Below are positions 1-64,000 of a DNA stretch of 64,000 nt, piece after piece. The DNA is from an uncultured Flavobacteriaceae bacterium. GTDB taxonomy: Bacteria; Bacteroidota; Bacteroidia; Flavobacteriales; Flavobacteriaceae. Numbering within the stretch: the stretch's first letter is position 1; the number at the start of each line of letters is the position of its first letter. Made by a program: the position numbers and the translations under genes. The notes under the pieces were generated by a model that was not told where the DNA came from, did not search any database, and worked only from the letters and a program-made list of their open reading frames with translations. The stretch is from contig CANMSB010000024.1 in the NCBI GenBank assembly GCA_947500445.1, forward strand, positions 1 through 64,000. The letters run 5' to 3'.

Positions 1-66
1 GTCATGTTCACGGCCTTTATCTATATCGCCCTGATTTTCGATGCAATTAGTGTTAACACGCCCTAG
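1..66 (+). CDS. C-terminal end of a membrane protein (partial)
   Basis: Frame 1 is open from the window edge to a TAG at 64-66 and gives 21 residues, mostly hydrophobic (IYIALIFDAISV). This looks like the last transmembrane helix and short tail of an integral membrane protein whose body lies before the window. The next gene, on the other strand, is a kelch lipoprotein. Kelch proteins of that kind are often found beside sodium:solute symporters in Bacteroidota, so a transporter is possible, but 21 residues cannot show that. Confidence 0.4.
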   Translation, partial: VMFTAFIYIALIFDAISVNTP

Positions 67-275
67 TAAAAAGTGGTTAGTAGGGATTCTTGTAATATTG
101 AACTTGACACTTGAGCTTGAACTTGAATCTGTCTTTCTTCCTTGTTCTTTCAGCGCAGCGGTCTTTGTTCTGCTGAATAGTACAAAGTAGTTAGTACGAA
201 GTATTTAGTAAGTAATGGTGGGGAGCGGACGACTTTGAACTTGTATTTGATTTTTGTGTTTGAACTTGAACCCTC
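67..275. repeat. Intergenic stretch with degenerate short repeats
   Basis: No gene is seen. The text carries imperfect reiterations of TTGAACTTGA (near 97-130 and 232-270) and of a GTAGTTAGTA-like unit (about 75-90 and 185-212). They look like slippage-prone filler between the two convergent genes. No clear terminator hairpin is visible. Confidence 0.4.
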
Positions 276-1274
276 CTATTCAAACCGTTCCATGGTCGCC
301 AGTTCCGGTTCGCCACCGCGGTTACCGCATCCGGAGGCAATATACAGGCTGTTTTTCCAAACGACTACTCCGGTGCCATGCCGCCCTGCGACCAGCGGAG
401 CTGCCGAACGCCATTTCCCGGTTTTGGGGTCCAAGGCTTCCACATGGGCATGGGCCTTTTCTTGGGAAGAAGATTCGCCCCCGATGACCAACACCTCTCC
501 ATTGAAATAGGTGGCCGCATTTCCGGCACGTTGGGTTGGTAAAGGGTTGGGTAAAGTACTCCAGGTATCGGTGGCAATGTCATAGGCATCTACTTCCGGA
601 ATGGTAGCACCAAAAGGGTCATCGGGATCTTTTCCCGTATTTCTTCCGGCAGCAGCATAAATGTGGCCGTTGGCGTAAACGGCCTGAAAATGGTCCCGTG
701 TTCGTGGGGCGTCCGATAAGCTTTTCCATGCGCCGGTAGCGGGATCGTAACGGTCCAACCAGTTTTTATGATCGCCGATATGGCCGTTTTTAATTCCGCC
801 CAAAACATACACATAACCATCATGCAAGACCACTCCGGAAGCGCCACGGCGACGGTCCTCCGGAACTTCGTGCCCTTCGGACCAAAGGTCCTCGTCCGGA
901 TGGTACCTGTATATTTTTGTGGTCGGGGTTTCGTTGGGCCAACCACCGGTAAGGGCACCAATAACATAAATATCGTTTTCGTAAACAACGGGTTGAAAAT
1001 GGTGCAGTTCTATCGGAGGTTTTTTCCCTTGCGACCAGGTACGGCTCTCGATATCGTAAATGCTTACGGGCCGAATACCGCGCCCGCCCATAAGGTAGCA
1101 TTTGCTTCCCACGCGAACAAAGGCCGCCTCATGGCGGGCAATGGGTTCGCTCTGGTCGGCGCTTTTTTGTATTTGCCAAACGGTTGGCAATTGTTTTGGT
1201 TGCCGTAAGTTTTGGGAATGCTTGCATCCAAAAAACAGAAGAAAAAACAGCGAACAATAAGCAATGGTCTTCAT
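276..1274 (-). CDS. Kelch-repeat lipoprotein (NanM/galactose oxidase-like propeller)
   Basis: A 332-residue protein. The first ATG is at 1274; an upstream in-frame TTG at 1280 would add only two residues. It starts with a lipoprotein signal peptide ending LFFGC, so it is probably a lipid-anchored outer membrane or periplasmic protein. The rest is made of about six kelch-type blades with repeated GG doublets followed by spaced Y and W (for example VYVLGGIKNG, IYAAAGRNTG, VLVIGGESSS, YIASGCGNRGG), which fold as a beta-propeller. The family includes sialic acid mutarotases and galactose-oxidase-like proteins. No copper-site or catalytic residue can be assigned, so the substrate is unknown, though a carbohydrate role would be typical. 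Confidence 0.8.
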   Translation of the reverse strand: MKTIAYCSLFFLLFFGCKHSQNLRQPKQLPTVWQIQKSADQSEPIARHEAAFVRVGSKCYLMGGRGIRPVSIYDIESRTWSQGKKPPIELHHFQPVVYENDIYVIGALTGGWPNETPTTKIYRYHPDEDLWSEGHEVPEDRRRGASGVVLHDGYVYVLGGIKNGHIGDHKNWLDRYDPATGAWKSLSDAPRTRDHFQAVYANGHIYAAAGRNTGKDPDDPFGATIPEVDAYDIATDTWSTLPNPLPTQRAGNAATYFNGEVLVIGGESSSQEKAHAHVEALDPKTGKWRSAAPLVAGRHGTGVVVWKNSLYIASGCGNRGGEPELATMERFE

Positions 1275-1356
1275 AGACAAAAAGTTAAAAAGGTATCAAA
1301 CCGTTTAAAAATAGTCAAACCATACCAATGAACCTTGCCATAGGGGAAAATTGGCG

Positions 1357-2016
1357 TTATGGATCCGGAAGCAGCACTAGCGGTAAGCCCAAAAGCCTTT
1401 GGTAGATCTTGATAAAATACCGATATGTTTTTTCTCTATTTGCATGTGTTTTTAAGGCCACATGGTACCATTGTTTATGAGGGACGTTTACCGTAAAGAT
1501 CGCACCGACCTCATGTTCCCGTACGGCACTTTCAAACTCCGGCACCATATCCCCTTTGGCGAACCAGCCCAGGTCACCTTGGTTCGGGTTGCCGTCCATA
1601 GTATATTCCGATACCAGGTCGGCAAACGGTGTTCCCGATTTGTATCCCGCGATGATAAGGCTTCGCAGCGAATCGATTTGGGACCTGCCCAGGACCGTCC
1701 CGTCCAGATAAATATAACTGGCCCGGTATTCCGGTAGTGCTTGCCGTTCCAGAAAGCGGTACAGCTGTACCTCCCCATTTTCCAAAACGGAAAGCGTATC
1801 CCCTTCGGTAAGGGCCGTTAGTTTGGGGGTTAGCAAGGGGTCGTCCTCCGCCAGCACGTCCAATCGTGCGCCGAACAGTTGGTAGGTTGCGTCCAAAGCG
1901 TTGAACTGTGTTACGGAATGGATGTGCAACACGGTATCCCGTAGCGTAAGATGTTCTTCTTGTGCATGCACAAAGAGTCCCAAGAAAAGCGATAGGGTCA
2001 ATATTGGGCGTCGCAT
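1357..2016 (-). CDS. PpiC-type peptidylprolyl isomerase, exported
   Basis: A 219-residue protein read from the ATG at 2016, which begins a clean signal peptide (MRRPILTLSLFLGLFVHAQ). The open frame runs further upstream to 2124, but that extension lacks export features. The second half has the parvulin/rotamase pattern: GTPFADLVSEYTMD, then GNPNQGDLGWFAKGDMVPEFE, then a valine-rich closing strand, as in SurA and PrsA domains. It should act in the periplasm on folding of exported or outer membrane proteins. The N-terminal 100 residues are not recognised. It is on the same strand as the kelch gene downstream and the response regulator upstream, but gaps of 80-160 bp argue against a tight operon. 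Confidence 0.8.
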   Translation of the reverse strand: MRRPILTLSLFLGLFVHAQEEHLTLRDTVLHIHSVTQFNALDATYQLFGARLDVLAEDDPLLTPKLTALTEGDTLSVLENGEVQLYRFLERQALPEYRASYIYLDGTVLGRSQIDSLRSLIIAGYKSGTPFADLVSEYTMDGNPNQGDLGWFAKGDMVPEFESAVREHEVGAIFTVNVPHKQWYHVALKTHANREKTYRYFIKIYQRLLGLPLVLLPDP

Positions 2017-2174
2017 CTGTTGTGGTTCATGGTCCGAAACACGAAAATAAGCTTTTAGGGCATGACAAAGTAGCGTAATTCTTACATATTTGGGTGGTGG
2101 CCCCAGTAAACCCGAGCGCGGCAAACCGGTTTAAGGCATTAGAATCCCTTTTGCATGCAAGGAAAACGCATTCG

Positions 2175-2570
2175 TTAGAGGGTTTGGGATACCAGTATGC
2201 TGCTCATCATACTTTTGGATAAGGGTTTGTCAAAATAGCCCTTGATCATGGTATGTTTTTTGGCCAGCTCCCGATCTTTGGTATTGGTAAAGGCCGATAG
2301 AATATAGATTTGGGTCTTTTGTTTCTTTCCCGTTAGAGGCCGGATGGCCTCAAGGAACTCCCAACCGTTCATGCCGCCCATAACCAGATCTAAAAAGAGG
2401 ATGTCGGGCAATGGTTTCCCCTCTTGCAAGAATTTGATGAACTGGGAAAGGGCTTCCTCCCCGCTGTCCCAAACCAACACCTTTGATTCTGAAAGGGTCT
2501 GTTCAATACAATATTGCGTCGCGTATTGGGATACGAGATCGTCATCTATGATACCGATGCTAAGTGCCAT
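2175..2570 (-). CDS. Stand-alone response regulator receiver domain
   Basis: A 131-residue CheY-like receiver with no output domain. Key residues are visible: the acidic pocket IDDD at 8-11, the phospho-acceptor Asp61 in LFLDLVM, the Thr/Ser switch position at Ser92 (ILSAF) and Lys115 in FDKPL. Stand-alone receivers like this are common in Flavobacteriia, where they work in phosphorelays or as partners of hybrid kinases. No histidine kinase lies within the window, so its partner must be elsewhere. The ATG at 2570 is the only sensible start. Confidence 0.88.
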   Translation of the reverse strand: MALSIGIIDDDLVSQYATQYCIEQTLSESKVLVWDSGEEALSQFIKFLQEGKPLPDILFLDLVMGGMNGWEFLEAIRPLTGKKQKTQIYILSAFTNTKDRELAKKHTMIKGYFDKPLSKSMMSSILVSQTL

Positions 2571-2796
2571 ATACAGTTTCTTATGTTCAATTGGGTACTT
2601 TGGAGCATTTTAAAGATACATAATAATGTAGCAATCCTAGGGGTTGGCCATCGTTAAATTTCTGTAACCAGTTTAAGGGACGCCGGTTTTAATAAAAGAA
2701 TAACAGCACCATCCCATTTCGATTTTCATGAACCCCTTATCTTTATCCGATATAGTTCCCGTACACTATAACGGGCAGATAAAAAGTATTTGACAT

Positions 2797-3507
2797 ATGG
2801 ATTTAAAAAATAAAGTGGCCTACATTACCGGTGGTTCCAAGGGAATCGGTTTTGGAGTGGCCAAAAAGTTGATTGCGGAAGGAATGCGGGTAGCCATTAG
2901 TGGGCGTACCTTAAAAACGGTGGAACGGGCGGCGAGCTATTTGGGAAATTCCGAACAGGTACTGGCCTTGGAATCGGATGTGGTTCAACGCGGCGATGAG
3001 GAGAAGGCAGTAGGGGCCATATTGGATAAATGGGGCCAGGTCGATGTGGTCCTGGCCAATGCCGGAGTCGGGCATTTTGCCCCGATCGATGAACTTTCCG
3101 ATACCCAATGGCACCAAATGATCGATACCAACTTGAACGGGGTCTTTCATACCCTAAAAGCATCCTTGCCCGCATTGAAAAAATCGAAAGGGTATTATAT
3201 GACCTTGGCGAGTTTGGCGGGCACCAATTTTTTTGCGAGCGGATCCGGTTATAATGCCACCAAATTCGGGGTGGTCGGGTTTACGCAGGCGGCCATGCTC
3301 GACCTCCGTAAGTATGATATTAAGGTGACGACCTTAATGCCCGGTTCGGTGGCGACCCATTTTAACGGAAACGAACCCGATGCTTCCGACGCTTGGAAAA
3401 TTCAGCCAGAAGATATTGGGGAGCTTGTATACGACCTGTTAAAAATGCATCCAAGGACCTTGCCCAGCAAGGTGGAGATACGCCCTACCAGGCCCGATTT
3501 GAAATAG
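2797..3507 (+). CDS. SDR family oxidoreductase
   Basis: A 236-residue classical short-chain dehydrogenase/reductase. The Rossmann motif TGGSKGIGFG is near residues 11-20, NAGVG near 88-92, and the catalytic Ser and YxxxK pair is in LASLAGT and YNATK. Arg at the end of beta-2 (SGRT) suggests NADP preference. The substrate cannot be inferred. It is a plus-strand gene between two minus-strand genes and is probably transcribed alone. A small hairpin (CCCGT...ACGGG) lies about 20 bp before the ATG. Confidence 0.9.
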   Translation: MDLKNKVAYITGGSKGIGFGVAKKLIAEGMRVAISGRTLKTVERAASYLGNSEQVLALESDVVQRGDEEKAVGAILDKWGQVDVVLANAGVGHFAPIDELSDTQWHQMIDTNLNGVFHTLKASLPALKKSKGYYMTLASLAGTNFFASGSGYNATKFGVVGFTQAAMLDLRKYDIKVTTLMPGSVATHFNGNEPDASDAWKIQPEDIGELVYDLLKMHPRTLPSKVEIRPTRPDLK

Positions 3508-3543
3508 TGGACCGCCCTAGGAAGGTTTTGGTACGTTTCACGG

Positions 3544-6294
3544 TTAAAGCAAAAGCTTTTCTTGAAATGGAATTTCCGGATGGCATATTTCTGAAATAAG
3601 GGCGGCGAGCCGGTCCTTAAAGGTGGCCAACACTTCGTCGTCGATAACACCGTTCTTGGTTCTACCGCCTTTCTTTTCTTTGGTTGCGAACCCAAGTACG
3701 CCCGCCCCAAGGTTTTTAAAGGAAACGATGCCGGCGGTTAAGGGTTCCGATAGATGCGAACCATCGTACATTAGGGCATAGCACAACAGTTGAAAGGCCT
3801 TGCTGTAATCGTATTCGGTAACCAGTAGGTCCCAATCGAAAATTTCTACCTGTGCCGCGGTTACCTTTCCGGTCTTGTAATCGATGATCCGTAACCGGCC
3901 GTCCATACGGTCCACACGGTCGAGTTTTCCCTTGAGGATTACGGGAAACGGAATAGCCTTTAGGTCAAGGGTTATGTTCAGGTTCTGTTCCAGGGCCACA
4001 AGGTGAACCTGGTGTTTTTGTACGGTCTCTATTTCCTTATCGAAAAAATTCTCGATGTACCGGATCACTACCTGGTAAGCGATCAGGTTTTTTCCCCGAG
4101 TGATATCGCCCTCAAGATAGGTTTTCTTAAAATGTTTGTGTACGGTTTCCTTGGCATTGGCCCGCGCCGTTTGCAATCCGGGTACGGTAAGGTCGGTACC
4201 GATAAAAGGTTGGTACAGTTCTTCCAAGGTATCGTGTACAATGGTACCGAAAGTATTGGCCGCAATGGTCTCTTCTACTTCTAGCGAATCATCGATACGG
4301 AGCAGGTGCCTCTTGTAAAATTGTAAAGGGTCACGAATATAATTACTGAGCGAGGTGGGTGAAAAGCCTTTGGCCGCATGCTCCCGGATCAACGCCATCA
4401 GCCCGTGGTCTTTGGCAATGGTTTCCAAACGGTACGGTGTAGGGGCGATATGCGGGGTCGCAAGGGCCGAGCTTACGTCCGAACTACGAAGGTCGTCGGT
4501 AAGCAATTGTCGGATCAGCCGGCTGGGTTCCCCACCCTCAAGTACGTCGGGCTCCGTGTTATAAAGGATATAAACCTTTTTGGCCCGTTGTAGCAAACGA
4601 TAAAAATGATAGGTATATACGGCGTCCTTCTCTTTGTAAGTAGGAAGGCCAAAGTACTTTTTTAGATCAAAGGGAATAAAGGAATTGTTCGATTTTCCGG
4701 AAGGCAGAATGCCCTCGTTCACCGAGGTTAGGATAACCGTTTCAAAATCGAGGTTACGGCTTTCCAACATACCCATGATCTGTAAGCCGCGCAGGGGCTC
4801 CCCTTGAAAATCGAGGGTTTCCGCCGATAACAGTTCTTGATACAGACTAATGAGCGAACGCAGATCGGTAAGGAACCCATGTTTTTTCAGCAGGCCATCC
4901 AGTTGGATGAAAAGGGTATAAAACCGATAGAGGTATTCGAGGGATAGCGGATGGGCATCAAGGTTCGCCCGTTCCTTTAATAGCGTGATGAGCCCGATAC
5001 ACTTCTCAAGCATAAGGGAGGGAGTAGGTGGGGCATCAAAAAAAAGAAAGGCCACATACTCGTGTTCTTGTGTGCTGCGTAACAGTTGCCGCACATTTAC
5101 ATAGGCCCAGTTGCGTTTTTTGATTTCAATGGATAATTCGGTGGCCCAATTTGTCTTTTCCGCGGAGAAAAGCAATTGTAGGTAGGGATGTGATAAAAAA
5201 TCTAAAAGCGGTTTGTGGAACCAACCTTGTTCGTCCCGATGCAGGTACAGTGCAAAAAACTGTTGAAAAAGTGCGGCCAATGGGCTTTTGTCCAAGGGGT
5301 AGCCCATGGTTATGTTGACGTCGGGAATTTCCAAGGGAACAGCGTTGATAATGGGGTTCAACAAACTTTCCTCTCCGAGAACCACTGCCGTCCGTTTGAG
5401 CTGGGCCGGTCGCTCATCGTGCATTTGTTTGAGCAGTTGCCCTACATACTTTGCCTGGCTCACATTTTTGGGGATACCGATAATTTCGATATCCTTTGAA
5501 TCGGAATAGTGCGCGCTGAGTCCGTTTATGCCATGCTCCTTCAGGTATGGCCATTCGCGTAAATGTTGACGGATAAAGAGCCCCGCGTCATGGATGGGGT
5601 CCTCCACAAAAGAGCGGTCGATATCCCAAAAAATTTCACCGCGATCGTTGCCTAAAATGGTTTGGATGATTTGCGATTCGGCAGTGTTGAGCGCATTGAA
5701 CCCGACAAAAATATGTCGCTGGTCCGGGGAACGTTCCAAATACTCCGTTAGTTTTTCACAAGCGGTGCGGTATATCAGGCCCTGATGCCCGATATGCTGT
5801 CGTAATAAATTTTCATTAAAATGCCGGTACAGGCCCGGCAGTTGTTTCCAAAACGATAGATAGTCCTCCATCATTCGTGTTTTTTTGGCCTCTGGCGACC
5901 AAATACTGATTTCCTGTACTGCGGACAGGTTGGCGAACAAACGTTCGGTATCGATCAGGTAACGGTCTATCTCATTAAAATCCTGCAATACCGTTTGCGC
6001 CCATTTGGAAAAGGCGTAGAAGGAATCCGTCTCGCCTTTGCGCGTGGCCCGATAACTTTCATACAGTGCGAACAACTGTTCGGTATTGGTGGCATAGGAG
6101 AGTGTGGCCACATGTTCGATAAAACCCTCGATACTGAAAATTTCGGGTGCAAAAATGGTATGCTCGGTAGTTTCGGCGATGCTATTGCGCATAAAGGTGC
6201 CTGCGCGTTTGCTGGGAAGTACGAAAATAACGTTTTCAAGGGAGGCGTACTGCTGGGATATTTTGACGACGACTTCTTCGAGAAAACTTTTCAT
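3544..6294 (-). CDS. AddB-like PD-(D/E)XK nuclease (recombination repair)
   Basis: A 916-residue protein read from the ATG at 6294; a TTG six bases upstream is unlikely. The N-terminus has a degenerate P-loop-like LPSKRAGTFM at about 22-31. The middle shows helicase-like, probably inactive, motifs such as LTSVNEGILPSG, and the C-terminal quarter is a RecB-type nuclease with FGTIVHDTLEELY and then IDYKTGK near residue 805. This matches the AddB/RexB partner of the AddAB double-strand-break resection enzyme as found in Bacteroidota. Its AddA-like partner is the minus-strand gene at 9019-12141, separated here by ompA and kbl. It ends 37 bp from the convergent SDR gene. Confidence 0.85.
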   Translation of the reverse strand: MKSFLEEVVVKISQQYASLENVIFVLPSKRAGTFMRNSIAETTEHTIFAPEIFSIEGFIEHVATLSYATNTEQLFALYESYRATRKGETDSFYAFSKWAQTVLQDFNEIDRYLIDTERLFANLSAVQEISIWSPEAKKTRMMEDYLSFWKQLPGLYRHFNENLLRQHIGHQGLIYRTACEKLTEYLERSPDQRHIFVGFNALNTAESQIIQTILGNDRGEIFWDIDRSFVEDPIHDAGLFIRQHLREWPYLKEHGINGLSAHYSDSKDIEIIGIPKNVSQAKYVGQLLKQMHDERPAQLKRTAVVLGEESLLNPIINAVPLEIPDVNITMGYPLDKSPLAALFQQFFALYLHRDEQGWFHKPLLDFLSHPYLQLLFSAEKTNWATELSIEIKKRNWAYVNVRQLLRSTQEHEYVAFLFFDAPPTPSLMLEKCIGLITLLKERANLDAHPLSLEYLYRFYTLFIQLDGLLKKHGFLTDLRSLISLYQELLSAETLDFQGEPLRGLQIMGMLESRNLDFETVILTSVNEGILPSGKSNNSFIPFDLKKYFGLPTYKEKDAVYTYHFYRLLQRAKKVYILYNTEPDVLEGGEPSRLIRQLLTDDLRSSDVSSALATPHIAPTPYRLETIAKDHGLMALIREHAAKGFSPTSLSNYIRDPLQFYKRHLLRIDDSLEVEETIAANTFGTIVHDTLEELYQPFIGTDLTVPGLQTARANAKETVHKHFKKTYLEGDITRGKNLIAYQVVIRYIENFFDKEIETVQKHQVHLVALEQNLNITLDLKAIPFPVILKGKLDRVDRMDGRLRIIDYKTGKVTAAQVEIFDWDLLVTEYDYSKAFQLLCYALMYDGSHLSEPLTAGIVSFKNLGAGVLGFATKEKKGGRTKNGVIDDEVLATFKDRLAALISEICHPEIPFQEKLLL

Positions 6295-6310
6295 GTTCAA
6301 AAATAAAAAA

Positions 6311-6334
6311 GCCCCGGCATTTTAATGCCGGGGC
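6311..6334 (-). terminator. Intrinsic terminator of the OmpA gene
   Basis: A perfect 10-bp stem (GCCCCGGCAT / ATGCCGGGGC) with a 4-nt loop is followed on the minus strand by a T-run. It sits 27 bp past the OmpA stop and just before the AddB-like gene, so the two are separate transcription units. Confidence 0.9.
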
Positions 6335-6361
6335 TTCTATTTTATTTGAAGGGTTTGGAAA

Positions 6362-7702
6362 TTACTTAATCAAGTTGATTTCCGTTCTTCTGTTTTCTTT
6401 TCTTCCTTTAGAAGTTTTGTTGTCGGCGATAGGTCTGTCCTCACCGTATCCGATGGCGGTCAATCTATCTGCTGCGATACCTTCAGCGATCAAGAAATCT
6501 CTAACAGAGTTAGCTCTTTCTTCGGAAAGCTTCTGGTTTGTTTTCGCACCACCTACACTATCGGTGTGTCCTTCAACAGAGAACTTAGCGTTAGGATACT
6601 CGTTCAATATTCTGATGATGTCAACGAATACAGAGGTAGCGGCTGGCTTCAAGCTAGATCTACCAGTGTCGAACAAGATTGTTTTGGCGTAGTCGTTCAA
6701 TTGTTTCTGAACTTCTTCGGTTACTTCTGGACAACCATTGTTGGCTACGGTACCGGCAACTTCTGGACAGTTATCATCTTTGTCCAATACGCTATCACCA
6801 TCTTTATCTGGCCATGGGCATCCTTTGTTTTCAGCAGGACCTGCTTCTTCAGGACACTCATCATCCTTATCGGCAACACCGTCACCGTCCGCATCAGGAC
6901 ATCCGGCCAAGTTGGCCAATCCAGCTTCGTTAGGACAAGCATCGTCCTTATCGGCAACACCGTCACCATCAGCATCTGGACAACCGTTCATTTCTTTAGA
7001 TCCAGCTTCGTTAGGGCAGCTATCTTTACTATCCTCGATTCCGTCACCGTCAGCATCTGGACATCCGTTGAAGGCCTCAAGACCTGCAACTTCTGGACAA
7101 GCATCATCCTTGTCGTAGATTCCGTCACCATCGGTATCGGTACCACCAAACTTAACAGCGATACCAGCCAAGTGTTGCCAGTGCTTCACACCGTAATCCT
7201 CAAAGGCATGCTTGTATGTCATTTGCAAGGTAAGACCGATGTTTTCGGTAAACCAGATGTTGGTTCCAACACCACCATTAACGGTACCGGCACCAATTTC
7301 ATCTACCCATGTGTATCCACCACCTACTTCGATAAACGGATCGATCACGGTATTTTTAAGGAACGCATATTTGATGGTTCCATCGATTGCGTAATGTGAA
7401 AGGTCTTCCACATCAACATCTCCTAACTTTGATATTTTATTGAGTGAACCTCTAGCACCTACGGAAAAGCCATCGCCGATGTAACGCGACACACCGATGT
7501 AAGAAATAGATGGAAGAACGTTCCAGTGGTCGGTGGCGTTAAACAATTCATTTCCAAAAGAACTTCCATCACCTGTTGGATAGGTGTCTATGGCATTAAC
7601 CCCAAAACTAACCTGCCAGGGGTTATTTTCGTCTTGAGCTTGCATGCTGTTAAAACCTACGAAAAGCAGGGCAGCAATCACTAATTTGCTAAGATGTTTC
7701 AT
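6362..7702 (-). CDS. OmpA family outer membrane protein with thrombospondin type 3 repeats
   Basis: A 446-residue protein, start ATG at 7702. There is a signal peptide (ending MQAQ) and an N-terminal beta-barrel of about 170 residues. Five calcium-binding thrombospondin type 3 repeats follow (pattern DxDGDGxxDxxDxCPxxxG, about residues 190-320), then a C-terminal OmpA peptidoglycan-binding domain with EGHTDSVG and a closing NRRTEI. This is the major OmpA/P60-type porin-like protein of flavobacteria, linking the outer membrane to the wall. The repeats are near-identical at DNA level in places, which allows copy-number change. It has its own strong promoter and terminator, in keeping with high expression. 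Confidence 0.95.
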
Positions 7703-7736
7703 GTTCAAATTTTTAAGTTTAAGTGTTTATTAGCAG

Positions 7737-7768
7737 CAAATGTAAGTTGTTAATTATTATTAACAAAA
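7737..7768 (-). promoter_or_regulatory. Promoter of the OmpA gene
   Basis: On the minus strand TACATTTG (7744-7737) is a perfect TAnnTTTG -7 box. Exactly 19 bp upstream lies TTTTG (7768-7764), the -33 element. This is the textbook spacing for the Bacteroidota primary sigma factor and gives a leader of about 30 nt before the ATG. Confidence 0.88.
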
Positions 7769-7815
7769 TCAATCGTTTATTTTTTTTATCGCGTTTCGTG
7801 GGCTAAATAACGCAT

Positions 7816-9009
7816 TTAAACGATATGGAGCGCTTTGCCCACCTTAACAAATGCAGCGATGGCTTTGTCCAAATGTTCTTGGGTGTGCGCGGCCGATAAC
7901 TGCACGCGAATACGTGCTTTTCCCTTTGGAACGACAGGATAAAAGAAACCGATGACGTAAATGCCTTCCTTCAAAAGCAGGTCCGCCATATCCTGTGAAC
8001 GTTTGGCATCGTACAGCATTACCGGCACAATGGCCGAGTCGCCATCGATAATATCGAAACCCGCTTGTTGCAGCCCTGCTTTAAAATACTTGGTATTCTT
8101 TTCGAGGGTGTCCCGTAGCGCGGTATCGTTTTGGAGCATGTCAAACACTTTTATGGAGGCGCCCACTATGGCCGGGGCCAATGAATTGGAGAACAGATAG
8201 GGCCGGGAGCGCTGCCGTAGGATTTCGATGATCTCTTTTTTACCGGTGGTGTATCCGCCCATGGCGCCGCCAAGTGCTTTGCCCAAGGTGCCCGTTATAA
8301 TATCGATACGGCCCATGACCCCTTTTTCTTCCAAGGTGCCCTTTCCGGTAGCACCTATAAACCCGGTGGCATGGCACTCATCTATCATCACAAGGGCATC
8401 GTAACGGTCGGCAAGATCACAAATGGCATCCAAGGGCGCCAATACGCCGTCCATGGAAAAAACACCGTCGGTTACAATGATCTTAAAGCGTGCACCATCC
8501 GCTTGGGCCTGTTTCAGCTGTTTTTCAAGGTCTGCCATGTCGTTGTTGGCATAGCGGTACCGTTTTGCCTTGCACAGGCGAACGCCGTCGATGATCGAGG
8601 CATGGTTTAACGAATCGGAAACAATGGCATCGGCAGCGGTCAACAACGGTTCAAAAACGCCTCCGTTAGCGTCGAAGGCAGCAGCATATAATATGGTATC
8701 CTCCGTACCATAAAAATCCGCGATTTTCTTCTCCAACGTTTTATGGATGTCCTGGGTGCCGCAGATAAACCGTACCGAGGACATTCCGAACCCGTGGGAG
8801 TCCAGGGTGTCCTTTGCCGCTTGAACAACTTTCGGGTGAGAGGAGAGCCCCAGATAGTTGTTGGCGCAAAAGTTGATGACCTCCTCTCCGGTGTCGATCT
8901 TGATCACCGCACCCTGTGGGGAAGTAATAATGCGTTCCTTTTTATACAGACCGTCCGTTTTGATCTGTTCCAGTTCCGTTTGTAGGTGTGCTTTCAGTTT
9001 TCCGTACAT
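7816..9009 (-). CDS. kbl: Glycine C-acetyltransferase (2-amino-3-ketobutyrate CoA ligase)
   Basis: A 397-residue PLP enzyme of the alpha-oxoamine synthase family. It makes or cleaves 2-amino-3-ketobutyrate with CoA in threonine breakdown to glycine. Visible marks are [11 protein letters not shown], the PLP-contacting DECHATGF and the lysine in [14 protein letters not shown], which counts to Lys244, the same number as in E. coli Kbl. Length equals the family norm. Its ATG is only 9 bp after the stop of the AddA-like gene on the same strand, so the two are probably co-transcribed. No threonine dehydrogenase (tdh) lies in the window. Confidence 0.93.
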
Positions 9010-9018
9010 GCTTAAAAT

Positions 9019-12000
9019 TTAAATGAATTCAGGCGTTATGGTATCGTTGATATATACGATGATCTTGTTTTCTACGCTATGGCCCATGGCTTCCAAGGCC
9101 ACTGCATATGCCTCCAATTGTTGGTGGTAGCTTTTGTTTTTTTGGCCGGTCTTGTAATCGATAATGGTCACCTTGTTACCGTGGAACACCAGTCTATCGG
9201 GGCGCAACAATCGCCCTTCCCCGGTTATGATATCCTTTTCGTTTTTTACCGTATTGCCAATTTCAAAATACGGTTTTAATTCGGGATGTTCTACAATGCG
9301 GCGTATACTTTGCTCAAAAGTATCCAGGGTTTCCGTAGGGATGTCCCCGTTGCGCGATAATTGCCGCAACGCTTTTTCGATATCGCCGCCATGGGTTATC
9401 ATTCCCATGGCATGGTGTACCAAGTTTCCTTTGTTCAATGCGGCCTCCCTTTCGGTGTCCCAGAGATTTCCGGCACTGGCCAGGAGCCTAAAACCGGGCC
9501 GTTCTTTATAGGTATAGGGGTACGATACTTTTTGCGGCGCAACGGGACTTTTGGAGCTGCCCATACCCAATGCGCCAAAAAGGTACCGGTCTTGCTCGGT
9601 GTTCCACATCCCTTTTTGTTGCAGAAATGAAATAAAGAGACCCGAGTAATAGTCCGTGTTCGGATTGCCCGCGGCATCCAACTGTTTTTTACTGATGACA
9701 TATAAGGCTTGTTCGGCCCGCGTCAAGGCTACATAGAGTACGTTGAAGGCATCCAGTTCCATTTTCTGCTCCTCTTCCCTGTAGTGTGCGCCCGCCGTTT
9801 CGCCGTAGTGCACAACTTCCTTCTTTTCCGAAACGAGTACTTCTTCAAAACCATAGTGTTCCGTACTTGAAACGGGCAACCATAATTTCTTTTCCATCCT
9901 TTTATATAGGTGTTCGTTGGCATAAGGGAAGATAACGATGGGAAACTCCAATCCCTTTGCCTTGTGCACGGTCATGATTTGTATGGCGTTCAGGTGTTCG
10001 GGTGCGCTCAAACCTAAGGTGTCCTGCTTTTTCTCCCAGTAGGAAAGAAAAGCCTGAATCCCCGTACCTTCCGTTTGCTCCACGTCCAGCACCGTATCCA
10101 TAAAAAACAGTAGGTACGCCTGGGTGTCCGTTGCCAATTCGAATTGTCTGATGGCGATTTCAAGTCCGTCATAGACCGATTTTTGTTTCATGACGGTCAG
10201 GTCGAAATCGTACCGGTCGCGAAACAAGCCCTCGATGTCGTGCAAATGCTCGGAGATAAATCGGTGGCGGTCCGTTTGTTTTTGCGAGAGAAAGGCAAGC
10301 AGTTCATAGGCGACCGCCAGGTCGTCGGGCTGATTTTGTAGCTGCAACAAATGAATAAGAAAACGGACCGCTCCGTTACTTTTTAACAGCAAGCTTTCGG
10401 AGGATACCACCGGTAGTTCTTGCTGGGTGAGCACATCGGCCATGGCAACGCCATCCTTATGGTTACGAACCAAAATACAAATGTCCTTGTAGCCGTAACC
10501 TTTGGCCCGAACCTCTTCGATGATGGCAAGGGCAGCGGCGCCGTAGCCCTCTTTTTTATCGTTTACCGCTTGCTCGTCTATGAACTGAATATCGATAAGT
10601 CCTCCCTTTTTAGTGGTGGGCAGCTGCTGATTTCCGGCGATATAAAGTTGTTCATACAACGGATGGTCCATAAAAACCGCCGATGTCGTAAAAAAGTCGT
10701 TGGTAAACCGAACGATTTCCTCCGCGCTTCTATAATTGGTCGGTAAGGCCGTAACCACCGGGGCAATAGTAAAGGGGTTGTGGCGTTTTGCCACGAGGTC
10801 TATAAACTGTTCGGCCTTTCCGCCGCGCCATCGGTATATGGCCTGTTTGGCATCACCGACCAGAAATAGAGATCCGGTTTGGCCCTGCTCGTCCTGACTT
10901 TCCAACGCATTTGAGATCAGGGGAACGAGGTTTTGCCATTGTAAGCTGGAAGTGTCCTGAAACTCATCGATAAAATAATGACGGTATTTTTCCCCGAGCC
11001 TTTCATAAATAAAGGGAGCGGGCTGGTCTTTGATCTCTTCGGAAATAATGGTATTGAACTGGGCAATGGAAAGCTGGTCTTTTTCTTCCAGTACTTTTTG
11101 GATTTCTTTTTGCAAACTGTTCAAAACCGTTAACGGAACCAGATTGCCGTAAACGTTTTTGTAAAACGCATGATCGTAAAATGCTTTTTTGATTTGTTCG
11201 AAGCGCTTAATAAAAGAAGGGAGCAAGGTATCGATGGTATGTTGGGTCGCTTCGGGACACGATTTGTTATATAAAGGTTTGGTGCCGAAGTCGGCCCGCC
11301 AGGACGATTCAAAATCGAGACGGTCCGCTCCCTGGACAATTTTTTCGATGTATTTCGGGAAGTATCCGCCTTTAAAGTCGCCGAAGACCAGCCCATTGTT
11401 CTCGATTAGGGCAAGAATTTCCCTTGCTTCCGACCGCATGTGCTCCTGAGCCGCTTTGCCATTGGCCAAAAGTTGTTTTTGAAGGCCTTTAAAATCGGAA
11501 ATGCTTTTATCACGTAGCTTGTGCAGGTGGGCGGCATGGTTTTCATTAAAGGCCAATTTTCCGATCCGTTGAAGGTCCAGGGCAATGTCCCAACTTTTGT
11601 CGTCGTCTATTTTCTCCAGCGCAAAGGCCACGAGCACTTCGGTAAGTTCCTTATCCTTGCCCGCTTGGAGCAACAGTCGAGACACCGCTTCGGCAAGCAA
11701 CAGTTCCGAGTCGAGCACCACCTCAAAATTCTGGGGAATTTTCAGGTCTTTGGCGAACGTTCGAATGAGCCTATGGGTAAACTTATCGATGGTAGAGACA
11801 TCAAAAAAAGCGTAGTTGTGCAGTATTTCCTTTAGGGTCTGCCGTGCCTTTTTGCGAAGGGTATCGGGTTCCAGCCCCAGTTCCTCGCAAAGCTGAACGA
11901 ACAGCGGACCGGGCGTTTCCTGACCGTCAGTCTTTCCAAAGACCGCCAAGCTATCGAGGATCCGATACTTCATTTCGCCGACCGCTTTGTTGGTAAACGT

Positions 12001-12141
12001 AAGGGCAAGTATCGCCCCAAAACTTCGCGCACGGGTAAGCGTTATTTTCAGGTATTCCTTGGTAAGGGTATGGGTTTTTCCAGACCCTGCGGAAGCATTA
12101 TAAATACGGAAGGAATCGCCTATCACCTTTTTTTGTTGCAA
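9019..12141 (-). CDS. AddA-like UvrD/Rep helicase with C-terminal nuclease
   Basis: A 1040-residue superfamily 1 helicase-nuclease. The Walker A motif NASAGSGKTHTLTK is near the start. It is followed by LTFTNKAVGEMK (Ia), IDEFQDTS (Walker B), VGDAKQAIYRWRGG (III), TVHKAKGLEFP (V) and LYVALTRAE (VI). The end carries a RecB-type nuclease with HHAMG and IDYKTGQ. With the AddB-like protein it should form a RecBCD-equivalent resection complex carrying two nuclease sites. The start is odd: no ATG precedes the P-loop, and an in-frame TGA lies two codons before the TTG at 12141, so translation must begin at that TTG or at the GTG at 12126. Confidence 0.9.
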   Translation of the reverse strand: MQQKKVIGDSFRIYNASAGSGKTHTLTKEYLKITLTRARSFGAILALTFTNKAVGEMKYRILDSLAVFGKTDGQETPGPLFVQLCEELGLEPDTLRKKARQTLKEILHNYAFFDVSTIDKFTHRLIRTFAKDLKIPQNFEVVLDSELLLAEAVSRLLLQAGKDKELTEVLVAFALEKIDDDKSWDIALDLQRIGKLAFNENHAAHLHKLRDKSISDFKGLQKQLLANGKAAQEHMRSEAREILALIENNGLVFGDFKGGYFPKYIEKIVQGADRLDFESSWRADFGTKPLYNKSCPEATQHTIDTLLPSFIKRFEQIKKAFYDHAFYKNVYGNLVPLTVLNSLQKEIQKVLEEKDQLSIAQFNTIISEEIKDQPAPFIYERLGEKYRHYFIDEFQDTSSLQWQNLVPLISNALESQDEQGQTGSLFLVGDAKQAIYRWRGGKAEQFIDLVAKRHNPFTIAPVVTALPTNYRSAEEIVRFTNDFFTTSAVFMDHPLYEQLYIAGNQQLPTTKKGGLIDIQFIDEQAVNDKKEGYGAAALAIIEEVRAKGYGYKDICILVRNHKDGVAMADVLTQQELPVVSSESLLLKSNGAVRFLIHLLQLQNQPDDLAVAYELLAFLSQKQTDRHRFISEHLHDIEGLFRDRYDFDLTVMKQKSVYDGLEIAIRQFELATDTQAYLLFFMDTVLDVEQTEGTGIQAFLSYWEKKQDTLGLSAPEHLNAIQIMTVHKAKGLEFPIVIFPYANEHLYKRMEKKLWLPVSSTEHYGFEEVLVSEKKEVVHYGETAGAHYREEEQKMELDAFNVLYVALTRAEQALYVISKKQLDAAGNPNTDYYSGLFISFLQQKGMWNTEQDRYLFGALGMGSSKSPVAPQKVSYPYTYKERPGFRLLASAGNLWDTEREAALNKGNLVHHAMGMITHGGDIEKALRQLSRNGDIPTETLDTFEQSIRRIVEHPELKPYFEIGNTVKNEKDIITGEGRLLRPDRLVFHGNKVTIIDYKTGQKNKSYHQQLEAYAVALEAMGHSVENKIIVYINDTITPEFI

Positions 12142-12306
12142 ATATCACATTTTCCAGCGGTTTGGGAAGCATAAGAAACTTCTTGAATGTGCATCGATCG
12201 GGTTAGAAAGCCATGAAGCCCGCATTTGGGGCAAAAAGAAGCGCATCTGCATCCATTGGGGCATTTCCTTAACAAATAATTAAAAAAATATGTTTATTAA
12301 AAAATG

Positions 12307-12314
12307 TAATTTTG
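12307..12314 (+). promoter_or_regulatory. -7 box of the superoxide dismutase gene
   Basis: TAATTTTG is a perfect TAnnTTTG box 32 bp before the ATG at 12347, within AT-rich DNA. A clear TTG at the -33 spacing is not seen. Confidence 0.65.
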
Positions 12315-12346
12315 TTAAACACTTTTAACTTAAAAACATAGGATTT

Positions 12347-12955
12347 ATGGCTTTTGAATTACCTAACTTACCGTACGCGTACGATGCATTGGAACCGAAC
12401 ATCGATGCGCGTACCATGGAAATACACCATACAAAACATCACAACGGATATACGACCAAGCTAAACGCCGCAATCGACGGTACGGATTTGGAAAACCAGT
12501 CCATCGAAACTATATTGTCCGGTTTGGATATGTCCAACGGTGCCGTTCGAAATAATGGGGGCGGTTTTTACAACCACTCGCTTTTTTGGGAAATTATGTC
12601 TCCCAATGGAGGTGGAACACCTTCAGGTGCTTTGGCCGATGCCATTAACGAGGCTTTCGGCTCCTTTGAAGGGTTCAAAGAGAAATTCAGTGCCGCGGCA
12701 GGAACCCGTTTTGGTTCCGGATGGGCTTGGCTGTGCGTACAGAAAGGTGGAAAGGTGGAAGTTTGTTCTACGCCAAACCAGGACAACCCTTTAATGCCGG
12801 ATACCGGTTGTGGCGGCGTTCCAATTTTAGGATTGGATGTTTGGGAACATGCCTATTACCTCAACTATCAGAATAGAAGACCCGATTACGTCAGTGCATT
12901 TTTTAACGTAATCGATTGGAACAAGGTTTCTGAACATTACGAGGCCAACAAGTAG
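12347..12955 (+). CDS. sodA: Superoxide dismutase, Mn/Fe type
   Basis: A 202-residue Mn/Fe superoxide dismutase that removes superoxide in the cytoplasm. All four metal ligands are present at expected positions: His27 (IHHTKHH), His77 (FYNHSLFW), Asp164 and His168 (DVWEHAY). Features such as GSGWAWLC are typical. Sequence inspection alone does not decide between Mn, Fe and cambialistic use, so the symbol sodA is a convention (sodB is the alternative). The gene has its own promoter box and terminator, and is followed by a 2 kb stretch without protein genes. Confidence 0.95.
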
Positions 12956-12993
12956 TAGACACTTTTAGGGAGAAAGGCCCTGAAATCGATTTG

Positions 12994-13030
12994 AAAAGCT
13001 TCTCTTGCCGTAAGGTAGGGGAAGCTTTTT
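12994..13030 (+). terminator. Intrinsic terminator after the superoxide dismutase gene
   Basis: AAAAGCTTC pairs with GAAGCTTTT around an imperfect inner stem, followed by a T-run on the plus strand, 39 bp after the stop codon. Confidence 0.8.
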
Positions 13031-13286
13031 TGGTTTTGATGATGATCTCTATCAGAAGGGGAATGCATGTAACGGCTCCATACACCAATACCATATCGCT
13101 GGATGGCATAAGAATTTTGGTTTGAGTCCTATTGGAACAACAGCCGATATATCAAATGAATCGCAATTCAATCTGAAAAAGATTAGGCATCATTTTTCGT
13201 GAAAACCGCCTTTTGCGTAGCCGAAATTTTTTTACCGCCTCAAAATTGGTTTGCGGACTGGTTCGCCAAAATAACGCTGCAATAAA

Positions 13287-13426
13287 AATTCACCTTTAAA
13301 ATGAGCCATTCTAGCTCATTTATTGTCCTTTTATTTTTTGCGTCGCTACGGCTGTGCAAAACGCTTGCTTTGTCGGTAAATGAAAAAGCAACTTCGGTAT
13401 TCTATGACCCATTTTAAAGGTGAATT
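13287..13426. repeat. MITE-like inverted-repeat element, copy A
   Basis: A 140-bp segment bounded by perfect 17-bp inverted repeats (AATTCACCTTTAAAATG and its reverse complement). The similarity continues for six more bases, 21 of 23 matching. The inner part has no open frame. The shape and size fit a miniature inverted-repeat transposable element. No target-site duplication is obvious. A diverged relative lies at 14538-14690. Confidence 0.6.
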
Positions 13427-13673
13427 GGTAAAAGAAGTAAGCGGTATCTTAGGTATAGTGGTGCCAGAGGGTATTTTTTTTTAAAAAAGTAATTTTTTCG
13501 AGTGAAAAAAGACAAAATCCGATAGATAGGAGGCCCGTTTTTCGGAATCAAGAAAAAAAACCACAATGAACAAACAGGTTTAAAACGGGACAAAAAGTGA
13601 GGCGTACTACACGATAAAATCCGATAAACGGTATTATTATATCGATGAAAATCAAATGATTAGGGACCTTATT

Positions 13674-13752
13674 AAAAATAGAAAAGGGCGGAGAAGTCTC
13701 CACCCTTTTCGTCCCAAATCTTACCATAAACTTAACCTACTTATGCTATGGC
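13674..13752 (-). ncRNA. Candidate small RNA, array copy 1
   Basis: Read on the minus strand: a -7-like box TAATTTAG (13764-13757), a conserved body of about 38 nt (13751-13713), then a terminator hairpin (13705-13686, GGGTGGAG/CTCCGCCC with one U-G pair) and a T-rich tail. It is the most diverged of the four copies. A C-to-T change removes the plus-strand ATG seen in the others, so the body is not kept as a plus-strand peptide. The promoter box has one deviation from consensus and no visible -33 element. Confidence 0.6.
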
Positions 13753-13884
13753 ATTACTAAATTACTGGTATTGTGGGAAATAAAAAAGAAAATTTAAGAA
13801 AATTTAAGCACCCTTGATTGGAGAGGAGATGGGTAAAAACACTTAAAAGTGAGGTTAACCTTGTTAATTTCAGGGGTTTCGGTA

Positions 13885-13959
13885 ATAAAAAAGGCGGAGC
13901 ATAGCTCCACCTTTTTTCCCCAAATCTTACCATGAACTTAACCTACTTATGCTATGGTC
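13885..13959 (-). ncRNA. Candidate small RNA, array copy 2
   Basis: On the minus strand a perfect -7 box TATTTTTG (13970-13963) has a TTTTTTTG tract 16 bp upstream as a possible -33 element. The transcript would start near 13959 with GGACCAUAGC, run through the conserved body and end at a hairpin (13911-13893, GGTGGAGC/GCTCCGCC) followed by six T. The hairpin has a U-G pair on this strand, where the plus strand would have a C-A mismatch. Confidence 0.7.
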
Positions 13960-14184
13960 CTTCAAAAATAGTGCATAAGCCGAGACCAAAAAAAGGTTTT
14001 AGACGAACGCACGTTTAAAAGGTCGAAATACCTATATGGCGTTATTGTTCTACGAAGACGTACCAAAGCGATTGCAGATATCCGTTTTGTTCCATTGGCC
14101 TAGTTACAACAGAACGCATATCGAACGACCGTCTTAAAGGTGTGGGGAAGTGTCAAAAGAGATGTTGATGTAACGGGTAATATT

Positions 14185-14200
14185 AAGGTAGAAATGGTAT
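14185..14200. repeat. Dispersed motif AAGGTAGAAATGGTAT
   Basis: A 16-bp motif that recurs with small changes at 28780-28795. It resembles AAAGTTAAAATGGTAT at 25741-25756 and 28085-28100 and, inverted, the sequence at 28635-28650. All sites are intergenic, as expected of edges of a dispersed repeat family. Confidence 0.4.
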
Positions 14201-14210
14201 ACAGTAGCTA

Positions 14211-14286
14211 AAAATAAAAAGGTGGAGCATTGCTCCACCTTTTTCCCCAAATCTTACCATGAACTTAACCTACTTATGCTATGGTC
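14211..14286 (-). ncRNA. Candidate small RNA, array copy 3
   Basis: The clearest copy. On the minus strand: TTTTG (-33), 18 bp, then TATTTTTG (14297-14290), a start near GGACCAUAGC, the conserved body, a perfect 8-bp hairpin GGTGGAGC/GCTCCACC (14239-14221) and a T-tail. Total length is about 75 nt. A 15-nt motif shared with copy 4 lies 54 bp upstream of the -7 box. Confidence 0.75.
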
Positions 14287-14350
14287 CTCCAAAAATAAAG
14301 CATACTCCCAGGCCTCAAAAATATCTTTGTTGAACTCCCTCGAAATGGGT

Positions 14351-14365
14351 TGAAATGCACGATTT
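14351..14365 (-). promoter_or_regulatory. Shared upstream motif of small RNA copy 3
   Basis: TGAAATGCACGATTT (plus-strand reading) differs at one base from the motif at 14975-14989. Both lie 54-55 bp beyond the -7 box of their respective small RNA, while the DNA between is unrelated. This suggests a regulator binding site about 60 bp upstream of transcription start. Confidence 0.45.
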
Positions 14366-14537
14366 TGAAGTTCATCAGACGTTTATGGCGTTATAAGGGG
14401 GTAAAATGCATCGGTTTTACGTTTTGCGCACTTTGAATGGTATTTGGTAAAAGCGAATGTAAGTTCTTCCAAGTACTTTGTTGGTTTCGACGTTCGATGG
14501 TTATTAAAAGAATGCTGTTTCAGTAATGCCTGTTGCG

Positions 14538-14690
14538 AATTTGCCTTTAAATGGGCCATTCCAACCCTTTCTTGGTCTATCTACTCTTGTCACAGGTATT
14601 TTATTTACACAGATTGGATCATGCGCACTCCTTTTGGCGGCAGTGAATAACAAAGCAGCTTCGCCCTTTACGACCCATTTTATGAAAAAA
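14538..14690. repeat. MITE-like inverted-repeat element, diverged copy B
   Basis: A degenerate relative of the element at 13287-13426. It begins AATTTGCCTTTAAATGGGCC and ends with CGACCCATTTTA. The segment just inside the right end (AAAGCAGCTTCG) also matches copy A (AAAGCAACTTCG). It lies between small RNA copies 3 and 4 and accounts for part of their wider spacing. Confidence 0.45.
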
Positions 14691-14832
14691 TATGCCGTAA
14701 AATAGTACTTGTGCGGTAAAGTGGAGCTAAATGATCGGCGAGGGGCCTTTGGCCAATAAAAAATTACCGTAAAAAAGCAAATTTGAACGATTGAAGGGAA
14801 GAAAGATCGGTGATGGCTGTGGAAACATGTGC

Positions 14833-14909
14833 AAATAAAAAAGGTGGAGTAGACTCCACCTTTTTTGCCCCAAATCTTACCATGAACTTAACCTACTTAT
14901 GCTATGGCA
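14833..14909 (-). ncRNA. Candidate small RNA, array copy 4
   Basis: On the minus strand: -7 box TATTTTAG (14920-14913, one deviation), the conserved body, then hairpin GGTGGAGT/ACTCCACC (14860-14843) with a six-T tail. The loop-closing pair is U-A here where copies 2 and 3 have C-G, a full compensatory change. It is the copy nearest to the end of purF, which it follows on the same strand by about 100 bp, but its own promoter suggests separate transcription. Confidence 0.7.
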
Positions 14910-14974
14910 GTCCTAAAATAGCAGTGGATCGCATCTTTACATGTAAAAAGCCGATGAAAGCTATAATTTATCGA

Positions 14975-14989
14975 TGAAATGCACAATTT
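14975..14989 (-). promoter_or_regulatory. Shared upstream motif of small RNA copy 4
   Basis: TGAAATGCACAATTT (plus-strand reading), 55 bp upstream of the copy 4 -7 box. It is the same motif and distance as at copy 3. It lies 24 bp past the purF stop codon. Confidence 0.45.
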
Positions 14990-15012
14990 GGTGTCGTTCG
15001 TCGATAAAAGCC

Positions 15013-16911
15013 TTAATAAGCACGTTGGTTTTTCCCTTCATAAAAGTTAATAAAAGCTCGGTTGACCACGCGGTTTCCACCAGCGGTCGGATAATTTCCG
15101 GTAAAGTACCAGTCCCCCAAGTTTTTTGGACATGCCCGATGCAGGTTCTGGATACTCTGGTAAATGATTTGCACCTCGGCCCTAATGCCTTCTGGGCTCA
15201 GCAACTGTCCGATTTTCACAGAAATTTCTTCGGCGGTAAAAGGTTCATAAAACTCTTTCACATAATTGATTACCTCATGGTCCTTGGAGTTTACCTGTTT
15301 CAGGCATTTTTGATAGATCGTATCGACAAGGGCCAGCGAGTTGCGGTCCTTATGCAGTTCGTGCGCCGCCTTAAAGGCGATAAAATCCTCCAATTTGGCC
15401 ATGTCGATACCATAACAATCGGGATATCGGATTTGGGGCGCGGACGACACGACCACAATTTTTTTAGGCGATAACCGGTCCAATATGCGCAGAATGCTAT
15501 TTTTGAGCGTGGTGCCGCGAACGATACTATCGTCGATTATAACAAGGTTGTCACCTTCTTTGACCGATCCGTAAGAGATATCGTAAACATGGGCTACCAG
15601 ATCGTTCCTGCTACTGTCCTGTGTAATAAAAGTGCGCAGCTTGGCATCTTTTATGGCCACTTTTTCGATGCGTGGGCGTACTTTAAGAATATCGTGCAGT
15701 TGCTCACTTGTAATGTTTGGCCCAAGGGCCAAGATTTGTTCTTCTTTCTTTTTGTTGAGATAGTTCTGTGCCTCCTTTACCATTCCAAAAAAGGAAGTTT
15801 CGGCGGTATTGGGAATGTACGAGAAAACGGTTTTGTGCAGGTTGCCTTTTATTGCCGTTAATATTTTCGGGAAAATGAGTTTTCCCAGTTCTTTTCGTTC
15901 CTGATAAATTTCCTTGTCGCTGCCACGCGAAAAGTAAATACGTTCAAAAGAACAGGCTTTACGTTCGGTGGGGGGCAACACTTCCTTGATTACCGTGTTA
16001 CCGCTCTTTTTAATAATAATGGCGTGGCCCGGATCAAGCTCTTTTACGGCATCAAAAGGAACATTGAAAACGGTTTGAATGGCGGGGCGCTCGGAAGCAA
16101 TGGCCACAATTTCGTCGTCCTTATAGTAATAAGCGGGCCGTATCCCGGCCGGATCACGCAGTACAAAGGCATCGCCGTGCCCCAATAAACCTGCCATAGC
16201 GTAGCCGCCATCGAAGTTTTTGGTCGCCCGTTTCAATATCTTATGCACTTTTAGGCGCTCGGCGATCAAAGGGGAGGCTTCCATTTTATTGTAGCCTTCC
16301 TTTTTGATCTGTTTGTAAAGCTTGGCGACCTCATCATCTAAGAAATGCCCGATCTTTTCCATTACCGTAACAGTGTCGGCCATTTCCTTGGGGTGTTGCC
16401 CTAAGTGCACCAAATTATCGAACAGTTCGTGTACATTGGTCATGTTAAAGTTACCGGCAACGATGAGGTTCCGGTGCATCCAGTTGTTTTGGCGTAAAAA
16501 TGGATGTACGCTTTCGATACTATTTTTTCCGAAGGTTCCGTAACGCACATGTCCTAAAAGGAGCTCCCCGATATAGGGAATATGTTTTTTCTGCAGGGCG
16601 ATATTGTCCGCATATTCCGGATGCTCCAATATGGCGGAATTGATACGGTGATTGATCTGTGAAAAAATATCCTGAATGGGCTGCTGCTCGGCAGAACGAA
16701 CACGGCTCATGTAACGTTCCCCAGCATTCATATCCAATTTTATGCTTGCAAAACCGGCCCCGTCCTGGCCACGATTGTGCTGCTTTTCCATCATGAGGTA
16801 CATTTTATTGACCCCATAAAAAGCCGTGCCGTACTTTTTTTGATAGTACTCGAGAGGCTTTAGCAAACGTATTACCGAAATACCACATTCGTGTTTGATC
16901 GCATCACTCAT
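15013..16911 (-). CDS. purF: Amidophosphoribosyltransferase (PurF-like)
   Basis: A 632-residue class II glutamine amidotransferase fused to a phosphoribosyltransferase. It should catalyse the first step of purine synthesis, making phosphoribosylamine from PRPP and glutamine. The nucleophile is probably Cys9 in HECGIS after trimming of a short leader. RGQDGAG and HVRYGT mark the glutaminase half, and IIDDSIVRGTT is the PRPP loop, followed by SSAPQIRYPDCYGIDM. It is longer than the E. coli enzyme (about 505 residues). Bacteroidota often carry two PurF-type proteins and this may be the longer paralogue. An AAGGAG ribosome site precedes the ATG. Confidence 0.85.
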   Translation of the reverse strand: MSDAIKHECGISVIRLLKPLEYYQKKYGTAFYGVNKMYLMMEKQHNRGQDGAGFASIKLDMNAGERYMSRVRSAEQQPIQDIFSQINHRINSAILEHPEYADNIALQKKHIPYIGELLLGHVRYGTFGKNSIESVHPFLRQNNWMHRNLIVAGNFNMTNVHELFDNLVHLGQHPKEMADTVTVMEKIGHFLDDEVAKLYKQIKKEGYNKMEASPLIAERLKVHKILKRATKNFDGGYAMAGLLGHGDAFVLRDPAGIRPAYYYKDDEIVAIASERPAIQTVFNVPFDAVKELDPGHAIIIKKSGNTVIKEVLPPTERKACSFERIYFSRGSDKEIYQERKELGKLIFPKILTAIKGNLHKTVFSYIPNTAETSFFGMVKEAQNYLNKKKEEQILALGPNITSEQLHDILKVRPRIEKVAIKDAKLRTFITQDSSRNDLVAHVYDISYGSVKEGDNLVIIDDSIVRGTTLKNSILRILDRLSPKKIVVVSSAPQIRYPDCYGIDMAKLEDFIAFKAAHELHKDRNSLALVDTIYQKCLKQVNSKDHEVINYVKEFYEPFTAEEISVKIGQLLSPEGIRAEVQIIYQSIQNLHRACPKNLGDWYFTGNYPTAGGNRVVNRAFINFYEGKNQRAY

Positions 16912-17014
16912 TTTAACGCTCCTTTTTGTTTAAAACATCAGTTGAACAAAACCTTTCAATAGGCTGCGACGGTTTTTATCTGCCGACGGACCGTAGGGGA
17001 AAGGTATAAAAAAA

Positions 17015-17031
17015 GCCCTGTTTTGCAGGGC
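17015..17031 (-). terminator. Intrinsic terminator after the PfkB kinase gene
   Basis: GCCCTG / CAGGGC stem with a TTTTG loop and seven T on the minus strand, directly after the kinase stop. It separates the kinase from purF. Confidence 0.85.
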
Positions 17032-17037
17032 GTATCA

Positions 17038-17964
17038 TTATTCCAATTCAATATCAAATTGTGTTAATGCCTTGAATTGATGTAACCGTTGTTGCACCGC
17101 CTCCTTTTTTAGGTCTTCCATGCGTTCGGTGCCAAAACGTTCCACACAGAACGAGGCCAGATTGGATCCGTAGATCACGGCCCGTTTCATGTTTTCGAAC
17201 GATAGGTTGCCGGTGCTCGCCAAATACCCGGTAAAACCGCCAGCAAAGGTATCTCCCGCCCCGGTAGGGTCGAAGACATCTTCAAGCGGAAGTGCCGGAG
17301 CAAAGAACACATGTGCCCCATGAAACAAGAGTGCTCCGTGCTCCCCTTTTTTGATGACCACGTATTTTGGTCCCATTTCCTGGATACGTGCCGCAGCCTT
17401 TACCAAGGAGTATTCCCCGGTCAACTGTCGTGCCTCTTCGTCGTTTATGGTAATGACATCGATATGTTTTATGGTTTCAAGCAGGTCGGGCAGGGCATTG
17501 TCCATCCAAAAATTCATCGTATCGAGCACGATCAGCTTTGGTCTGGGCTCCATTTGTTGGATAACGCTCATCTGTACGCCGGGATGCAGATTGCCCAACA
17601 TGACCACTTCGGCGTCTTTATAATTTTCTGGGACCACCGGGTTAAAATCGGCCAAGGTATTCAATTCCGTAACCAATGTGTCGCGGGAATTCAGATCGTT
17701 ATGGTATTTTCCTTTCCAGTAAAACGTTTTCCCATCAGGTACAATTTCAATGCCCTCCAGGGCTATGCCCTTGCCCTTTAGCATATCCAAATACGCCTGT
17801 GGAAGGTCGTCGCCCACTATGGAAACGATTGCTGCATCTACTTCAAATTGGGCGGCCGCCAATCCGATAAAGGTAGCTGCTCCCCCTAATATTTTATCCG
17901 TTTTGCCAAAAGGCGATTCAATTTCGTCAAAGGCGACGGTACCAACAATGACCAGTTTCCCCAT
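17038..17964 (-). CDS. PfkB family carbohydrate/nucleoside kinase
   Basis: A 308-residue ribokinase-fold kinase. The N-terminal GGAATFIGLAAA and the C-terminal DPTGAGDTFAGGF, with catalytic Asp in GAGD, are the two PfkB signatures, and TINDEEA is the typical middle motif. The substrate could be a sugar or a nucleoside. Its place between purF and purN/RNase HI makes a nucleoside or ribose-linked role attractive, but this is only context. A perfect -7 box lies 20 bp upstream of the ATG. Confidence 0.85.
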   Translation of the reverse strand: MGKLVIVGTVAFDEIESPFGKTDKILGGAATFIGLAAAQFEVDAAIVSIVGDDLPQAYLDMLKGKGIALEGIEIVPDGKTFYWKGKYHNDLNSRDTLVTELNTLADFNPVVPENYKDAEVVMLGNLHPGVQMSVIQQMEPRPKLIVLDTMNFWMDNALPDLLETIKHIDVITINDEEARQLTGEYSLVKAAARIQEMGPKYVVIKKGEHGALLFHGAHVFFAPALPLEDVFDPTGAGDTFAGGFTGYLASTGNLSFENMKRAVIYGSNLASFCVERFGTERMEDLKKEAVQQRLHQFKALTQFDIELE

Positions 17965-17983
17965 GGGTTCAAAAATTAAGCTG

Positions 17984-17991
17984 CAAATATA
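17984..17991 (-). promoter_or_regulatory. -7 box of the PfkB kinase gene
   Basis: TATATTTG on the minus strand, a perfect TAnnTTTG, 20 bp before the ATG at 17964. TTTTG lies 14 bp further up, a short spacing. Confidence 0.6.
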
Positions 17992-18247
17992 CAGTTTTGT
18001 ATTGCCAAAATGATATTGTAAATGTGATTTAGGCCTACACTACCGTCAAACGGCTACCTGTATGCCGGTAAGGAAGGAAACCGTTTTGGCCTTTGTTCAA
18101 ACATGGCCTTTTTTAGTAGTCCGTACCCTACGCGGCACAACGCTTCTTTGGTCGTTCGCTAAGTGTTTTAATTGATGTGATGTCCGTGATTATGACGGTA
18201 AAAACAAGAAGCATATTGTTAGCATTGCCGGGCAGCTGACGGGTTCT

Positions 18248-18883
18248 TTATTTTCTTCCAAAATCAGCGGGAATCTCTCCCCATGCCTTGGTCTCCCATT
18301 TTACGATCGGGGTTTGGTGTGGGTTGCTTTTCAACCACTGTATGGCCCTGCGGATCAAATCGAACAAGGGCTTGTTTTTTTCCGTCTCGGCCAGTTTGGT
18401 ATTGCATGTTTTTTTTCGGACCCAGCTCATTGCCGTTCGCGAATCCGTATAGAGTACCCTGTCGCTTTTCCGCTCCTTCAAATAGGCCAGACCGTGTACA
18501 ATGGCCAAAAACTCGCCGATGTTATTGGTGCCCTGGACAAAAGGACCTTGTCCGAACAGTTTTTTTCCCGTTTTGGTATCGACACCCTGATATTCCATAA
18601 CGCCGGGATTACCGCTCGATGCGGCATCTACGGAAATGGAATGTAGGTTGGGTTTCCCTATTTGTAGCAATTGCTCCGAAGAGAGCGAGGTTTCCCCTTT
18701 TTTCTTGCCCTTGTATTCCTCATAGTTGCCGTTAAATGCCTTTTTGGCCATGTCAAAGGTGGCGAACGATTTGTATTGTGCCCCTTTTACACCGGAAATA
18801 GCGGCCTTACAATCGTCCCAGCTCATATATATCCCTGAGCGCTTTCCTTTCCAGACCGTATAAAATTTTGCTTTTTTTGCCAT
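18248..18883 (-). CDS. rnhA: Ribonuclease HI with N-terminal viroplasmin domain
   Basis: A 211-residue protein. Residues about 4-50 form a caulimovirus viroplasmin/RNase H1 N-terminal domain (KFYTVWKGKRSGIY), which binds RNA:DNA hybrids. The rest is a type 1 RNase H with active-site acids in VDAASSGNPG, NNIGEFLAIVHGL, YTDSRTA and the final ADFGRK. It should remove RNA from hybrids such as R-loops and primers. Its ATG overlaps the purN stop by one base, so the two genes are translationally coupled. Confidence 0.92.
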   Translation of the reverse strand: MAKKAKFYTVWKGKRSGIYMSWDDCKAAISGVKGAQYKSFATFDMAKKAFNGNYEEYKGKKKGETSLSSEQLLQIGKPNLHSISVDAASSGNPGVMEYQGVDTKTGKKLFGQGPFVQGTNNIGEFLAIVHGLAYLKERKSDRVLYTDSRTAMSWVRKKTCNTKLAETEKNKPLFDLIRRAIQWLKSNPHQTPIVKWETKAWGEIPADFGRK

Positions 18884-19458
18884 TATGGGGTGGTCAGTAG
18901 GGTTTCGATGACTTTCGGGAAATGGGCATGCTCCAAACGGTGTATCTTTTGGGCTATGGAGGCCACGGTATCCTCGGGTACGACCGCTGTGGTGGCTTGA
19001 AAGATGATGGCCCCTTCGTCGTAATTTTCATTTACGTAATGAATGGTAATACCGGTCTCTTTTTCACCGTTTTCTTTTATGGCTGCGTGCACATGGTCTC
19101 CATACATTCCTTTTCCACCGTATTTGGGCAATAGGGCGGGATGAATATTGACTATTTTGTTAGGAAAGGCCTGTATGATGTGTTCGGGTACTTTCAGTAA
19201 AAAACCGGCGAGAACGATGAGGTCCGGCCGAAGCCCTTTTAAAACGTCCAATAACCCGTCCGGTCGGGCAAACGCCGTTTTGTTGAAATATAAAGCACTT
19301 GTTTTTAGGGTTTTACATCGCTCCAAAACCTTGGCATCACTTTTGTTGGTGAGCACCATGGCAATCGTAACATTGGGGTTGTCCTGAAAGTAGCGGATAA
19401 TCCGCTCCACATTGGAGCCGGAACCGGAAGCAAAAAGTACAATACGTTTAGGAGCCAT
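18883..19458 (-). CDS. purN: Phosphoribosylglycinamide formyltransferase
   Basis: A 191-residue GAR transformylase that uses 10-formyltetrahydrofolate in the third step of purine synthesis. It has the N-terminal GSGSNVERI for the substrate phosphate, the core NIHPALLPKYGGKGMYG with catalytic Asn and His, and ETGITIHYVNENYDEGAI with the catalytic Asp. Length fits the family (about 190-210). It is divergent from acpP across a 295-bp spacer, a common arrangement in flavobacteria. Confidence 0.95.
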   Translation of the reverse strand: MAPKRIVLFASGSGSNVERIIRYFQDNPNVTIAMVLTNKSDAKVLERCKTLKTSALYFNKTAFARPDGLLDVLKGLRPDLIVLAGFLLKVPEHIIQAFPNKIVNIHPALLPKYGGKGMYGDHVHAAIKENGEKETGITIHYVNENYDEGAIIFQATTAVVPEDTVASIAQKIHRLEHAHFPKVIETLLTTP

Positions 19459-19712
19459 TGAGTAACTACAGGTTTAACATCTTAATTTGCCATCGAAAAT
19501 CCATATTGGGGAATCCCTTACATCGTCGGAAACGGCCCGTCCCGTCCACATTCGGGAAAGGGACCAAAACTCGAAAAAACATTACAATTTCCCCTGTTCG
19601 ATTATCGTTGGCGGTGGTTCGTTCATCTGGGCGAAAATACTACACCGAACCCTATTTCACTTAATTTAAGGTACATTTTAACGACAAATGCTGTATTTAG
19701 TCCAAAGTTTTT

Positions 19713-19720
19713 TATTTTTG
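19713..19720 (+). promoter_or_regulatory. -7 box of the acpP operon
   Basis: TATTTTTG, a perfect TAnnTTTG, 33 bp before the acpP ATG. At the -33 spacing only CTG is seen. Confidence 0.65.
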
Positions 19721-19753
19721 CCAACAATTTAAATTTTTAAAACCAAAATAATT

Positions 19754-19987
19754 ATGTCAGACATTGCATCAAGAGTAAAAGCTATCATCGTTGATAAGTT
19801 GGGTGTAGATGAGAACGAAGTTGTAACCGAAGCTAGCTTTACGAACGACCTAGGGGCAGATTCATTGGATACCGTTGAGTTGATAATGGAGTTTGAGAAA
19901 GAATTCGATATTCAAATCCCTGATGATCAAGCTGAAAACATCGCAACCGTTGGCCAAGCCATTAGTTATATAGAAGAAGCGAAGTAA
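19754..19987 (+). CDS. acpP: Acyl carrier protein
   Basis: A 77-residue acidic acyl carrier protein. The phosphopantetheine attachment site is Ser37 in [17 protein letters not shown]. It carries growing acyl chains for type II fatty acid synthesis and feeds FabF, encoded directly downstream. The purN-acpP-fabF-rnc order is widely conserved among bacteria. A strong hairpin with T-run follows, which probably reduces transcription into fabF and lets ACP be made in excess. Confidence 0.97.
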
Positions 19988-20014
19988 CTTTATGTTTTCT
20001 TGAACAAGTTTCAG

Positions 20015-20050
20015 AATTATCCATGCCGTCTCCGTGCCGCATGGATAATT
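20015..20050 (+). terminator. Intrinsic terminator or attenuator between acpP and fabF
   Basis: AATTATCCATGC pairs perfectly with GCATGGATAATT over 12 bp, followed by eight T. It lies within the 150-bp acpP-fabF gap. Confidence 0.85.
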
Positions 20051-20136
20051 TTTTTTAAATTCACTTGCTTACTAGGGTTGCTTTAGTAAAAGAATGGCCG
20101 ATAACCGATGGTTGACGGTAAATAAAACGTAGTTCA

Positions 20137-21390
20137 ATGCAATTAAAACGAGTGGTAGTAACCGGTTTGGGGGCTTTGACACCCATCGGTAACAATATCG
20201 AAGCGTATTGGGACGGCCTTAAGAACGGTAAAAGTGGTGCCGCACCCGTAACTTATTACGATACGGAAAAGTTTAAGGTGAAGTTCGCCTGCGAATTAAA
20301 AAACTACGATGCGGCCGATTTTTTTGACCGAAAAGAGGCCCGAAAACTGGATCGTTTCGCACAATATGCGTTGGTTTCCTCGGATGAGGCGATTACGGAT
20401 TCAGGCCTGGACCTCGATAAATTGGATAAATTTCGGGTAGGGGTGATCTGGGGCGCCGGTATCGGTGGTCTGGAAACCTTCCAAAATGAGATGATGACCT
20501 TTGCCCAAGGCAACGGAACCCCTCGGTTCAACCCATTTTTTATTCCAAAAATGATAGCGGACATCGCTCCGGGACATATTTCCATCAAACATGGTTTTAT
20601 GGGACCTAACTATACCACGGTATCCGCATGTGCCTCCTCGGCCAATGCGTTGATCGATGCCATGAACTATATTCGTTTAGGGTATTGTGATGTTGTAGTT
20701 TCCGGAGGTAGTGAGGCGGCCGTCGCCATAGCGGGTATGGGCGGTTTTGGTGCCATGCACGCCCTAAGTACCCGAAATGATAGTCCGGAAACGGCTTCAC
20801 GACCGTTCGATGCCAATCGCGACGGGTTTGTACTCGGTGAAGGTGCGGGTGCGCTCATTCTAGAGGAATACGAACACGCCAAGGCCAGGGGCGCAAAAAT
20901 ATATGCCGAGGTGTTGGGCGGCGGCCTATCAAGCGACGCCTATCACATTACCGCCCCGCATCCTGAAGGGATCGGTGTGGTACAGGTAATGAAAAACTGT
21001 TTGAGGGATGCAGGACTGCGGCCCGAGCAGGTAGATCATATCAACACGCACGGAACGTCGACACCTTTGGGCGACGTGGCCGAGCTGAAGGCGATCACCG
21101 AGGTGTTCGGAAGCCATGCCCCGAATATCAATATCAATTCTACAAAATCGATGACCGGTCACCTGTTGGGTGCCGCGGGCGCCATAGAAGCGATCGCTTC
21201 TATAAAGGCAATGGAGCATAACTTGGTGCCACCGACCATCAACCACGTTACGGTAGACGAAAACATCGATCCCAATTTGAACTTGACCCTGAACAAGGCA
21301 CAGGAAAGGGAGGTAAACATTGCGATTAGCAATACCTTCGGGTTCGGAGGGCACAATGCTTGTGTTGTCTTCAAAAAAATAAGCGAATAG
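20137..21390 (+). CDS. fabF: 3-oxoacyl-[acyl-carrier-protein] synthase II
   Basis: A 417-residue condensing enzyme that elongates acyl-ACP with malonyl-ACP. The Cys-His-His triad is visible in SACASSANAL, INTHGTSTPLGD and KSMTGHLLGAAGA, and the C-terminal NTFGFGGHN loop is typical of KAS II. Length is standard. The rnc start lies 5 bp after its stop, so fabF and rnc are co-transcribed. Confidence 0.97.
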   Translation: MQLKRVVVTGLGALTPIGNNIEAYWDGLKNGKSGAAPVTYYDTEKFKVKFACELKNYDAADFFDRKEARKLDRFAQYALVSSDEAITDSGLDLDKLDKFRVGVIWGAGIGGLETFQNEMMTFAQGNGTPRFNPFFIPKMIADIAPGHISIKHGFMGPNYTTVSACASSANALIDAMNYIRLGYCDVVVSGGSEAAVAIAGMGGFGAMHALSTRNDSPETASRPFDANRDGFVLGEGAGALILEEYEHAKARGAKIYAEVLGGGLSSDAYHITAPHPEGIGVVQVMKNCLRDAGLRPEQVDHINTHGTSTPLGDVAELKAITEVFGSHAPNININSTKSMTGHLLGAAGAIEAIASIKAMEHNLVPPTINHVTVDENIDPNLNLTLNKAQEREVNIAISNTFGFGGHNACVVFKKISE

Positions 21391-21395
21391 GGTAC

Positions 21396-22133
21396 ATGGG
21401 CTTTCCTAAAAATATCTTTAGTTCCCGTCCCAAAGAGGATGGGGATTTTTTTTTAGGGATACAGCGCATATTGGGATTCAAACCGAAAAAGATCCACATC
21501 TATAAAAAGGCGTTTTTACACCGATCGGCCAATAAGCGCGACGATGATGGAAATCCCATGAACTATGAACGGCTGGAGTTTTTGGGGGATGCCATGTTGG
21601 GAACCATTATTTCACATTACCTGTTTATCGAAGTACCTTTGGGCGACGAGGGGTATTTAACCAAAATGCGCTCAAAAATCGTTAGTAGGGAACATTTGAA
21701 CGAATTGGGAAAAGATCTGGAGCTGATCAAATTCGTAGAAAGCCGCATTCCAAAATCCCATTTTGGCGACAATATTCACGGCAATGTTTTTGAAGCATTG
21801 GTCGGGGCCATTTATTTGGACCGTGGGTACGAGTATTGCAATCGGTTCATACGGTCACGGGTAATCGACCCCTATATCGATATCGAACAGCTCGAGGGAA
21901 AGGTAATCAGCTACAAAAGCCTTTTGATCGAATGGTGCCAAAAGAAAAAGAAGCACTTTAATTACGATGTTTATGAGGATACGGGCAACGATCAACTAAA
22001 GCATTTTGCCGTAAAACTTTCCATAGGGGACCAGGTTGTGGCCAAAGCCCGGGCCACTTCCAAGAAAAAAGCGGAGGAAAGAGCATCCAAACGGGCTTAT
22101 TTTGCCTTGCAGAATAAAATCGATAAGCGATAA
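21396..22133 (+). CDS. rnc: Ribonuclease III
   Basis: A 245-residue RNase III for processing rRNA and cutting double-stranded RNA. I use the ATG at 21396; an earlier in-frame ATG at 21360 lies inside fabF. The signature ERLEFLGDAMLG and the second catalytic helix NVFEALVGAIYLDRG are intact, and the C-terminal dsRNA-binding domain starts at SYKSLLIEWCQ and ends with KKAEERASKRAYFAL. An N-terminal extension of about 20 residues compared with E. coli is usual for this phylum. Confidence 0.95.
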   Translation: MGFPKNIFSSRPKEDGDFFLGIQRILGFKPKKIHIYKKAFLHRSANKRDDDGNPMNYERLEFLGDAMLGTIISHYLFIEVPLGDEGYLTKMRSKIVSREHLNELGKDLELIKFVESRIPKSHFGDNIHGNVFEALVGAIYLDRGYEYCNRFIRSRVIDPYIDIEQLEGKVISYKSLLIEWCQKKKKHFNYDVYEDTGNDQLKHFAVKLSIGDQVVAKARATSKKKAEERASKRAYFALQNKIDKR

Positions 22134-22253
22134 CCCGCCCTAGGTACATTACCAGAACGTCATTAGAACCTTAAATATCGGTTTACGAGGGCTTAATCTA
22201 GGCAGATTTCGTTATTAGCCTTATATTTACAGCTTACATAATTTTGTTCTAGC

Positions 22254-22721
22254 ATGGCAGCGGTGCATAAAATTATGGGTGATTTTTACGAGGACCCATT
22301 TGATTTAGTGGCTTTACACAGCAGTTCGGAAGATTATGAGTTGGTTTATGCCATCAATTTGTATTTAAAGACCCGCTTCAAACGTTGCCGTGAAGACCTA
22401 CAGCTGACACCACTGCTTTCCTTTCCGATTTTTGAATGGAAAGATCAGGGTGACGAGAGTTATTGGTCACTCATAAAAAATGATAGTTTTCGGCAGGACG
22501 CCTCACCAAGGAGCGATCTTTTTACAGGGGAACCCTCTTTTACGACCCATCATCTGGTGCCGGAACATAAAGAAGTAGATTATTTTCTGAAAATAGAACA
22601 AAACAACTTCGATTTGGAGCAAGAGGTATTGCGCCCATTGCTGAAAGTGCCTAAAATTATAACGGCCTATACGATCGACACCAGTACATTAAAATCTAAG
22701 AACAACTTAATATTTGTATAA
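22254..22721 (+). CDS. IPExxxVDY family protein
   Basis: A 155-residue protein of unknown function. The name-giving motif is VPEHKEVDYFLKIE near residues 100-115, with valine in place of isoleucine. Members of this family usually sit between rnc and pyk in Bacteroidota, exactly as here. Its stop overlaps the pyk ATG by one base, so it is translationally coupled to pyruvate kinase. It is short, acidic and has no signal peptide or membrane segment, so it is probably cytoplasmic. Confidence 0.88.
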   Translation: MAAVHKIMGDFYEDPFDLVALHSSSEDYELVYAINLYLKTRFKRCREDLQLTPLLSFPIFEWKDQGDESYWSLIKNDSFRQDASPRSDLFTGEPSFTTHHLVPEHKEVDYFLKIEQNNFDLEQEVLRPLLKVPKIITAYTIDTSTLKSKNNLIFV

Positions 22722-24163
22722 TGCCAACCAGGAAGAAGACAAAAATCGTTGCCACTTTAGGCCCCGCGACAAGCAAGAAGGAAGTGCTAAAACAAATGAT
22801 CGAGGCAGGGGTAAATGTCTTTCGCATCAATTTTTCCCATGCCGATTATGACGACGTAACCGAACGCATCAAGATCATTCGGGAACTGAACGAAGAAATG
22901 AATACCTATACTTCTATTTTGGCCGACCTACAGGGCCCAAAATTACGGGTAGGGGTCATGGCAGGGGAAGTGGTAGTTTCTCCGGGCGATGAGCTCGATT
23001 TTATAACCGGAGAACCTTTTGAGGGAAATGAAGAACGCGTATACATGAACTATAGTGCGTTCCCCAGGGATGTAAAGCCAGGGGAAAACATTCTATTGGA
23101 CGATGGAAAGCTGATGTTCGAAGTGCTTGCTACCAATGGAGAAAATAAAGTAAGGGCAAAAGTGATCCAAGGGGGTCCCTTAAAATCTAAAAAGGGGGTC
23201 AACCTTCCGAACACCAATATTTCGTTACCGGCCCTCACCGAAAAGGACGTAAAGGATGCCATATTTGCCATTTCCAAAAAAGTGGATTGGATCGCACTTT
23301 CCTTTGTGCGTTTTAGTCAGGACCTTATCGACTTGAAGGATCTGATCAAGGAACATACCAACGATAAGATACCGATTATTGCCAAGATCGAAAAGCCCGA
23401 GGCGGTGCAGAATATCGATAAAATCGTTTCGTATTGCGACGGTCTGATGGTCGCAAGGGGCGATTTGGGCGTTGAGGTTCCGGCACAAGAAGTGCCCTTG
23501 ATCCAAAAACAATTGGTACTTAGGGCCAAAAAAGCCCGTATTCCCGTAATTATTGCCACCCAAATGATGGAGACCATGATCACCAGCCTTACCCCGACCA
23601 GGGCAGAGGTAAACGATGTGGCAAACTCCGTAATGGACGGTGCGGATGCAGTAATGCTTTCCGGCGAAACTTCTGTCGGGAATTACCCGGTGCAGGTCAT
23701 CGAGAAAATGACGAGCATTTTAAAAAGTGTAGAAGGCTCCGATTTGATCAAAGTACCGCATGACCCACCACACATTAGAACAAAACGGTATATCACCAAA
23801 TCGGTCTGTTATCATGCGGCCATTATGGCGAATGAAATTAAGGCGAAAGCCATATCTACCTTAACGAATAGTGGGTATACCGCATTTCAAATTTCTGCCT
23901 GGCGGCCAGATGCGCATATCTTGGTATTTACCTCCAACCGTCGCATACTTACGCAACTGAGCTTGCTATGGGGCGTACACGCTTTCTTTTATGATCGCTA
24001 CGTTTCTACCGACGAAACCATTGAGGATGTAAACCAGATCGCTTGCAAAAAAGGATTTTTGGATGTGGGCGACATGCTGATCAGTTTGGCGGCAATGCCC
24101 ATCAAAGACAAGGGTATGGTAAATACGCTGCGGGTTACCGAAATAGAGAGCTGTCCTTCATAG
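22721..24163 (+). CDS. pyk: Pyruvate kinase
   Basis: A 480-residue pyruvate kinase that converts phosphoenolpyruvate and ADP to pyruvate and ATP. Visible marks are KIVATLGPAT at the start, the substrate and metal region IAKIEKPEAVQNID and the signature ATQMMETMITSLTPTRAEVNDVANSV. The C-terminal allosteric domain is present. Length is normal. A strong bidirectional terminator follows. Confidence 0.97.
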   Translation: MPTRKKTKIVATLGPATSKKEVLKQMIEAGVNVFRINFSHADYDDVTERIKIIRELNEEMNTYTSILADLQGPKLRVGVMAGEVVVSPGDELDFITGEPFEGNEERVYMNYSAFPRDVKPGENILLDDGKLMFEVLATNGENKVRAKVIQGGPLKSKKGVNLPNTNISLPALTEKDVKDAIFAISKKVDWIALSFVRFSQDLIDLKDLIKEHTNDKIPIIAKIEKPEAVQNIDKIVSYCDGLMVARGDLGVEVPAQEVPLIQKQLVLRAKKARIPVIIATQMMETMITSLTPTRAEVNDVANSVMDGADAVMLSGETSVGNYPVQVIEKMTSILKSVEGSDLIKVPHDPPHIRTKRYITKSVCYHAAIMANEIKAKAISTLTNSGYTAFQISAWRPDAHILVFTSNRRILTQLSLLWGVHAFFYDRYVSTDETIEDVNQIACKKGFLDVGDMLISLAAMPIKDKGMVNTLRVTEIESCPS

Positions 24164-24199
24164 ATAGGACCCATAACTAAAAAAAGGACTTATAAAAAA

Positions 24200-24225
24200 G
24201 CCCCGACCTGTATAGGGATCGGGGC
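24200..24225. terminator. Bidirectional terminator between pyk and the PAS gene
   Basis: GCCCCGA / TCGGGGC stem with T-runs on both sides. It serves the convergent genes pyk (plus) and the PAS protein (minus). Confidence 0.88.
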
Positions 24226-24247
24226 TTTTTCGTTCATAAATAAACAC

Positions 24248-24769
24248 TTAAGCAACTTCTTTTTCATAGGCTATAAAGTGCACAACTTTTCCTTTCTTGT
24301 TAAACAAAGGTTCCCCCTTGATCCAACATTTATACGGACTACCATCTTTGCGGTAGTTTAGAATGGTAGCTTCAAAACCACATTTTCGTTTGATGGCATT
24401 GGAAATATATACCGAGGTATCTTTACAGGTATCCTTTCCCTGAAACATTTTTGGTGATTCCCCGATGATATCCGTTACTTCATAACCGTTCATGTGTATA
24501 ATGTTGTGGGATGCATGCACGATTTTCAATTTGGCATCGGTAACAACGATAACATTATCCTTTTCTACCAACGCCTCGTTTAGGGAAAGACTGCTTTGCC
24601 AACCGTGCTCTTTTGCCAATTGGTTCAATACAACGATATCCCTACTGAATTTTGTCAAACGATCAAAATGCAGACCATAGGAATCCCATGAAAGGATGGG
24701 CAAACTATTGATCTGTTGCGTATCATAAAACTTCTGTGCGGCAATATCGTATTGTTTTAACTCTATCAT
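24248..24769 (-). CDS. Single-PAS-domain protein, LOV-like but without the photoactive cysteine
   Basis: A 173-residue protein whose last 110 residues form a PAS domain: VVTDAKLKIVHASHNI, NGYEVTDIIGESPKMFQG, then NYRKDGSPYKCWIKGEPLFN. The segment GESPKMFQG lines up with the LOV motif GxNCRFLQG, but the flavin-linking cysteine position is proline, so blue-light adduct chemistry is not expected. No kinase, cyclase or DNA-binding domain is attached. It may be a sensor or interaction module working with a separate output protein. It is transcribed alone. Confidence 0.8.
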   Translation of the reverse strand: MIELKQYDIAAQKFYDTQQINSLPILSWDSYGLHFDRLTKFSRDIVVLNQLAKEHGWQSSLSLNEALVEKDNVIVVTDAKLKIVHASHNIIHMNGYEVTDIIGESPKMFQGKDTCKDTSVYISNAIKRKCGFEATILNYRKDGSPYKCWIKGEPLFNKKGKVVHFIAYEKEVA

Positions 24770-25264
24770 AGTAAAGGGGATAAAAAAGCGGGATTTTTTA
24801 GGAAATCGACCGCGCTATTCTCTAGCGATTCGGACTACTCATATACTGTCATTTCGTAATCACTACGGTACAATACTAATAAAAGAATACAGCCCTCTAA
24901 AATTTAAAGCAATGATTAACAGTTTTGTTTAATTATTAGTCTTGTTAAAATTTATCTGGATGCTTAAGGATGAACAAAAAAAAGCGCTTTTTAGCACTAA
25001 ACTAGCTTAATACAGCTGATCTGACGGTATAAAATACTGTAATGCGCTTGTGGGAAGCCTGAAAGTGAGGTCTTTTTAGACCTTCATCTCCTGTTTTTTC
25101 CGTTATGGGAACAATGTACAAGTTCTTGGGAAAAACGTACGTACCCCAAGGTGTTTTTTAGGGGCATCTTTGCCTTGTCATTATCGATAACGGATTTGCC
25201 GAAAATCGAGATGGAAACAAGAATACATATTCATTCATAATTTAAACAAATAAAATCAGTACCC
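24770..25264. other. Gene-free stretch between the PAS and cupredoxin genes
   Basis: These 495 bp separate two divergent genes. On the minus strand TAGTATTG (near 24880) is one base off a -7 box for the PAS gene. A small hairpin AGGTC/GACCT lies near 25068-25083. No open frame with coding character and no conserved RNA fold is recognisable. Confidence 0.4.
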
Positions 25265-25654
25265 ATGAAAAAAGTAATCATAGCAGTAGTAGCATTATTT
25301 TTTGTAGCCACCTTTTCCTCCAATGCGCAGGACACTATGGAAAAAGCCGCTAAAACCATAAGTTTGGAACAAACACCGGGAGAGTTCACTCAAAAGAGCC
25401 TTACGGTTCCTGCGGGAACCTATGTTTTTGAAGTTGCGAACAAGGATGTCGGACACGATGTCGGTTTTGTATTGGTCAAAAAAGGAGAGGACATTAGTAA
25501 AGCCGAAAACCATATTAAAACGGCCTATGTAACTAAAGTTGTAGCAACAGGTGCGGTAGGGACTTCACAGCCCACCGTTTTGGAAAAAGGGGAGTACGTT
25601 TACTTTTGCCCTATGAACCCTACGGCCACCGACAATACCTTAACGGTAGAATAA
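25265..25654 (+). CDS. Exported cupredoxin-like protein
   Basis: A 129-residue protein with a signal peptide (ending SNAQ) and a cupredoxin-type beta-sandwich. Copper-ligand candidates are His in GHDVGF and Cys and Met in YFCPMNPT. In related proteins a second His follows as PTPHY; here the stretch reads PTATDNT, so that ligand appears to be missing. It may bind copper weakly or differently, or have lost the metal. It is a single gene with its own terminator. Confidence 0.8.
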   Translation: MKKVIIAVVALFFVATFSSNAQDTMEKAAKTISLEQTPGEFTQKSLTVPAGTYVFEVANKDVGHDVGFVLVKKGEDISKAENHIKTAYVTKVVATGAVGTSQPTVLEKGEYVYFCPMNPTATDNTLTVE

Positions 25655-25706
25655 TACCGTTTTAACTTGAAATGAAAAGGGGGTTTTAACAATTCACTCC
25701 ACGTTG

Positions 25707-25737
25707 AACGCGTTATGGACCAGTTTCATAACGCGTT
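25707..25737 (+). terminator. Intrinsic terminator after the cupredoxin gene
   Basis: AACGCGTTATG pairs with CATAACGCGTT over 11 bp, followed by a T-run. Confidence 0.85.
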
Positions 25738-25740
25738 TTT

Positions 25741-25756
25741 AAAGTTAAAATGGTAT
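25741..25756 (+). repeat. Dispersed motif AAAGTTAAAATGGTAT
   Basis: This 16-bp sequence is identical to that at 28085-28100 and close to the inverted copy at 28635-28650. It lies between a terminator and the end of dinB. Confidence 0.4.
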
Positions 25757-25786
25757 GAATTGGAAGTTAGGGACAAAGCCCATCGT

Positions 25787-26887
25787 TTAAAACTCGAACT
25801 TTAGCTGTACCGATACGGCATCTTTTTTTATGGGGGTACTTCCTTTTTCGGTATTGAGATTGGCCAAGGAGATGCCCAACAGGCGAACGGAGTTCTCCAT
25901 TTTTTCTTGGTATAACAGTTCTTTGGCGGTTTCTAAAATTAAGGTGCCGTCCGCAATAAAATAAGGAAGGGTCTTGCTTCGGGTCTGTAAGGTGAAGTCA
26001 CTGTATTTGATTTTCAATGTAACCGTTTTTCCTGCGATATCGGCCTTTTTCAGGCGTTTTTCGAGTTCTTGCGCGATGTGTTCCAAGCGTTCGAGCATAA
26101 AAATCTCGCTGCTGAGGTTTTCGCTAAAGGTCCGTTCCGCACCAACGGACTTAGGAATTCGATGCGGCTTTACAGCACTGTGGTGTATTCCGCGTACCAC
26201 GTTAAAGTAATGACGCCCACTTTTACCAAAGTGTTCTTCCAAAAACGCCAATGATTTTGTTTTAAGGTCCGTTCCGGTAAAGATGCCCAGGCGGTACATT
26301 TTGTCGGCGGTAACCTTTCCTACCCCGTAAAATTTTCGAATTTCCAACGCTTCCAAAAAAGCGATGACTTCCTCGGGGCCTACCGTTTTTTGACCGTTGG
26401 GCTTATTATGATCACTGGCGATCTTGGCAATGAATTTGTTGATGCTGATTCCGGCAGAGGCGGTCAAGCCGACCTCCTTAAAAATACGTTCCCGAATTTC
26501 TCTGGCAATCAACGTCGCCGAAGGATTTCCTTTTTTGTTGACCGTAACATCGAGGTAGGCTTCATCTAAAGAAAGGGGTTCTACCAAGTCCGTGTAGTCA
26601 AAAAAAATCGACTTTACCCGTTTTGAAATTTCTTTGTAACGGGCAAACCTTGGTTTTACAAAGGTGATATGAGGGCAGTTTTTTTTTGCCAAATAGCCGC
26701 TCATTGCACTGCGCACACCATATTTTCTGGCCTCATAGTTCGCGGCGGAAACGACCCCTCTTTTTTCACTGCCGCCTACGGCCACAGGTTTCCCTTTTAG
26801 GCTGGGATCGTCCAGTTCCTCCACCGAAGCGTAGAAGGCGTCCATGTCTACATGAATGATCTTTCGCGATAGCGGTTCGTTGTGCAT
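25787..26887 (-). CDS. dinB: DNA polymerase IV (Y family)
   Basis: A 366-residue translesion DNA polymerase. The catalytic acids lie in HVDMDAFYASVEE and PLSLDEAYLDVT. The thumb (NKFIAKIASDHNKPNGQ) and the little-finger domain are present, with a typical length. It ends without an obvious beta-clamp QLxLF motif other than VQLKFEF, which may serve. The ATG is only 28 bp from the divergent gene, and the -7 box is so close to it that the mRNA should be leaderless. Confidence 0.95.
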   Translation of the reverse strand: MHNEPLSRKIIHVDMDAFYASVEELDDPSLKGKPVAVGGSEKRGVVSAANYEARKYGVRSAMSGYLAKKNCPHITFVKPRFARYKEISKRVKSIFFDYTDLVEPLSLDEAYLDVTVNKKGNPSATLIAREIRERIFKEVGLTASAGISINKFIAKIASDHNKPNGQKTVGPEEVIAFLEALEIRKFYGVGKVTADKMYRLGIFTGTDLKTKSLAFLEEHFGKSGRHYFNVVRGIHHSAVKPHRIPKSVGAERTFSENLSSEIFMLERLEHIAQELEKRLKKADIAGKTVTLKIKYSDFTLQTRSKTLPYFIADGTLILETAKELLYQEKMENSVRLLGISLANLNTEKGSTPIKKDAVSVQLKFEF

Positions 26888-26911
26888 ACCACAAAATTAG
26901 GCTATATTTAG
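26880..26911 (+). promoter_or_regulatory. Promoter of the NAD(P)-binding protein gene, predicted leaderless
   Basis: TTG (26880-26882, inside the dinB start region), 20 bp, then TATATTTA (26903-26910). The ATG follows at 26916, so the transcript should also be leaderless. It lies back to back with the dinB -7 box. Confidence 0.55.
26892..26899 (-). promoter_or_regulatory. -7 box of dinB, predicted leaderless
   Basis: TAATTTTG on the minus strand, a perfect TAnnTTTG, ends four bases before the dinB ATG. Since transcription starts several bases after this box, little or no 5' leader is left. Confidence 0.6.
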
Positions 26912-26915
26912 CGGA

Positions 26916-27584
26916 ATGGCGAAACAACCAAAAACGGCGATATTACTCGGGGCTACCGGCCTTACCGGCGGCCATTTGCTACGGTTGCTCCTGGAGGACG
27001 GGCGCTACGGCCAGATCCGACTTTTTTCGAGACGGGCCATTGGCTTTGAGCATCCCAAGTTGGTGGAGTTTATAGGCGATTTGAAAAACTTGGCATCTTT
27101 TAAAAAGGACTTTGCGGGCAATGTCGTTTTTTGTTGTATCGGCACCACCAAAGCCAAAACTCCCGACAAAGACGCCTATCGCACTATTGATTTGGGCATC
27201 CCGGTAGCTGCGGCCGAATTGTGTAAGCAAAATGGCATCGACACTTTTGTGGTGCTATCGGCCCTTGGCGCCGACAGTAAGAGCGCTATCTTCTATAATA
27301 GGGTGAAAGGAGAGATGCAGGATGCGGTACAACGCTTGGGGCTTACGAAAACCCATATCATGCAGCCCTCCTTGATCGGGGGCGACCGTACCGAAAAACG
27401 TACCGGAGAGTGGCTAGGCAAACTAGTGATGAAGGGTTTGGACCGCCTTTTGGTAGGTCCCCTAAAAAAATACCGTACCATACACCCCCAAACCATTGCG
27501 AAGGCTATGGTTTGGGTGGCCAACCATCAGGTGGAGAAGCAGATCATTAAGTCCGACGAAATTTTTGAGATAGCAGCACGATGA
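26916..27584 (+). CDS. NAD(P)H-binding protein, HTATIP2/atypical SDR-like
   Basis: A 222-residue Rossmann-fold protein. GATGLTGGHLLRLLL at residues 12-26 is the glycine-rich dinucleotide motif, SRR near 40 suggests NADP, and FVVLSALGAD followed by YNRVKGEMQ holds the atypical-SDR lysine. Similarity is to the HTATIP2/CC3 group, small oxidoreductase-like proteins of uncertain substrate. It overlaps the CYTH gene by four bases (ATGA), so the two are co-translated. Confidence 0.85.
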   Translation: MAKQPKTAILLGATGLTGGHLLRLLLEDGRYGQIRLFSRRAIGFEHPKLVEFIGDLKNLASFKKDFAGNVVFCCIGTTKAKTPDKDAYRTIDLGIPVAAAELCKQNGIDTFVVLSALGADSKSAIFYNRVKGEMQDAVQRLGLTKTHIMQPSLIGGDRTEKRTGEWLGKLVMKGLDRLLVGPLKKYRTIHPQTIAKAMVWVANHQVEKQIIKSDEIFEIAAR

Positions 27585-28048
27585 TCGAAATAGAGCGTAA
27601 GTATTTAGTGCGTTCGGATGCGTACCGTAACGAGGCCAAAGCCCAAAAAGCTATGGAGCAGGGCTTTTTAAATACGCACCCAGATCGCACCGTACGGGTG
27701 CGAATAATGGGCGACAAAGGTTTTTTGACCGTTAAGGGAAGATCGAACAGTTCGGGAACTACACGGTTTGAATGGGAACGGGAGATTCCGTTGCAGGAAG
27801 CAAAAGCGTTATTGCTCCTTTGTGAGGAAGGGGTCATTCAAAAAATACGGTTTTACGTGCCCAAGGGAAAGCATGTTTTTGAGGTAGACGAGTTTCAAGG
27901 TGCCAATAAAGGTTTGACGGTAGCGGAGGTAGAGCTACAATCGGAAACCGAGGCTTTTGAGGTTCCGGAGTGGTTGGGGGCGGAGGTAACCGGTGATGTA
28001 CGGTATTACAATTCCCATTTGAGCAAACAACCTTTTGCTACTTGGTAG
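27581..28048 (+). CDS. CYTH domain protein (inorganic triphosphatase-like)
   Basis: A 155-residue CYTH protein. The N-terminal ExExK signature is IEIERKYL; further charged strands (RVRI, FLTVKGR, FEWEREI, EVDEFQG) line the tunnel that binds triphosphates with divalent metal. Proteins of this short type act as tripolyphosphatases or thiamine triphosphatases; cyclase activity is less likely. It overlaps the upstream NAD-binding gene by an ATGA. Confidence 0.9.
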   Translation: MIEIERKYLVRSDAYRNEAKAQKAMEQGFLNTHPDRTVRVRIMGDKGFLTVKGRSNSSGTTRFEWEREIPLQEAKALLLLCEEGVIQKIRFYVPKGKHVFEVDEFQGANKGLTVAEVELQSETEAFEVPEWLGAEVTGDVRYYNSHLSKQPFATW

Positions 28049-28084
28049 ACCTGAAAAAGAAACTATTGCTATACCTGCTATTTC

Positions 28085-28650
28085 AAAGTTAAAATGGTAT
28101 TCGTTGAAAGACTACACTTTAGGGCAAATCTTTGCTGGGAGTATTCCAAGCTACAAATCTTCAACAAGTGGGACGTTGCACTGGGCGGTCCGTAATTTTT
28201 ATGGATTGTAAAAAATGGCAATAACTTCGAAGTCGAGCCCGAGAATAAGAAAATCAAGGCAATGATAAAACAATATTTACGCGCTCGGAAGTCATTGCCA
28301 AAATCAAGAACTTCTTAAGGCCCGTTGCTAAAAAAGAATGCAATGGCCTTGTGTTTTACGCCTCCCGGAGCATCGCGGAACGTGCGGGCCCGAAGCCTAT
28401 GGAGGTTATCCCAAGTTACAGGAATCCGTCTGAAAAGTCGGTGGAAATATGATAAAAATCAAGCCTGAAAAATAGGGTTATCCGATTTTTGAAAGTGGAT
28501 ATTTATGATATTCCAATAGGCAAAAAAGAAATAATACCAATTGCTGAAACCTGAAGTCCAGTAGTTCGGGAAAAACTCGGCACTGCTGCGATCGCACAAC
28601 GGCTTGGCACCCTTGGCACTACTGTGATTCAATTATACCATTTTTGCTTT
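28085..28650. mobile_element. Possible decayed insertion with inverted ends and a broken reading frame
   Basis: A 566-bp segment bounded by AAAGTTAAAATGGTAT on the left and, inverted, ATACCATTTTTGCTTT on the right (14 of 16 matching). Inside is what looks like a wrecked gene: an open frame from ATG 28094 stops at TAA 28193, resumes to about 28318, and coding-like text shifts frame near 28255 and runs to TGA at 28450. I recognise no protein family, and the element may be a MITE-type repeat with captured gene debris. Confidence 0.35.
28258..28452 (+). pseudogene. Remnant of an unrecognised coding sequence
   Basis: The frame from 28258 to the TGA at 28450-28452 reads as 64 residues of protein-like composition (including IFTRSEVIAKIKNFL and GLVFYASRSIAERAG) but has no start codon and no ribosome site. 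The upstream half continues in another frame with an internal TAA at 28193. This pattern fits a decayed gene. Function unknown. Confidence 0.35.
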
Positions 28651-28768
28651 AAAATTACCCAAATAAAAAGCTGTGATTTTTTGTTTAGACAAAAAAGAAA
28701 ATTCAAGCATAGCAGTCACTACGGTCGTTTTTTGTTTTGAAGTATAAACGAAAAAGGGTAATTTTTAA
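28649..28768. repeat. Inverted-repeat element beside the decayed insertion
   Basis: TTAAAATTACCC and, inverted, GGGTAATTTTTAA bound about 120 bp of AT-rich DNA without an open frame. Size and location resemble the MITE-like element at 13287-13426, but the sequence differs. Confidence 0.4.
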
Positions 28769-28802
28769 TGGATAATTTTAAGGTAGAAAAGGTATTAAAC
28801 AG

Positions 28803-29198
28803 CTACCGTGCCAAAATACCCGGTTTATCGACAAAGGGGATTTGCTGTAAATTTTGTTCCCCTACGGTATGCTTTTCAAAAAGGAAGCGTTTTTCGTATA
28901 ACTTCCCGTCCGCATAAAAGGTCACAAAAAATTCATTGTTCAAACGAAGGACCTCTTCTTGGACCAATTCAATTTTTTCAAAGGATTTTGCCGCTACGAC
29001 ACCGATACCGTGTCGCATGGTGGACGTTTTTCTTTCGCCATCATAGCCTTTGGAAACCACCAGTACCATATCAATTTGAGACGTTCTATCGTTAATGATA
29101 ACGGCATTCCATTCCTTGTTCAGAAAATCATCGGTCCATTCCTGTACCAAAGCGACGTATACGTCCTTTACAATGGGGATTTCAATGTCTTTTTTCAC
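28803..29198 (-). CDS. Conserved hypothetical protein downstream of pheS
   Basis: A 131-residue soluble protein that I do not recognise by function. It begins at a GTG (29198), 8 bp after the pheS stop, so it is probably translated from the pheS transcript. It has no signal peptide, no membrane segment and no cysteines. Mixed charged and hydrophobic strands (NAVIINDR, DMVLVVSKGYDG, FFVTFYADGKLYEKRF) suggest a small alpha/beta fold. Its linkage to pheS is the only hint of role. Confidence 0.75.
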   Translation of the reverse strand: MKKDIEIPIVKDVYVALVQEWTDDFLNKEWNAVIINDRTSQIDMVLVVSKGYDGERKTSTMRHGIGVVAAKSFEKIELVQEEVLRLNNEFFVTFYADGKLYEKRFLFEKHTVGEQNLQQIPFVDKPGILAR

Positions 29199-29206
29199 GG
29201 TAAAAA

Positions 29207-30226
29207 TTAAAGGGCGCTCTTAAACTGTTCCAAAAAGCGAATGTCGTTTTCGCTCAAAAGACGGATGTCCGAAATTTGGTGCAACAACAATGCAATACGA
29301 TCGATTCCCATACCGAACGCAAAGCCCGAATATTCTTTTGAATCGATTCCGCAGTTGTCGAGAACATTGGGGTCTACCATGCCACAGCCCATGATTTCCA
29401 ACCAGCCGGTACCCTTGGTCATACGATAGTCGGTCTCGGTCTCCAAGCCCCAATAAACGTCCACTTCGGCACTAGGTTCCGTAAAAGGGAAATACGATGG
29501 CCTTAGCCTAATTTTTGACTTCCCGAACAGCTCGGTGGTAAAGAACTGCAAGGTTTGCTTCAAATCGGCAAAAGATACGTCCTTGTCAATGTAAAGCCCT
29601 TCTACCTGATGGAAGAAGCAATGTGACCTTGCGGAAATGGCCTCGTTACGGTATACCCTTCCCGGGGAAATGGTGCGTATGGGCGGTGTGTTGTTCTCCA
29701 TATACCGTACCTGAACCGATGAGGTATGGGTACGAAGAAGGATGTCGGGGTCGGTCTGAATGAAAAAGGTGTCCTGCATGTCCCGGGCCGGATGGTATTC
29801 CGGGAGGTTCAGGGCGGTAAAGTTGTGCCAATCATCTTCTATTTCAGGGCCCTCCGAAACGTTAAAACCTATTCTGGAAAAGATATCGATGATCTGGTTT
29901 TTAACAATGGAAATGGGATGGCGCGCTCCCAACGATACGGGTTCGCCCGGTCGTGTAAGATCACCGTAAACACTTTCCGCCTCTGAAGATTGGTCCAGTG
30001 CATTTTTAAGCTGGTTCACCTTTTCGTTGGCCGCTTTTTGTAGGGCGTTGATGGTTTGCCCAAATTCCTTTTTCTGGTCGTTGGCAACGTTCTTGAATTC
30101 TGCAAAAAAATCCTTCAAAAGTCCTTTTTTGCCCAGATATTTTATTCGGAAGGCCTCCAGGGTTTCCTTGGAATCCGTGGTAAATTGTTCTACTTCCGAA
30201 ATATGTTCTTTTATCTTATCAATCAT
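29207..30226 (-). CDS. pheS: Phenylalanyl-tRNA synthetase alpha subunit
   Basis: A 339-residue class II synthetase alpha chain that charges tRNA-Phe together with PheT, which is not in the window. I use the ATG at 30226, seven codons inside the open frame, because it opens the usual coiled-coil N-terminus (MIDKIKEHISEVEQF). Class II motif 2 is visible in RVYRNEAISARSHCFFHQVEG and motif 3 in GFAFGMGIDRIALLL. Length is normal. Confidence 0.96.
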   Translation of the reverse strand: MIDKIKEHISEVEQFTTDSKETLEAFRIKYLGKKGLLKDFFAEFKNVANDQKKEFGQTINALQKAANEKVNQLKNALDQSSEAESVYGDLTRPGEPVSLGARHPISIVKNQIIDIFSRIGFNVSEGPEIEDDWHNFTALNLPEYHPARDMQDTFFIQTDPDILLRTHTSSVQVRYMENNTPPIRTISPGRVYRNEAISARSHCFFHQVEGLYIDKDVSFADLKQTLQFFTTELFGKSKIRLRPSYFPFTEPSAEVDVYWGLETETDYRMTKGTGWLEIMGCGMVDPNVLDNCGIDSKEYSGFAFGMGIDRIALLLHQISDIRLLSENDIRFLEQFKSAL

Positions 30227-30244
30227 GGTACTACGGTAAAAGGG

Positions 30245-30252
30245 CAAATTTA
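30245..30252 (-). promoter_or_regulatory. -7 box of pheS
   Basis: TAAATTTG on the minus strand, a perfect TAnnTTTG, 18 bp before the ATG at 30226. A TTG at the -33 spacing is not evident. Confidence 0.6.
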
Positions 30253-30288
30253 AAGCTTTTGGTCCAGTACGGGGATATGTTCTACTTG

Positions 30289-32160
30289 CTAAATGGCCAC
30301 TTCATTAGTAACGTTCTTGCGTATCCATACCAAACAGTCCTCAAAATTGTCAAAAATATGGGCTTCGGGAATCAGATCGGGAATAATATCGATCCGTTCC
30401 ATCATAAAACGGGGTTGCGAAGGTACTTTTACCAAAAGGACTTCGACGCCGGCATTTTTCAAGGGAATTAGCATATCCTCTAAGGCATAGAGTCCCGATT
30501 GGTCCATATACCGCATTAGTCCCATACGTATCACAATGGTAGAGGCCGTATCGGGAACCTGCTCCGAAAGCATCTGAAAATCACTGGTGCTGCCAAAAAA
30601 TAACGGACCGTCAAGATGTTTGATAAACACTTCTTCACGAAGCTGTTCGGGAAAATCCTTTTCATCTTCCCAAACGGCCTCTTGCAACAAAGGCTTTACA
30701 TGGGAACGTTTGGCCGTAAGGTCGCCCATTTTTTTCATGAACATAAGACTGGCCAGTACCATTCCTATTCCAACCGCATAGATGAGGTTCCAGAAAGTTG
30801 CAAGCAACATGACCACAATCATGATGATGACCTCGGAACTTAATTTTAACGGTCCCAACCTTACGTCCTTGGGCATGGTGGAAATCGCTTTTAGGCCTTT
30901 GTAGTCCATCACACTGATACCGACCGTGAGCAATATTCCCGCCAACACGGCGGCCGGTATTTTGGAGGCGATAGGCCCCATCGCCAATAGCACGAACAAA
31001 AGGAGGACACCGGCGATCATTCCCGAGAGTTTCGTTTTTCCGCCGGAGTTAATGTTTACTACGGTGCGTATAGTAGCTCCGGCACCTGGTATTCCCGCGA
31101 ATATTGCGGCAATACTGTTCCCGATGCCCTGTCCGATCAATTCTCGATTGGGTTTGTGTTTGGTTCGGGTCATATTATCGGCCACCACCGAGGTGAGTAG
31201 CGAATCGATAGCGCCCAATAAGGCCAAAGTAAGTGCACTAAAAAAATAAGGGGCGATCATGCCCAGATTGAATTGCGTAATTATCTCTAGATGTGGCATA
31301 GGAAGGCCTTCCGGTATTTTTTCGATGGTACGGTAATCCAGTTTAAACCCGTAGGCCACTCCCGAAACCGCCAAAAGTGCGACCAAGGTACTCGGTATCG
31401 CCGTGGTGATCCGTTTAAAACCGATAACGATTACTATGGTGGCAAGTGCCAATAGCAATTCGATCCAATTTATGTTTTGCAATGCGTTGGGCAGCACCTT
31501 AAGCGCTCCCAAAACTCCTGAAGACGCATTGGATGCCAGATTTTGGGCTTCTTCCAGAATGGCGGCGTCATTAATTTCATCTGCTCTTTTAAGGGTGTTT
31601 TCAAAATCTTTCAAGGTTAGGGTGCCTTCCCCAGTTTCGTCTTGCAGGGTATTATCCAATAACGAGGCCTCTGCTCTGGTCTCGAATTGTTTTACAAAGT
31701 CCTGATCTTCCTTAGGGTAATAGCCGACCAAAGGAAGCAGTTGTGTGATGATGATGATCAGTCCGATGGCGGTCATAAACCCTGAAACCACTGGGTACGG
31801 AATGTAGCGGATATATTTCCCTAGCCCCAGGACACCAAGCCCCATTTGTAGGAGTCCCGCCAAAAGGAAAACGGTCAATATGGCCGGTAGCGCTTTTTCG
31901 ATACTACCATCGTTCAGGGCAATAATACTGGCAATTACGAGCATGCTTACTGCGGTCATCGGGGCGGTCGGACCGGAGATCTGGGTGTTGGTGCCCCCGA
32001 AAAGTGCGGCAAAAAAACTGATAAAGATCGCACCATAGAGTCCGGCACTCGGCCCTAATCCGGAGCTGACCCCAAAGGCCAGCGCTAGAGGGAGTGCGAC
32101 GATTCCTGCGGTAATCCCTCCAAAAAGGTCGCCCCTCACGTTCGAAAAAAGTTGTTTCAT
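30289..32160 (-). CDS. SulP family anion transporter, long form
   Basis: A 623-residue SulP/SLC26-type transporter with about 12-14 membrane helices and a C-terminal STAS domain (from about residue 500, with MGLMRYMDQSGLYALEDML). The N-terminal FGVSSGLGPSAGLYGAI and FGGTNTQISGPTAPMTAV are family signatures. Residues about 150-225 hold an unusual hydrophilic, acidic, helical insert between membrane segments, absent from its neighbour at 33323. The substrate could be bicarbonate, sulfate or another anion. The cluster with carbonic anhydrase favours inorganic carbon. Confidence 0.9.
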   Translation of the reverse strand: MKQLFSNVRGDLFGGITAGIVALPLALAFGVSSGLGPSAGLYGAIFISFFAALFGGTNTQISGPTAPMTAVSMLVIASIIALNDGSIEKALPAILTVFLLAGLLQMGLGVLGLGKYIRYIPYPVVSGFMTAIGLIIIITQLLPLVGYYPKEDQDFVKQFETRAEASLLDNTLQDETGEGTLTLKDFENTLKRADEINDAAILEEAQNLASNASSGVLGALKVLPNALQNINWIELLLALATIVIVIGFKRITTAIPSTLVALLAVSGVAYGFKLDYRTIEKIPEGLPMPHLEIITQFNLGMIAPYFFSALTLALLGAIDSLLTSVVADNMTRTKHKPNRELIGQGIGNSIAAIFAGIPGAGATIRTVVNINSGGKTKLSGMIAGVLLLFVLLAMGPIASKIPAAVLAGILLTVGISVMDYKGLKAISTMPKDVRLGPLKLSSEVIIMIVVMLLATFWNLIYAVGIGMVLASLMFMKKMGDLTAKRSHVKPLLQEAVWEDEKDFPEQLREEVFIKHLDGPLFFGSTSDFQMLSEQVPDTASTIVIRMGLMRYMDQSGLYALEDMLIPLKNAGVEVLLVKVPSQPRFMMERIDIIPDLIPEAHIFDNFEDCLVWIRKNVTNEVAI

Positions 32161-32196
32161 GAGTATGTTGTTTGCTACTTGTGAATATACTCTTTT

Positions 32197-32310
32197 TTAA
32201 AGAAAAAGAACACCAATGCCGGCCATGACCGCAGTGGATAAAACAAGGAAAAATGAAATTATGGGGGCATGGTTTTTATAGGGCCTATACAGGCCGGCCG
32301 GCCGTAACAC
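32197..32310 (-). CDS. Candidate small single-span membrane protein
   Basis: An open minus-strand frame runs from the carbonic anhydrase terminator to TAA at 32199-32197. From a GTG at 32310 it gives 37 residues, ending in a 20-residue hydrophobic helix (ISFFLVLSTAVMAGIGVLFL), 36 bp before the SulP start. There is no ATG before the helix and no clear ribosome site, so this could be chance. Small one-helix proteins do accompany some transporters. Confidence 0.3.
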   Translation of the reverse strand: MLRPAGLYRPYKNHAPIISFFLVLSTAVMAGIGVLFL

Positions 32311-32381
32311 CAGAAATGGTATAATCTGGAAGTTGTAAGTGGCGCGTTGGTATACCTTTGGTCCCGAGTCGGTATTAAAAA

Positions 32382-32400
32382 AGAGCGCATATAGCGCTCT
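32382..32400 (-). terminator. Intrinsic terminator after the carbonic anhydrase gene
   Basis: AGAGCGC / GCGCTCT stem with a 5-nt loop and T-runs on both strands. It follows the carbonic anhydrase stop by about 40 bp on the minus strand. Confidence 0.75.
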
Positions 32401-32442
32401 TTTTCATTAAGTGTTTGAAAGCGCATTCTAGCGCGTAAATTT

Positions 32443-33069
32443 TTATACGAAGGTCACCTTACCATTCTGTATATCGTACATGGCACCTACAATTTTGATA
32501 TCCCCGTTATCTTCCATTTCCTTGAGTACCGGACTTATTCTTCGGGTCTTATCAATGGTCAATTGTACATTTTTTACGGCGACTTCGTTAACAAAGTCAA
32601 TATTTTTGGAATTGCGTAAGCTGGTATCCGAGGGATTGCTTACCGCTTCTACCGCAGGCCTGATCTTATCGAGCAGAATAGTCAAGTTCCCCAATCGGGC
32701 ATCATCGCAGGCTCCTTTTACGGCACCACAGGCCGTATGTCCCAAAACAACGATAACCTTGGTACCCGCGAGTTTACAGGCGAACTCGATGCTTCCCAAA
32801 ATATCTTGGTTGACAATGTTTCCTGCGACCCTGGCACTAAAAATATCGCCAACACCCTGGTCAAAAATAAGTTCGGCGGATACCCGCGAATCGATACAAC
32901 TTAGAATGGTCGCAAAGGGATATTGCCCAGAAGCGGTATCGGACACTTGTTCCAATAGATCGCGTTCTGCCGTTTTGTTATGTACAAAACGTTCGTTTCC
33001 TTCCTTTAACAATTGTATGGCAATATCTGGCGATATGGCCGCTTGTTTTTCTTTAGTAAGTGCTTTCAT
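32443..33069 (-). CDS. Beta-class carbonic anhydrase
   Basis: A 208-residue beta carbonic anhydrase that interconverts CO2 and bicarbonate. Zinc ligands Cys58, His111 and Cys114 are in LSCIDSRV and GHTACGAVKGAC; the Asp60-Arg62 dyad is present. No signal peptide, so it acts in the cytoplasm. It lies between two SulP transporter genes on the same strand, which suggests joint handling of bicarbonate, although a terminator separates it from the second transporter. Confidence 0.94.
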   Translation of the reverse strand: MKALTKEKQAAISPDIAIQLLKEGNERFVHNKTAERDLLEQVSDTASGQYPFATILSCIDSRVSAELIFDQGVGDIFSARVAGNIVNQDILGSIEFACKLAGTKVIVVLGHTACGAVKGACDDARLGNLTILLDKIRPAVEAVSNPSDTSLRNSKNIDFVNEVAVKNVQLTIDKTRRISPVLKEMEDNGDIKIVGAMYDIQNGKVTFV

Positions 33070-33322
33070 CTGTTAATATTTATTGTTTTTTAATGGTCAG
33101 ATGTAATTCACCAATAATCATTTCGGTTGGTATCAAGAATTGTTATGGCTCATTTCATCTGTTTAAAATTTTGTAGTTTGCTGAAAATGAAGAAACTAAA
33201 AATTTCTGCACATTCAGTAATTCGCATAAACTTATTTTAATCATCTCGGTAGGGTATGCTTAAAAAAGTTTATGCTCATTTCATAATTAAAATTTTAGTA
33301 CAACAATGGCATTTGAGATGGA

Positions 33323-34915
33323 TCAGGTAGACAGCTTGGGCCGAAGCCTGAAAAAGTCGGAATAACTTTCTGGATTTTCAACGACTCCCCGCTCCGAAAC
33401 CAGCTTTATGGTAATGTTTCGATTACGTGCCTTCTCACCAAAATCGTCCAGTATTTCAATAATATCGTTATCCAAGTACCGTGTTTTGGTCACGTCCAAT
33501 TCAAGATAGGAATTTTCAGGAAGTTTATCCAGTTCCTTTAATATGGCGCCTTTGTTAAAAAAGGTCACCTCTTCCGCCAAGGTCATTTTTATTCTGCCAT
33601 CGTCGACATCTTCCCCTTCCTTGTGCAAAAAGTGGGAGTTCTGATAGCTTTTGATAAGGATAACGATAATGCCGACGCCCAAACCGAGTCCGATACCTAC
33701 CAATAGATCGGTGAAAATAATACCTACCACCGTAACGATAAAAGGTACGAACTGTTTCCAGCCCATTTTGTACATGGTTTTAAAAAGAACGGGTTTTGCA
33801 AGTTTGTACCCCACAATGAATAGAATGGCGGCAAGTACCGATTTTGGAATTAAATTGAGCACCGCGGGTATGGCCACTACGGAAATCAGTAAAAAGAACC
33901 CATGAACGATGGCACTCATCTTTGTTTTTCCACCGGATTGTACGTTGGCCGAACTACGAACGATAACTTGGGTGATGGGCAGGCCACCGATCATACCGGA
34001 TACGATATTTCCCGCACCTTGTGCCAAAAGCTCCCTGTTCGTGGGTGTTACCCGTTTTTCGGGATCGAGTTTATCGGTTGCTTCCACACAAAGCAAGGTT
34101 TCCAATGAAGCTACTAGGGCAATAGTAAAACCGGTAACCCATACTTCACTTTTTGTAATGGCGCTAAAGTCGGGAAAACTGAACTGGCCTATAAAGCCGT
34201 TAAAGTTTTCGGGTACCGGTACGGCGACCAAATGTTCCTTGGCAAGGGCCAGATCGCCATCTTTGGTCAAAAGGTAAAATATGATTCCGGTCACAACGGC
34301 GACCAAAGGTCCTTGTATCAATTGAAAGATCTTACCTTTTTTAGAGAGTACATTGTTCCATAACAACAAAATCCCCATGGCGATCAAAGCGATAAGTGTG
34401 GCGCCATTATCAAAGTTTCCGCTCAAAAGAGCGTTCAAGGCATTTAGGATTTCCGTAAAGGTGTTTTCCCCATCGATCTGTAAAAAGGCGAAATCCCCTT
34501 CCGGATCTTTATCGAAACCAAAGAAGTATGGAATTTGTTTTAAGATGATGATGATACCGATACCGGTGAGCATCCCCTTGATTACGGAGGATGGGAAATA
34601 ATATCCGATAACCCCTGCTTTCAGGATGCCGAAGGCAATTTGTATGATACCCCCCAAAACCACCGCCACAAGAAAGGGTTCATAACCCAAAGAGCCAATG
34701 GCCGCCAAAACTATGGCAGCTAGGCCGGCGGCGGGACCGCTAACCCCTATATGGGATCCGCTGAGCATACCCACCAAAATACCACCGATGATACCGGCGA
34801 TCAAGCCAGAAAACAAAGGAGCCCCACTGGCCAAGGCAATACCAAGACAAAGTGGTAAGGCAACAAAAAACACGACAATACTTGCCGGTAGATCTTGTTT
34901 TAAATGTTTGAACAT
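33323..34915 (-). CDS. SulP family anion transporter, short form (BicA-like)
   Basis: A 530-residue SulP transporter. Membrane helices fill residues 1 to about 420 (PASIVVFFVALPLCLGIALASG, SGSHIGVSGPAAGLAAIV), followed by a C-terminal STAS domain (LELDVTKTRYLDNDIIEIL). It is upstream of a beta carbonic anhydrase, the arrangement found for several marine bacterial bicarbonate importers of the SulP type. Direct evidence for the substrate is lacking. It is one of two SulP paralogues here that differ clearly in length and sequence. Confidence 0.9.
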   Translation of the reverse strand: MFKHLKQDLPASIVVFFVALPLCLGIALASGAPLFSGLIAGIIGGILVGMLSGSHIGVSGPAAGLAAIVLAAIGSLGYEPFLVAVVLGGIIQIAFGILKAGVIGYYFPSSVIKGMLTGIGIIIILKQIPYFFGFDKDPEGDFAFLQIDGENTFTEILNALNALLSGNFDNGATLIALIAMGILLLWNNVLSKKGKIFQLIQGPLVAVVTGIIFYLLTKDGDLALAKEHLVAVPVPENFNGFIGQFSFPDFSAITKSEVWVTGFTIALVASLETLLCVEATDKLDPEKRVTPTNRELLAQGAGNIVSGMIGGLPITQVIVRSSANVQSGGKTKMSAIVHGFFLLISVVAIPAVLNLIPKSVLAAILFIVGYKLAKPVLFKTMYKMGWKQFVPFIVTVVGIIFTDLLVGIGLGLGVGIIVILIKSYQNSHFLHKEGEDVDDGRIKMTLAEEVTFFNKGAILKELDKLPENSYLELDVTKTRYLDNDIIEILDDFGEKARNRNITIKLVSERGVVENPESYSDFFRLRPKLST

Positions 34916-35178
34916 AGTGCGAAAGTGTTACGCCATACAAAAAACGGTAAGGCTGGTTGTTACGTTAAAAATCATTTTTGTCATTTGCTCTTTACCGTGC
35001 CCCCACGGAGAACAAACAATGGTGTGCTTCGGTATCGGAATAGCCACAATTTAATAACTTCCGATATCGCTAGTCATAAAAATAAAGATAAATATGTTGA
35101 TTTTTTGCATGAACTACAAAACTTGAAAGCACTTCTAGGTAAAGATACTAGTAACACTTTCAATTTTGTTCGGATTTT

Positions 35179-35976
35179 TTAAAAATCTCTAAGCGTTTTG
35201 ATGCTTTTTTTAGGGATCCATCCAGATTTACCATCGGCGATCCGAATTTTGAAGTAGTCGTTATAGGTTTCCAAAATGGACACTTTAGCCCCTTCGTGAA
35301 GTACGAATACTTCCTGTGCCTTTTCATTGGGATCCGACTGAATGCGAACCTCATCGGCGAAAACGATTGCCGGTCGATCGGCCTGCAGATCCTTATATTG
35401 TATATAGGCCATTGTTACGGCAAGGATCGAAAATACCAACATGATCAAACTAAGGATGAAAGCGATGCGTTTTCTAAAGGCAGATCCGAAATAGTAAAAG
35501 GCAATGTAAAAAACGGTAAAAAGAATCATTAAAACTACCGCTGCGTAGGCCCATTGATCGAACGACAGGTAGTTGGTAAACGTTTTATAGAATTTGGAAA
35601 GGCCTACTTCCGGCAGGGGCGTTATGGCATCTAGGGTCATTTTTTGTGCGTAACCCAAATTGTTCTTTATTTCGGGGTCATTGGGCTTTAGCAGGAGCGC
35701 TTTTTCAAAATTATAGATGCTTGGGGCAATTTCATTTTGTTTGTAATGGGCATTGCCCAAATTGTAGTAGAGCTCTGCTGAATGCCTCCCCGATTCCAAA
35801 ATGGATTCATACAGGCGTATCGCCGTCTCAAAGTCACCTTCGTTATATGCGGCGTTAGCACGCTCAAAGGACGATTTTTCCTGACCCCAAGCCCAAAAAC
35901 AGTTCCCTAGGATAAAAAGCAGCAGTAGCTTTTTGATGATATGGCTATATGTTGTTCGCGTTCCAGTCTTTTTCAT
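35179..35976 (-). CDS. batE: BatE: TPR and SH3 domain membrane protein
   Basis: A 265-residue protein read from the ATG at 35976, where a signal peptide begins; the longer frame upstream overlaps batD. After the signal come TPR repeats (ANAAYNEGDFETAIRLYE, YYNLGNAHYKQNEIAPSIYNFE), two membrane helices (about 150-210) and a bacterial SH3 domain (EVFVLHEGAKVSIL, GKSGWIPKKSIKTL). This is the last gene of the Bat operon, whose products form a periplasmic complex linked to stress tolerance in Bacteroides and Leptospira, with the exact role unsettled. Confidence 0.85.
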   Translation of the reverse strand: MKKTGTRTTYSHIIKKLLLLFILGNCFWAWGQEKSSFERANAAYNEGDFETAIRLYESILESGRHSAELYYNLGNAHYKQNEIAPSIYNFEKALLLKPNDPEIKNNLGYAQKMTLDAITPLPEVGLSKFYKTFTNYLSFDQWAYAAVVLMILFTVFYIAFYYFGSAFRKRIAFILSLIMLVFSILAVTMAYIQYKDLQADRPAIVFADEVRIQSDPNEKAQEVFVLHEGAKVSILETYNDYFKIRIADGKSGWIPKKSIKTLRDF

Positions 35977-35992
35977 GTTCCGTACCGTTCTG

Positions 35993-37774
35993 TTACAATT
36001 GCTTGTCCATTGTGGATATGACTTCGCTGGCCAGTTCATAGTCCTGTTTCATTTGCACGTCAGAAAATGGACTGTAACGGGCCATTTCACAGTTTTTCAG
36101 TAGTCCGATAAAGCCGTTATTGGTTTCCATGTCCACTTGCCGCTCTTCCAAAAGGGATGCGATCTTATCTTTGCTAAAATCGGAGGTCTCTATTTTTAGT
36201 TTGGCCTTCAAATAGTTGTGCAAGGCTTTTTCCAAAGCAATGTAGAACTCCTCTTTGTTCCCCAAGGTCTTTTTGGCGGTAGAAAGATATTTTCTGGCCA
36301 ACCGGTTCGCCTTTTTCACCCTGTTTCCGCTTACATCACCATCTAAGGCCCGTTTCTTTTTCAATACCAAAATGGCGAGAGGAATTAACAAAAGTGGAAG
36401 TAGCCACCATAACCAAAAATATGTAGAGCCGAAAAAATGATCGGTGCCTATGGGAACAAGATTGGGGTTCAGTTTTATAAAATTGAATTGATTTCCCGTG
36501 GCCGTTACCACCTGCTTGTTGTTGGAGGGTACTGCGGTATTGCCGGCCGAACTGCTAGTCGGCCCGGAAATTACGTTCACCACAATTTCATCGCTATCGA
36601 TGGTGGTATATTTTTGTGTTTTTGGATTGAAGTAGCTAAAGGATATTGGTGGAATGGGATATTTCCCCTTAAAGGATGGGACAATAGTATAGTTGTTGCT
36701 CACCTTTCCCTGTGAACCCGAAAGGGTAGTGCGAACGTTTTCCTCGAACTCCGGTTCGTATACTTCCAATGAACTTGGGATACTCGGTTCGGGAAGTTGA
36801 AACAATTTTAGGTTTCCCTTGCCTTCTACGGCCACTATGGCCTGTAACGATTCGCTTGCATTAAGATTGGTTTTGCTGGTAGTTACGGAAAAATCAAAAT
36901 CGCCTACCGCGCCCCTAAAATTGGCGGGCTTCCCTTCTTCGGGCAGTGCTTTTACGTTTAGGGTGCGCTTTCCGGCAGAAACGGTTTTGTTGGTGGAAGC
37001 ATATACCGCTCTTCCAAAAAAATCGCGCCTGCTGGTGGGCACATCAACGGTAACCTCCAACGAAAGCGGTTCAATCTCCAATTTCCCCGAGCGTTGGGGG
37101 TAGAGCACCACACGTTTTAAAATGACATAGCGGTATGGTTTTCCACGGTACGACCCGTTTTGTGCGTTGAGTCGGGTAACGGGAATGTCCTGACTCCAAA
37201 AGTTATTGTATTTCGGATTGTCCAAAGGACGATAGTTGGACACACTTATGGTAGGGCTCACATACAACTTATACACGACGCTTACCGCCTCGTTCAAATA
37301 GGGGGCGTTTTTAGAAACTTCGGCCACCAAATGCAAGCTTTCATCGGCAACATCATCTACCGTCATTTGATCGCTCGGCTTATCTACGGCAGCGCCTACC
37401 GTTATCTTTTTTGGACTCGATTTATACGTTTTGCCACCGATTGTTATGGAGGCCTGACCGATCGTGAACGTACCCCTCGCAGTCGGACTCAAGGTATACG
37501 AATACGTTTTTGAAAAACTACGGACCCCATTGATCCATGAAGAGCTGATGGCCTGGGAAGGGCCCATAAGTACCTTGAAGCCATTGAAATCGGGGGCGGT
37601 AAAGTTATCACCGTCCTTATTCATTTTAAAGTCGACCCTGAGGCGCTCGTTGATGCCCAGCTTGGATTTGCTCAGGTTCATCTCGAACGTTACGCCACCA
37701 TCCTCGCCCTGGCCGCTTAGGGTATTAAAGCAGACGAACAGTGCCAATAACGGTATGTATTTTTTGAAAACCAT
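35993..37774 (-). CDS. batD: BatD: membrane-anchored periplasmic protein
   Basis: A 593-residue protein. I use the ATG at 37774, five bases after the batC stop; a TTG twelve bases upstream would overlap batC. A signal peptide (ending LSGQ) is followed by several immunoglobulin-like beta domains typical of BatD (VTFEMNLSKSKLGINERLRVDF, VYKLYVSPTISVSNYRPL). One membrane helix near 425-450 (WLWWLLPLLLIPLAILVL) and a cytoplasmic helical tail follow. Probably a scaffold of the Bat complex. Confidence 0.85.
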   Translation of the reverse strand: MVFKKYIPLLALFVCFNTLSGQGEDGGVTFEMNLSKSKLGINERLRVDFKMNKDGDNFTAPDFNGFKVLMGPSQAISSSWINGVRSFSKTYSYTLSPTARGTFTIGQASITIGGKTYKSSPKKITVGAAVDKPSDQMTVDDVADESLHLVAEVSKNAPYLNEAVSVVYKLYVSPTISVSNYRPLDNPKYNNFWSQDIPVTRLNAQNGSYRGKPYRYVILKRVVLYPQRSGKLEIEPLSLEVTVDVPTSRRDFFGRAVYASTNKTVSAGKRTLNVKALPEEGKPANFRGAVGDFDFSVTTSKTNLNASESLQAIVAVEGKGNLKLFQLPEPSIPSSLEVYEPEFEENVRTTLSGSQGKVSNNYTIVPSFKGKYPIPPISFSYFNPKTQKYTTIDSDEIVVNVISGPTSSSAGNTAVPSNNKQVVTATGNQFNFIKLNPNLVPIGTDHFFGSTYFWLWWLLPLLLIPLAILVLKKKRALDGDVSGNRVKKANRLARKYLSTAKKTLGNKEEFYIALEKALHNYLKAKLKIETSDFSKDKIASLLEERQVDMETNNGFIGLLKNCEMARYSPFSDVQMKQDYELASEVISTMDKQL

Positions 37775-37779
37775 CACGA

Positions 37780-38706
37780 TTACCAATCTTTCTCGTTTTT
37801 GACCTTGACCCCCTTCACCTTTTTGGCATCAATTTTTTCCTGTACCTTTTTTTCTTCCTGTTGCATGGCGTCGAGCAAATTTTGTATCTGCTGTTTGCTC
37901 AATTGATTGGGCCGTCGTTGTTGGGGTTTTTGCTCGTTATCCCCATTTTCGTTGGGTTTTTTTTGCTGTTGTTCTTTGTCCTTTCCCTCACCTTCCTTAT
38001 CGTCTTTTTTATCATCTTCCTTTTTATCCCCTTCGTCGCCTTCCTTGTTCTGGTCTTGCTTGTCCTCCTTGTTATCGCCGTCCTTTTTGTCTTTGTCCTT
38101 TTTGTCTTTGTCCTCGTTCTGGTCCTTATTGTCCTTATTTTGGTCGTTCTTGTTTTCTTGTTCTTCCTTTTTGAGCATTTCCTTTGCCAAGGCAAGGTTG
38201 TATCGTGTTTCTTCGTCTTTGGGGTCGTTCCTTAAGGCTTCCTTATAGGCCTCTACCGCTTTTTGATATTCTTTTCTTTTCATAAAAACATTGCCCATAT
38301 TGTGGTAGGCCTTATGCTTTTGATCTTTTTGATCTGCCGTTTCCCCTGCCTCTTTAAAGCGACCAAATGCTTCGCTATAGGTAGCGTTGTTGTAATGGGC
38401 ATTTCCTAAATTGAAGGGTGCCGCAACGTTTTTATCGCTTTTCGAGATTGCTTTACGATAAGCTACCTCGGCTTCTACATAATTGTTTTCGGACAGGTTC
38501 TTGTTGCCCGTCCAAGTTAGGTTTTTGGATTCTTTTAATGCTTCGAGCCTTTCCTGTTCCTCATTATCCTGGGCAGCTACCACAAAGGATGCTACAAAAA
38601 AGAAATAGGTGAGATATGATCTTATACGAACATGTCCCGGTTTTTCAGAACGGAAAAAGCCATCGATGGGGTACCGTTGCGCTGCTATGGGTCTTTTACT
38701 GTTCAT
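37780..38706 (-). CDS. batC: BatC: TPR protein with highly charged tail
   Basis: A 308-residue protein with a signal-anchor (SYLTYFFFVASFVVAAQ near residues 30-46), TPR repeats (about 65-165: PFNLGNAHYNNATYSEAFGRF, AYHNMGNVFMKRKEYQKAVE), then about 80 residues almost entirely of K, D, E, Q and N, and a coiled C-terminus. The low-complexity tail is probably disordered and may recruit charged partners. The ATG at 38706 leaves a cytoplasmic N-terminal extension of 25 residues before a GTG that would also fit. Confidence 0.83.
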   Translation of the reverse strand: MNSKRPIAAQRYPIDGFFRSEKPGHVRIRSYLTYFFFVASFVVAAQDNEEQERLEALKESKNLTWTGNKNLSENNYVEAEVAYRKAISKSDKNVAAPFNLGNAHYNNATYSEAFGRFKEAGETADQKDQKHKAYHNMGNVFMKRKEYQKAVEAYKEALRNDPKDEETRYNLALAKEMLKKEEQENKNDQNKDNKDQNEDKDKKDKDKKDGDNKEDKQDQNKEGDEGDKKEDDKKDDKEGEGKDKEQQQKKPNENGDNEQKPQQRRPNQLSKQQIQNLLDAMQQEEKKVQEKIDAKKVKGVKVKNEKDW

Positions 38707-38743
38707 AATTCGCTGTTATACGTTAAAAATCGTTTTTTGTTTC

Positions 38744-39793
38744 CTACTGGCGCTTTGGGCTATCGTTGAAAAGGTTCAGGCGTCGGAGCCAGGTGGTTTT
38801 TTTGTCCAGCACAAAAATATCCAAGAAAAACAATAGTAGTGCCACACCCAAAAACCACTGAAACTGGTCTTTGAATTCGGCAAATTGTTTTGCTTCGAAC
38901 TCCTTCTTGTCCATCTGCAATAACTGTTCCTTTATGTATGCCACTGCCGCATCGGTATTGGCCCCGTCAATATATTCCCCGTTGCCTTCCTCGGCAATAT
39001 CGGTCAATACCGATTCGTTGAGCTTGGTAATGACCACTTCGCCCTGCGAGTCTTTTTTCAACCGTTCGACTACTCCGTTTCTTTTAATGGGAATCGGTGC
39101 GCCCTTGGGTTTCCCAACCCCGATGGTATAAATTCGGATTCCTTCTTCCACGGTACGTTCAACGGCCTCCAAGGTCGCGTTTGCAGAATGGTCCTCGCCA
39201 TCACTGATAATGAACAATACCCTATTGGTCTGTTCCTCATCGTCATAATAGGTGGCCGCAAGGTCTAAGGCCTGATCGATCGCCGTACCTTGAGAGGTAA
39301 GCATATCGGTATTCATGCTCTGTAGGAACATTTTTGCCGCACCGTAGTCCGTGGTAATGGGAAGCTGCGGATAGGCCTGCCCGGCATAGGCAATGATGCC
39401 GATACGGTCACTGGCCAATTGGTTTACGATTTCCGATACCAAACGTTTTGCTTTTTCCAGCCTGTTCGGGGCGATATCCTCGGCCAACATGCTTTTGGAG
39501 ACGTCCACCGCAAAAACGATATCGACACCCTCCCGTTTCACCGTTTCGAGTTTGGTGCCCATTTTTGGATTTACGAGCCCCATGATCAAAAAGGCCAATC
39601 CCGTTAAAAAGAGCAGTAATTTTAAGGTCGCCTTAAAACGGGACTTATTGGGGACCAGTTTTTTGAACAGACCGGTGTCGGCAAATTGGTTTTGGGTGCG
39701 TTTTTTCCAAATTTGTAGCAGGACAAAAACGATGGCCACAACCGGAATCACGGCCAAAAGGTAAGAGTATATTTTCTCGTCGAGCTGAATCAT
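38744..39793 (-). CDS. batB: BatB: VWA domain membrane protein
   Basis: A 349-residue protein with two N-terminal membrane helices, a von Willebrand factor A domain with the metal-binding MIDAS motif FAVDVSKSMLAEDI (DxSxS) at about 95-105, and a final membrane helix near 315-335 (QWFLGVALLLFFLDIFVL). Its start overlaps the batA stop by four bases. BatA and BatB are paralogues. Confidence 0.9.
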   Translation of the reverse strand: MIQLDEKIYSYLLAVIPVVAIVFVLLQIWKKRTQNQFADTGLFKKLVPNKSRFKATLKLLLFLTGLAFLIMGLVNPKMGTKLETVKREGVDIVFAVDVSKSMLAEDIAPNRLEKAKRLVSEIVNQLASDRIGIIAYAGQAYPQLPITTDYGAAKMFLQSMNTDMLTSQGTAIDQALDLAATYYDDEEQTNRVLFIISDGEDHSANATLEAVERTVEEGIRIYTIGVGKPKGAPIPIKRNGVVERLKKDSQGEVVITKLNESVLTDIAEEGNGEYIDGANTDAAVAYIKEQLLQMDKKEFEAKQFAEFKDQFQWFLGVALLLFFLDIFVLDKKTTWLRRLNLFNDSPKRQ

Positions 39794-40788
39794 ATAAAAC
39801 TTCTAAACAGGGTATTTCTCAAAAGCCACTCAAACAACAACAAGGCGCCTGCCAACAAAATCCATGGGCGAAACTTTTCTTCGTACTTGTAGTATTTGAA
39901 CTCCTCTATTTCGGTTTTTTCCAATTTGTTGATCTCATCATATATTTCTTCCAACTTTTCATTATTGGTCGCACGAAAATATTTTCCTCCGGTAGATTTG
40001 GCGATATCCTTCAACAGTTTTTCGTCAATTTCCACTTGTCGCATGCCATAGCGAAAGGTGCCATCTGGCTTATAGGCAATGGGCGATAGGGCGTTCCCGT
40101 TGGTTCCCAGGCCTATGGTGTAGGTTTTAATGTCGTACTCCAATGCCAGTTCGGCGGCCGTCTGCGGTTCTATAAATCCGGAATTGTTCACGCCATCGGT
40201 CAGCAAAATAATGATTTTACTGATGGCCTTGCTCTCTTTCAACCGGTTTACGGAAGTAGCCAACCCCATACCAATGGCCGTACCGTCGTTCAACTGGCCG
40301 TAGGTAATTTCCTTTAAGGAATTCAATACAATGGTCTTGTCACTGGTAATCGGGGTTTTGGTATACCCTTCACCGGCATAGGCCACTAGGCCGATACGGT
40401 CGTTCGGACGTTTTTTTATGAAATCACCGGCCACTTTTTTAAGGGCTCTAAGCCGATTGGGCTTGAGGTCGCGGGCGAGCATGCTCGACGATACGTCGAT
40501 TGCCATTACAATGTCGATTCCCTTGGTGGTCTTGGTACGGGTAGAAATATCTTCGGTCTGCGGCCGCGCCATGGCAACTATGATGGCCGCCAATGCCGTA
40601 AGGCGCAACAACAGGAGCGCCGGCTTCAACCGCGAAAGGATACTCTGTTTTCCAAAACCCTGAATACTGGAAATACGAAGGGAAGCGGTCTGCTCCTTTC
40701 GTTTGAACACATACCATGCAACGGCCAATGGAAGCAGTAGGAGCAACCAAAAAAATTCGGGATTTGCAAATTCGACCTTGTCCAGCAT
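39790..40788 (-). CDS. batA: BatA: VWA domain membrane protein
   Basis: A 332-residue protein of the same plan as BatB: N-terminal helices (FFWLLLLLPLAVAWYVF and LLLRLTALAAIIVAM), a VWA domain with MIDAS motif MAIDVSSSMLARDL and LLTDGVNNSG, and a C-terminal membrane helix (WILLAGALLLFEWLL). It abuts the upstream gene with no gap and overlaps batB. The operon probably makes one mRNA from moxR to batE. Confidence 0.9.
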   Translation of the reverse strand: MLDKVEFANPEFFWLLLLLPLAVAWYVFKRKEQTASLRISSIQGFGKQSILSRLKPALLLLRLTALAAIIVAMARPQTEDISTRTKTTKGIDIVMAIDVSSSMLARDLKPNRLRALKKVAGDFIKKRPNDRIGLVAYAGEGYTKTPITSDKTIVLNSLKEITYGQLNDGTAIGMGLATSVNRLKESKAISKIIILLTDGVNNSGFIEPQTAAELALEYDIKTYTIGLGTNGNALSPIAYKPDGTFRYGMRQVEIDEKLLKDIAKSTGGKYFRATNNEKLEEIYDEINKLEKTEIEEFKYYKYEEKFRPWILLAGALLLFEWLLRNTLFRSFI

Positions 40789-42447
40789 TTAAATTTCCGT
40801 TTTTACTTCTATGGTTTTTAAAATGCGATCTATAATTTCTTGTGCGTACGAATCCTCTTTGCGCCACGTTAGGGCCACTTGTTGTTGAAACGCTGCTCCT
40901 CCAAAACAGAGCACTACATATTTTCCGGCGACAAGTTCTTCGCTTCCCTTCATCGGGAATTTTCCGCTACCATATACCTTTACCCCCGGTACTCCGCTCA
41001 GGGTTTTAAACTCCTCTTGTTTGGTAATGATGTTTTTCGTGCCTTGGGACTCCAATTCCTTTAAATACTTTTCAATTGCGGCGTCGTGCTTGAGTTCCTT
41101 TTCCTTTACGCCGATTACGGAAGAGGCCGCAATGCTGAACAGCGTTTCGGGGTGTTCGTACCGAAAAGCGGTAAGTTCGGAAACCGTCTCCTTTTCTTCG
41201 GTGGACAAGGTAAGCTGTTGCCTTCTCAGTACCACGGGCGTTTCCAATGTTATGGGCGGATAGCCATAAGAACTGGTCACCCACTCGGTATGCAGTAATT
41301 TTCGGGTCGGGTGGCCTGATATGGTATCCTTTACATTTGAAAATCCATAATACCAGGTTGCGGCCGCTCCCCCCAACAGCAAGAGTCCTACTACGCTTGC
41401 ACAGGCGATGATTATTTTCCGACGTTGTTGTTTTTGTGCTAGGGCCTCCTGAAATTCGGCCTGTTCCATAAGTTCTTCCTCCGTAGGCTCCGGAAGCGCC
41501 TCGTGTGTTTTTATAACGATTTCTTCAATGGCCTTTCGATCTTGTTCCGCAACGCTTGTCAATGGTTTCGATTTGGCAAATTTTACCAGATCTGCGGTTT
41601 TCAAGATATTTTTGAACTGGCTCAAGGTGTGGTCGTCCAGTTTTAGTTCGCCGGCATCCTTTAAAAGCTCGAGTTTCTCGATCAGTTCGTCAGTGGTGCT
41701 TTCCAATGCCGATACGTGAACATCCTCCTCCAAATACGAACGTACGATATCGGTAAGTTCCGAATAGTATTGTTTGTATTCGTCCTGAATGAGGTATCTG
41801 GAGTTCTCCAGCTGTTTGAGCTCTAGCAGCGCACGGTCATAGGGCGGCAACAGGGCCGTTTTTTCTTCTTCCGTAAGCGGCTTTTTACGGAATAGGAACC
41901 AATACAGGATACCCGAGATGATCGCTAAGGCGAGAAGGATTCCCAAAATAATTTTCCAAAGGATTCCCGTACTTTTCTTTACCTCCATCAATGGCTTGAT
42001 GTCGTACAATTTTTGCTTTAGGGTGTCCACGGGAACAGTAGCTACCGCGATCTGTAGCGAATCGGTAAAATAACCTTGTCCGTTTATTTCGATCCGTTGC
42101 GGCGGAAGTTTGTACATCCCCGAATCGAACTGCGTTAGCGCATAGGTCTTTTGGAGCTGTAAACGACTTTTTTTTCTAGTGGTATCCGTTTCAAAGGCTT
42201 CAACGGTTTCTAAGGGCGAAAAAGTTTGCCCTTCCGGAAAGATGACCTGGTCGGTACTATCGACCTCTACCTGTACTTTCCATAAAACCTGTTCCCCGAT
42301 TTTTATGAAAGTAGTATCAACAGTAGTGCTTATTTTAGGTTTTTGCTGGGCTCGGATGGCAGTAAGTGTCAGAAACAAAAAGACGACCGAAAACAAGCAG
42401 CGCGTTCTCGATAAGGAATTTTTATATCGGCTCTTCGAATCGTTCAT
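40789..42447 (-). CDS. Bat operon membrane protein with two helices, BatD-like N-terminus
   Basis: A 552-residue protein. A signal peptide (ending RAQQ) precedes a periplasmic beta domain of about 120 residues that resembles the start of BatD. A membrane helix follows (IILGILLALAIISGILYWFLF, about 165-187), then a cytoplasmic acidic helical region, a second helix (IIIACASVVGLLLLGGAAATWYY, about 345-368) and a C-terminal domain of about 180 residues. It lies between DUF58 and batA, with a 1-bp gap to the former and none to the latter, so it is an integral part of the operon. Exact function unknown. Confidence 0.75.
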   Translation of the reverse strand: MNDSKSRYKNSLSRTRCLFSVVFLFLTLTAIRAQQKPKISTTVDTTFIKIGEQVLWKVQVEVDSTDQVIFPEGQTFSPLETVEAFETDTTRKKSRLQLQKTYALTQFDSGMYKLPPQRIEINGQGYFTDSLQIAVATVPVDTLKQKLYDIKPLMEVKKSTGILWKIILGILLALAIISGILYWFLFRKKPLTEEEKTALLPPYDRALLELKQLENSRYLIQDEYKQYYSELTDIVRSYLEEDVHVSALESTTDELIEKLELLKDAGELKLDDHTLSQFKNILKTADLVKFAKSKPLTSVAEQDRKAIEEIVIKTHEALPEPTEEELMEQAEFQEALAQKQQRRKIIIACASVVGLLLLGGAAATWYYGFSNVKDTISGHPTRKLLHTEWVTSSYGYPPITLETPVVLRRQQLTLSTEEKETVSELTAFRYEHPETLFSIAASSVIGVKEKELKHDAAIEKYLKELESQGTKNIITKQEEFKTLSGVPGVKVYGSGKFPMKGSEELVAGKYVVLCFGGAAFQQQVALTWRKEDSYAQEIIDRILKTIEVKTEI

Positions 42448-42448
42448 T

Positions 42449-43315
42449 TTACCCTCTTCTTTTAAAGTAACCCAATAGTTTTTTCACATAACTTTCATCC
42501 ACGCGACAACTTAGGGTACCACAGCCCGACTTGGTGAAGGTATTCATAAAATAAGCTTCTCTTTCCTTATAATGGGTTTCATAGGACTGGCGTACTTTTT
42601 TGGAACCGGTGTTGACCAGTCCGACCGTTCCGGTTTCGACGTCCTGCATTTGTACGAGCCCTAAATTTGGAATACGTTCTTCCCGTTGGTCATAAATGCG
42701 TATGCCCGTAACATCATGCTTATTGCCCGCTATTTTCAGGGTTTTTTCATAGGCTTCGGATATAAAATCGGAGAGAATAAATACGATCGCCTTTTTTTTC
42801 ATTACACTGCTCAAGAACTTTAAGGCTTCAGAGATATCGGTTCTATTGCTCTTCGGACGAAATTCCAACAACTCCCTGATGATGCGCAACACATGACTTT
42901 TTCCCTTTTTTGGCGGGATGTACAGTTCCACGGTATCGGAAAACAACATCACTCCGGCCTTATCGTTATTTTGAAGGGCGGAAAATGCAAGCGTTGCCGC
43001 AATTTCTGTGATGATCTCTTTTTTGAATTGGTTGGTGGTGCCAAAGAGTTCGGAGCCACTTACATCGATCATGAGCATCATGGTGAGTTCCCTTTCCTCC
43101 TCGAAAACCTTTATATAAGGTTCGTTGTAGCGGGCGGTAACGTTCCAATCGATGTTCCGAACATCGTCCCCGAACTGGTACTGTCGTACCTCACTGAACG
43201 TCATCCCCCTACCCTTGAATGTAGAATGGTATTCCCCACCGAATATATGGTCGGAGAGACGTCGTGTCTTTATTTCAATTTTACGTACTTTTTTTAGTAG
43301 TTCTTTAGTATCCAT
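42449..43315 (-). CDS. DUF58 domain protein of the Bat operon
   Basis: A 288-residue DUF58 protein with the family block GDDVRNIDWNVTARYNEPY followed by a VWA-like strand LMIDVSGSELFG. DUF58 proteins travel with MoxR ATPases and are thought to be their targets or partners. No membrane helix is seen. It lies between moxR (86 bp upstream) and the two-helix protein gene. Confidence 0.9.
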   Translation of the reverse strand: MDTKELLKKVRKIEIKTRRLSDHIFGGEYHSTFKGRGMTFSEVRQYQFGDDVRNIDWNVTARYNEPYIKVFEEERELTMMLMIDVSGSELFGTTNQFKKEIITEIAATLAFSALQNNDKAGVMLFSDTVELYIPPKKGKSHVLRIIRELLEFRPKSNRTDISEALKFLSSVMKKKAIVFILSDFISEAYEKTLKIAGNKHDVTGIRIYDQREERIPNLGLVQMQDVETGTVGLVNTGSKKVRQSYETHYKEREAYFMNTFTKSGCGTLSCRVDESYVKKLLGYFKRRG

Positions 43316-43401
43316 CTTCTCAGGGGGGCAGTTTTCAAGGTAGGCCGGTTATCGGCACTACCGATGTCTTTAACTGTTACCGATAACGGTCTTGGTCCCA
43401 T

Positions 43402-44403
43402 TTAAGGCACTTCGATTTCGTTCACGATCTGATTGATGATTTCTTCGGATGTAATGTTTTCGGCCTCTGCCTCGTAGGTAATCCCGATTCGGTGCCGCAG
43501 CACGTCGTGCACTACCGCCCGTACATCTTCAGGAACTACATAGCCCCTTCTTTTGATAAAGGCATAACATTTTGCTGCAATACCCATATTGATACTTCCC
43601 CTAGGCGATGCCCCAAAGCTGATCAACGGTTTAAGATCGGGCAAGTTGTATTTTTCCGGATAACGGGTCGCGAAAATGATATCGAGAATATACCGTTCAA
43701 TTTTTTCGTCCATATACACCTCGCGCACGGTTTGTTGTGCGCTTAAGATCTGCTTAAGACTTACTACGGGGTTGACCGTTTCATAGTTGCCCAAAAGGTT
43801 CTGGCGCATCACTAGCTGTTCTTCGCTCATTTTCGGGTAGTCGATTACCGTTTTCAACATAAAACGGTCTATCTGCGCTTCCGGCAAGGGGTAGGTACCT
43901 TCCTGCTCGACAGGGTTTTGCGTTGCCATGACCAAAAAGGGCTTGTCCAATATAAACGTTTCGTCACCAATGGTCACCTGTTTCTCCTGCATGGCCTCCA
44001 ACAGGGCCGACTGTACTTTGGCAGGGGCACGGTTAATTTCGTCAGCAAGCACAAAATTGGCAAAAATAGGACCTTTTTTTATCGAAAAATCACTGACCTT
44101 CATGTTGTAGATCAAGGTTCCTACAACATCCGCCGGTAACAGGTCCGGAGTAAACTGTATTCTGCTGAAACTCCCTTTTACCGCCTTTGACAAGGTGTTG
44201 ATGGCAAGTGTTTTTGCAAGTCCGGGAACACCCTCGAGCAAAATATGCCCTTGGCCCAATAAGCCTATCAACAAGCGTTCGACCATGTGCTTTTGGCCGA
44301 CGATCACCTTGTTCATTTCGGATACCAATAGGTCGATAAAAGCGCTTTCCGTGGCAATTTTTTCATTGACTGCACTAATATCTACTGTAGTATTTTGTTC
44401 CAT
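43402..44403 (-). CDS. MoxR family AAA+ ATPase
   Basis: A 333-residue AAA-3 ATPase. Walker A is GVPGLAKT, Walker B LADEINRAP, sensor 1 ATQNPVEQEG and sensor 2 GASPRG. MoxR proteins act as chaperone-like ATPases on VWA-domain partners, which here are encoded downstream (DUF58, BatA, BatB). It is the first gene of the operon. A -7-like TCAATTTG (44461-44454, one deviation) lies 50 bp upstream. Confidence 0.93.
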   Translation of the reverse strand: MEQNTTVDISAVNEKIATESAFIDLLVSEMNKVIVGQKHMVERLLIGLLGQGHILLEGVPGLAKTLAINTLSKAVKGSFSRIQFTPDLLPADVVGTLIYNMKVSDFSIKKGPIFANFVLADEINRAPAKVQSALLEAMQEKQVTIGDETFILDKPFLVMATQNPVEQEGTYPLPEAQIDRFMLKTVIDYPKMSEEQLVMRQNLLGNYETVNPVVSLKQILSAQQTVREVYMDEKIERYILDIIFATRYPEKYNLPDLKPLISFGASPRGSINMGIAAKCYAFIKRRGYVVPEDVRAVVHDVLRHRIGITYEAEAENITSEEIINQIVNEIEVP

Positions 44404-44498
44404 AAAAATGTTTAAAATTTTGGTTTTGATCGGTTAACTATTGAACAGGATTGCAAATTGAAAATTAATTCATTGTTATGCTGTTAACGATTGGTTAA

Positions 44499-44522
44499 AA
44501 AAATGGGGAAGGCCCCATTTTT
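44499..44522. terminator. Hairpin with T-run at the edge of the AKR gene
   Basis: AAAAATGGGG / CCCCATTTTT forms a 10-bp stem with loop AAGG, ending one base before an in-frame ATG at 44523. No plus-strand gene ends here, so it may stop stray or antisense transcripts. Its position argues that the aldo/keto reductase really starts at the next ATG, 44562. Confidence 0.55.
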
Positions 44523-44561
44523 ATGAAGTTATTAAGGGATTTCTTTTTAATTTCACAGGCT

Positions 44562-45437
44562 ATGGAGGAAGAAGACCGATACTCAAAAATTATTGCCGGT
44601 ACCATGACTTGGGGAAGTTGGGGGAAACAGTTTTCCACGGCCCAAATGACCGATATGATCCAGTATTGTTTTGGTATGGGCCTTACTACTTTTGATCATG
44701 CCGATATTTATGGCGATTATACCAATGAAGCGTCTTTTGGAACTGCCTTTTTGCAGAGCGGTGTGCCGCGGGACAAGGTGCAGCTGATTACCAAATGTGG
44801 AATACAGTTCGATGCCGAAACGCGTCCGAATCGGGTCAAGCATTACGAATACGGCAAGGCATATATCATATCGTCGGTGGAACGTTCGTTAAAAAGCTTG
44901 CAGACCGATTATGTGGATATGCTATTGTTGCACCGGCCAAGCCCGTTAATGCACCCCGGAGAAATTGGGGAGGCGATACGGACATTGCAGAAAGCCGGAA
45001 AAATAAGGTCCTTTGGTGTCTCCAATTTCAGTCCTTCCCAAATAGCGGTATTGGAGACCGAACTTCCGGTTATGGGAAATCAGGTAGAGTTTTCCCTGAC
45101 CGCGGATGAGGTACTGTACGACGGTACCCTTGACGATTGTTTGGCCCACGAAAGGATGGCCATGTCGTGGAGTCCGCTCGGTGCTTTTTTTCGTGAAAAA
45201 ACAGAACGAACGGCGCGGATCCGAAAGGCAATGGAACCGATGACGGAAGCCTATGGCGCTAGTTATGACCAACTGTTGTTGGCGTGGATCATGAAACATC
45301 CGGCGAACGTATATCCCGTAGTCGGTACGGCCACCAAGGAACGGTTGGCCGATGCCTTAAAGGCAGCTACCATTACAATGGACCTTCAGGATTGGTTTAT
45401 ATTGCACGAGGCAAGCAGGGGGCAAGAAGTGCCCTAA
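44562..45437 (+). CDS. Aldo/keto reductase
   Basis: A 291-residue TIM-barrel oxidoreductase using NADPH. The catalytic tetrad is visible: Asp and Tyr in TTFDHADIYG, Lys in LITKCGI, His in MLLLHRP. It resembles the YdhF group. I prefer the ATG at 44562 because a terminator-like hairpin lies just before the alternative ATG at 44523, and TAATTTCA, a weak -7 box, lies five bases before 44562. A start at 44523 would add 13 residues. The SDR gene follows after 36 bp. Confidence 0.85.
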   Translation: MEEEDRYSKIIAGTMTWGSWGKQFSTAQMTDMIQYCFGMGLTTFDHADIYGDYTNEASFGTAFLQSGVPRDKVQLITKCGIQFDAETRPNRVKHYEYGKAYIISSVERSLKSLQTDYVDMLLLHRPSPLMHPGEIGEAIRTLQKAGKIRSFGVSNFSPSQIAVLETELPVMGNQVEFSLTADEVLYDGTLDDCLAHERMAMSWSPLGAFFREKTERTARIRKAMEPMTEAYGASYDQLLLAWIMKHPANVYPVVGTATKERLADALKAATITMDLQDWFILHEASRGQEVP

Positions 45438-45444
45438 CGAACAA

Positions 45445-45452
45445 TACTTTTG
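45445..45452 (+). promoter_or_regulatory. -7 box of the SDR gene
   Basis: TACTTTTG, a perfect TAnnTTTG, 21 bp before the ATG at 45474 and inside the short gap after the aldo/keto reductase gene, so the SDR may be expressed on its own. Confidence 0.55.
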
Positions 45453-45473
45453 TAAATTTCAAATTTCGCTATC

Positions 45474-46232
45474 ATGACGAAAACAGCTTTGGTTACCGGT
45501 GCCACCAGTGGTATTGGTAAGGCGATCGCCCAACGGTTCGCCAAAGAGGGAATACACCTAATCTTGTGTGGCCGTCGCGAAAGTCGCCTTCAGGAATTAA
45601 AGAGCGAACTGGCCCTTTTGACGAAGGTAACGACCCTTAATTTCGATGTACGCGATCGTACCCTGGTTCAGGAAGCCATAATGGGACTGCCAGCGGAATT
45701 CAAGACGATCGATGTGCTGATCAACAACGCAGGCAATGCACACGGGCTAGACCCTATAGAAGCAGGTAGTTTGGACGATTGGGACGCCATGTTGGACATT
45801 AATGTAAAGGGCCTGTTGTACGTATCCAAGGCAATTTTACCGGGAATGGTGGAGCGCGAACAGGGCCACATCATCAACATCGGTTCTACCGCCGGAAAGG
45901 AGGTATACCCCAAGGGGAACGTATACTGTGCCAGTAAGCATGCCGTAGATGCCATAAACAAGGGAATGCGGTTGGATTTGAACCAATATGGCATCCGTGT
46001 CGGTGCCGTTAATCCGGGACTAGTAGAAACGGAGTTCAGCAAGGTGCGGTTTAAGGGTGATGAACATCGGGCAGAGGGTGTATATCAAGGATTTGAACCC
46101 CTGAAGGCGGTCGATATCGCCGATATCGTATACTTTGTGGTATCGCGTCCTTATCATGTGAACATCGCCGATCTAGTGGTCATGCCAACGGCCCAGGCGA
46201 GCAGCACCATTGTTCGAAAAAAAGGAGCATGA
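45474..46232 (+). CDS. SDR family oxidoreductase (YdfG/serine dehydrogenase-like)
   Basis: A 252-residue classical short-chain dehydrogenase: TGATSGIGKAIAQRF at the start, CGRR suggesting NADP, NNAGNAHG, catalytic Ser in NIGSTAGKEVYPKG and YCASK. It is close in pattern to the YdfG group that oxidises 3-hydroxy acids such as serine and malonic semialdehyde derivatives. Substrate is an inference from the pattern only. Confidence 0.9.
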   Translation: MTKTALVTGATSGIGKAIAQRFAKEGIHLILCGRRESRLQELKSELALLTKVTTLNFDVRDRTLVQEAIMGLPAEFKTIDVLINNAGNAHGLDPIEAGSLDDWDAMLDINVKGLLYVSKAILPGMVEREQGHIINIGSTAGKEVYPKGNVYCASKHAVDAINKGMRLDLNQYGIRVGAVNPGLVETEFSKVRFKGDEHRAEGVYQGFEPLKAVDIADIVYFVVSRPYHVNIADLVVMPTAQASSTIVRKKGA

Positions 46233-46342
46233 AGTACCCCCTGATTCGGGAGCTCCTTGGGTGTGGTAGTTTTTGGTAATCGTTTCCGTTTTGAGTATTG
46301 TTTCCGATATTTAAGGAAAAATTGCCGAAAAGGAATCCTGCC

Positions 46343-47479
46343 ATGATCAACAAACGTCTTTTGATAAAAAACCTGCTCGCCCATAATGATGAGAACAGTT
46401 TTTATGATAAAAAACGTTTTTTGAGTTTAGGGGAAAAAGAAGGCAAGGCAAAGTTTTTAAAACATGTTTGTGCCCTGGCGAACAGCAATCCCGAAAACAA
46501 TTCGTTCATTGTTGTCGGGGTCGAGGACGAGGACAATAAGATTGTAGGGGTCGATTTCTTTGACGACAGTAAAATCCAGAATCTGGTGAACGCCTATTTG
46601 GAGAAGCCTCCGCTAATCGCTTATGAAAACATTCCCTTTCCACATTTACCCGAAGGTAAGGTGGTGGGTTTGGTCACGATTCGATCGAGCGGTGCGGTAT
46701 GTGCCCTGCGCAGGAATATATGGAAGTATTATGGAGGGGCCGTTTTTTTTCGGGAAGGGAGTATAAGCATGCCCAAGGCTTTCGATATCGAGTTGAAGAG
46801 CATAAATTCGGAAGCCGTGGCAACCATTGAGCAGCATGCCAAAAACAATATTGAACTTACTTTGGACGGTGTTATCGATTTCATGAATCACCGCCATAGG
46901 GACCTTGAAAGCAATTATAAGGTTTTTAAGGAGCAATTTGTGGTCTGTTGGGCCGGGAATCAAAAAAAAGTAAGGGACCGCACCTACTATTCCCGGGTAG
47001 ACATTGAATTGATCAACGAACAGGTAAAGTTGTTTTATTCCGCATTGGACGAGGTAACCATTGCTTATGACGAGCATTCCTTCACCACGATCGAATACGT
47101 ACAATTGGGGCTTGATAAAAAACAGGCGTACTTCCCGCTGGAACAAGTGGTGATCTCCTTTGAGGAAAACGGTACCTATCAACTGCAGAGCAAACTACTT
47201 TTCGAGCCTCCCCAATACGAGAAAAAAACCCTTCACCACATATTCAATTCCAACAACGCACTGCTGGACAAGCTGTCCAAAGGACTGGTATTACGGCCTC
47301 GCGAGAAAGCCGATTTAAAACATTTGCCGGACACTTATCTGCTCTGTTATCTCAATGGTTTTGAGGAGGCCAAAGCGCAACTTGAAAACGCCCGATCGGT
47401 TTTAAAAAAATATGATGCCGACAGCTATATGGGATTGAAGGAGGCCTTGCGCATCCTGAGAAAGGTACGCTACAGTTAG
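46343..47479 (+). CDS. ATP-binding protein with AlbA_2 (Schlafen-type) domain
   Basis: A 378-residue protein. The ATG at 46343 follows an AAGGA ribosome site; the open frame reaches a TTG at 46298. Residues about 15-140 fit the AlbA_2/Schlafen core (SLGEKEGKAKFLKHVCALAN, SFIVVGVEDEDNKIVGVD). The rest is not recognised. Proteins of this kind have been tied to nucleic acid binding and regulation, without a defined job here. Its stop overlaps that of the convergent fructokinase by three bases. Confidence 0.78.
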   Translation: MINKRLLIKNLLAHNDENSFYDKKRFLSLGEKEGKAKFLKHVCALANSNPENNSFIVVGVEDEDNKIVGVDFFDDSKIQNLVNAYLEKPPLIAYENIPFPHLPEGKVVGLVTIRSSGAVCALRRNIWKYYGGAVFFREGSISMPKAFDIELKSINSEAVATIEQHAKNNIELTLDGVIDFMNHRHRDLESNYKVFKEQFVVCWAGNQKKVRDRTYYSRVDIELINEQVKLFYSALDEVTIAYDEHSFTTIEYVQLGLDKKQAYFPLEQVVISFEENGTYQLQSKLLFEPPQYEKKTLHHIFNSNNALLDKLSKGLVLRPREKADLKHLPDTYLLCYLNGFEEAKAQLENARSVLKKYDADSYMGLKEALRILRKVRYS

Positions 47480-48423
47480 CGGTCGAACACGGCACTGGCC
47501 ACTGGAAGCGATGGAATTGCTCCATAGCCCGTGGTGGTCAATGCTCCCGCGGTATTTGCCTTTGCGATCATGGGCAGTAATAGCGCTTCGTTCTCCAATA
47601 CTTCATAGGGGTCCTTAAGGTCGGCGATCTGGTATAACAAACAACCGATAAACGCATCCCCGGCGCCGGTGGTATCAATAGGTTTTACTGGAATACTCGG
47701 TATGGTATGCCTGCCTTTGGCCGTGCTTACCAAGGTCCCCTCGGCACCCAGGGTAATGGTAACCAACTTGGTACCTACGTCGTGTAAAAAGGCACAGCAT
47801 TCCGACAACTCTTTTTTGCCCGAAAGCAATTGGGCCTCTTCCAAACTGAATTTGCCAAGATGTGCTTTTTCAATAAAGGGCATACACTTTTTAACAAAAC
47901 AATCTTCTTCGCCTTTCCAAAGATCGCCCCGAAAATTGGGGTCAAAACTGATAAAGGCCCCTTGGGTAAGGGCATCAAAAAAGTATCGGCCATATGCCTT
48001 TTCCAGTGCACCGCCCAAAAGCGCGGTAGCAGCTCCCAAATGCAGTAAGTTGTCCTTAATACCCTTTTTCAGTTCGGGATCGTATACCAGTTGTTTGTCG
48101 GCACCGCGACTAAACACAAAATCACGTTCGCCATCGTCCGACAGGGATACGAACGCCAAAGTCGTAAACGTTTTGCATTGTTGGGCATGTGCGATATCCA
48201 CCTGGTTTTCCTGTAATACCGACAGTAAAAAATTACCGAAGGGATCATTGCCGACACTTCCCACGAACTTTCCGTTACCGCCAAGTTTTGCAATGGCGCA
48301 GGCAACATTTGCCGGCGCACCTCCAGGCTTCTTGGTAAACACCATTGCCTTGGATAGGTCGCTTCCCTGTTTTTCGGCAACAAAATCGATCAACAATTCC
48401 CCAATACAGAATACATCCTTCAT
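47476..48423 (-). CDS. Fructokinase-like PfkB carbohydrate kinase
   Basis: A 315-residue PfkB kinase with CIGELLIDFVAE at the start, KPGGAPANVACAIAKLGG and the catalytic DTTGAGDAFIGCLL. The pattern is that of bacterial fructokinases (ScrK type), which phosphorylate fructose. No sugar transporter or hydrolase gene lies beside it in the window. It differs clearly from the PfkB protein at 17038. Confidence 0.85.
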   Translation of the reverse strand: MKDVFCIGELLIDFVAEKQGSDLSKAMVFTKKPGGAPANVACAIAKLGGNGKFVGSVGNDPFGNFLLSVLQENQVDIAHAQQCKTFTTLAFVSLSDDGERDFVFSRGADKQLVYDPELKKGIKDNLLHLGAATALLGGALEKAYGRYFFDALTQGAFISFDPNFRGDLWKGEEDCFVKKCMPFIEKAHLGKFSLEEAQLLSGKKELSECCAFLHDVGTKLVTITLGAEGTLVSTAKGRHTIPSIPVKPIDTTGAGDAFIGCLLYQIADLKDPYEVLENEALLLPMIAKANTAGALTTTGYGAIPSLPVASAVFDR

Positions 48424-48547
48424 ATACTTCCGGTACTTTTTATTTGGTGAACGGTTTCAATACTTAAATATGGTAAGCATCGAGCATCCGATAAAACCGT
48501 CATATGGACCTCATCATAAGAAGGGCAAGGTAGCCACAAAAAGGGGC

Positions 48548-48973
48548 TTAATCCAATATTTTATGTGAAATTATGGTGAAGTAACTTTTGGAAACTTCCA
48601 TACAAAGGGATTCCCGTGCTTTAACTTCTAAAACTCCAATAGAAGGAAGGTTTTTTGGTGCCAGCATAAAGTTCATTAGTAGTTGCTGTTTTTTACGTGG
48701 AATATTGGAAATTCCCATTCCCCTCTCAAGCACCTGCAAAACTTCAACCGAGACCACGTGGTCATTGGATACCCCACAAATATCCTTTTTGTTATCAAAA
48801 GTTTCCAAAATTTTGATGTGAAATACGACTTCCCCTGGATTGACACTGGAACTGTCCGCCAAGGTTTCGTCCGTATTTTCTGCAGTATCCGAAGTGTCTT
48901 CCAAAACCGCGCCCGAGTTTGGATTACATGCCAGATATGGAATTAGAAACAGGGCAAGCAACAGGATTTTCAT
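48548..48973 (-). CDS. Small lipoprotein of unknown function
   Basis: A 141-residue protein from the ATG at 48973, where a lipoprotein signal begins (MKILLLALFLIPYLAC). The open frame extends to 49177 but that part does not look like protein. After the cysteine come about 25 residues rich in D, T, S and E, a likely flexible tether, and then a domain with two cysteines and strands such as EVVFHIKILETFDN and HVVSVEVLQVL. No family is recognised. It probably sits on a membrane surface. Confidence 0.7.
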   Translation of the reverse strand: MKILLLALFLIPYLACNPNSGAVLEDTSDTAENTDETLADSSSVNPGEVVFHIKILETFDNKKDICGVSNDHVVSVEVLQVLERGMGISNIPRKKQQLLMNFMLAPKNLPSIGVLEVKARESLCMEVSKSYFTIISHKILD

Positions 48974-49225
48974 TTGGTTCCTTTTTGATGAATTTAATGA
49001 GCTTTTACCTATTAAACCGCACGGAGCTAAAAACGGATACTTTCTCACGCTTTTTTTGACTTCCTTTCCGTCCTTGGCCCCGATTTGAGCAAAAAAAGAC
49101 TTTAAAATGGAAAAGAACCGTGTTTCGAAATATCGGGGTCGCCCCGACTCGAAAAGTTTAAATGAATTCAATAACATAAAGTTAAAGTTTCTTGGGATAA
49201 AGCAGCCTTTTTTAACATGAAAAAG

Positions 49226-49245
49226 GGCGCGATACGTCGCGCCCT
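49226..49245 (-). terminator. Intrinsic terminator after the T9SS cargo gene
   Basis: GGGCGCGA / TCGCGCCC, a perfect 8-bp stem with loop TACG, followed on the minus strand by five T, 28 bp past the stop. Confidence 0.9.
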
Positions 49246-49273
49246 TGATCAGAAAATAGATTTTAAAAAGGAG

Positions 49274-52200
49274 TTACTTTTTAACAATGCTGAAATTCTT
49301 ATTGGTTGTCTTACCCGTAATCTTAACGATATAAATTCCTGCTGGAGAAGAGGAAGCATTCCAAGAAAATGGTTGTGCGGCGTCAAGATCTTTCATTTCG
49401 AAAATCATTTGTCCAATCATGTTATAAACCCTTGCCGTAACCTTGGTATCGACATTGTTTTTCAAAGAGAAGAAAAACTCGGAAGAAGAAGGGTTGGGCC
49501 ATACCGCAGAGACCATGTTGCCATTGACTTCTGCGAGGTTTTGATCTTCCAGGGCTGTATCCGCTATCCTTGAGGAAGGATTTGCTTCTTGAAAAGAGAC
49601 TTCTTGAGCCTTACCAAAAATTTGAAATACTTGGTCTTCCGATTCTTTGCCGAAGACAACGGATTGTGGAGTCCAATCAATCGCTCCGGTTCCAAAAAGA
49701 TCTGCTGCATCTTTGAAGGTTCCTTCCGCTCCGGCAACCGTAGATTGGGTATTCCAGAACCATTGGTCTCCTCCATTGAAAGGTAGATTGGTATAAACGG
49801 ATAGCCAATAGGATCCGCTTTCCAACGCTACTTCTTCGGGTAGGTCCAACATTAAGTTATAGTTGTTCGGGTCTGAGGTAGGGGTGATCGATCCACTGTT
49901 GTAAACTTCTTCTCCCGGAACCCCGTTGTTGTTTTGGTATACAATAACCGTAGCATCGGTAATTCCTGGTGAGCCATTTGCGCCACCGTTGGCGATGATA
50001 CTTTTGATTGTCCAGGTATTTCCTTCCGGAACTGTAAAATCATCGGCAGATTGGGCAATACCTCCAAAATCTAAGAAGTTTTGAGATGGGCTACTGCTAA
50101 CTACAGGTCCATTTTGTTCGTATAGTGCCGGTTCGACAACATTAATGGTGAAACCTTCCGCGACTTCCTCCCGGCCTTGTTTTGCCGTAAGTTCGATAAC
50201 ACTTGTTCCTTCCGTATCCGGTTTTATGCCGATTAGTATTTTGTTTCTTTTAATGGTAAGGAAATCCACCACTTCGGGGTTGAGAACCCGGTACGTGATT
50301 TTTGGTTTCTTTCCTTTCGAACTTACGAAGAGATCTTTTGTGTTTATCTCAATAGGGTCGCTATTTACCGCTAAGGTAACATCGGGTAGCAAGCGCGCCA
50401 CGCTCAAGGTAGGTTCCGGCCTTGGCCTAACATAAAAGTTGGCGCTGAACACCCCGTTTCCATGGATCGCGGCCCCTACAAAACCATCGGCCCTTGTCTT
50501 GACCTGCGCAACTACCCCGTTTCCGATTCTAAAGGGTTCCTTGAACCAATAGGTGTTTTTTCCTTGCAATCGGGAAGTGAAGTAAAGACCGGTACTGGTC
50601 CCTACAAAATAACCATCATTTTTACCGTTCATGGCAAACCACCTCACTGATGGTCCGTTTCCGGAGCCATCGCGGTTCTCTTCAAGGTTACCACTGATAT
50701 CCCGCCAGCTCTCTCCACCGTCCCTTGTTAAAAAGACGCTTGGAATTCCATAGTTGGAAAATACGATAAACACACGATCGGGATTTTTTGGATCTACATA
50801 GACATTATTGATGTTTCCTTCCGGAAGTCCTTTTCCCGTAGAGATATCGATTACTTTTTGGCCATCAATATTGGCTTTGTCCATTCGGAAAACTTTTCCG
50901 GTCTCAGTTGCGTAATACAATCGGTTCGCTATCGGGAATTTAGAAACGTCCAATGCAGTGATAAAGGAGCCATCCGGAGTAGCGGCTTGCGTAATTTCCG
51001 TCCAATTGACATCGGTAGCACTGGGGATTCCTAAGGGAATACCGTCCAAATCATTGTTTCTCCATAAACGATCTCCAGCCGGCATATACATAATGTTGTC
51101 GTTCACGGGATCTAAAAGGAAAGGGGCTACAAAATCAAAATTCGTTCCACCGGCGGGTTGTACCCCGGCAAAACTTACAAACTCCCCGTTTTCATCAAGG
51201 TTGATTCTAAAAACATTTCCAAATTGGGAAGAAACGTATCGGGTACGTCCGCCATCTGCAATGGCATTGTATGATCCGTCTCCACCAAAGTCCTCGATCC
51301 ATGGTTCGTTCAGACTCTTCGAATTTGTAAACCATGTTCCATTATCCTGAAAACCTGCTAAAAGATCATCGCTATTTCCTTCGGGATCAAAGGAGAAGGC
51401 ATAAGGTTGGGTGGTTACGTAGTTGTTGTTAAGAGAGGTCCAAGCAACAAAGTTGTCGGTATCGCTAATATTTTCCGTAAGCTGAACACCACCGTCGTTC
51501 GATGAAATTGCACGATCGGGGTTCGAAGGTAAAAAAACCAGATTGTGTTGATCAGGGTGGTGGTTGGGATATAATGCAAAACTATCACTTAAGTTGGTAT
51601 ATCCGCCGATCCAACCCTCAAAACCTGTCGGAGTGGTGAAGCCCGTTGTTGAGCGATATAGGTTGGTACCACCCAGAAAAACCAAATCGGGCTTGGTAGG
51701 GTGTACCCTAATAATCATATTGTAAGCCCCTTGTAGGTTCAGATTGCCTGCCCTGCCCCCAATGGCAATAGGAAGGTTGGCACTGAGGTCGACCCATCGT
51801 TCCTCTGAAGTTTCGGCGTCGGCTTGATACCTCCATAAAAAGGCTTCTGTATTGCCAGAGGCATCAAAAGAAAAGAAAAAGATTCGATTTTCATCGGACG
51901 GGTCATGCGCCATAACGGTCCTACCATAGGCTGGAACGATATTTTCGGGCGTTATGGCGGTCCAATCGTCACCATTGTCAGAAACAAAGAACCCTGCGTT
52001 TTCGGGTCCGCGTACGATATCAACGGTAGCATAAATTTTTCCTTCCGGCGTAATCATTACCTCCGTTTGACTATCCCTGGTACTGGGAAGAACCAGATCA
52101 AAGTCCCTTCCACCATTTTGAGATCGAAATAGACCTTCAAAAGTAGCGGCGTAAACATCTCCGTTCTTAGGATCTACAGCAATGCTGTTTATAATATCCA

Positions 52201-52942
52201 AAGAAGTAATGGCCGTCAAGTCATTATCATTGGAGTTGCGAAGACGGAACCAAGTTCTACCGTTGTTCACCGATTTGTAAATTCCGGTTCCGGTATAAAA
52301 GGCTCCACCGGCACTTGCCGAGTTTCCGTATCGCTCGCCAGAGGCATAATACCATATTCGATGTTTTCCAGGGCGCGGATCTTGAACAATGGAAGTAATG
52401 CTGGGCGACTGAAAAGGAAGTGTAACTTTCTTCCAACTTTGCCCCAAATCGGTGGAACGCCATAGTCCGCCAGAAACACCTCCGGCAAAAACGGTATTTT
52501 CGTCCATTCTGTCGATTGCCAGCGCTCTAGTTCGCCCTCCGACATTGCCCGGCCCTCTGTTCTTCCAGTATTCGAATCTACTTTTGGAAGACATTTCGCT
52601 GGACTTTTTCGATGCCTCCGTAGCCAAACTACGCTCTTTGATATTATCCGAAAATTTGGATTCCAATAAACGAATGTCCGTAGGTATTTGCTTTGTATAA
52701 GGGTTTTGAAGCATTCTACGTTCATAAGCGATACGGTCCAATGCCCTATCGCCCTGTCGTGGAGGCCGAACTCCGGTGGCCCCGGTCTTACTGTCATAAA
52801 TTTTAGATTGTTTGTAGAGGGCGTGGCCTTTTTGAGGCGCGTCGTCCTGTGTAGTTTTTAAATCTTGCGAATAGGAACTGATTGCAAAACAGCAAAACAG
52901 CCCAAGCACAAGGCGAACCTTGTTGGGTAATCTTGTTTTCAT
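49274..52942 (-). CDS. Secreted beta-propeller protein with T9SS sorting domain
   Basis: A 1222-residue secreted protein. After a signal peptide and an extension of about 100 residues, residues about 120-800 form BNR/sortilin-type propeller repeats (GGVSGGLWRSTDLGQSWKKV, SVNNGRTWFRL, LTRDGGESWRDIS). Then come an Ig-like segment, a galactose-binding-like segment and, in the last 80 residues, a type A T9SS sorting domain (ARVYNMIGQMIF, then SSPAGIYIVKITG). It should be exported through the type IX system and end up on the surface or in the medium. The ligand or substrate is unknown. It has its own terminator. Confidence 0.9.
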   Translation of the reverse strand: MKTRLPNKVRLVLGLFCCFAISSYSQDLKTTQDDAPQKGHALYKQSKIYDSKTGATGVRPPRQGDRALDRIAYERRMLQNPYTKQIPTDIRLLESKFSDNIKERSLATEASKKSSEMSSKSRFEYWKNRGPGNVGGRTRALAIDRMDENTVFAGGVSGGLWRSTDLGQSWKKVTLPFQSPSITSIVQDPRPGKHRIWYYASGERYGNSASAGGAFYTGTGIYKSVNNGRTWFRLRNSNDNDLTAITSLDIINSIAVDPKNGDVYAATFEGLFRSQNGGRDFDLVLPSTRDSQTEVMITPEGKIYATVDIVRGPENAGFFVSDNGDDWTAITPENIVPAYGRTVMAHDPSDENRIFFFSFDASGNTEAFLWRYQADAETSEERWVDLSANLPIAIGGRAGNLNLQGAYNMIIRVHPTKPDLVFLGGTNLYRSTTGFTTPTGFEGWIGGYTNLSDSFALYPNHHPDQHNLVFLPSNPDRAISSNDGGVQLTENISDTDNFVAWTSLNNNYVTTQPYAFSFDPEGNSDDLLAGFQDNGTWFTNSKSLNEPWIEDFGGDGSYNAIADGGRTRYVSSQFGNVFRINLDENGEFVSFAGVQPAGGTNFDFVAPFLLDPVNDNIMYMPAGDRLWRNNDLDGIPLGIPSATDVNWTEITQAATPDGSFITALDVSKFPIANRLYYATETGKVFRMDKANIDGQKVIDISTGKGLPEGNINNVYVDPKNPDRVFIVFSNYGIPSVFLTRDGGESWRDISGNLEENRDGSGNGPSVRWFAMNGKNDGYFVGTSTGLYFTSRLQGKNTYWFKEPFRIGNGVVAQVKTRADGFVGAAIHGNGVFSANFYVRPRPEPTLSVARLLPDVTLAVNSDPIEINTKDLFVSSKGKKPKITYRVLNPEVVDFLTIKRNKILIGIKPDTEGTSVIELTAKQGREEVAEGFTINVVEPALYEQNGPVVSSSPSQNFLDFGGIAQSADDFTVPEGNTWTIKSIIANGGANGSPGITDATVIVYQNNNGVPGEEVYNSGSITPTSDPNNYNLMLDLPEEVALESGSYWLSVYTNLPFNGGDQWFWNTQSTVAGAEGTFKDAADLFGTGAIDWTPQSVVFGKESEDQVFQIFGKAQEVSFQEANPSSRIADTALEDQNLAEVNGNMVSAVWPNPSSSEFFFSLKNNVDTKVTARVYNMIGQMIFEMKDLDAAQPFSWNASSSPAGIYIVKITGKTTNKNFSIVKK

Positions 52943-53106
52943 ACGGTGAGTCTTTAAAATTATTTAGTCGGTGCGGAATGTATAAAAAATATTGGAGTTT
53001 ATTGGAATTTTTGAAGCAATATCGTTAAAACGTTGGCCGGGTCGTGAAATTAATGGGAAAACGGTTTGGCATTGATATGAAATGAGCATCTCCATTGTTA
53101 TTCCGG

Positions 53107-53114
53107 TATCTTTG
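53107..53114 (+). promoter_or_regulatory. -7 box of the phosphatase gene
   Basis: TATCTTTG, a perfect TAnnTTTG, 28 bp before the ATG at 53143. Confidence 0.6.
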
Positions 53115-53142
53115 CAGCTTTTGAAACCATAAACGTGCAGGC

Positions 53143-53868
53143 ATGAGAACACTAGTAATCGGAGATATCCACAGCGGACTTAAGGCCCTGGAGCAGCTTT
53201 TGGACCGGGCCAATGTAGTTGTCGGGGATAAACTTATTTTCCTGGGGGATTATGTGGATGGATGGAGCGATGCCGTAGAAACCGTCGATTTTCTTTTGGC
53301 ACTCCGGAAAACGCACCACTGTATCTTGATCCGGGGCAACCATGACGAACTTTATAACGATTGGTTGAAGTCGGAAAAAGACAATCCCGTATGGCGCCAA
53401 CATGGGGGCGAAGCTACCATACAGTCTTATCAAAACAGTGGTTCGGGAACTCGGGAAAGACACATGGCCTTCTATGAAACCTTGGAGAATTATCATATCG
53501 ATGAAAAAAACCGCCTTTTTTTACACGCAGGCTTTACCAATTTAAAGGGCGTCGGTTTTGAGTATTTTCCCAAAACCTTCTATTGGGACAGAACCCTTTG
53601 GGAACTTGCCCTTTCGCTAAATCCAAAATTGGGAAAGGACGATCCTTGGTATCCTAAACGGTTGACGCACCACCAAGAAATTTTCATCGGCCATACCCCG
53701 GTTACACGAATTGGTAAAACGGTGCCGCAGCGTGCCGCAAACGTATGGAACGTGGATACTGGCGCTGCGTTCAAGGGCCCCCTTTCCATTATGGATGTCG
53801 ATACCAAAGAAGTTTGGCAGAGCGATCCCGTTCACGAGCTGTACCCCAAAGAACGGGGTAGAAATTGA
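53143..53868 (+). CDS. PPP-type metallophosphoesterase
   Basis: A 241-residue calcineurin-like phosphatase with the full set of metal-site motifs in order: GDIHSG, FLGDYVDGWSD, RGNHDE and, near the end, GHTPVT. This is the pattern of bacterial serine/threonine phosphatases and Ap4A hydrolases of the PPP family. It could act on phosphoproteins or nucleotides. The next gene starts 61 bp downstream with its own possible promoter box. Confidence 0.9.
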   Translation: MRTLVIGDIHSGLKALEQLLDRANVVVGDKLIFLGDYVDGWSDAVETVDFLLALRKTHHCILIRGNHDELYNDWLKSEKDNPVWRQHGGEATIQSYQNSGSGTRERHMAFYETLENYHIDEKNRLFLHAGFTNLKGVGFEYFPKTFYWDRTLWELALSLNPKLGKDDPWYPKRLTHHQEIFIGHTPVTRIGKTVPQRAANVWNVDTGAAFKGPLSIMDVDTKEVWQSDPVHELYPKERGRN

Positions 53869-53929
53869 AAAAGTCGGCATTTCCGAACGATTACGGATTT
53901 TTATTGACGAACTTTGCAAAAAACGGAAC

Positions 53930-54925
53930 ATGGCAACGAAAAATATACGATTGGAAGTTATGCGGGCTATAGAACCACAGGTAACCGGTTTTATGAACGA
54001 TTTTTTGATTCCGGTCGAGGACATTTGGCAACCGACCGATTTTCTGCCCGATTCCCAAAGCGACGGCTTTTTGGAAGAAGTAAAGGAACTTCGGGGCGAA
54101 TCGCAAGAATTGGGATACGATTTTTGGGTTACCATGGTCGCCGACACCATTACCGAAGAGGCACTACCTACCTACGAATCTTGGTTGATGGACGTAGAGG
54201 GGATCGATCAGCATGCCGAAAATAAAAACGGATGGTCTAAGTGGGTTCGTGCTTGGACGGCAGAAGAGAACAGACATGGCGATGTGTTGAACAAATACCT
54301 CTATTTATCGGGCCGCGTCAACATGAGGGAAATCGAGATGACCACACAACATTTGATCTCCGATGGTTTTGATATCGGTACCGATCGTGACCCGTATAAG
54401 AACTTTGTTTATACCAGCTTTCAGGAACTGGCCACCAATATTTCCCATAAGCGGGTCGGTCAAATGGCAAAGAAAAAAGGAAATGCCCTGTTGGGTAAAA
54501 TGTGTACCATTATCGCAGGTGATGAAATGCGGCATCACTTGGCGTATCGGGAATTCGTAAAAACGATTTTTGGAGAAGACCCTAGCGGCATGATGTTGGC
54601 CTTTGCCGATATGATGAAGAAAAAGATTGTGATGCCGGCCCATTTTTTAAGGGAATCGGGAGGAAGTGCGGGCACCGCTTTTGAAAATTTTTCGAACTGC
54701 GCACAGCGTTTGGGTGTCTATACCGCTATGGATTATATCGATATTTTGAAAAAGTTGAATGCCTATTGGCAACTCGATGCCGTTCGGGCGTTGAACGATG
54801 AGGCCCAAAAAGCACGGGATTATCTGCTCAAACTTCCCGAACGTTTGGAACGTATCGCCACTCGAATGCAGTTTCCGGAGGATACCTATCGTTTCAAGTG
54901 GGTAGAGGCCAATGGAATGCTATAG
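53930..54925 (+). CDS. Acyl-ACP desaturase (ferritin-like diiron)
   Basis: A 331-residue soluble fatty acid desaturase of the plant stearoyl-ACP type. I use the ATG at 53930, since the open frame upstream is inside the phosphatase gene. Diiron ligands are in EEALPTYESWL, EENRHGDVLNKYL and DEMRHHLAYREF. It should introduce a cis double bond into acyl-ACP, with electrons from ferredoxin, and so tune membrane fluidity. GAACTTTG, one base off a -7 box, lies 13 bp upstream of the ATG. Confidence 0.92.
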   Translation: MATKNIRLEVMRAIEPQVTGFMNDFLIPVEDIWQPTDFLPDSQSDGFLEEVKELRGESQELGYDFWVTMVADTITEEALPTYESWLMDVEGIDQHAENKNGWSKWVRAWTAEENRHGDVLNKYLYLSGRVNMREIEMTTQHLISDGFDIGTDRDPYKNFVYTSFQELATNISHKRVGQMAKKKGNALLGKMCTIIAGDEMRHHLAYREFVKTIFGEDPSGMMLAFADMMKKKIVMPAHFLRESGGSAGTAFENFSNCAQRLGVYTAMDYIDILKKLNAYWQLDAVRALNDEAQKARDYLLKLPERLERIATRMQFPEDTYRFKWVEANGML

Positions 54926-55051
54926 GTCCATAATACCAATTGTTAGTTAGAATGCCTCCCCTTGACTAGCAATTGGTAGCATTACATTTGTGAATAGTAA
55001 ATAACCTCGGGCAGGTCCACGAGACATTAGAACGAAAATTAACATTGATTT

Positions 55052-55091
55052 CGACGCAAGCGTCGGAGCATTTTAAATCTCGATTATCGAG
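55052..55091. repeat. Two small perfect hairpins
   Basis: CGACGC AA GCGTCG (55052-55065) and CTCGAT T ATCGAG (55079-55091) stand close together in the gap between the convergent desaturase and helix-hairpin-helix genes. Nearby, TACCAATTG and CAATTGGTA (about 54933-54972) form a further 9-bp inverted repeat. They may be part of a dispersed intergenic repeat. Confidence 0.4.
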
Positions 55092-55100
55092 TAAAACTAA

Positions 55101-55130
55101 AAACCCGACACCTTGATTGGCGCCGGGTTT
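55101..55130 (-). terminator. Intrinsic terminator of the helix-hairpin-helix/OmpA pair
   Basis: On the minus strand AAACCCGGCGCC pairs with GGTGTCGGGTTT over 12 bp, with two G-U pairs; the plus strand would have A-C mismatches. It is followed by T-rich text, 28 bp past the stop at 55159. Confidence 0.8.
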
Positions 55131-55158
55131 TTCAATGGGGGAACTTGGTTTTGTACGT

Positions 55159-55716
55159 TTACAGTTTTCCGTGGTCGTGCTCATCCTGCCATTTGGCAAG
55201 TTCGGTCCACTTTCCTTCGTAGCACATTTTTGCTTGCATGGGCCATGATGCGGGATCATGAATGCGGTATCGCTCTCCACCGCCGTCCAGTACCTCTTGG
55301 CATTTGGCCACAGAAGTTTCCGATAGGGCCTTCCAGGTCTTTATTCCTGCATTTTGGAACATTTCGGAAATTTTAGGCCCAATTCCTTCCACGACTTTTA
55401 AGTCGTCTTGATTGATTTTCTTGCCCATGGCCAATTTGGCGGCCTCGGCATCAAAGGGAAGGTCTTTTTCAACGGTCGGTGCAACCGCCGCTACCGTAGC
55501 CGCTGCAGCTGCCGCACTAGCTGCTGTTAGTTTACCGTTACAGGCATCCAGATCGGCCTGTAATTTTGCGTTCTTGTCCTTTAAGAGGTTTAAATCCGCC
55601 GAATTATCGATGGTCGTGTGGCTTCCTTTACCAATTAGATATCCTAATATTCCAGAGATGACCCCTACTAGGATTGGTACTAGCCAGCACCATATGTTTA
55701 AATTTTCAAAATCCAT
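55159..55716 (-). CDS. Membrane-anchored helix-hairpin-helix protein
   Basis: A 185-residue protein with one N-terminal membrane helix (LVPILVGVISGILGYLIG, about 12-30), an alanine-rich coiled segment (AASAAAAAATVAAVAPT, about 65-82) and a C-terminal helix-hairpin-helix module (DLKVVEGIGPKISEMFQNAGI). That module resembles those in DUF4332-type and LSU ribosomal-like proteins, which bind nucleic acid or act as structural motifs. It follows an OmpA-like gene by 22 bp and shares its terminator, so the pair is an operon and may work at the cell envelope. Confidence 0.78.
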   Translation of the reverse strand: MDFENLNIWCWLVPILVGVISGILGYLIGKGSHTTIDNSADLNLLKDKNAKLQADLDACNGKLTAASAAAAAATVAAVAPTVEKDLPFDAEAAKLAMGKKINQDDLKVVEGIGPKISEMFQNAGIKTWKALSETSVAKCQEVLDGGGERYRIHDPASWPMQAKMCYEGKWTELAKWQDEHDHGKL

Positions 55717-55738
55717 TTTGCTTTCGTTTTATAAGTGG

Positions 55739-56650
55739 TTATTTTATTAATGTTACTACGGTCCTTCTGTTTTTTGCCTTTCCTTCGTCTGTGGTATTGG
55801 ATGCGACAGGAGCATCCGGACCTTTGCTTGTGGCAACAATTTTTGCATCGGCAATTCCGTTTTGGGAAAGGTATGCCTTGGCAAAATCGGCGCGGCCTTG
55901 CCCCAATGCGATATTGCTGGCCCTTCTACCGGTGTTATCGGTATGCCCCACCACTTGCGCTTTTGCGGAAGGGACCTTGTCAAGATACCTGGAAATATCG
56001 GCCACCTTTTGGCGTTGTTCCGGTGTAAGGTTGATTGATGCTTCCCCTGTTTCGAAATACAGCACCAAGGGATTCGCCACAATTTTATCGAACAATGCGT
56101 TCAATTCTTCTTCCGCGTCTACTGCGGTCTCGGTTATCCCATATGCCACGGGGCCAAGGTAGGTGTCCTCTTTGGGAACCATATCGTCCATAAGGGCACC
56201 CATGGTATTGATCTGGGTGGACGGAATACCGTTTTTGACCAAATGATTTTTAACTGCGTTCGCACGGGCCAGCCCCAGATTTGGAAAGGCCGAGGTATTG
56301 GTTTCATCCGCTTTATAATAGCCGGTAACGTTCATTACCTTGTTCGCGTTTTCGGACAAAAAGCCTTTAAGGCTTGTTATCCCATCGGATACCTTTTGGG
56401 ACAATGGCATTAAAATAGTGGATGACGACACCTTAAAGTTATAATTGTCGTTTACGTTGTAAGCGTAGTCCCCATCGCGAAAGGCGAATGGATAAGAGCT
56501 TGCTTCGGGAGCGGCCGGAACGATCTCTTCCTTTACAGGTTCCTCCGCTACCATCTGGGTTCCGCAGGAACTGCAGAGCTTCAGATAAAGAAAGATACCT
56601 GCCAGGATGGTGATGAGAATTCCAAGCAAATAAGTGGTTGTTCTTGTCAT
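55739..56650 (-). CDS. Inner-membrane-anchored protein with two OmpA-like domains
   Basis: A 303-residue protein with an N-terminal membrane helix (YLLGILITILAGIFLYLKL), then two OmpA-type domains in tandem: the first around NVTGYYKADETNTSAFPNLG (about 110-165), the second around VVGHTDNTGRRASNIALGQ (about 235-300), ending KNRRTVVTLI. The second has the intact peptidoglycan-binding signature; the first is degenerate. It probably ties the membrane to the wall. It is the first gene of a two-gene unit. Confidence 0.82.
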   Translation of the reverse strand: MTRTTTYLLGILITILAGIFLYLKLCSSCGTQMVAEEPVKEEIVPAAPEASSYPFAFRDGDYAYNVNDNYNFKVSSSTILMPLSQKVSDGITSLKGFLSENANKVMNVTGYYKADETNTSAFPNLGLARANAVKNHLVKNGIPSTQINTMGALMDDMVPKEDTYLGPVAYGITETAVDAEEELNALFDKIVANPLVLYFETGEASINLTPEQRQKVADISRYLDKVPSAKAQVVGHTDNTGRRASNIALGQGRADFAKAYLSQNGIADAKIVATSKGPDAPVASNTTDEGKAKNRRTVVTLIK

Positions 56651-56813
56651 TGTTAATATGTATTTAGTGTTCTTATTAGCAATGTATTAAAAAAATACTA
56701 AAAATGTTAAAAATTCGATAGTTATGTTGTTTCCGGAAACCTTGTTAAGTTATCAATAAATTCTTACAAAACGAACGATGGTGCAAGGATAAGTTCCATT
56801 TGTACAGGATAAC

Positions 56814-56936
56814 AGGTCGTTTATACGATCAGGGTTCGAACCAGCTGCCGTTTGTACGACCTTTGTAAAACATAAGATAAAGGACCCTTTTGCTCCCGAC
56901 CAAGTTCCGGCATTGCAAGAGGGTCTTCCTTTTTTT
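56814..56936 (+). ncRNA. Candidate structured RNA with intrinsic terminator
   Basis: In the gap between two minus-strand genes, the plus strand carries AGGTCGT (56814-56820) pairing with ACGACCT (56856-56862) around an inner palindrome GGTTCGAACC. A terminator-like hairpin follows, GACCCTTTTGC / GCAAGAGGGTC, with one G-T pair allowed only on the plus-strand RNA, and then a T-run at about 56930-56936. No plus-strand protein gene precedes it. GACCTTTG (56858-56865) is one base off a -7 box but lies inside the element, and no better promoter is seen. Confidence 0.35.
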
Positions 56937-57408
56937 GTGACGGCCCCTCGAGTTAATTATATGGTTTAATGGCATTGTAATTAAAGGAAATTGTTTCTAC
57001 ACATGATCTTGACCATTTATACAGGAAAAATGACCAACCATACATTATGGACGTAAAAAATCTCCCATGCAATTATTTTTGTCAAACGAAAAAGAAACAG
57101 AACAAGGATTAAAATTTTCAAACCGATTGCAACAGACTTTTTAATTAGATGACCGGGAGTTTAGACAAGGTAAAATGCAAGAAAGAGTTTAATATAAATA
57201 TATCATGATTACGCTCCGTAGTAAGCACAAGAAAGCTACTTGAAGAGCGGTACTATTCGAGTTAATTAGTTGGTTAATCCCGCTATTTTTGAACCATCCG
57301 ATCGGGGGAACGGGGAGGTAAAAAGATGGCGGGTTATTTTTTTGTGGCCATAAGCAAACGTAAAAAAAGGATTTAAGGATAGCGTTGTTCGCCTCTTTTT
57401 TACGGGTG
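56937..57408. other. Gene-free AT-rich stretch downstream of the ALDH gene
   Basis: No coding frame with convincing composition is found between the candidate RNA and the end of the aldehyde dehydrogenase gene. The open frame that reaches 57189 on the minus strand is out-of-frame run-through from the ALDH gene. No promoter or repeat stands out. Confidence 0.4.
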
Positions 57409-58962
57409 CTACAGATCAAATTTAATGCCCTGTGCCAAAGGTAGTTCGGTAGTGTAGTTAATGGTATTGGTTTGACGGCGCATGTAAATTTTCCAAGCGT
57501 CCGACCCGCTTTCCCGTCCGCCGCCGGTTTCTTTTTCACCACCAAAAGCACCACCGATTTCGGCGCCCGATGTTCCGATGTTTACATTGGCGATACCACA
57601 GTCGCTTCCCGCTACCGAAAGAAAACGTTCCGCTTCCCTTAGGTTATTGGTCATAATGGCCGAGGAAAGCCCTTGAACCACACCGTTCTGTATCGCGATT
57701 GCATTTTCTATGGAACCACTATATTTCAATAGGTATAACACCGGGGCAAAAGTTTCGTGCTGAACGATTTGAAAGCTGTTTTGGGCCGCTGCAATGGCCG
57801 GTTTTACATAACAGCCGCTTTCATACCCCGGGCCGTCCAAAACACCACCTTCTACAAGCAGCGTACCGCCTGCTGCCACAACTTCTTCCAAGGCATTTTG
57901 ATATCCCTTTACCGCCTCAACATCGATCAGGGGCCCCACATGGTTATTTTCATCCAGAGGGTTGCCGATACGCAGTTGCCCATAGGAGGCTACCATGGCT
58001 TCTTTCACTTGATCATAGACCGATTCGTGAACGATCAATCTACGGGTAGAGGTACATCGTTGCCCCGCTGTGCCCACAGCACCGAATACCGCACCGATTA
58101 CGGTCATTTTAATATCGGCATCGGGAGTAACGATAATGGCATTGTTGCCACCAAGCTCCAAAAGCGATTTGCCCAGTCGGGCCGCGACGGCCTGCGCAAC
58201 AATTTTGCCCATACGAATGGAACCGGTTGCCGATACCAATGGAATACGGACATCATGGGACATGAATTCCCCCACTTGGTGGTCCCCATTGATCAGACAC
58301 GAAATGCCTTCGGGCAGACCGTTGGCCTTAAATACCTCGGCCGCTATTCGCTGGCATGCAATACCGCACAAAGGCGTTTTTTCGGAAGGTTTCCAAACAC
58401 ATACGTCCCCACATATCCACGCCAAGGCCGTATTCCATGCCCATACGGCCACCGGAAAATTAAAGGCAGAGATGATGCCTACGATGCCCAACGAATGGTA
58501 TTGCTCGTACATACGATGCCCGGGCCTTTCGGAATGCATGGTCAGCCCATGGAGTTGTCGGGAGAGGCCCACTGCAAAATCGCAGATATCGATCATTTCC
58601 TGAACCTCGCCCAAACCCTCTTGATAGCTTTTTCCCATTTCGTAGGAAACCAGTTTGCCCAAGGGTTCTTTCAGTTCCCGTAAACGCTCCCCGAACTGGC
58701 GAACGACTTCCCCTCGCTGTGGCGCCGGGGAGGTGCGCCATTGTAAGAAAGCGCTGGAGGCGGCGGTCATCACACGTTCATAGTCTTCTTTTGAAGTGGT
58801 GCTTACATTGGCGATCAGCTTACCGTCTACGGGCGAGTATGATGCGATTACCTTGCCATTGGCAAAATTCTCGATACCCGTTGAAGTTCCAAGGTTCGTT
58901 TCCTGGATTCCAAGGGCGGTCAAAGCGGTATCAATTCCAAACTGTGAGGCGATATCTGACAT
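57409..58962 (-). CDS. amaB: ALDH7-type aldehyde dehydrogenase (aminoadipate semialdehyde/piperideine-6-carboxylate)
   Basis: A 517-residue NAD-dependent aldehyde dehydrogenase of the antiquitin (ALDH7A1) type. Catalytic Cys is in GTAGQRCTSTRR, the general-base Glu in LLELGGNNAI, and FNFPVAVWAWNTALA is typical of the family. The likely reaction is oxidation of 2-aminoadipate semialdehyde in lysine breakdown. Because the kynurenine-pathway gene nbaC lies upstream on the same strand, a role on a muconate semialdehyde is the main alternative. A perfect -7 box lies 36 bp upstream of the ATG. Confidence 0.82.
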   Translation of the reverse strand: MSDIASQFGIDTALTALGIQETNLGTSTGIENFANGKVIASYSPVDGKLIANVSTTSKEDYERVMTAASSAFLQWRTSPAPQRGEVVRQFGERLRELKEPLGKLVSYEMGKSYQEGLGEVQEMIDICDFAVGLSRQLHGLTMHSERPGHRMYEQYHSLGIVGIISAFNFPVAVWAWNTALAWICGDVCVWKPSEKTPLCGIACQRIAAEVFKANGLPEGISCLINGDHQVGEFMSHDVRIPLVSATGSIRMGKIVAQAVAARLGKSLLELGGNNAIIVTPDADIKMTVIGAVFGAVGTAGQRCTSTRRLIVHESVYDQVKEAMVASYGQLRIGNPLDENNHVGPLIDVEAVKGYQNALEEVVAAGGTLLVEGGVLDGPGYESGCYVKPAIAAAQNSFQIVQHETFAPVLYLLKYSGSIENAIAIQNGVVQGLSSAIMTNNLREAERFLSVAGSDCGIANVNIGTSGAEIGGAFGGEKETGGGRESGSDAWKIYMRRQTNTINYTTELPLAQGIKFDL

Positions 58963-58998
58963 TTTATAACTTTTTAAGTGTGTATTGTTATATTTTTA

Positions 58999-59006
58999 CA
59001 AATCTA
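58999..59006 (-). promoter_or_regulatory. -7 box of the aldehyde dehydrogenase gene
   Basis: TAGATTTG on the minus strand, a perfect TAnnTTTG, in the 59-bp gap after the NTF2-like gene. No TTG is seen at the -33 spacing. Confidence 0.55.
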
Positions 59007-59021
59007 CAAATAATCGAGGGT

Positions 59022-59447
59022 TTACATTTCCTTTTTTATCACCGTAATCTTGATAATTTTTTCGCCCTTCACTTCAAAAATAAGGACCAGTTCAAGGATT
59101 TGATCACTTCCATTGCGACCGCTAATGGCTTCGTGGTCGATGACCCTATTTCCAAAAACGGTTCGGGTAAGGATTTTGGAATGTAATGTTGGCGAGGCAT
59201 CAAAAAGGGCACGGTAAAACGCACGACAAGCTTTTGCACCCTCCATGGTCTTTTGGCCCGTAGAAAAATCGTAGAAAACGATATTTGGGTCGATTACCGA
59301 CATAAAACCGGTAATATCGCGCTTGTTATAAAACTCCAATTGTTTTTGGACAACTTCTTGAGGGGGCATTTCTTGGGCGTAAACAAGGTTGTGGGAAAGG
59401 CAAATAACAATGAAAAACAATAATAAGGGGCGAAACCATTTTTTCAT
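59022..59447 (-). CDS. Exported NTF2/SnoaL-like protein
   Basis: A 141-residue protein with a signal peptide (ending LVYAQ) and a single NTF2-like cone fold: VQKQLEFYNKRDITGFMSVIDPN, VFYDF, CRAFYRALFDASP, VIDHEAISGRNGSDQILELVLIFEV. Such domains serve as small enzymes or ligand binders and the function here is open. It is the third gene of the nbaC-DUF1304 unit, 25 bp downstream of DUF1304. Confidence 0.8.
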   Translation of the reverse strand: MKKWFRPLLLFFIVICLSHNLVYAQEMPPQEVVQKQLEFYNKRDITGFMSVIDPNIVFYDFSTGQKTMEGAKACRAFYRALFDASPTLHSKILTRTVFGNRVIDHEAISGRNGSDQILELVLIFEVKGEKIIKITVIKKEM

Positions 59448-59472
59448 AAGGTCTATGCTTAGCTCTTAAAGC

Positions 59473-59835
59473 TCAGAAAAAGAGTAAGAGCCCTATGGTA
59501 ATCAACGCCGGCAACGCCTGTACAAAAAAAATCTTTCGCGCTACCGATAACGCGCCGTATATACCGGCCACTGCAACGCAGCCCAAAAAGAAGAGTGCGA
59601 TATTCTTATACCAAACCGGATTTTCGATAAAGTAAGTCCAAATAAGTCCCGCCGCCAGAAATCCGTTGTAAAGTCCCTGGTTGGCGGCCATGGCCTTTGT
59701 GGGTTCGAACATGTCCTTGGGAAACGATCGAAATATTTTTGGTCCCCTAACGGTCCAAGAGAACATCTCGAACCATAAAAAGTAAATATGTAGGAGTGCA
59801 ACGAATCCGATTCCGATAAGGATAGCAATTTTCAT
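59473..59835 (-). CDS. DUF1304 membrane protein
   Basis: A 120-residue protein of four membrane helices, matching DUF1304: FVALLHIYFLWFEMFSW at the start, the conserved ANQGLYNGFLAAGL in the middle and a hydrophobic C-terminus. I use the ATG at 59835, five bases after the nbaC stop; the open frame extends 17 codons further into nbaC. Function unknown. Confidence 0.88.
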   Translation of the reverse strand: MKIAILIGIGFVALLHIYFLWFEMFSWTVRGPKIFRSFPKDMFEPTKAMAANQGLYNGFLAAGLIWTYFIENPVWYKNIALFFLGCVAVAGIYGALSVARKIFFVQALPALITIGLLLFF

Positions 59836-59840
59836 AGTTT

Positions 59841-60377
59841 CTATGTTGAGGTGAATCGAGGGTCCGTATCCATGACCGTGCCACAACGGTCACATGTTCT
59901 TAACGCTTCCGAACCGTAAAAGGCTTTAAAATGGCCCAAAAAGTCCTTTTCGATATCTTTTAATTTAAAATACACCTCATAAAGGGTGTTATTACAGTTG
60001 TCACAGAACCAAAGCAGGCCGTCATCGGCTTCTATATCCGCTCTTTTTCGTTCGATTACCAAGCCGATACTACCCTCGTGCCGTACGGGCGAGTGCGGCA
60101 CTTTTGCAGGGTGAAGGTACATGTCCCCAGGCCCTAGGGCCATGGTCTTTTTTGCTCCGTTTTCCTGAATATGGACTTCAATAGTTCCCTCCAATTGATA
60201 AAAGAGTTCTTCCGTTTCGTTATAATGATAATCTTTTCGGGCGTTGGGCCCCGCAACGATCATTACAATATAATCACCTGCCTCCTTATAAAGGTTTTTG
60301 TTTCCTACCGGAGGTTTTAGGGTATCCCGGTTTTCTTCGATCCACTGAAGCAGATTAAAAGGAGCTTGTATGGCCAT
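59841..60377 (-). CDS. nbaC: 3-hydroxyanthranilate 3,4-dioxygenase
   Basis: A 178-residue cupin dioxygenase that opens the ring of 3-hydroxyanthranilate in tryptophan breakdown by the kynurenine route. The iron ligands count to His51, Glu57 and His95, the same numbers as in the Ralstonia enzyme. The C-terminal rubredoxin-like iron site of bacterial members is intact (CDNC near 125-128 and CDRC near 161-164). Length is typical. It heads a short operon with DUF1304 and an NTF2-like protein. Confidence 0.94.
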   Translation of the reverse strand: MAIQAPFNLLQWIEENRDTLKPPVGNKNLYKEAGDYIVMIVAGPNARKDYHYNETEELFYQLEGTIEVHIQENGAKKTMALGPGDMYLHPAKVPHSPVRHEGSIGLVIERKRADIEADDGLLWFCDNCNNTLYEVYFKLKDIEKDFLGHFKAFYGSEALRTCDRCGTVMDTDPRFTST

Positions 60378-60589
60378 ATACTAATTTTAGAGCAACAAGA
60401 TGAACGGGGTACGTTCTTCAATGGGCGGTAAGATAACGAACGCACATCGATTAAATCAAAAATAAGAAAAGAAAACGGCTTGTGATGATCTTATGCTGTT
60501 ACCGATGGTATTACACCTTAAAAACTGTTCTTTTTCGCATATACAAAAAATCCCTGTTTTTAATCTGTATGATAATATTGGAAATAATA

Positions 60590-61075
60590 TTATCGATAGA
60601 ATAGTTGGGTGAAGTAGTAGTTTCCGGAAACATCTTCCTTAACGCTAACTGCGGTATGCGTAAATTCCCCTTCCATCGTTTTTTTGTGGTTGCTACTCTT
60701 CAACCATCCCTCAAAAGCCTCTCTTGCGGTAAAATAGTCCTTGGCAACATTTTCACTTACCGCTTCGGCGCTTGCCTCGGTAGAAATATTGGAAGCCCTG
60801 GCACTAAAGTTATCATGACTCAGATTTCCCTTGGCAATCATGTAGTCGGTATGCTGGTCCGCATACTTTTTGGCAGTGTCGCTATACTCCAAGGTTTCGT
60901 ATCCCAGCGAGGAACGGTGTTCGTTAACCACGTTCAACAGTTCTTGTTCTACGGCAACTACATTTCTTGCTTCTGGAACAATGCTTCCCTCTTCTTCGGC
61001 GGTACTGGTTTTGGTACAGGATGCCACCAACGATACGAAGCATGCCAAAAGGGCATATCGTAAATTCATTTTCAT
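60590..61075 (-). CDS. CAP/SCP domain lipoprotein
   Basis: A 161-residue protein from the ATG at 61075, where a lipoprotein signal starts (ending SLVASC). The mature part is a CAP (SCP/PR-1) domain: VVNEHRSSLGYETLEYSD, ADQHTDYMIAKGNLSHDNF, VSENVA and AFEGWLKSSNHKKTM, ending YFTQLFYR. The two His and two Glu of the CAP cavity appear to be present. Bacterial CAP proteins are secreted or surface proteins of unclear activity. It is divergent from the macroglobulin gene. Confidence 0.87.
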   Translation of the reverse strand: MKMNLRYALLACFVSLVASCTKTSTAEEEGSIVPEARNVVAVEQELLNVVNEHRSSLGYETLEYSDTAKKYADQHTDYMIAKGNLSHDNFSARASNISTEASAEAVSENVAKDYFTAREAFEGWLKSSNHKKTMEGEFTHTAVSVKEDVSGNYYFTQLFYR

Positions 61076-61422
61076 ACAATGTTCTAAATTGCAAGTAGGT
61101 GTCCTAGCGGTAGGTGTAAGAGTAATGGGGGTTCTCGTGTGTTCTCTGTTGAACTGGGGCAAATCAACGATGTAATGTTAGCCAAAATAGTCCACTTCTG
61201 GTCGAAAAATTTCTTTTTTTCGATGAACTGCACATCCAAAAGAAACTCTTGTACGTAGAAAGTGACTTGATCTATAGTAGAACCACTTTCCTCGTTAAGG
61301 AAATACTAAAGAGTAACACAAAATCGTTGTAGTTTTTAACAAGCTTCCCGGGGCGGTAATTTCACGGAATTATGGGATAGTTTTTGACTACCTCCCTGTT
61401 ACTTTTGAACTAAATTTTTGAT
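61076..61422. other. Divergent promoter region between the CAP and macroglobulin genes
   Basis: A 347-bp spacer. TACTTTTG (61400-61407) is a perfect -7 box for the macroglobulin gene, 15 bp before its ATG, with TTTTTG 13 bp further up, which is short for a -33 element. No open frame or stable hairpin of note is seen in the rest. Confidence 0.5.
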
Positions 61423-64000
61423 ATGACCGCCAAACCACTTTTTCGCCTCACCTTACTTGCATTTTTATTTTTTGGTTGCCAGGATAAAACGGAAACCATT
61501 GGAGAGCAGCTCGACAATCTCAATAAATACAAGGAGTACGTAAGCCAAGTGTCCCATGGTATCATTTCCGCGCAGAGCGATGTACGGGTGGTACTTACCG
61601 AACCGGTGGCCAATTGGAATGCGGGACAGGAGCTCGACGGTGATTTTATGAGCTCCTCCCCAAAGGTAAAAGGCAAGGTGGTCGCCTTGGATAACAGGAC
61701 CATCTCGTTCGAACCTGAAAAAGGCTTTGATCAAAATACGGAATACGAGTTTACGGTAGCGCTGGAGGAATTTATAGCCGATATGCCCGGCGAACTGCAA
61801 ACGCTTTCTTTCAAGGTACAGACCATCAAACAGGAATTCAACATTTACACCGACGCCCTTCAATCGTATTCCAAACAGTATCAATACCTTAACGGTCAGG
61901 TGAAAACGGCCGATATGCTTCCCTTGGAAACGGCAAAAAAATTGATCAAGGCAAGACGTAACGGAAAAAAGGTAAAACTCCAGTTTGATGGGGCCGTTAA
62001 ATTGGGCAATCAATTTACGTTCAAAATAGACAGTATTCAGCGTTTCGAAGAGGATTCCCAACTGGAGCTGGAATGGGACGGCACTTCTTTCGACATCGAT
62101 AACAAAGGCAAAAATAGTATTCTTATCCCGGGAAAAAATAATTTTACCGTTTTGAGTACCACGGTAGAAACGACCGATCGCCCCGTGGTGCTGGTCAACT
62201 TTTCCGACCCGGTAAAAAAAGGCCAGAATTTTAAGGGACTGATCGTACTGCAAGGCGACGACTCGCCCAAGTATAAGGTATCGGGAAATACCCTTAGGGT
62301 GTACCCCTCAAAAGAACTTCTTGGTACGGTCGATCTGGAAGTTTTTGAGGGCGTGCAGAGTACCGATGGGGTGAAGTTGCGAAACAAGTATACCGAACGT
62401 ATCGCTTTTGAACAATTGAAGCCACAGGTACGTTTGTTATCGAACGGTACCATACTGCCCTCATCGAGCAACCTAAAGATCAATTTTGAAACGGTCAACC
62501 TAAAATCGGTGCGTGTGGCGGTATACCGCATTTACGAAAACAACGTGCTACAATTTTTGCAGGCCAACAATTTGGGCGGGAATGGCAATTTAATGGCCGT
62601 GGCACGGCCCATTGCCAAAACACGCATAAAGCTCCAAAACAACTTGTCCAATACCGTTAGCAAGTGGTCCGCCAGTGCGTTGGACCTAAAAGCGTTGATT
62701 ACTCCGGAACCCGGCGCCATTTACAGGGTCGAATTCGAATTTGGCCCCAGCGATAGCGCCTACGGTTGTAGTTCGACCAATTTTGAAGTCGAGGAGGAAG
62801 AAAACGAAACCGATTTTGATGAGGAAGAAGAGGACAGCGCTTGGGACGGTGTTGAAGGCTATTACTACAACGATTACTATTATGATTACGATTGGAACGA
62901 GCGTGAGAACCCTTGTGACAAATCCTATTATTACGATAAAAAGATAGGAACCAACGTATTGGCCTCAGATCTCGGGGTAACCGTAAAGCGGGGCATCAAC
63001 AAAAGCTACTTCGTCGCCGTGACCGACTTGCTGAATACCAACCCGATCGCAGGCGCAAAGGTGACCTTTTACAATTTTCAGCAACAGGAAATGGCGACCC
63101 TGGTTACCGATGTGGACGGTACTACCATGTACGACGCCGACAAATTGGCTTTTTTCGCCGTGGTATCCAGCAACGGACAAAAAACCTATGTGAAGCTTAA
63201 TGATGGTAATGCGTTGTCGGTCAGTAAATTTCGGGTCTCCGGTGTACAACTTAAAAAAGGCCTGAAAGGGTTCATTTTTGCCGAGCGCGGTGTTTGGCGA
63301 CCGGGAGACCAAGTTTTTCTATCGTTCATGCTAAACGATAAGGCCAACGATATTCCGGAAGACCATCCGGTAAAATTAGAATTGATCGACCCTTACAACA
63401 AGGTGGTGGTCCGGGAAATCAGAACTGGAAGTGTCTCCAATTTTTACCAATTTAATATAAAGACCGATGAAAATGCGCCCACCGGAAACTGGTTGGCCAA
63501 AGTATCCGTCGGAGGGGCCTCTTTTACAAAATCGATCAAAATAGAAACCATTAAGCCGAACCGTTTGAAAATCAAAACGGACTTTGCCGCTGAAGTCTTG
63601 AACGGGGCGGCCCCTATTGCCGGTACGATGGAAGTAAAATGGTTGCACGGCGCCATCGCCAAAAATTTGAAGGCCGATGTCACGGCCAAGTTCAACACCA
63701 CCCAAACGGAGTTCAAATCCTTTCCCGGATATGTGTTCGACGATCCTACCCGTAACTTTTCTTCAGAAGATCAGGTGGTTTTTGATGGTAGGGTCGATGA
63801 AGAAGGAAAGACCACTTTTAAAATGACACCACAGTTGAGCAGCGAGTCCCCGGGAATGTTAAAGGCGGCCTTTGTGACCAAAGTATATGAAAACGGGGGC
63901 GATTTTAGTACCGATGTGTTCACAAAACCCTATTCCCCCTACGATACCTATGTAGGGCTAAACGTGCCAAAAGGCGATAAGGCAAGAGGCATGTTGCTGA
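61423..64000 (+). CDS. Alpha-2-macroglobulin family lipoprotein (partial, 3' end outside window)
   Basis: An open frame from the ATG at 61423 to the window edge, 859 codons without a stop. The start is a lipoprotein signal (MTAKPLFRLTLLAFLFFGC). The body shows the bacterial macroglobulin plan of successive beta-sandwich domains: KGKVVALDNRTISFEPEKG, DTGEE-free linker regions, and an MG2-like block GFIFAERGVWRPGDQVFLSF near residues 613-632, followed by APTGNWLAKVSVGG. The region near 62790-62945 encodes an acidic and tyrosine-rich insert. Such proteins trap or block proteases at the envelope. The thioester region, if present, lies outside the window. Confidence 0.88.
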   Translation, partial: MTAKPLFRLTLLAFLFFGCQDKTETIGEQLDNLNKYKEYVSQVSHGIISAQSDVRVVLTEPVANWNAGQELDGDFMSSSPKVKGKVVALDNRTISFEPEKGFDQNTEYEFTVALEEFIADMPGELQTLSFKVQTIKQEFNIYTDALQSYSKQYQYLNGQVKTADMLPLETAKKLIKARRNGKKVKLQFDGAVKLGNQFTFKIDSIQRFEEDSQLELEWDGTSFDIDNKGKNSILIPGKNNFTVLSTTVETTDRPVVLVNFSDPVKKGQNFKGLIVLQGDDSPKYKVSGNTLRVYPSKELLGTVDLEVFEGVQSTDGVKLRNKYTERIAFEQLKPQVRLLSNGTILPSSSNLKINFETVNLKSVRVAVYRIYENNVLQFLQANNLGGNGNLMAVARPIAKTRIKLQNNLSNTVSKWSASALDLKALITPEPGAIYRVEFEFGPSDSAYGCSSTNFEVEEEENETDFDEEEEDSAWDGVEGYYYNDYYYDYDWNERENPCDKSYYYDKKIGTNVLASDLGVTVKRGINKSYFVAVTDLLNTNPIAGAKVTFYNFQQQEMATLVTDVDGTTMYDADKLAFFAVVSSNGQKTYVKLNDGNALSVSKFRVSGVQLKKGLKGFIFAERGVWRPGDQVFLSFMLNDKANDIPEDHPVKLELIDPYNKVVVREIRTGSVSNFYQFNIKTDENAPTGNWLAKVSVGGASFTKSIKIETIKPNRLKIKTDFAAEVLNGAAPIAGTMEVKWLHGAIAKNLKADVTAKFNTTQTEFKSFPGYVFDDPTRNFSSEDQVVFDGRVDEEGKTTFKMTPQLSSESPGMLKAAFVTKVYENGGDFSTDVFTKPYSPYDTYVGLNVPKGDKARGMLL

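Follow-up and report, generated by a model that had tools for sequence, protein, structure and literature searches.

What might explain why four nearly identical short units, each with its own promoter-like box and terminator-like hairpin, stand in a row between sodA and purF in an uncultured Flavobacteriaceae bacterium? The stretch of DNA analysed here, called the window, comprises 64,000 nucleotides of contig CANMSB010000024.1 (assembly GCA_947500445.1). A preliminary description, made from the letters alone, had placed four near-invariant bodies between the two genes on the minus strand, and they are found at those positions, with start-to-start spacings of 206, 327 and 623 where about 207, 327 and 623 had been given. 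We consider it likely that the array encodes separately transcribed trans-acting sRNAs of ~71 nt whose main target is the mRNA of a small protein encoded downstream of scoB, with a probable sponge RNA in the window's genus.

Anatomy and conservation of the array

The whole array, boxes included, covers window positions 13682-14920 of the minus strand (Table 1); it begins 106 nt past the purF stop, in the same orientation as purF and pointing towards sodA. The 38-nt body is identical in three units and carries a single change in unit 1, and in shuffled sequence zero body matches are expected. A -7 box of the Bacteroidota type precedes CCATAG by five bases in each unit, the four boxes being those already described (TAATTTAG, TATTTTTG, TATTTTTG and TATTTTAG), and all four units close with the GC-rich hairpin and T-run that had been noted. 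The number of units stands, and the length formerly put at ~75 nt is corrected to about 70-71 nt, the transcript probably including the base before the body (A or G). The predicted fold consists of a hairpin in the 5' part of the body (loop GUAGG), an unpaired AAGAUUUGGGG and the terminator. Because its columns are nearly invariant, the 5' hairpin displays no covariation, and comparison therefore speaks neither for nor against it. Beyond these four, no further body copy was found in the same genome (G000), nor was any found in viral contigs.

Table 1. Positions of the array units, their boxes and the flanking genes in the window
Feature	Position	Strand	Basis
sRNA unit 4 (nearest purF): 5' GCCATAG start, body, terminator	14838..14908	-	body 14870-14907; covariance model R1 84.2 bits
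-7 box TATTTTAG of unit 4	14913..14920	-	sequence; box position kept in relatives
sRNA unit 3	14216..14285	-	body 14247-14284; covariance model R1 97.6 bits
-7 box TATTTTTG of unit 3	14290..14297	-	sequence; box position kept in relatives
sRNA unit 2	13888..13958	-	body 13920-13957; covariance model R1 93.4 bits
-7 box TATTTTTG of unit 2	13963..13970	-	sequence; box position kept in relatives
sRNA unit 1 (next to sodA), T-type subtype with UUUAUGG and GGGAC	13682..13752	-	body 13714-13751; covariance model R1 79.8 bits
-7 box TAATTTAG of unit 1	13757..13764	-	sequence; box position kept in relatives
purF, syntenic upstream neighbour, same strand as array	15013..16911	-	ORF; synteny
sodA, syntenic convergent neighbour	12347..12955	+	ORF; synteny

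An exact 32-nt body pattern retrieved at least 120 Flavobacteriaceae stretches, among them Maribacter, Zobellia, Arenibacter, Flagellimonas, Eudoraea, Robiginitalea, Kordia and others. In a set of 346 distinct units from 139 loci, a TAnnTTnG box lies within the 30 nt upstream of 302, at the identical distance in 271 of them, and a control stretch of equal length further upstream contains the box in 23 units of the same set. The body is almost invariant, and the terminator varies freely in sequence while its pairing is retained: double changes occur in all eight terminator pairs (259 cells, compared with 86 in shuffles), giving a covariation of 0.754 against 0.289. With the box at a fixed distance and every terminator pair covarying, the units are therefore sRNA genes. 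Their setting is equally constant, since purF on the same strand and a convergent sodA flank the units in all 104 loci that show both neighbours, and near-identical units stand beside purF in most Flavobacteriaceae. Copy number per locus ranges in relatives from 1 to 6, with a median spacing of 208 bp, and the T-type unit (UUUAUGG) is the last one, next to sodA, in 71 of 79 multi-copy loci, compared with 3 of 189 other units. The duplication is therefore old and the positions are orthologous.

The covariance search of flavobacterial genomes that the preliminary description had proposed was run with model R1 and recovered strong copies across the Flavobacteriaceae, a large Flavobacterium-like genus included, and solely there. 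Repeated independent sRNA genes, as the layout had first been read, are thus supported by box distance, terminator covariation and synteny, judged here from sequence; loss of boxes and hairpins in relatives would have spoken against that reading, and both are kept. An Rfam scan of the window brought no family to its gathering score, in agreement with the earlier remark that the body matches no named RNA family, and as far as we could find neither the sRNA nor the small protein described below has a name or database family. The transcriptome of F. psychrophilum lists 85 new RNAs, and its main text carries no coordinates by which to place the array (PMC9723704); Rfp18 of that species, considered as an equivalent, cannot be equated with it from the main text for the same reason.

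The small-protein mRNA at scoB

The preliminary description had offered pairing to mRNA start regions as one possible mode of action, and such pairing is now supported: almost the entire sRNA body can base-pair with the leader and initiation codon of one conserved small-protein mRNA. Its gene, unannotated and encoding 26-46 aa, lies downstream of scoB, which encodes 3-oxoacid CoA-transferase subunit B, at a distance from the array in the genome. The locus emerged from a wider pattern search with 6 matches against 1 in a reversed control. The short ORF stands downstream of scoB in most genomes, one strong copy per genome, and its product has a conserved C-terminus, [KR]K[LVI]FML; in the window's own genome it is MEAQMNHTPAQNEIQVYKNDYFSGFIMLMRKLFML, at G000:C2:243139-243243. 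Differences by codon position (119/43/345, the last being position 3) and 270 synonymous against 143 nonsynonymous changes indicate, from the substitution pattern, that the small ORF is coding. The family has no match in Pfam or NCBIfam. The predicted structure is a single C-terminal helix (mean pLDDT 71.6, about 88 within the helix), and in several genera the peptide has an amphipathic, mostly cationic character; that of the window's genome has a net charge of 0.

Leaders of the ORF contain one to about five sites, for example CCCAAATCTACC..AACTTAACCTA..CTATGG. Each genome's own sRNA was paired with the region from -110 to +45; in 31 of the 37 genomes, and in 25 of the 29 genera, this region bound more strongly than its dinucleotide shuffles at p<=0.01 (the genomes behind this count, and behind the co-occurrence and indel counts below, are not phylogenetically independent). 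Since the protein profile itself holds codons made of the site, a test of the leader alone was needed; it gave p<=0.01 in 18 of the 37, as against none in a region 220-330 nt upstream and a slight excess (2/37) in a control region within and beyond the ORF. The window's own genome is not among the significant ones: its duplex reaches -23.7 compared with -20.5 for shuffles (p=0.15), and its target leader has lost CCCAAGTC. Pairing is likewise non-significant in G009, G421, G029 and G436, and p=0.04 in G351.

Across 60 genomes, sRNA and ORF occur together in 22, the sRNA only in 5, the ORF only in 2 and neither in 31 (Fisher 2e-9). The genomes with the sRNA only include G014, in which the site-bearing locus is present but its frame interrupted, G029, where the ORF is weaker, and G006, with a completeness of 87%; completeness is below 85% in both genomes that have only the ORF. 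For the sRNA type with one A deleted (GGUAGAUUU), 15 of 15 target leaders favour the shorter form, by 3.8 kcal/mol, and in genomes whose sRNA retains the A 13 of 20 leaders lean the opposite way, a clade-by-clade match that rests on few evolutionary events. One sRNA copy of G391 has a G-to-A change that stands opposite a C-to-U change in the leader. The small-ORF profile found no match in the Flavobacterium-like genus g48, which keeps the sRNA; other targets must therefore exist, or the target has diverged.

Several features of the scoB loci may be recorded here. Leaders with many sites, up to about five, are seen downstream of scoB in L386 (G576), L405, L408, L392, L396 and L403, and in this set one site falls inside the ORF, where it encodes NLPKPT. 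In L388, L390, L391, L393 and L394 a second site, CCC(A/G)AATCTG, lies 3' of the small ORF and is followed by a conserved hairpin, CCCGTTCTTYGTGAGGTTAGAACGGG, whose loop is also conserved and which may be more than a terminator. Elsewhere, L334 (G035:C1) contains a CapD-like polysaccharide gene with a leader that starts GTCCCAAATCTTACG after a TATATTTG box, and from its sequence this mRNA is a possible second target in G035.

A target mimic in the window's genus

Weak hits that appeared to be extra, diverged sRNA copies in the window's genus were shown to be antisense RNAs: the interval between a fasciclin-domain gene and yidC carries the body in reverse complement, with a terminator behind it on the opposite strand. 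This anti-sRNA is present in 10 of 10 genomes of the genus examined, G000 included, and in a Zobellia (L346 on G000:C28, L335-L344 and L387); the G000 copy falls below the pattern threshold and was identified by reading the fasciclin locus. The invariant part of the anti-sRNA is TCCCAAATCTTACC, and the AUG that an exact complement would contain has been removed from every copy but the one in the window's own genome. Besides the terminator it has a conserved promoter, ACTTGACAACT..TTT..CATATTTACA. A complementarity scan over 2 Mb of the same-genus G009, with shuffled sRNAs as background, left the anti-sRNA as the sole outlier (63.2, the next being 53.5). A list of targets drawn up genome-wide by duplex energy over the same 2 Mb was rejected: the anti-sRNA aside, chance matches dominated it. 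Two small paralogous ORFs have double CCCAAT..TTAACCTACA-like sites in their 3' regions, at G009:C1 about 378660-378690 and 381160 (minus); one of these precedes a terminator, and both are within the scan's chance level.

In the window's genus, the promoters of the target and of the anti-sRNA share the element TT[CGT]ACAAC, 37-38 bp upstream of the -7 box; among 345 sRNA upstream regions, only 1 contains TT[CG]ACAAC. Target and mimic thus look co-regulated and the sRNAs do not. In G000, G010 and G020 the target promoters hold two TT[CG]ACAAC elements 21 bp, or two helical turns, apart, which suggests an unknown dimeric activator. Bacterial sRNA sponges, or target mimics, are noncoding RNAs complementary to an sRNA seed, and the second RNA of the window's genus is probably such a sponge, mimicking the target without coding. 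It differs from known sponges in having its own predicted terminator and a predicted promoter element in common with the target mRNA.

Alternative readings and the proposed circuit

Could the units be nothing but terminators or insulators between convergent genes? Their hairpins are usable in both directions and the convergent setting recurs in all loci, but terminators alone need no invariant 32-nt body, no box at a fixed distance and no complementary target, and we regard this reading as very improbable. Membership in FopS/GibS of Bacteroides (RF04319; PMC11697453) is a second reading, the units then being Flavobacteriaceae members that block SusC-type transporter mRNA starts and are modulated by RbpB. 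Both groups are short, of the same size and multicopy, end in a terminator and have a seed antisense to start regions, with a block of translation initiation proposed for both; the core UUCAUGGUA(UU)AGAUUU (CAUGGUA..AGAUUU) is common to the array sRNAs and Bacteroidaceae FopS, and we treat it as a lead only. The FopS R1' seed UUUUUCAUAGUAUUAGAUUUAAGG was not found as such in the array sRNAs, which share the core in part. FopS copies are mostly scattered, with a single-stranded 5' seed and susC mRNA targets, whereas the array is tandem beside purF, has a predicted 5' hairpin and has one small-protein mRNA as its target. The best score, a weak match on unit 4, is 20.7 bits against an Rfam cut-off of 56, none of 11 genomes of the genus or order exceeds that cut-off, model R1 does not recover any FopS locus at E<=1, and the SusC start regions of the window's own genome, viewed without a shuffle comparison, offer no clear matching site. 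Intermediate-looking RNAs do exist in G037, from another family of the order, yet on balance we find kinship with FopS improbable. These G037 RNAs (L156, L165 and L172) are FopS-like but under the Rfam cut-off, and consist of UUUUUCAUAGUAAGAUUUUGGGUUAG and a terminator, antisense to a AUGAAAAA start region.

The strongest competitor is a trans-encoded type I toxin-antitoxin system, in which the small helical peptide would be toxic and the array its antitoxin. A protein of 26-46 aa is within the limit of <60 aa and has the coding signature and C-terminal helix, the amphipathic, mostly cationic character seen in several genera is suitable, the antisense covers the start codon with the significance in 31 of 37 genomes reported above (though not in G000), and TimP/TimR (PMC7667032) provides a precedent. 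However, sRNA and ORF neither overlap nor adjoin, the array being at purF/sodA (G000 C24) and the ORF at scoB (G000 C2); they are unlinked and vertically inherited at fixed places, unlike most type I loci, and the window's peptide is uncharged overall, so that we hold a toxin to be unlikely. Like TimP/TimR and other type I pairs (PMC7667032, PMC3919570), the system combines a gene for a very small protein with an sRNA complementary to its leader; it departs from them in its unlinked genes, several sRNA copies, sponge-like RNA and family-wide vertical conservation. LhrC1-5 of Listeria (PMC6794450) are likewise several near-identical sRNAs that repress through start-region pairing, as the array sRNAs would, but differ in sequence, length (111-114 nt), host phylum and targets (adhesin, OppA and heme genes).

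We therefore return to trans-acting sRNAs directed mainly at the small-protein mRNA. Gene anatomy, conservation, complementarity, co-occurrence and the shared promoter element were computed; from them we infer transcription, the order of pairing, repression and titration. First contact would be made by sRNA AGAUUUGGGG with CCCAAAUCU in the target leader, then by the GUAGG loop with CCUAC, and the duplex would spread across the start codon (sRNA 5' CCAUAG on CUAUGG) and stop translation. In the window's genus, induction of the target promoter would also yield the mimic, which would titrate the sRNA and relieve repression. A more ambitious version, doubtful as a whole and offered tentatively, is a dispersed, family-conserved circuit of three RNAs: a bank of sRNAs silences a small amphipathic, possibly membrane-active protein, leader sites have multiplied (up to about five) in some clades, and a co-induced mimic switches the protein on in one lineage.

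Few trans-acting sRNAs have, to our knowledge, been characterised in Flavobacteriaceae, and the family gains a widely conserved one with a concrete, testable partner, while an unannotated small-protein family is revealed. The sRNAs mirror the start of the small-protein gene and therefore probably shut the protein off. Leaders whose tandem sites number from one to five, together with the mimic, form a natural series for sRNA dosage, site number and sponging thresholds.
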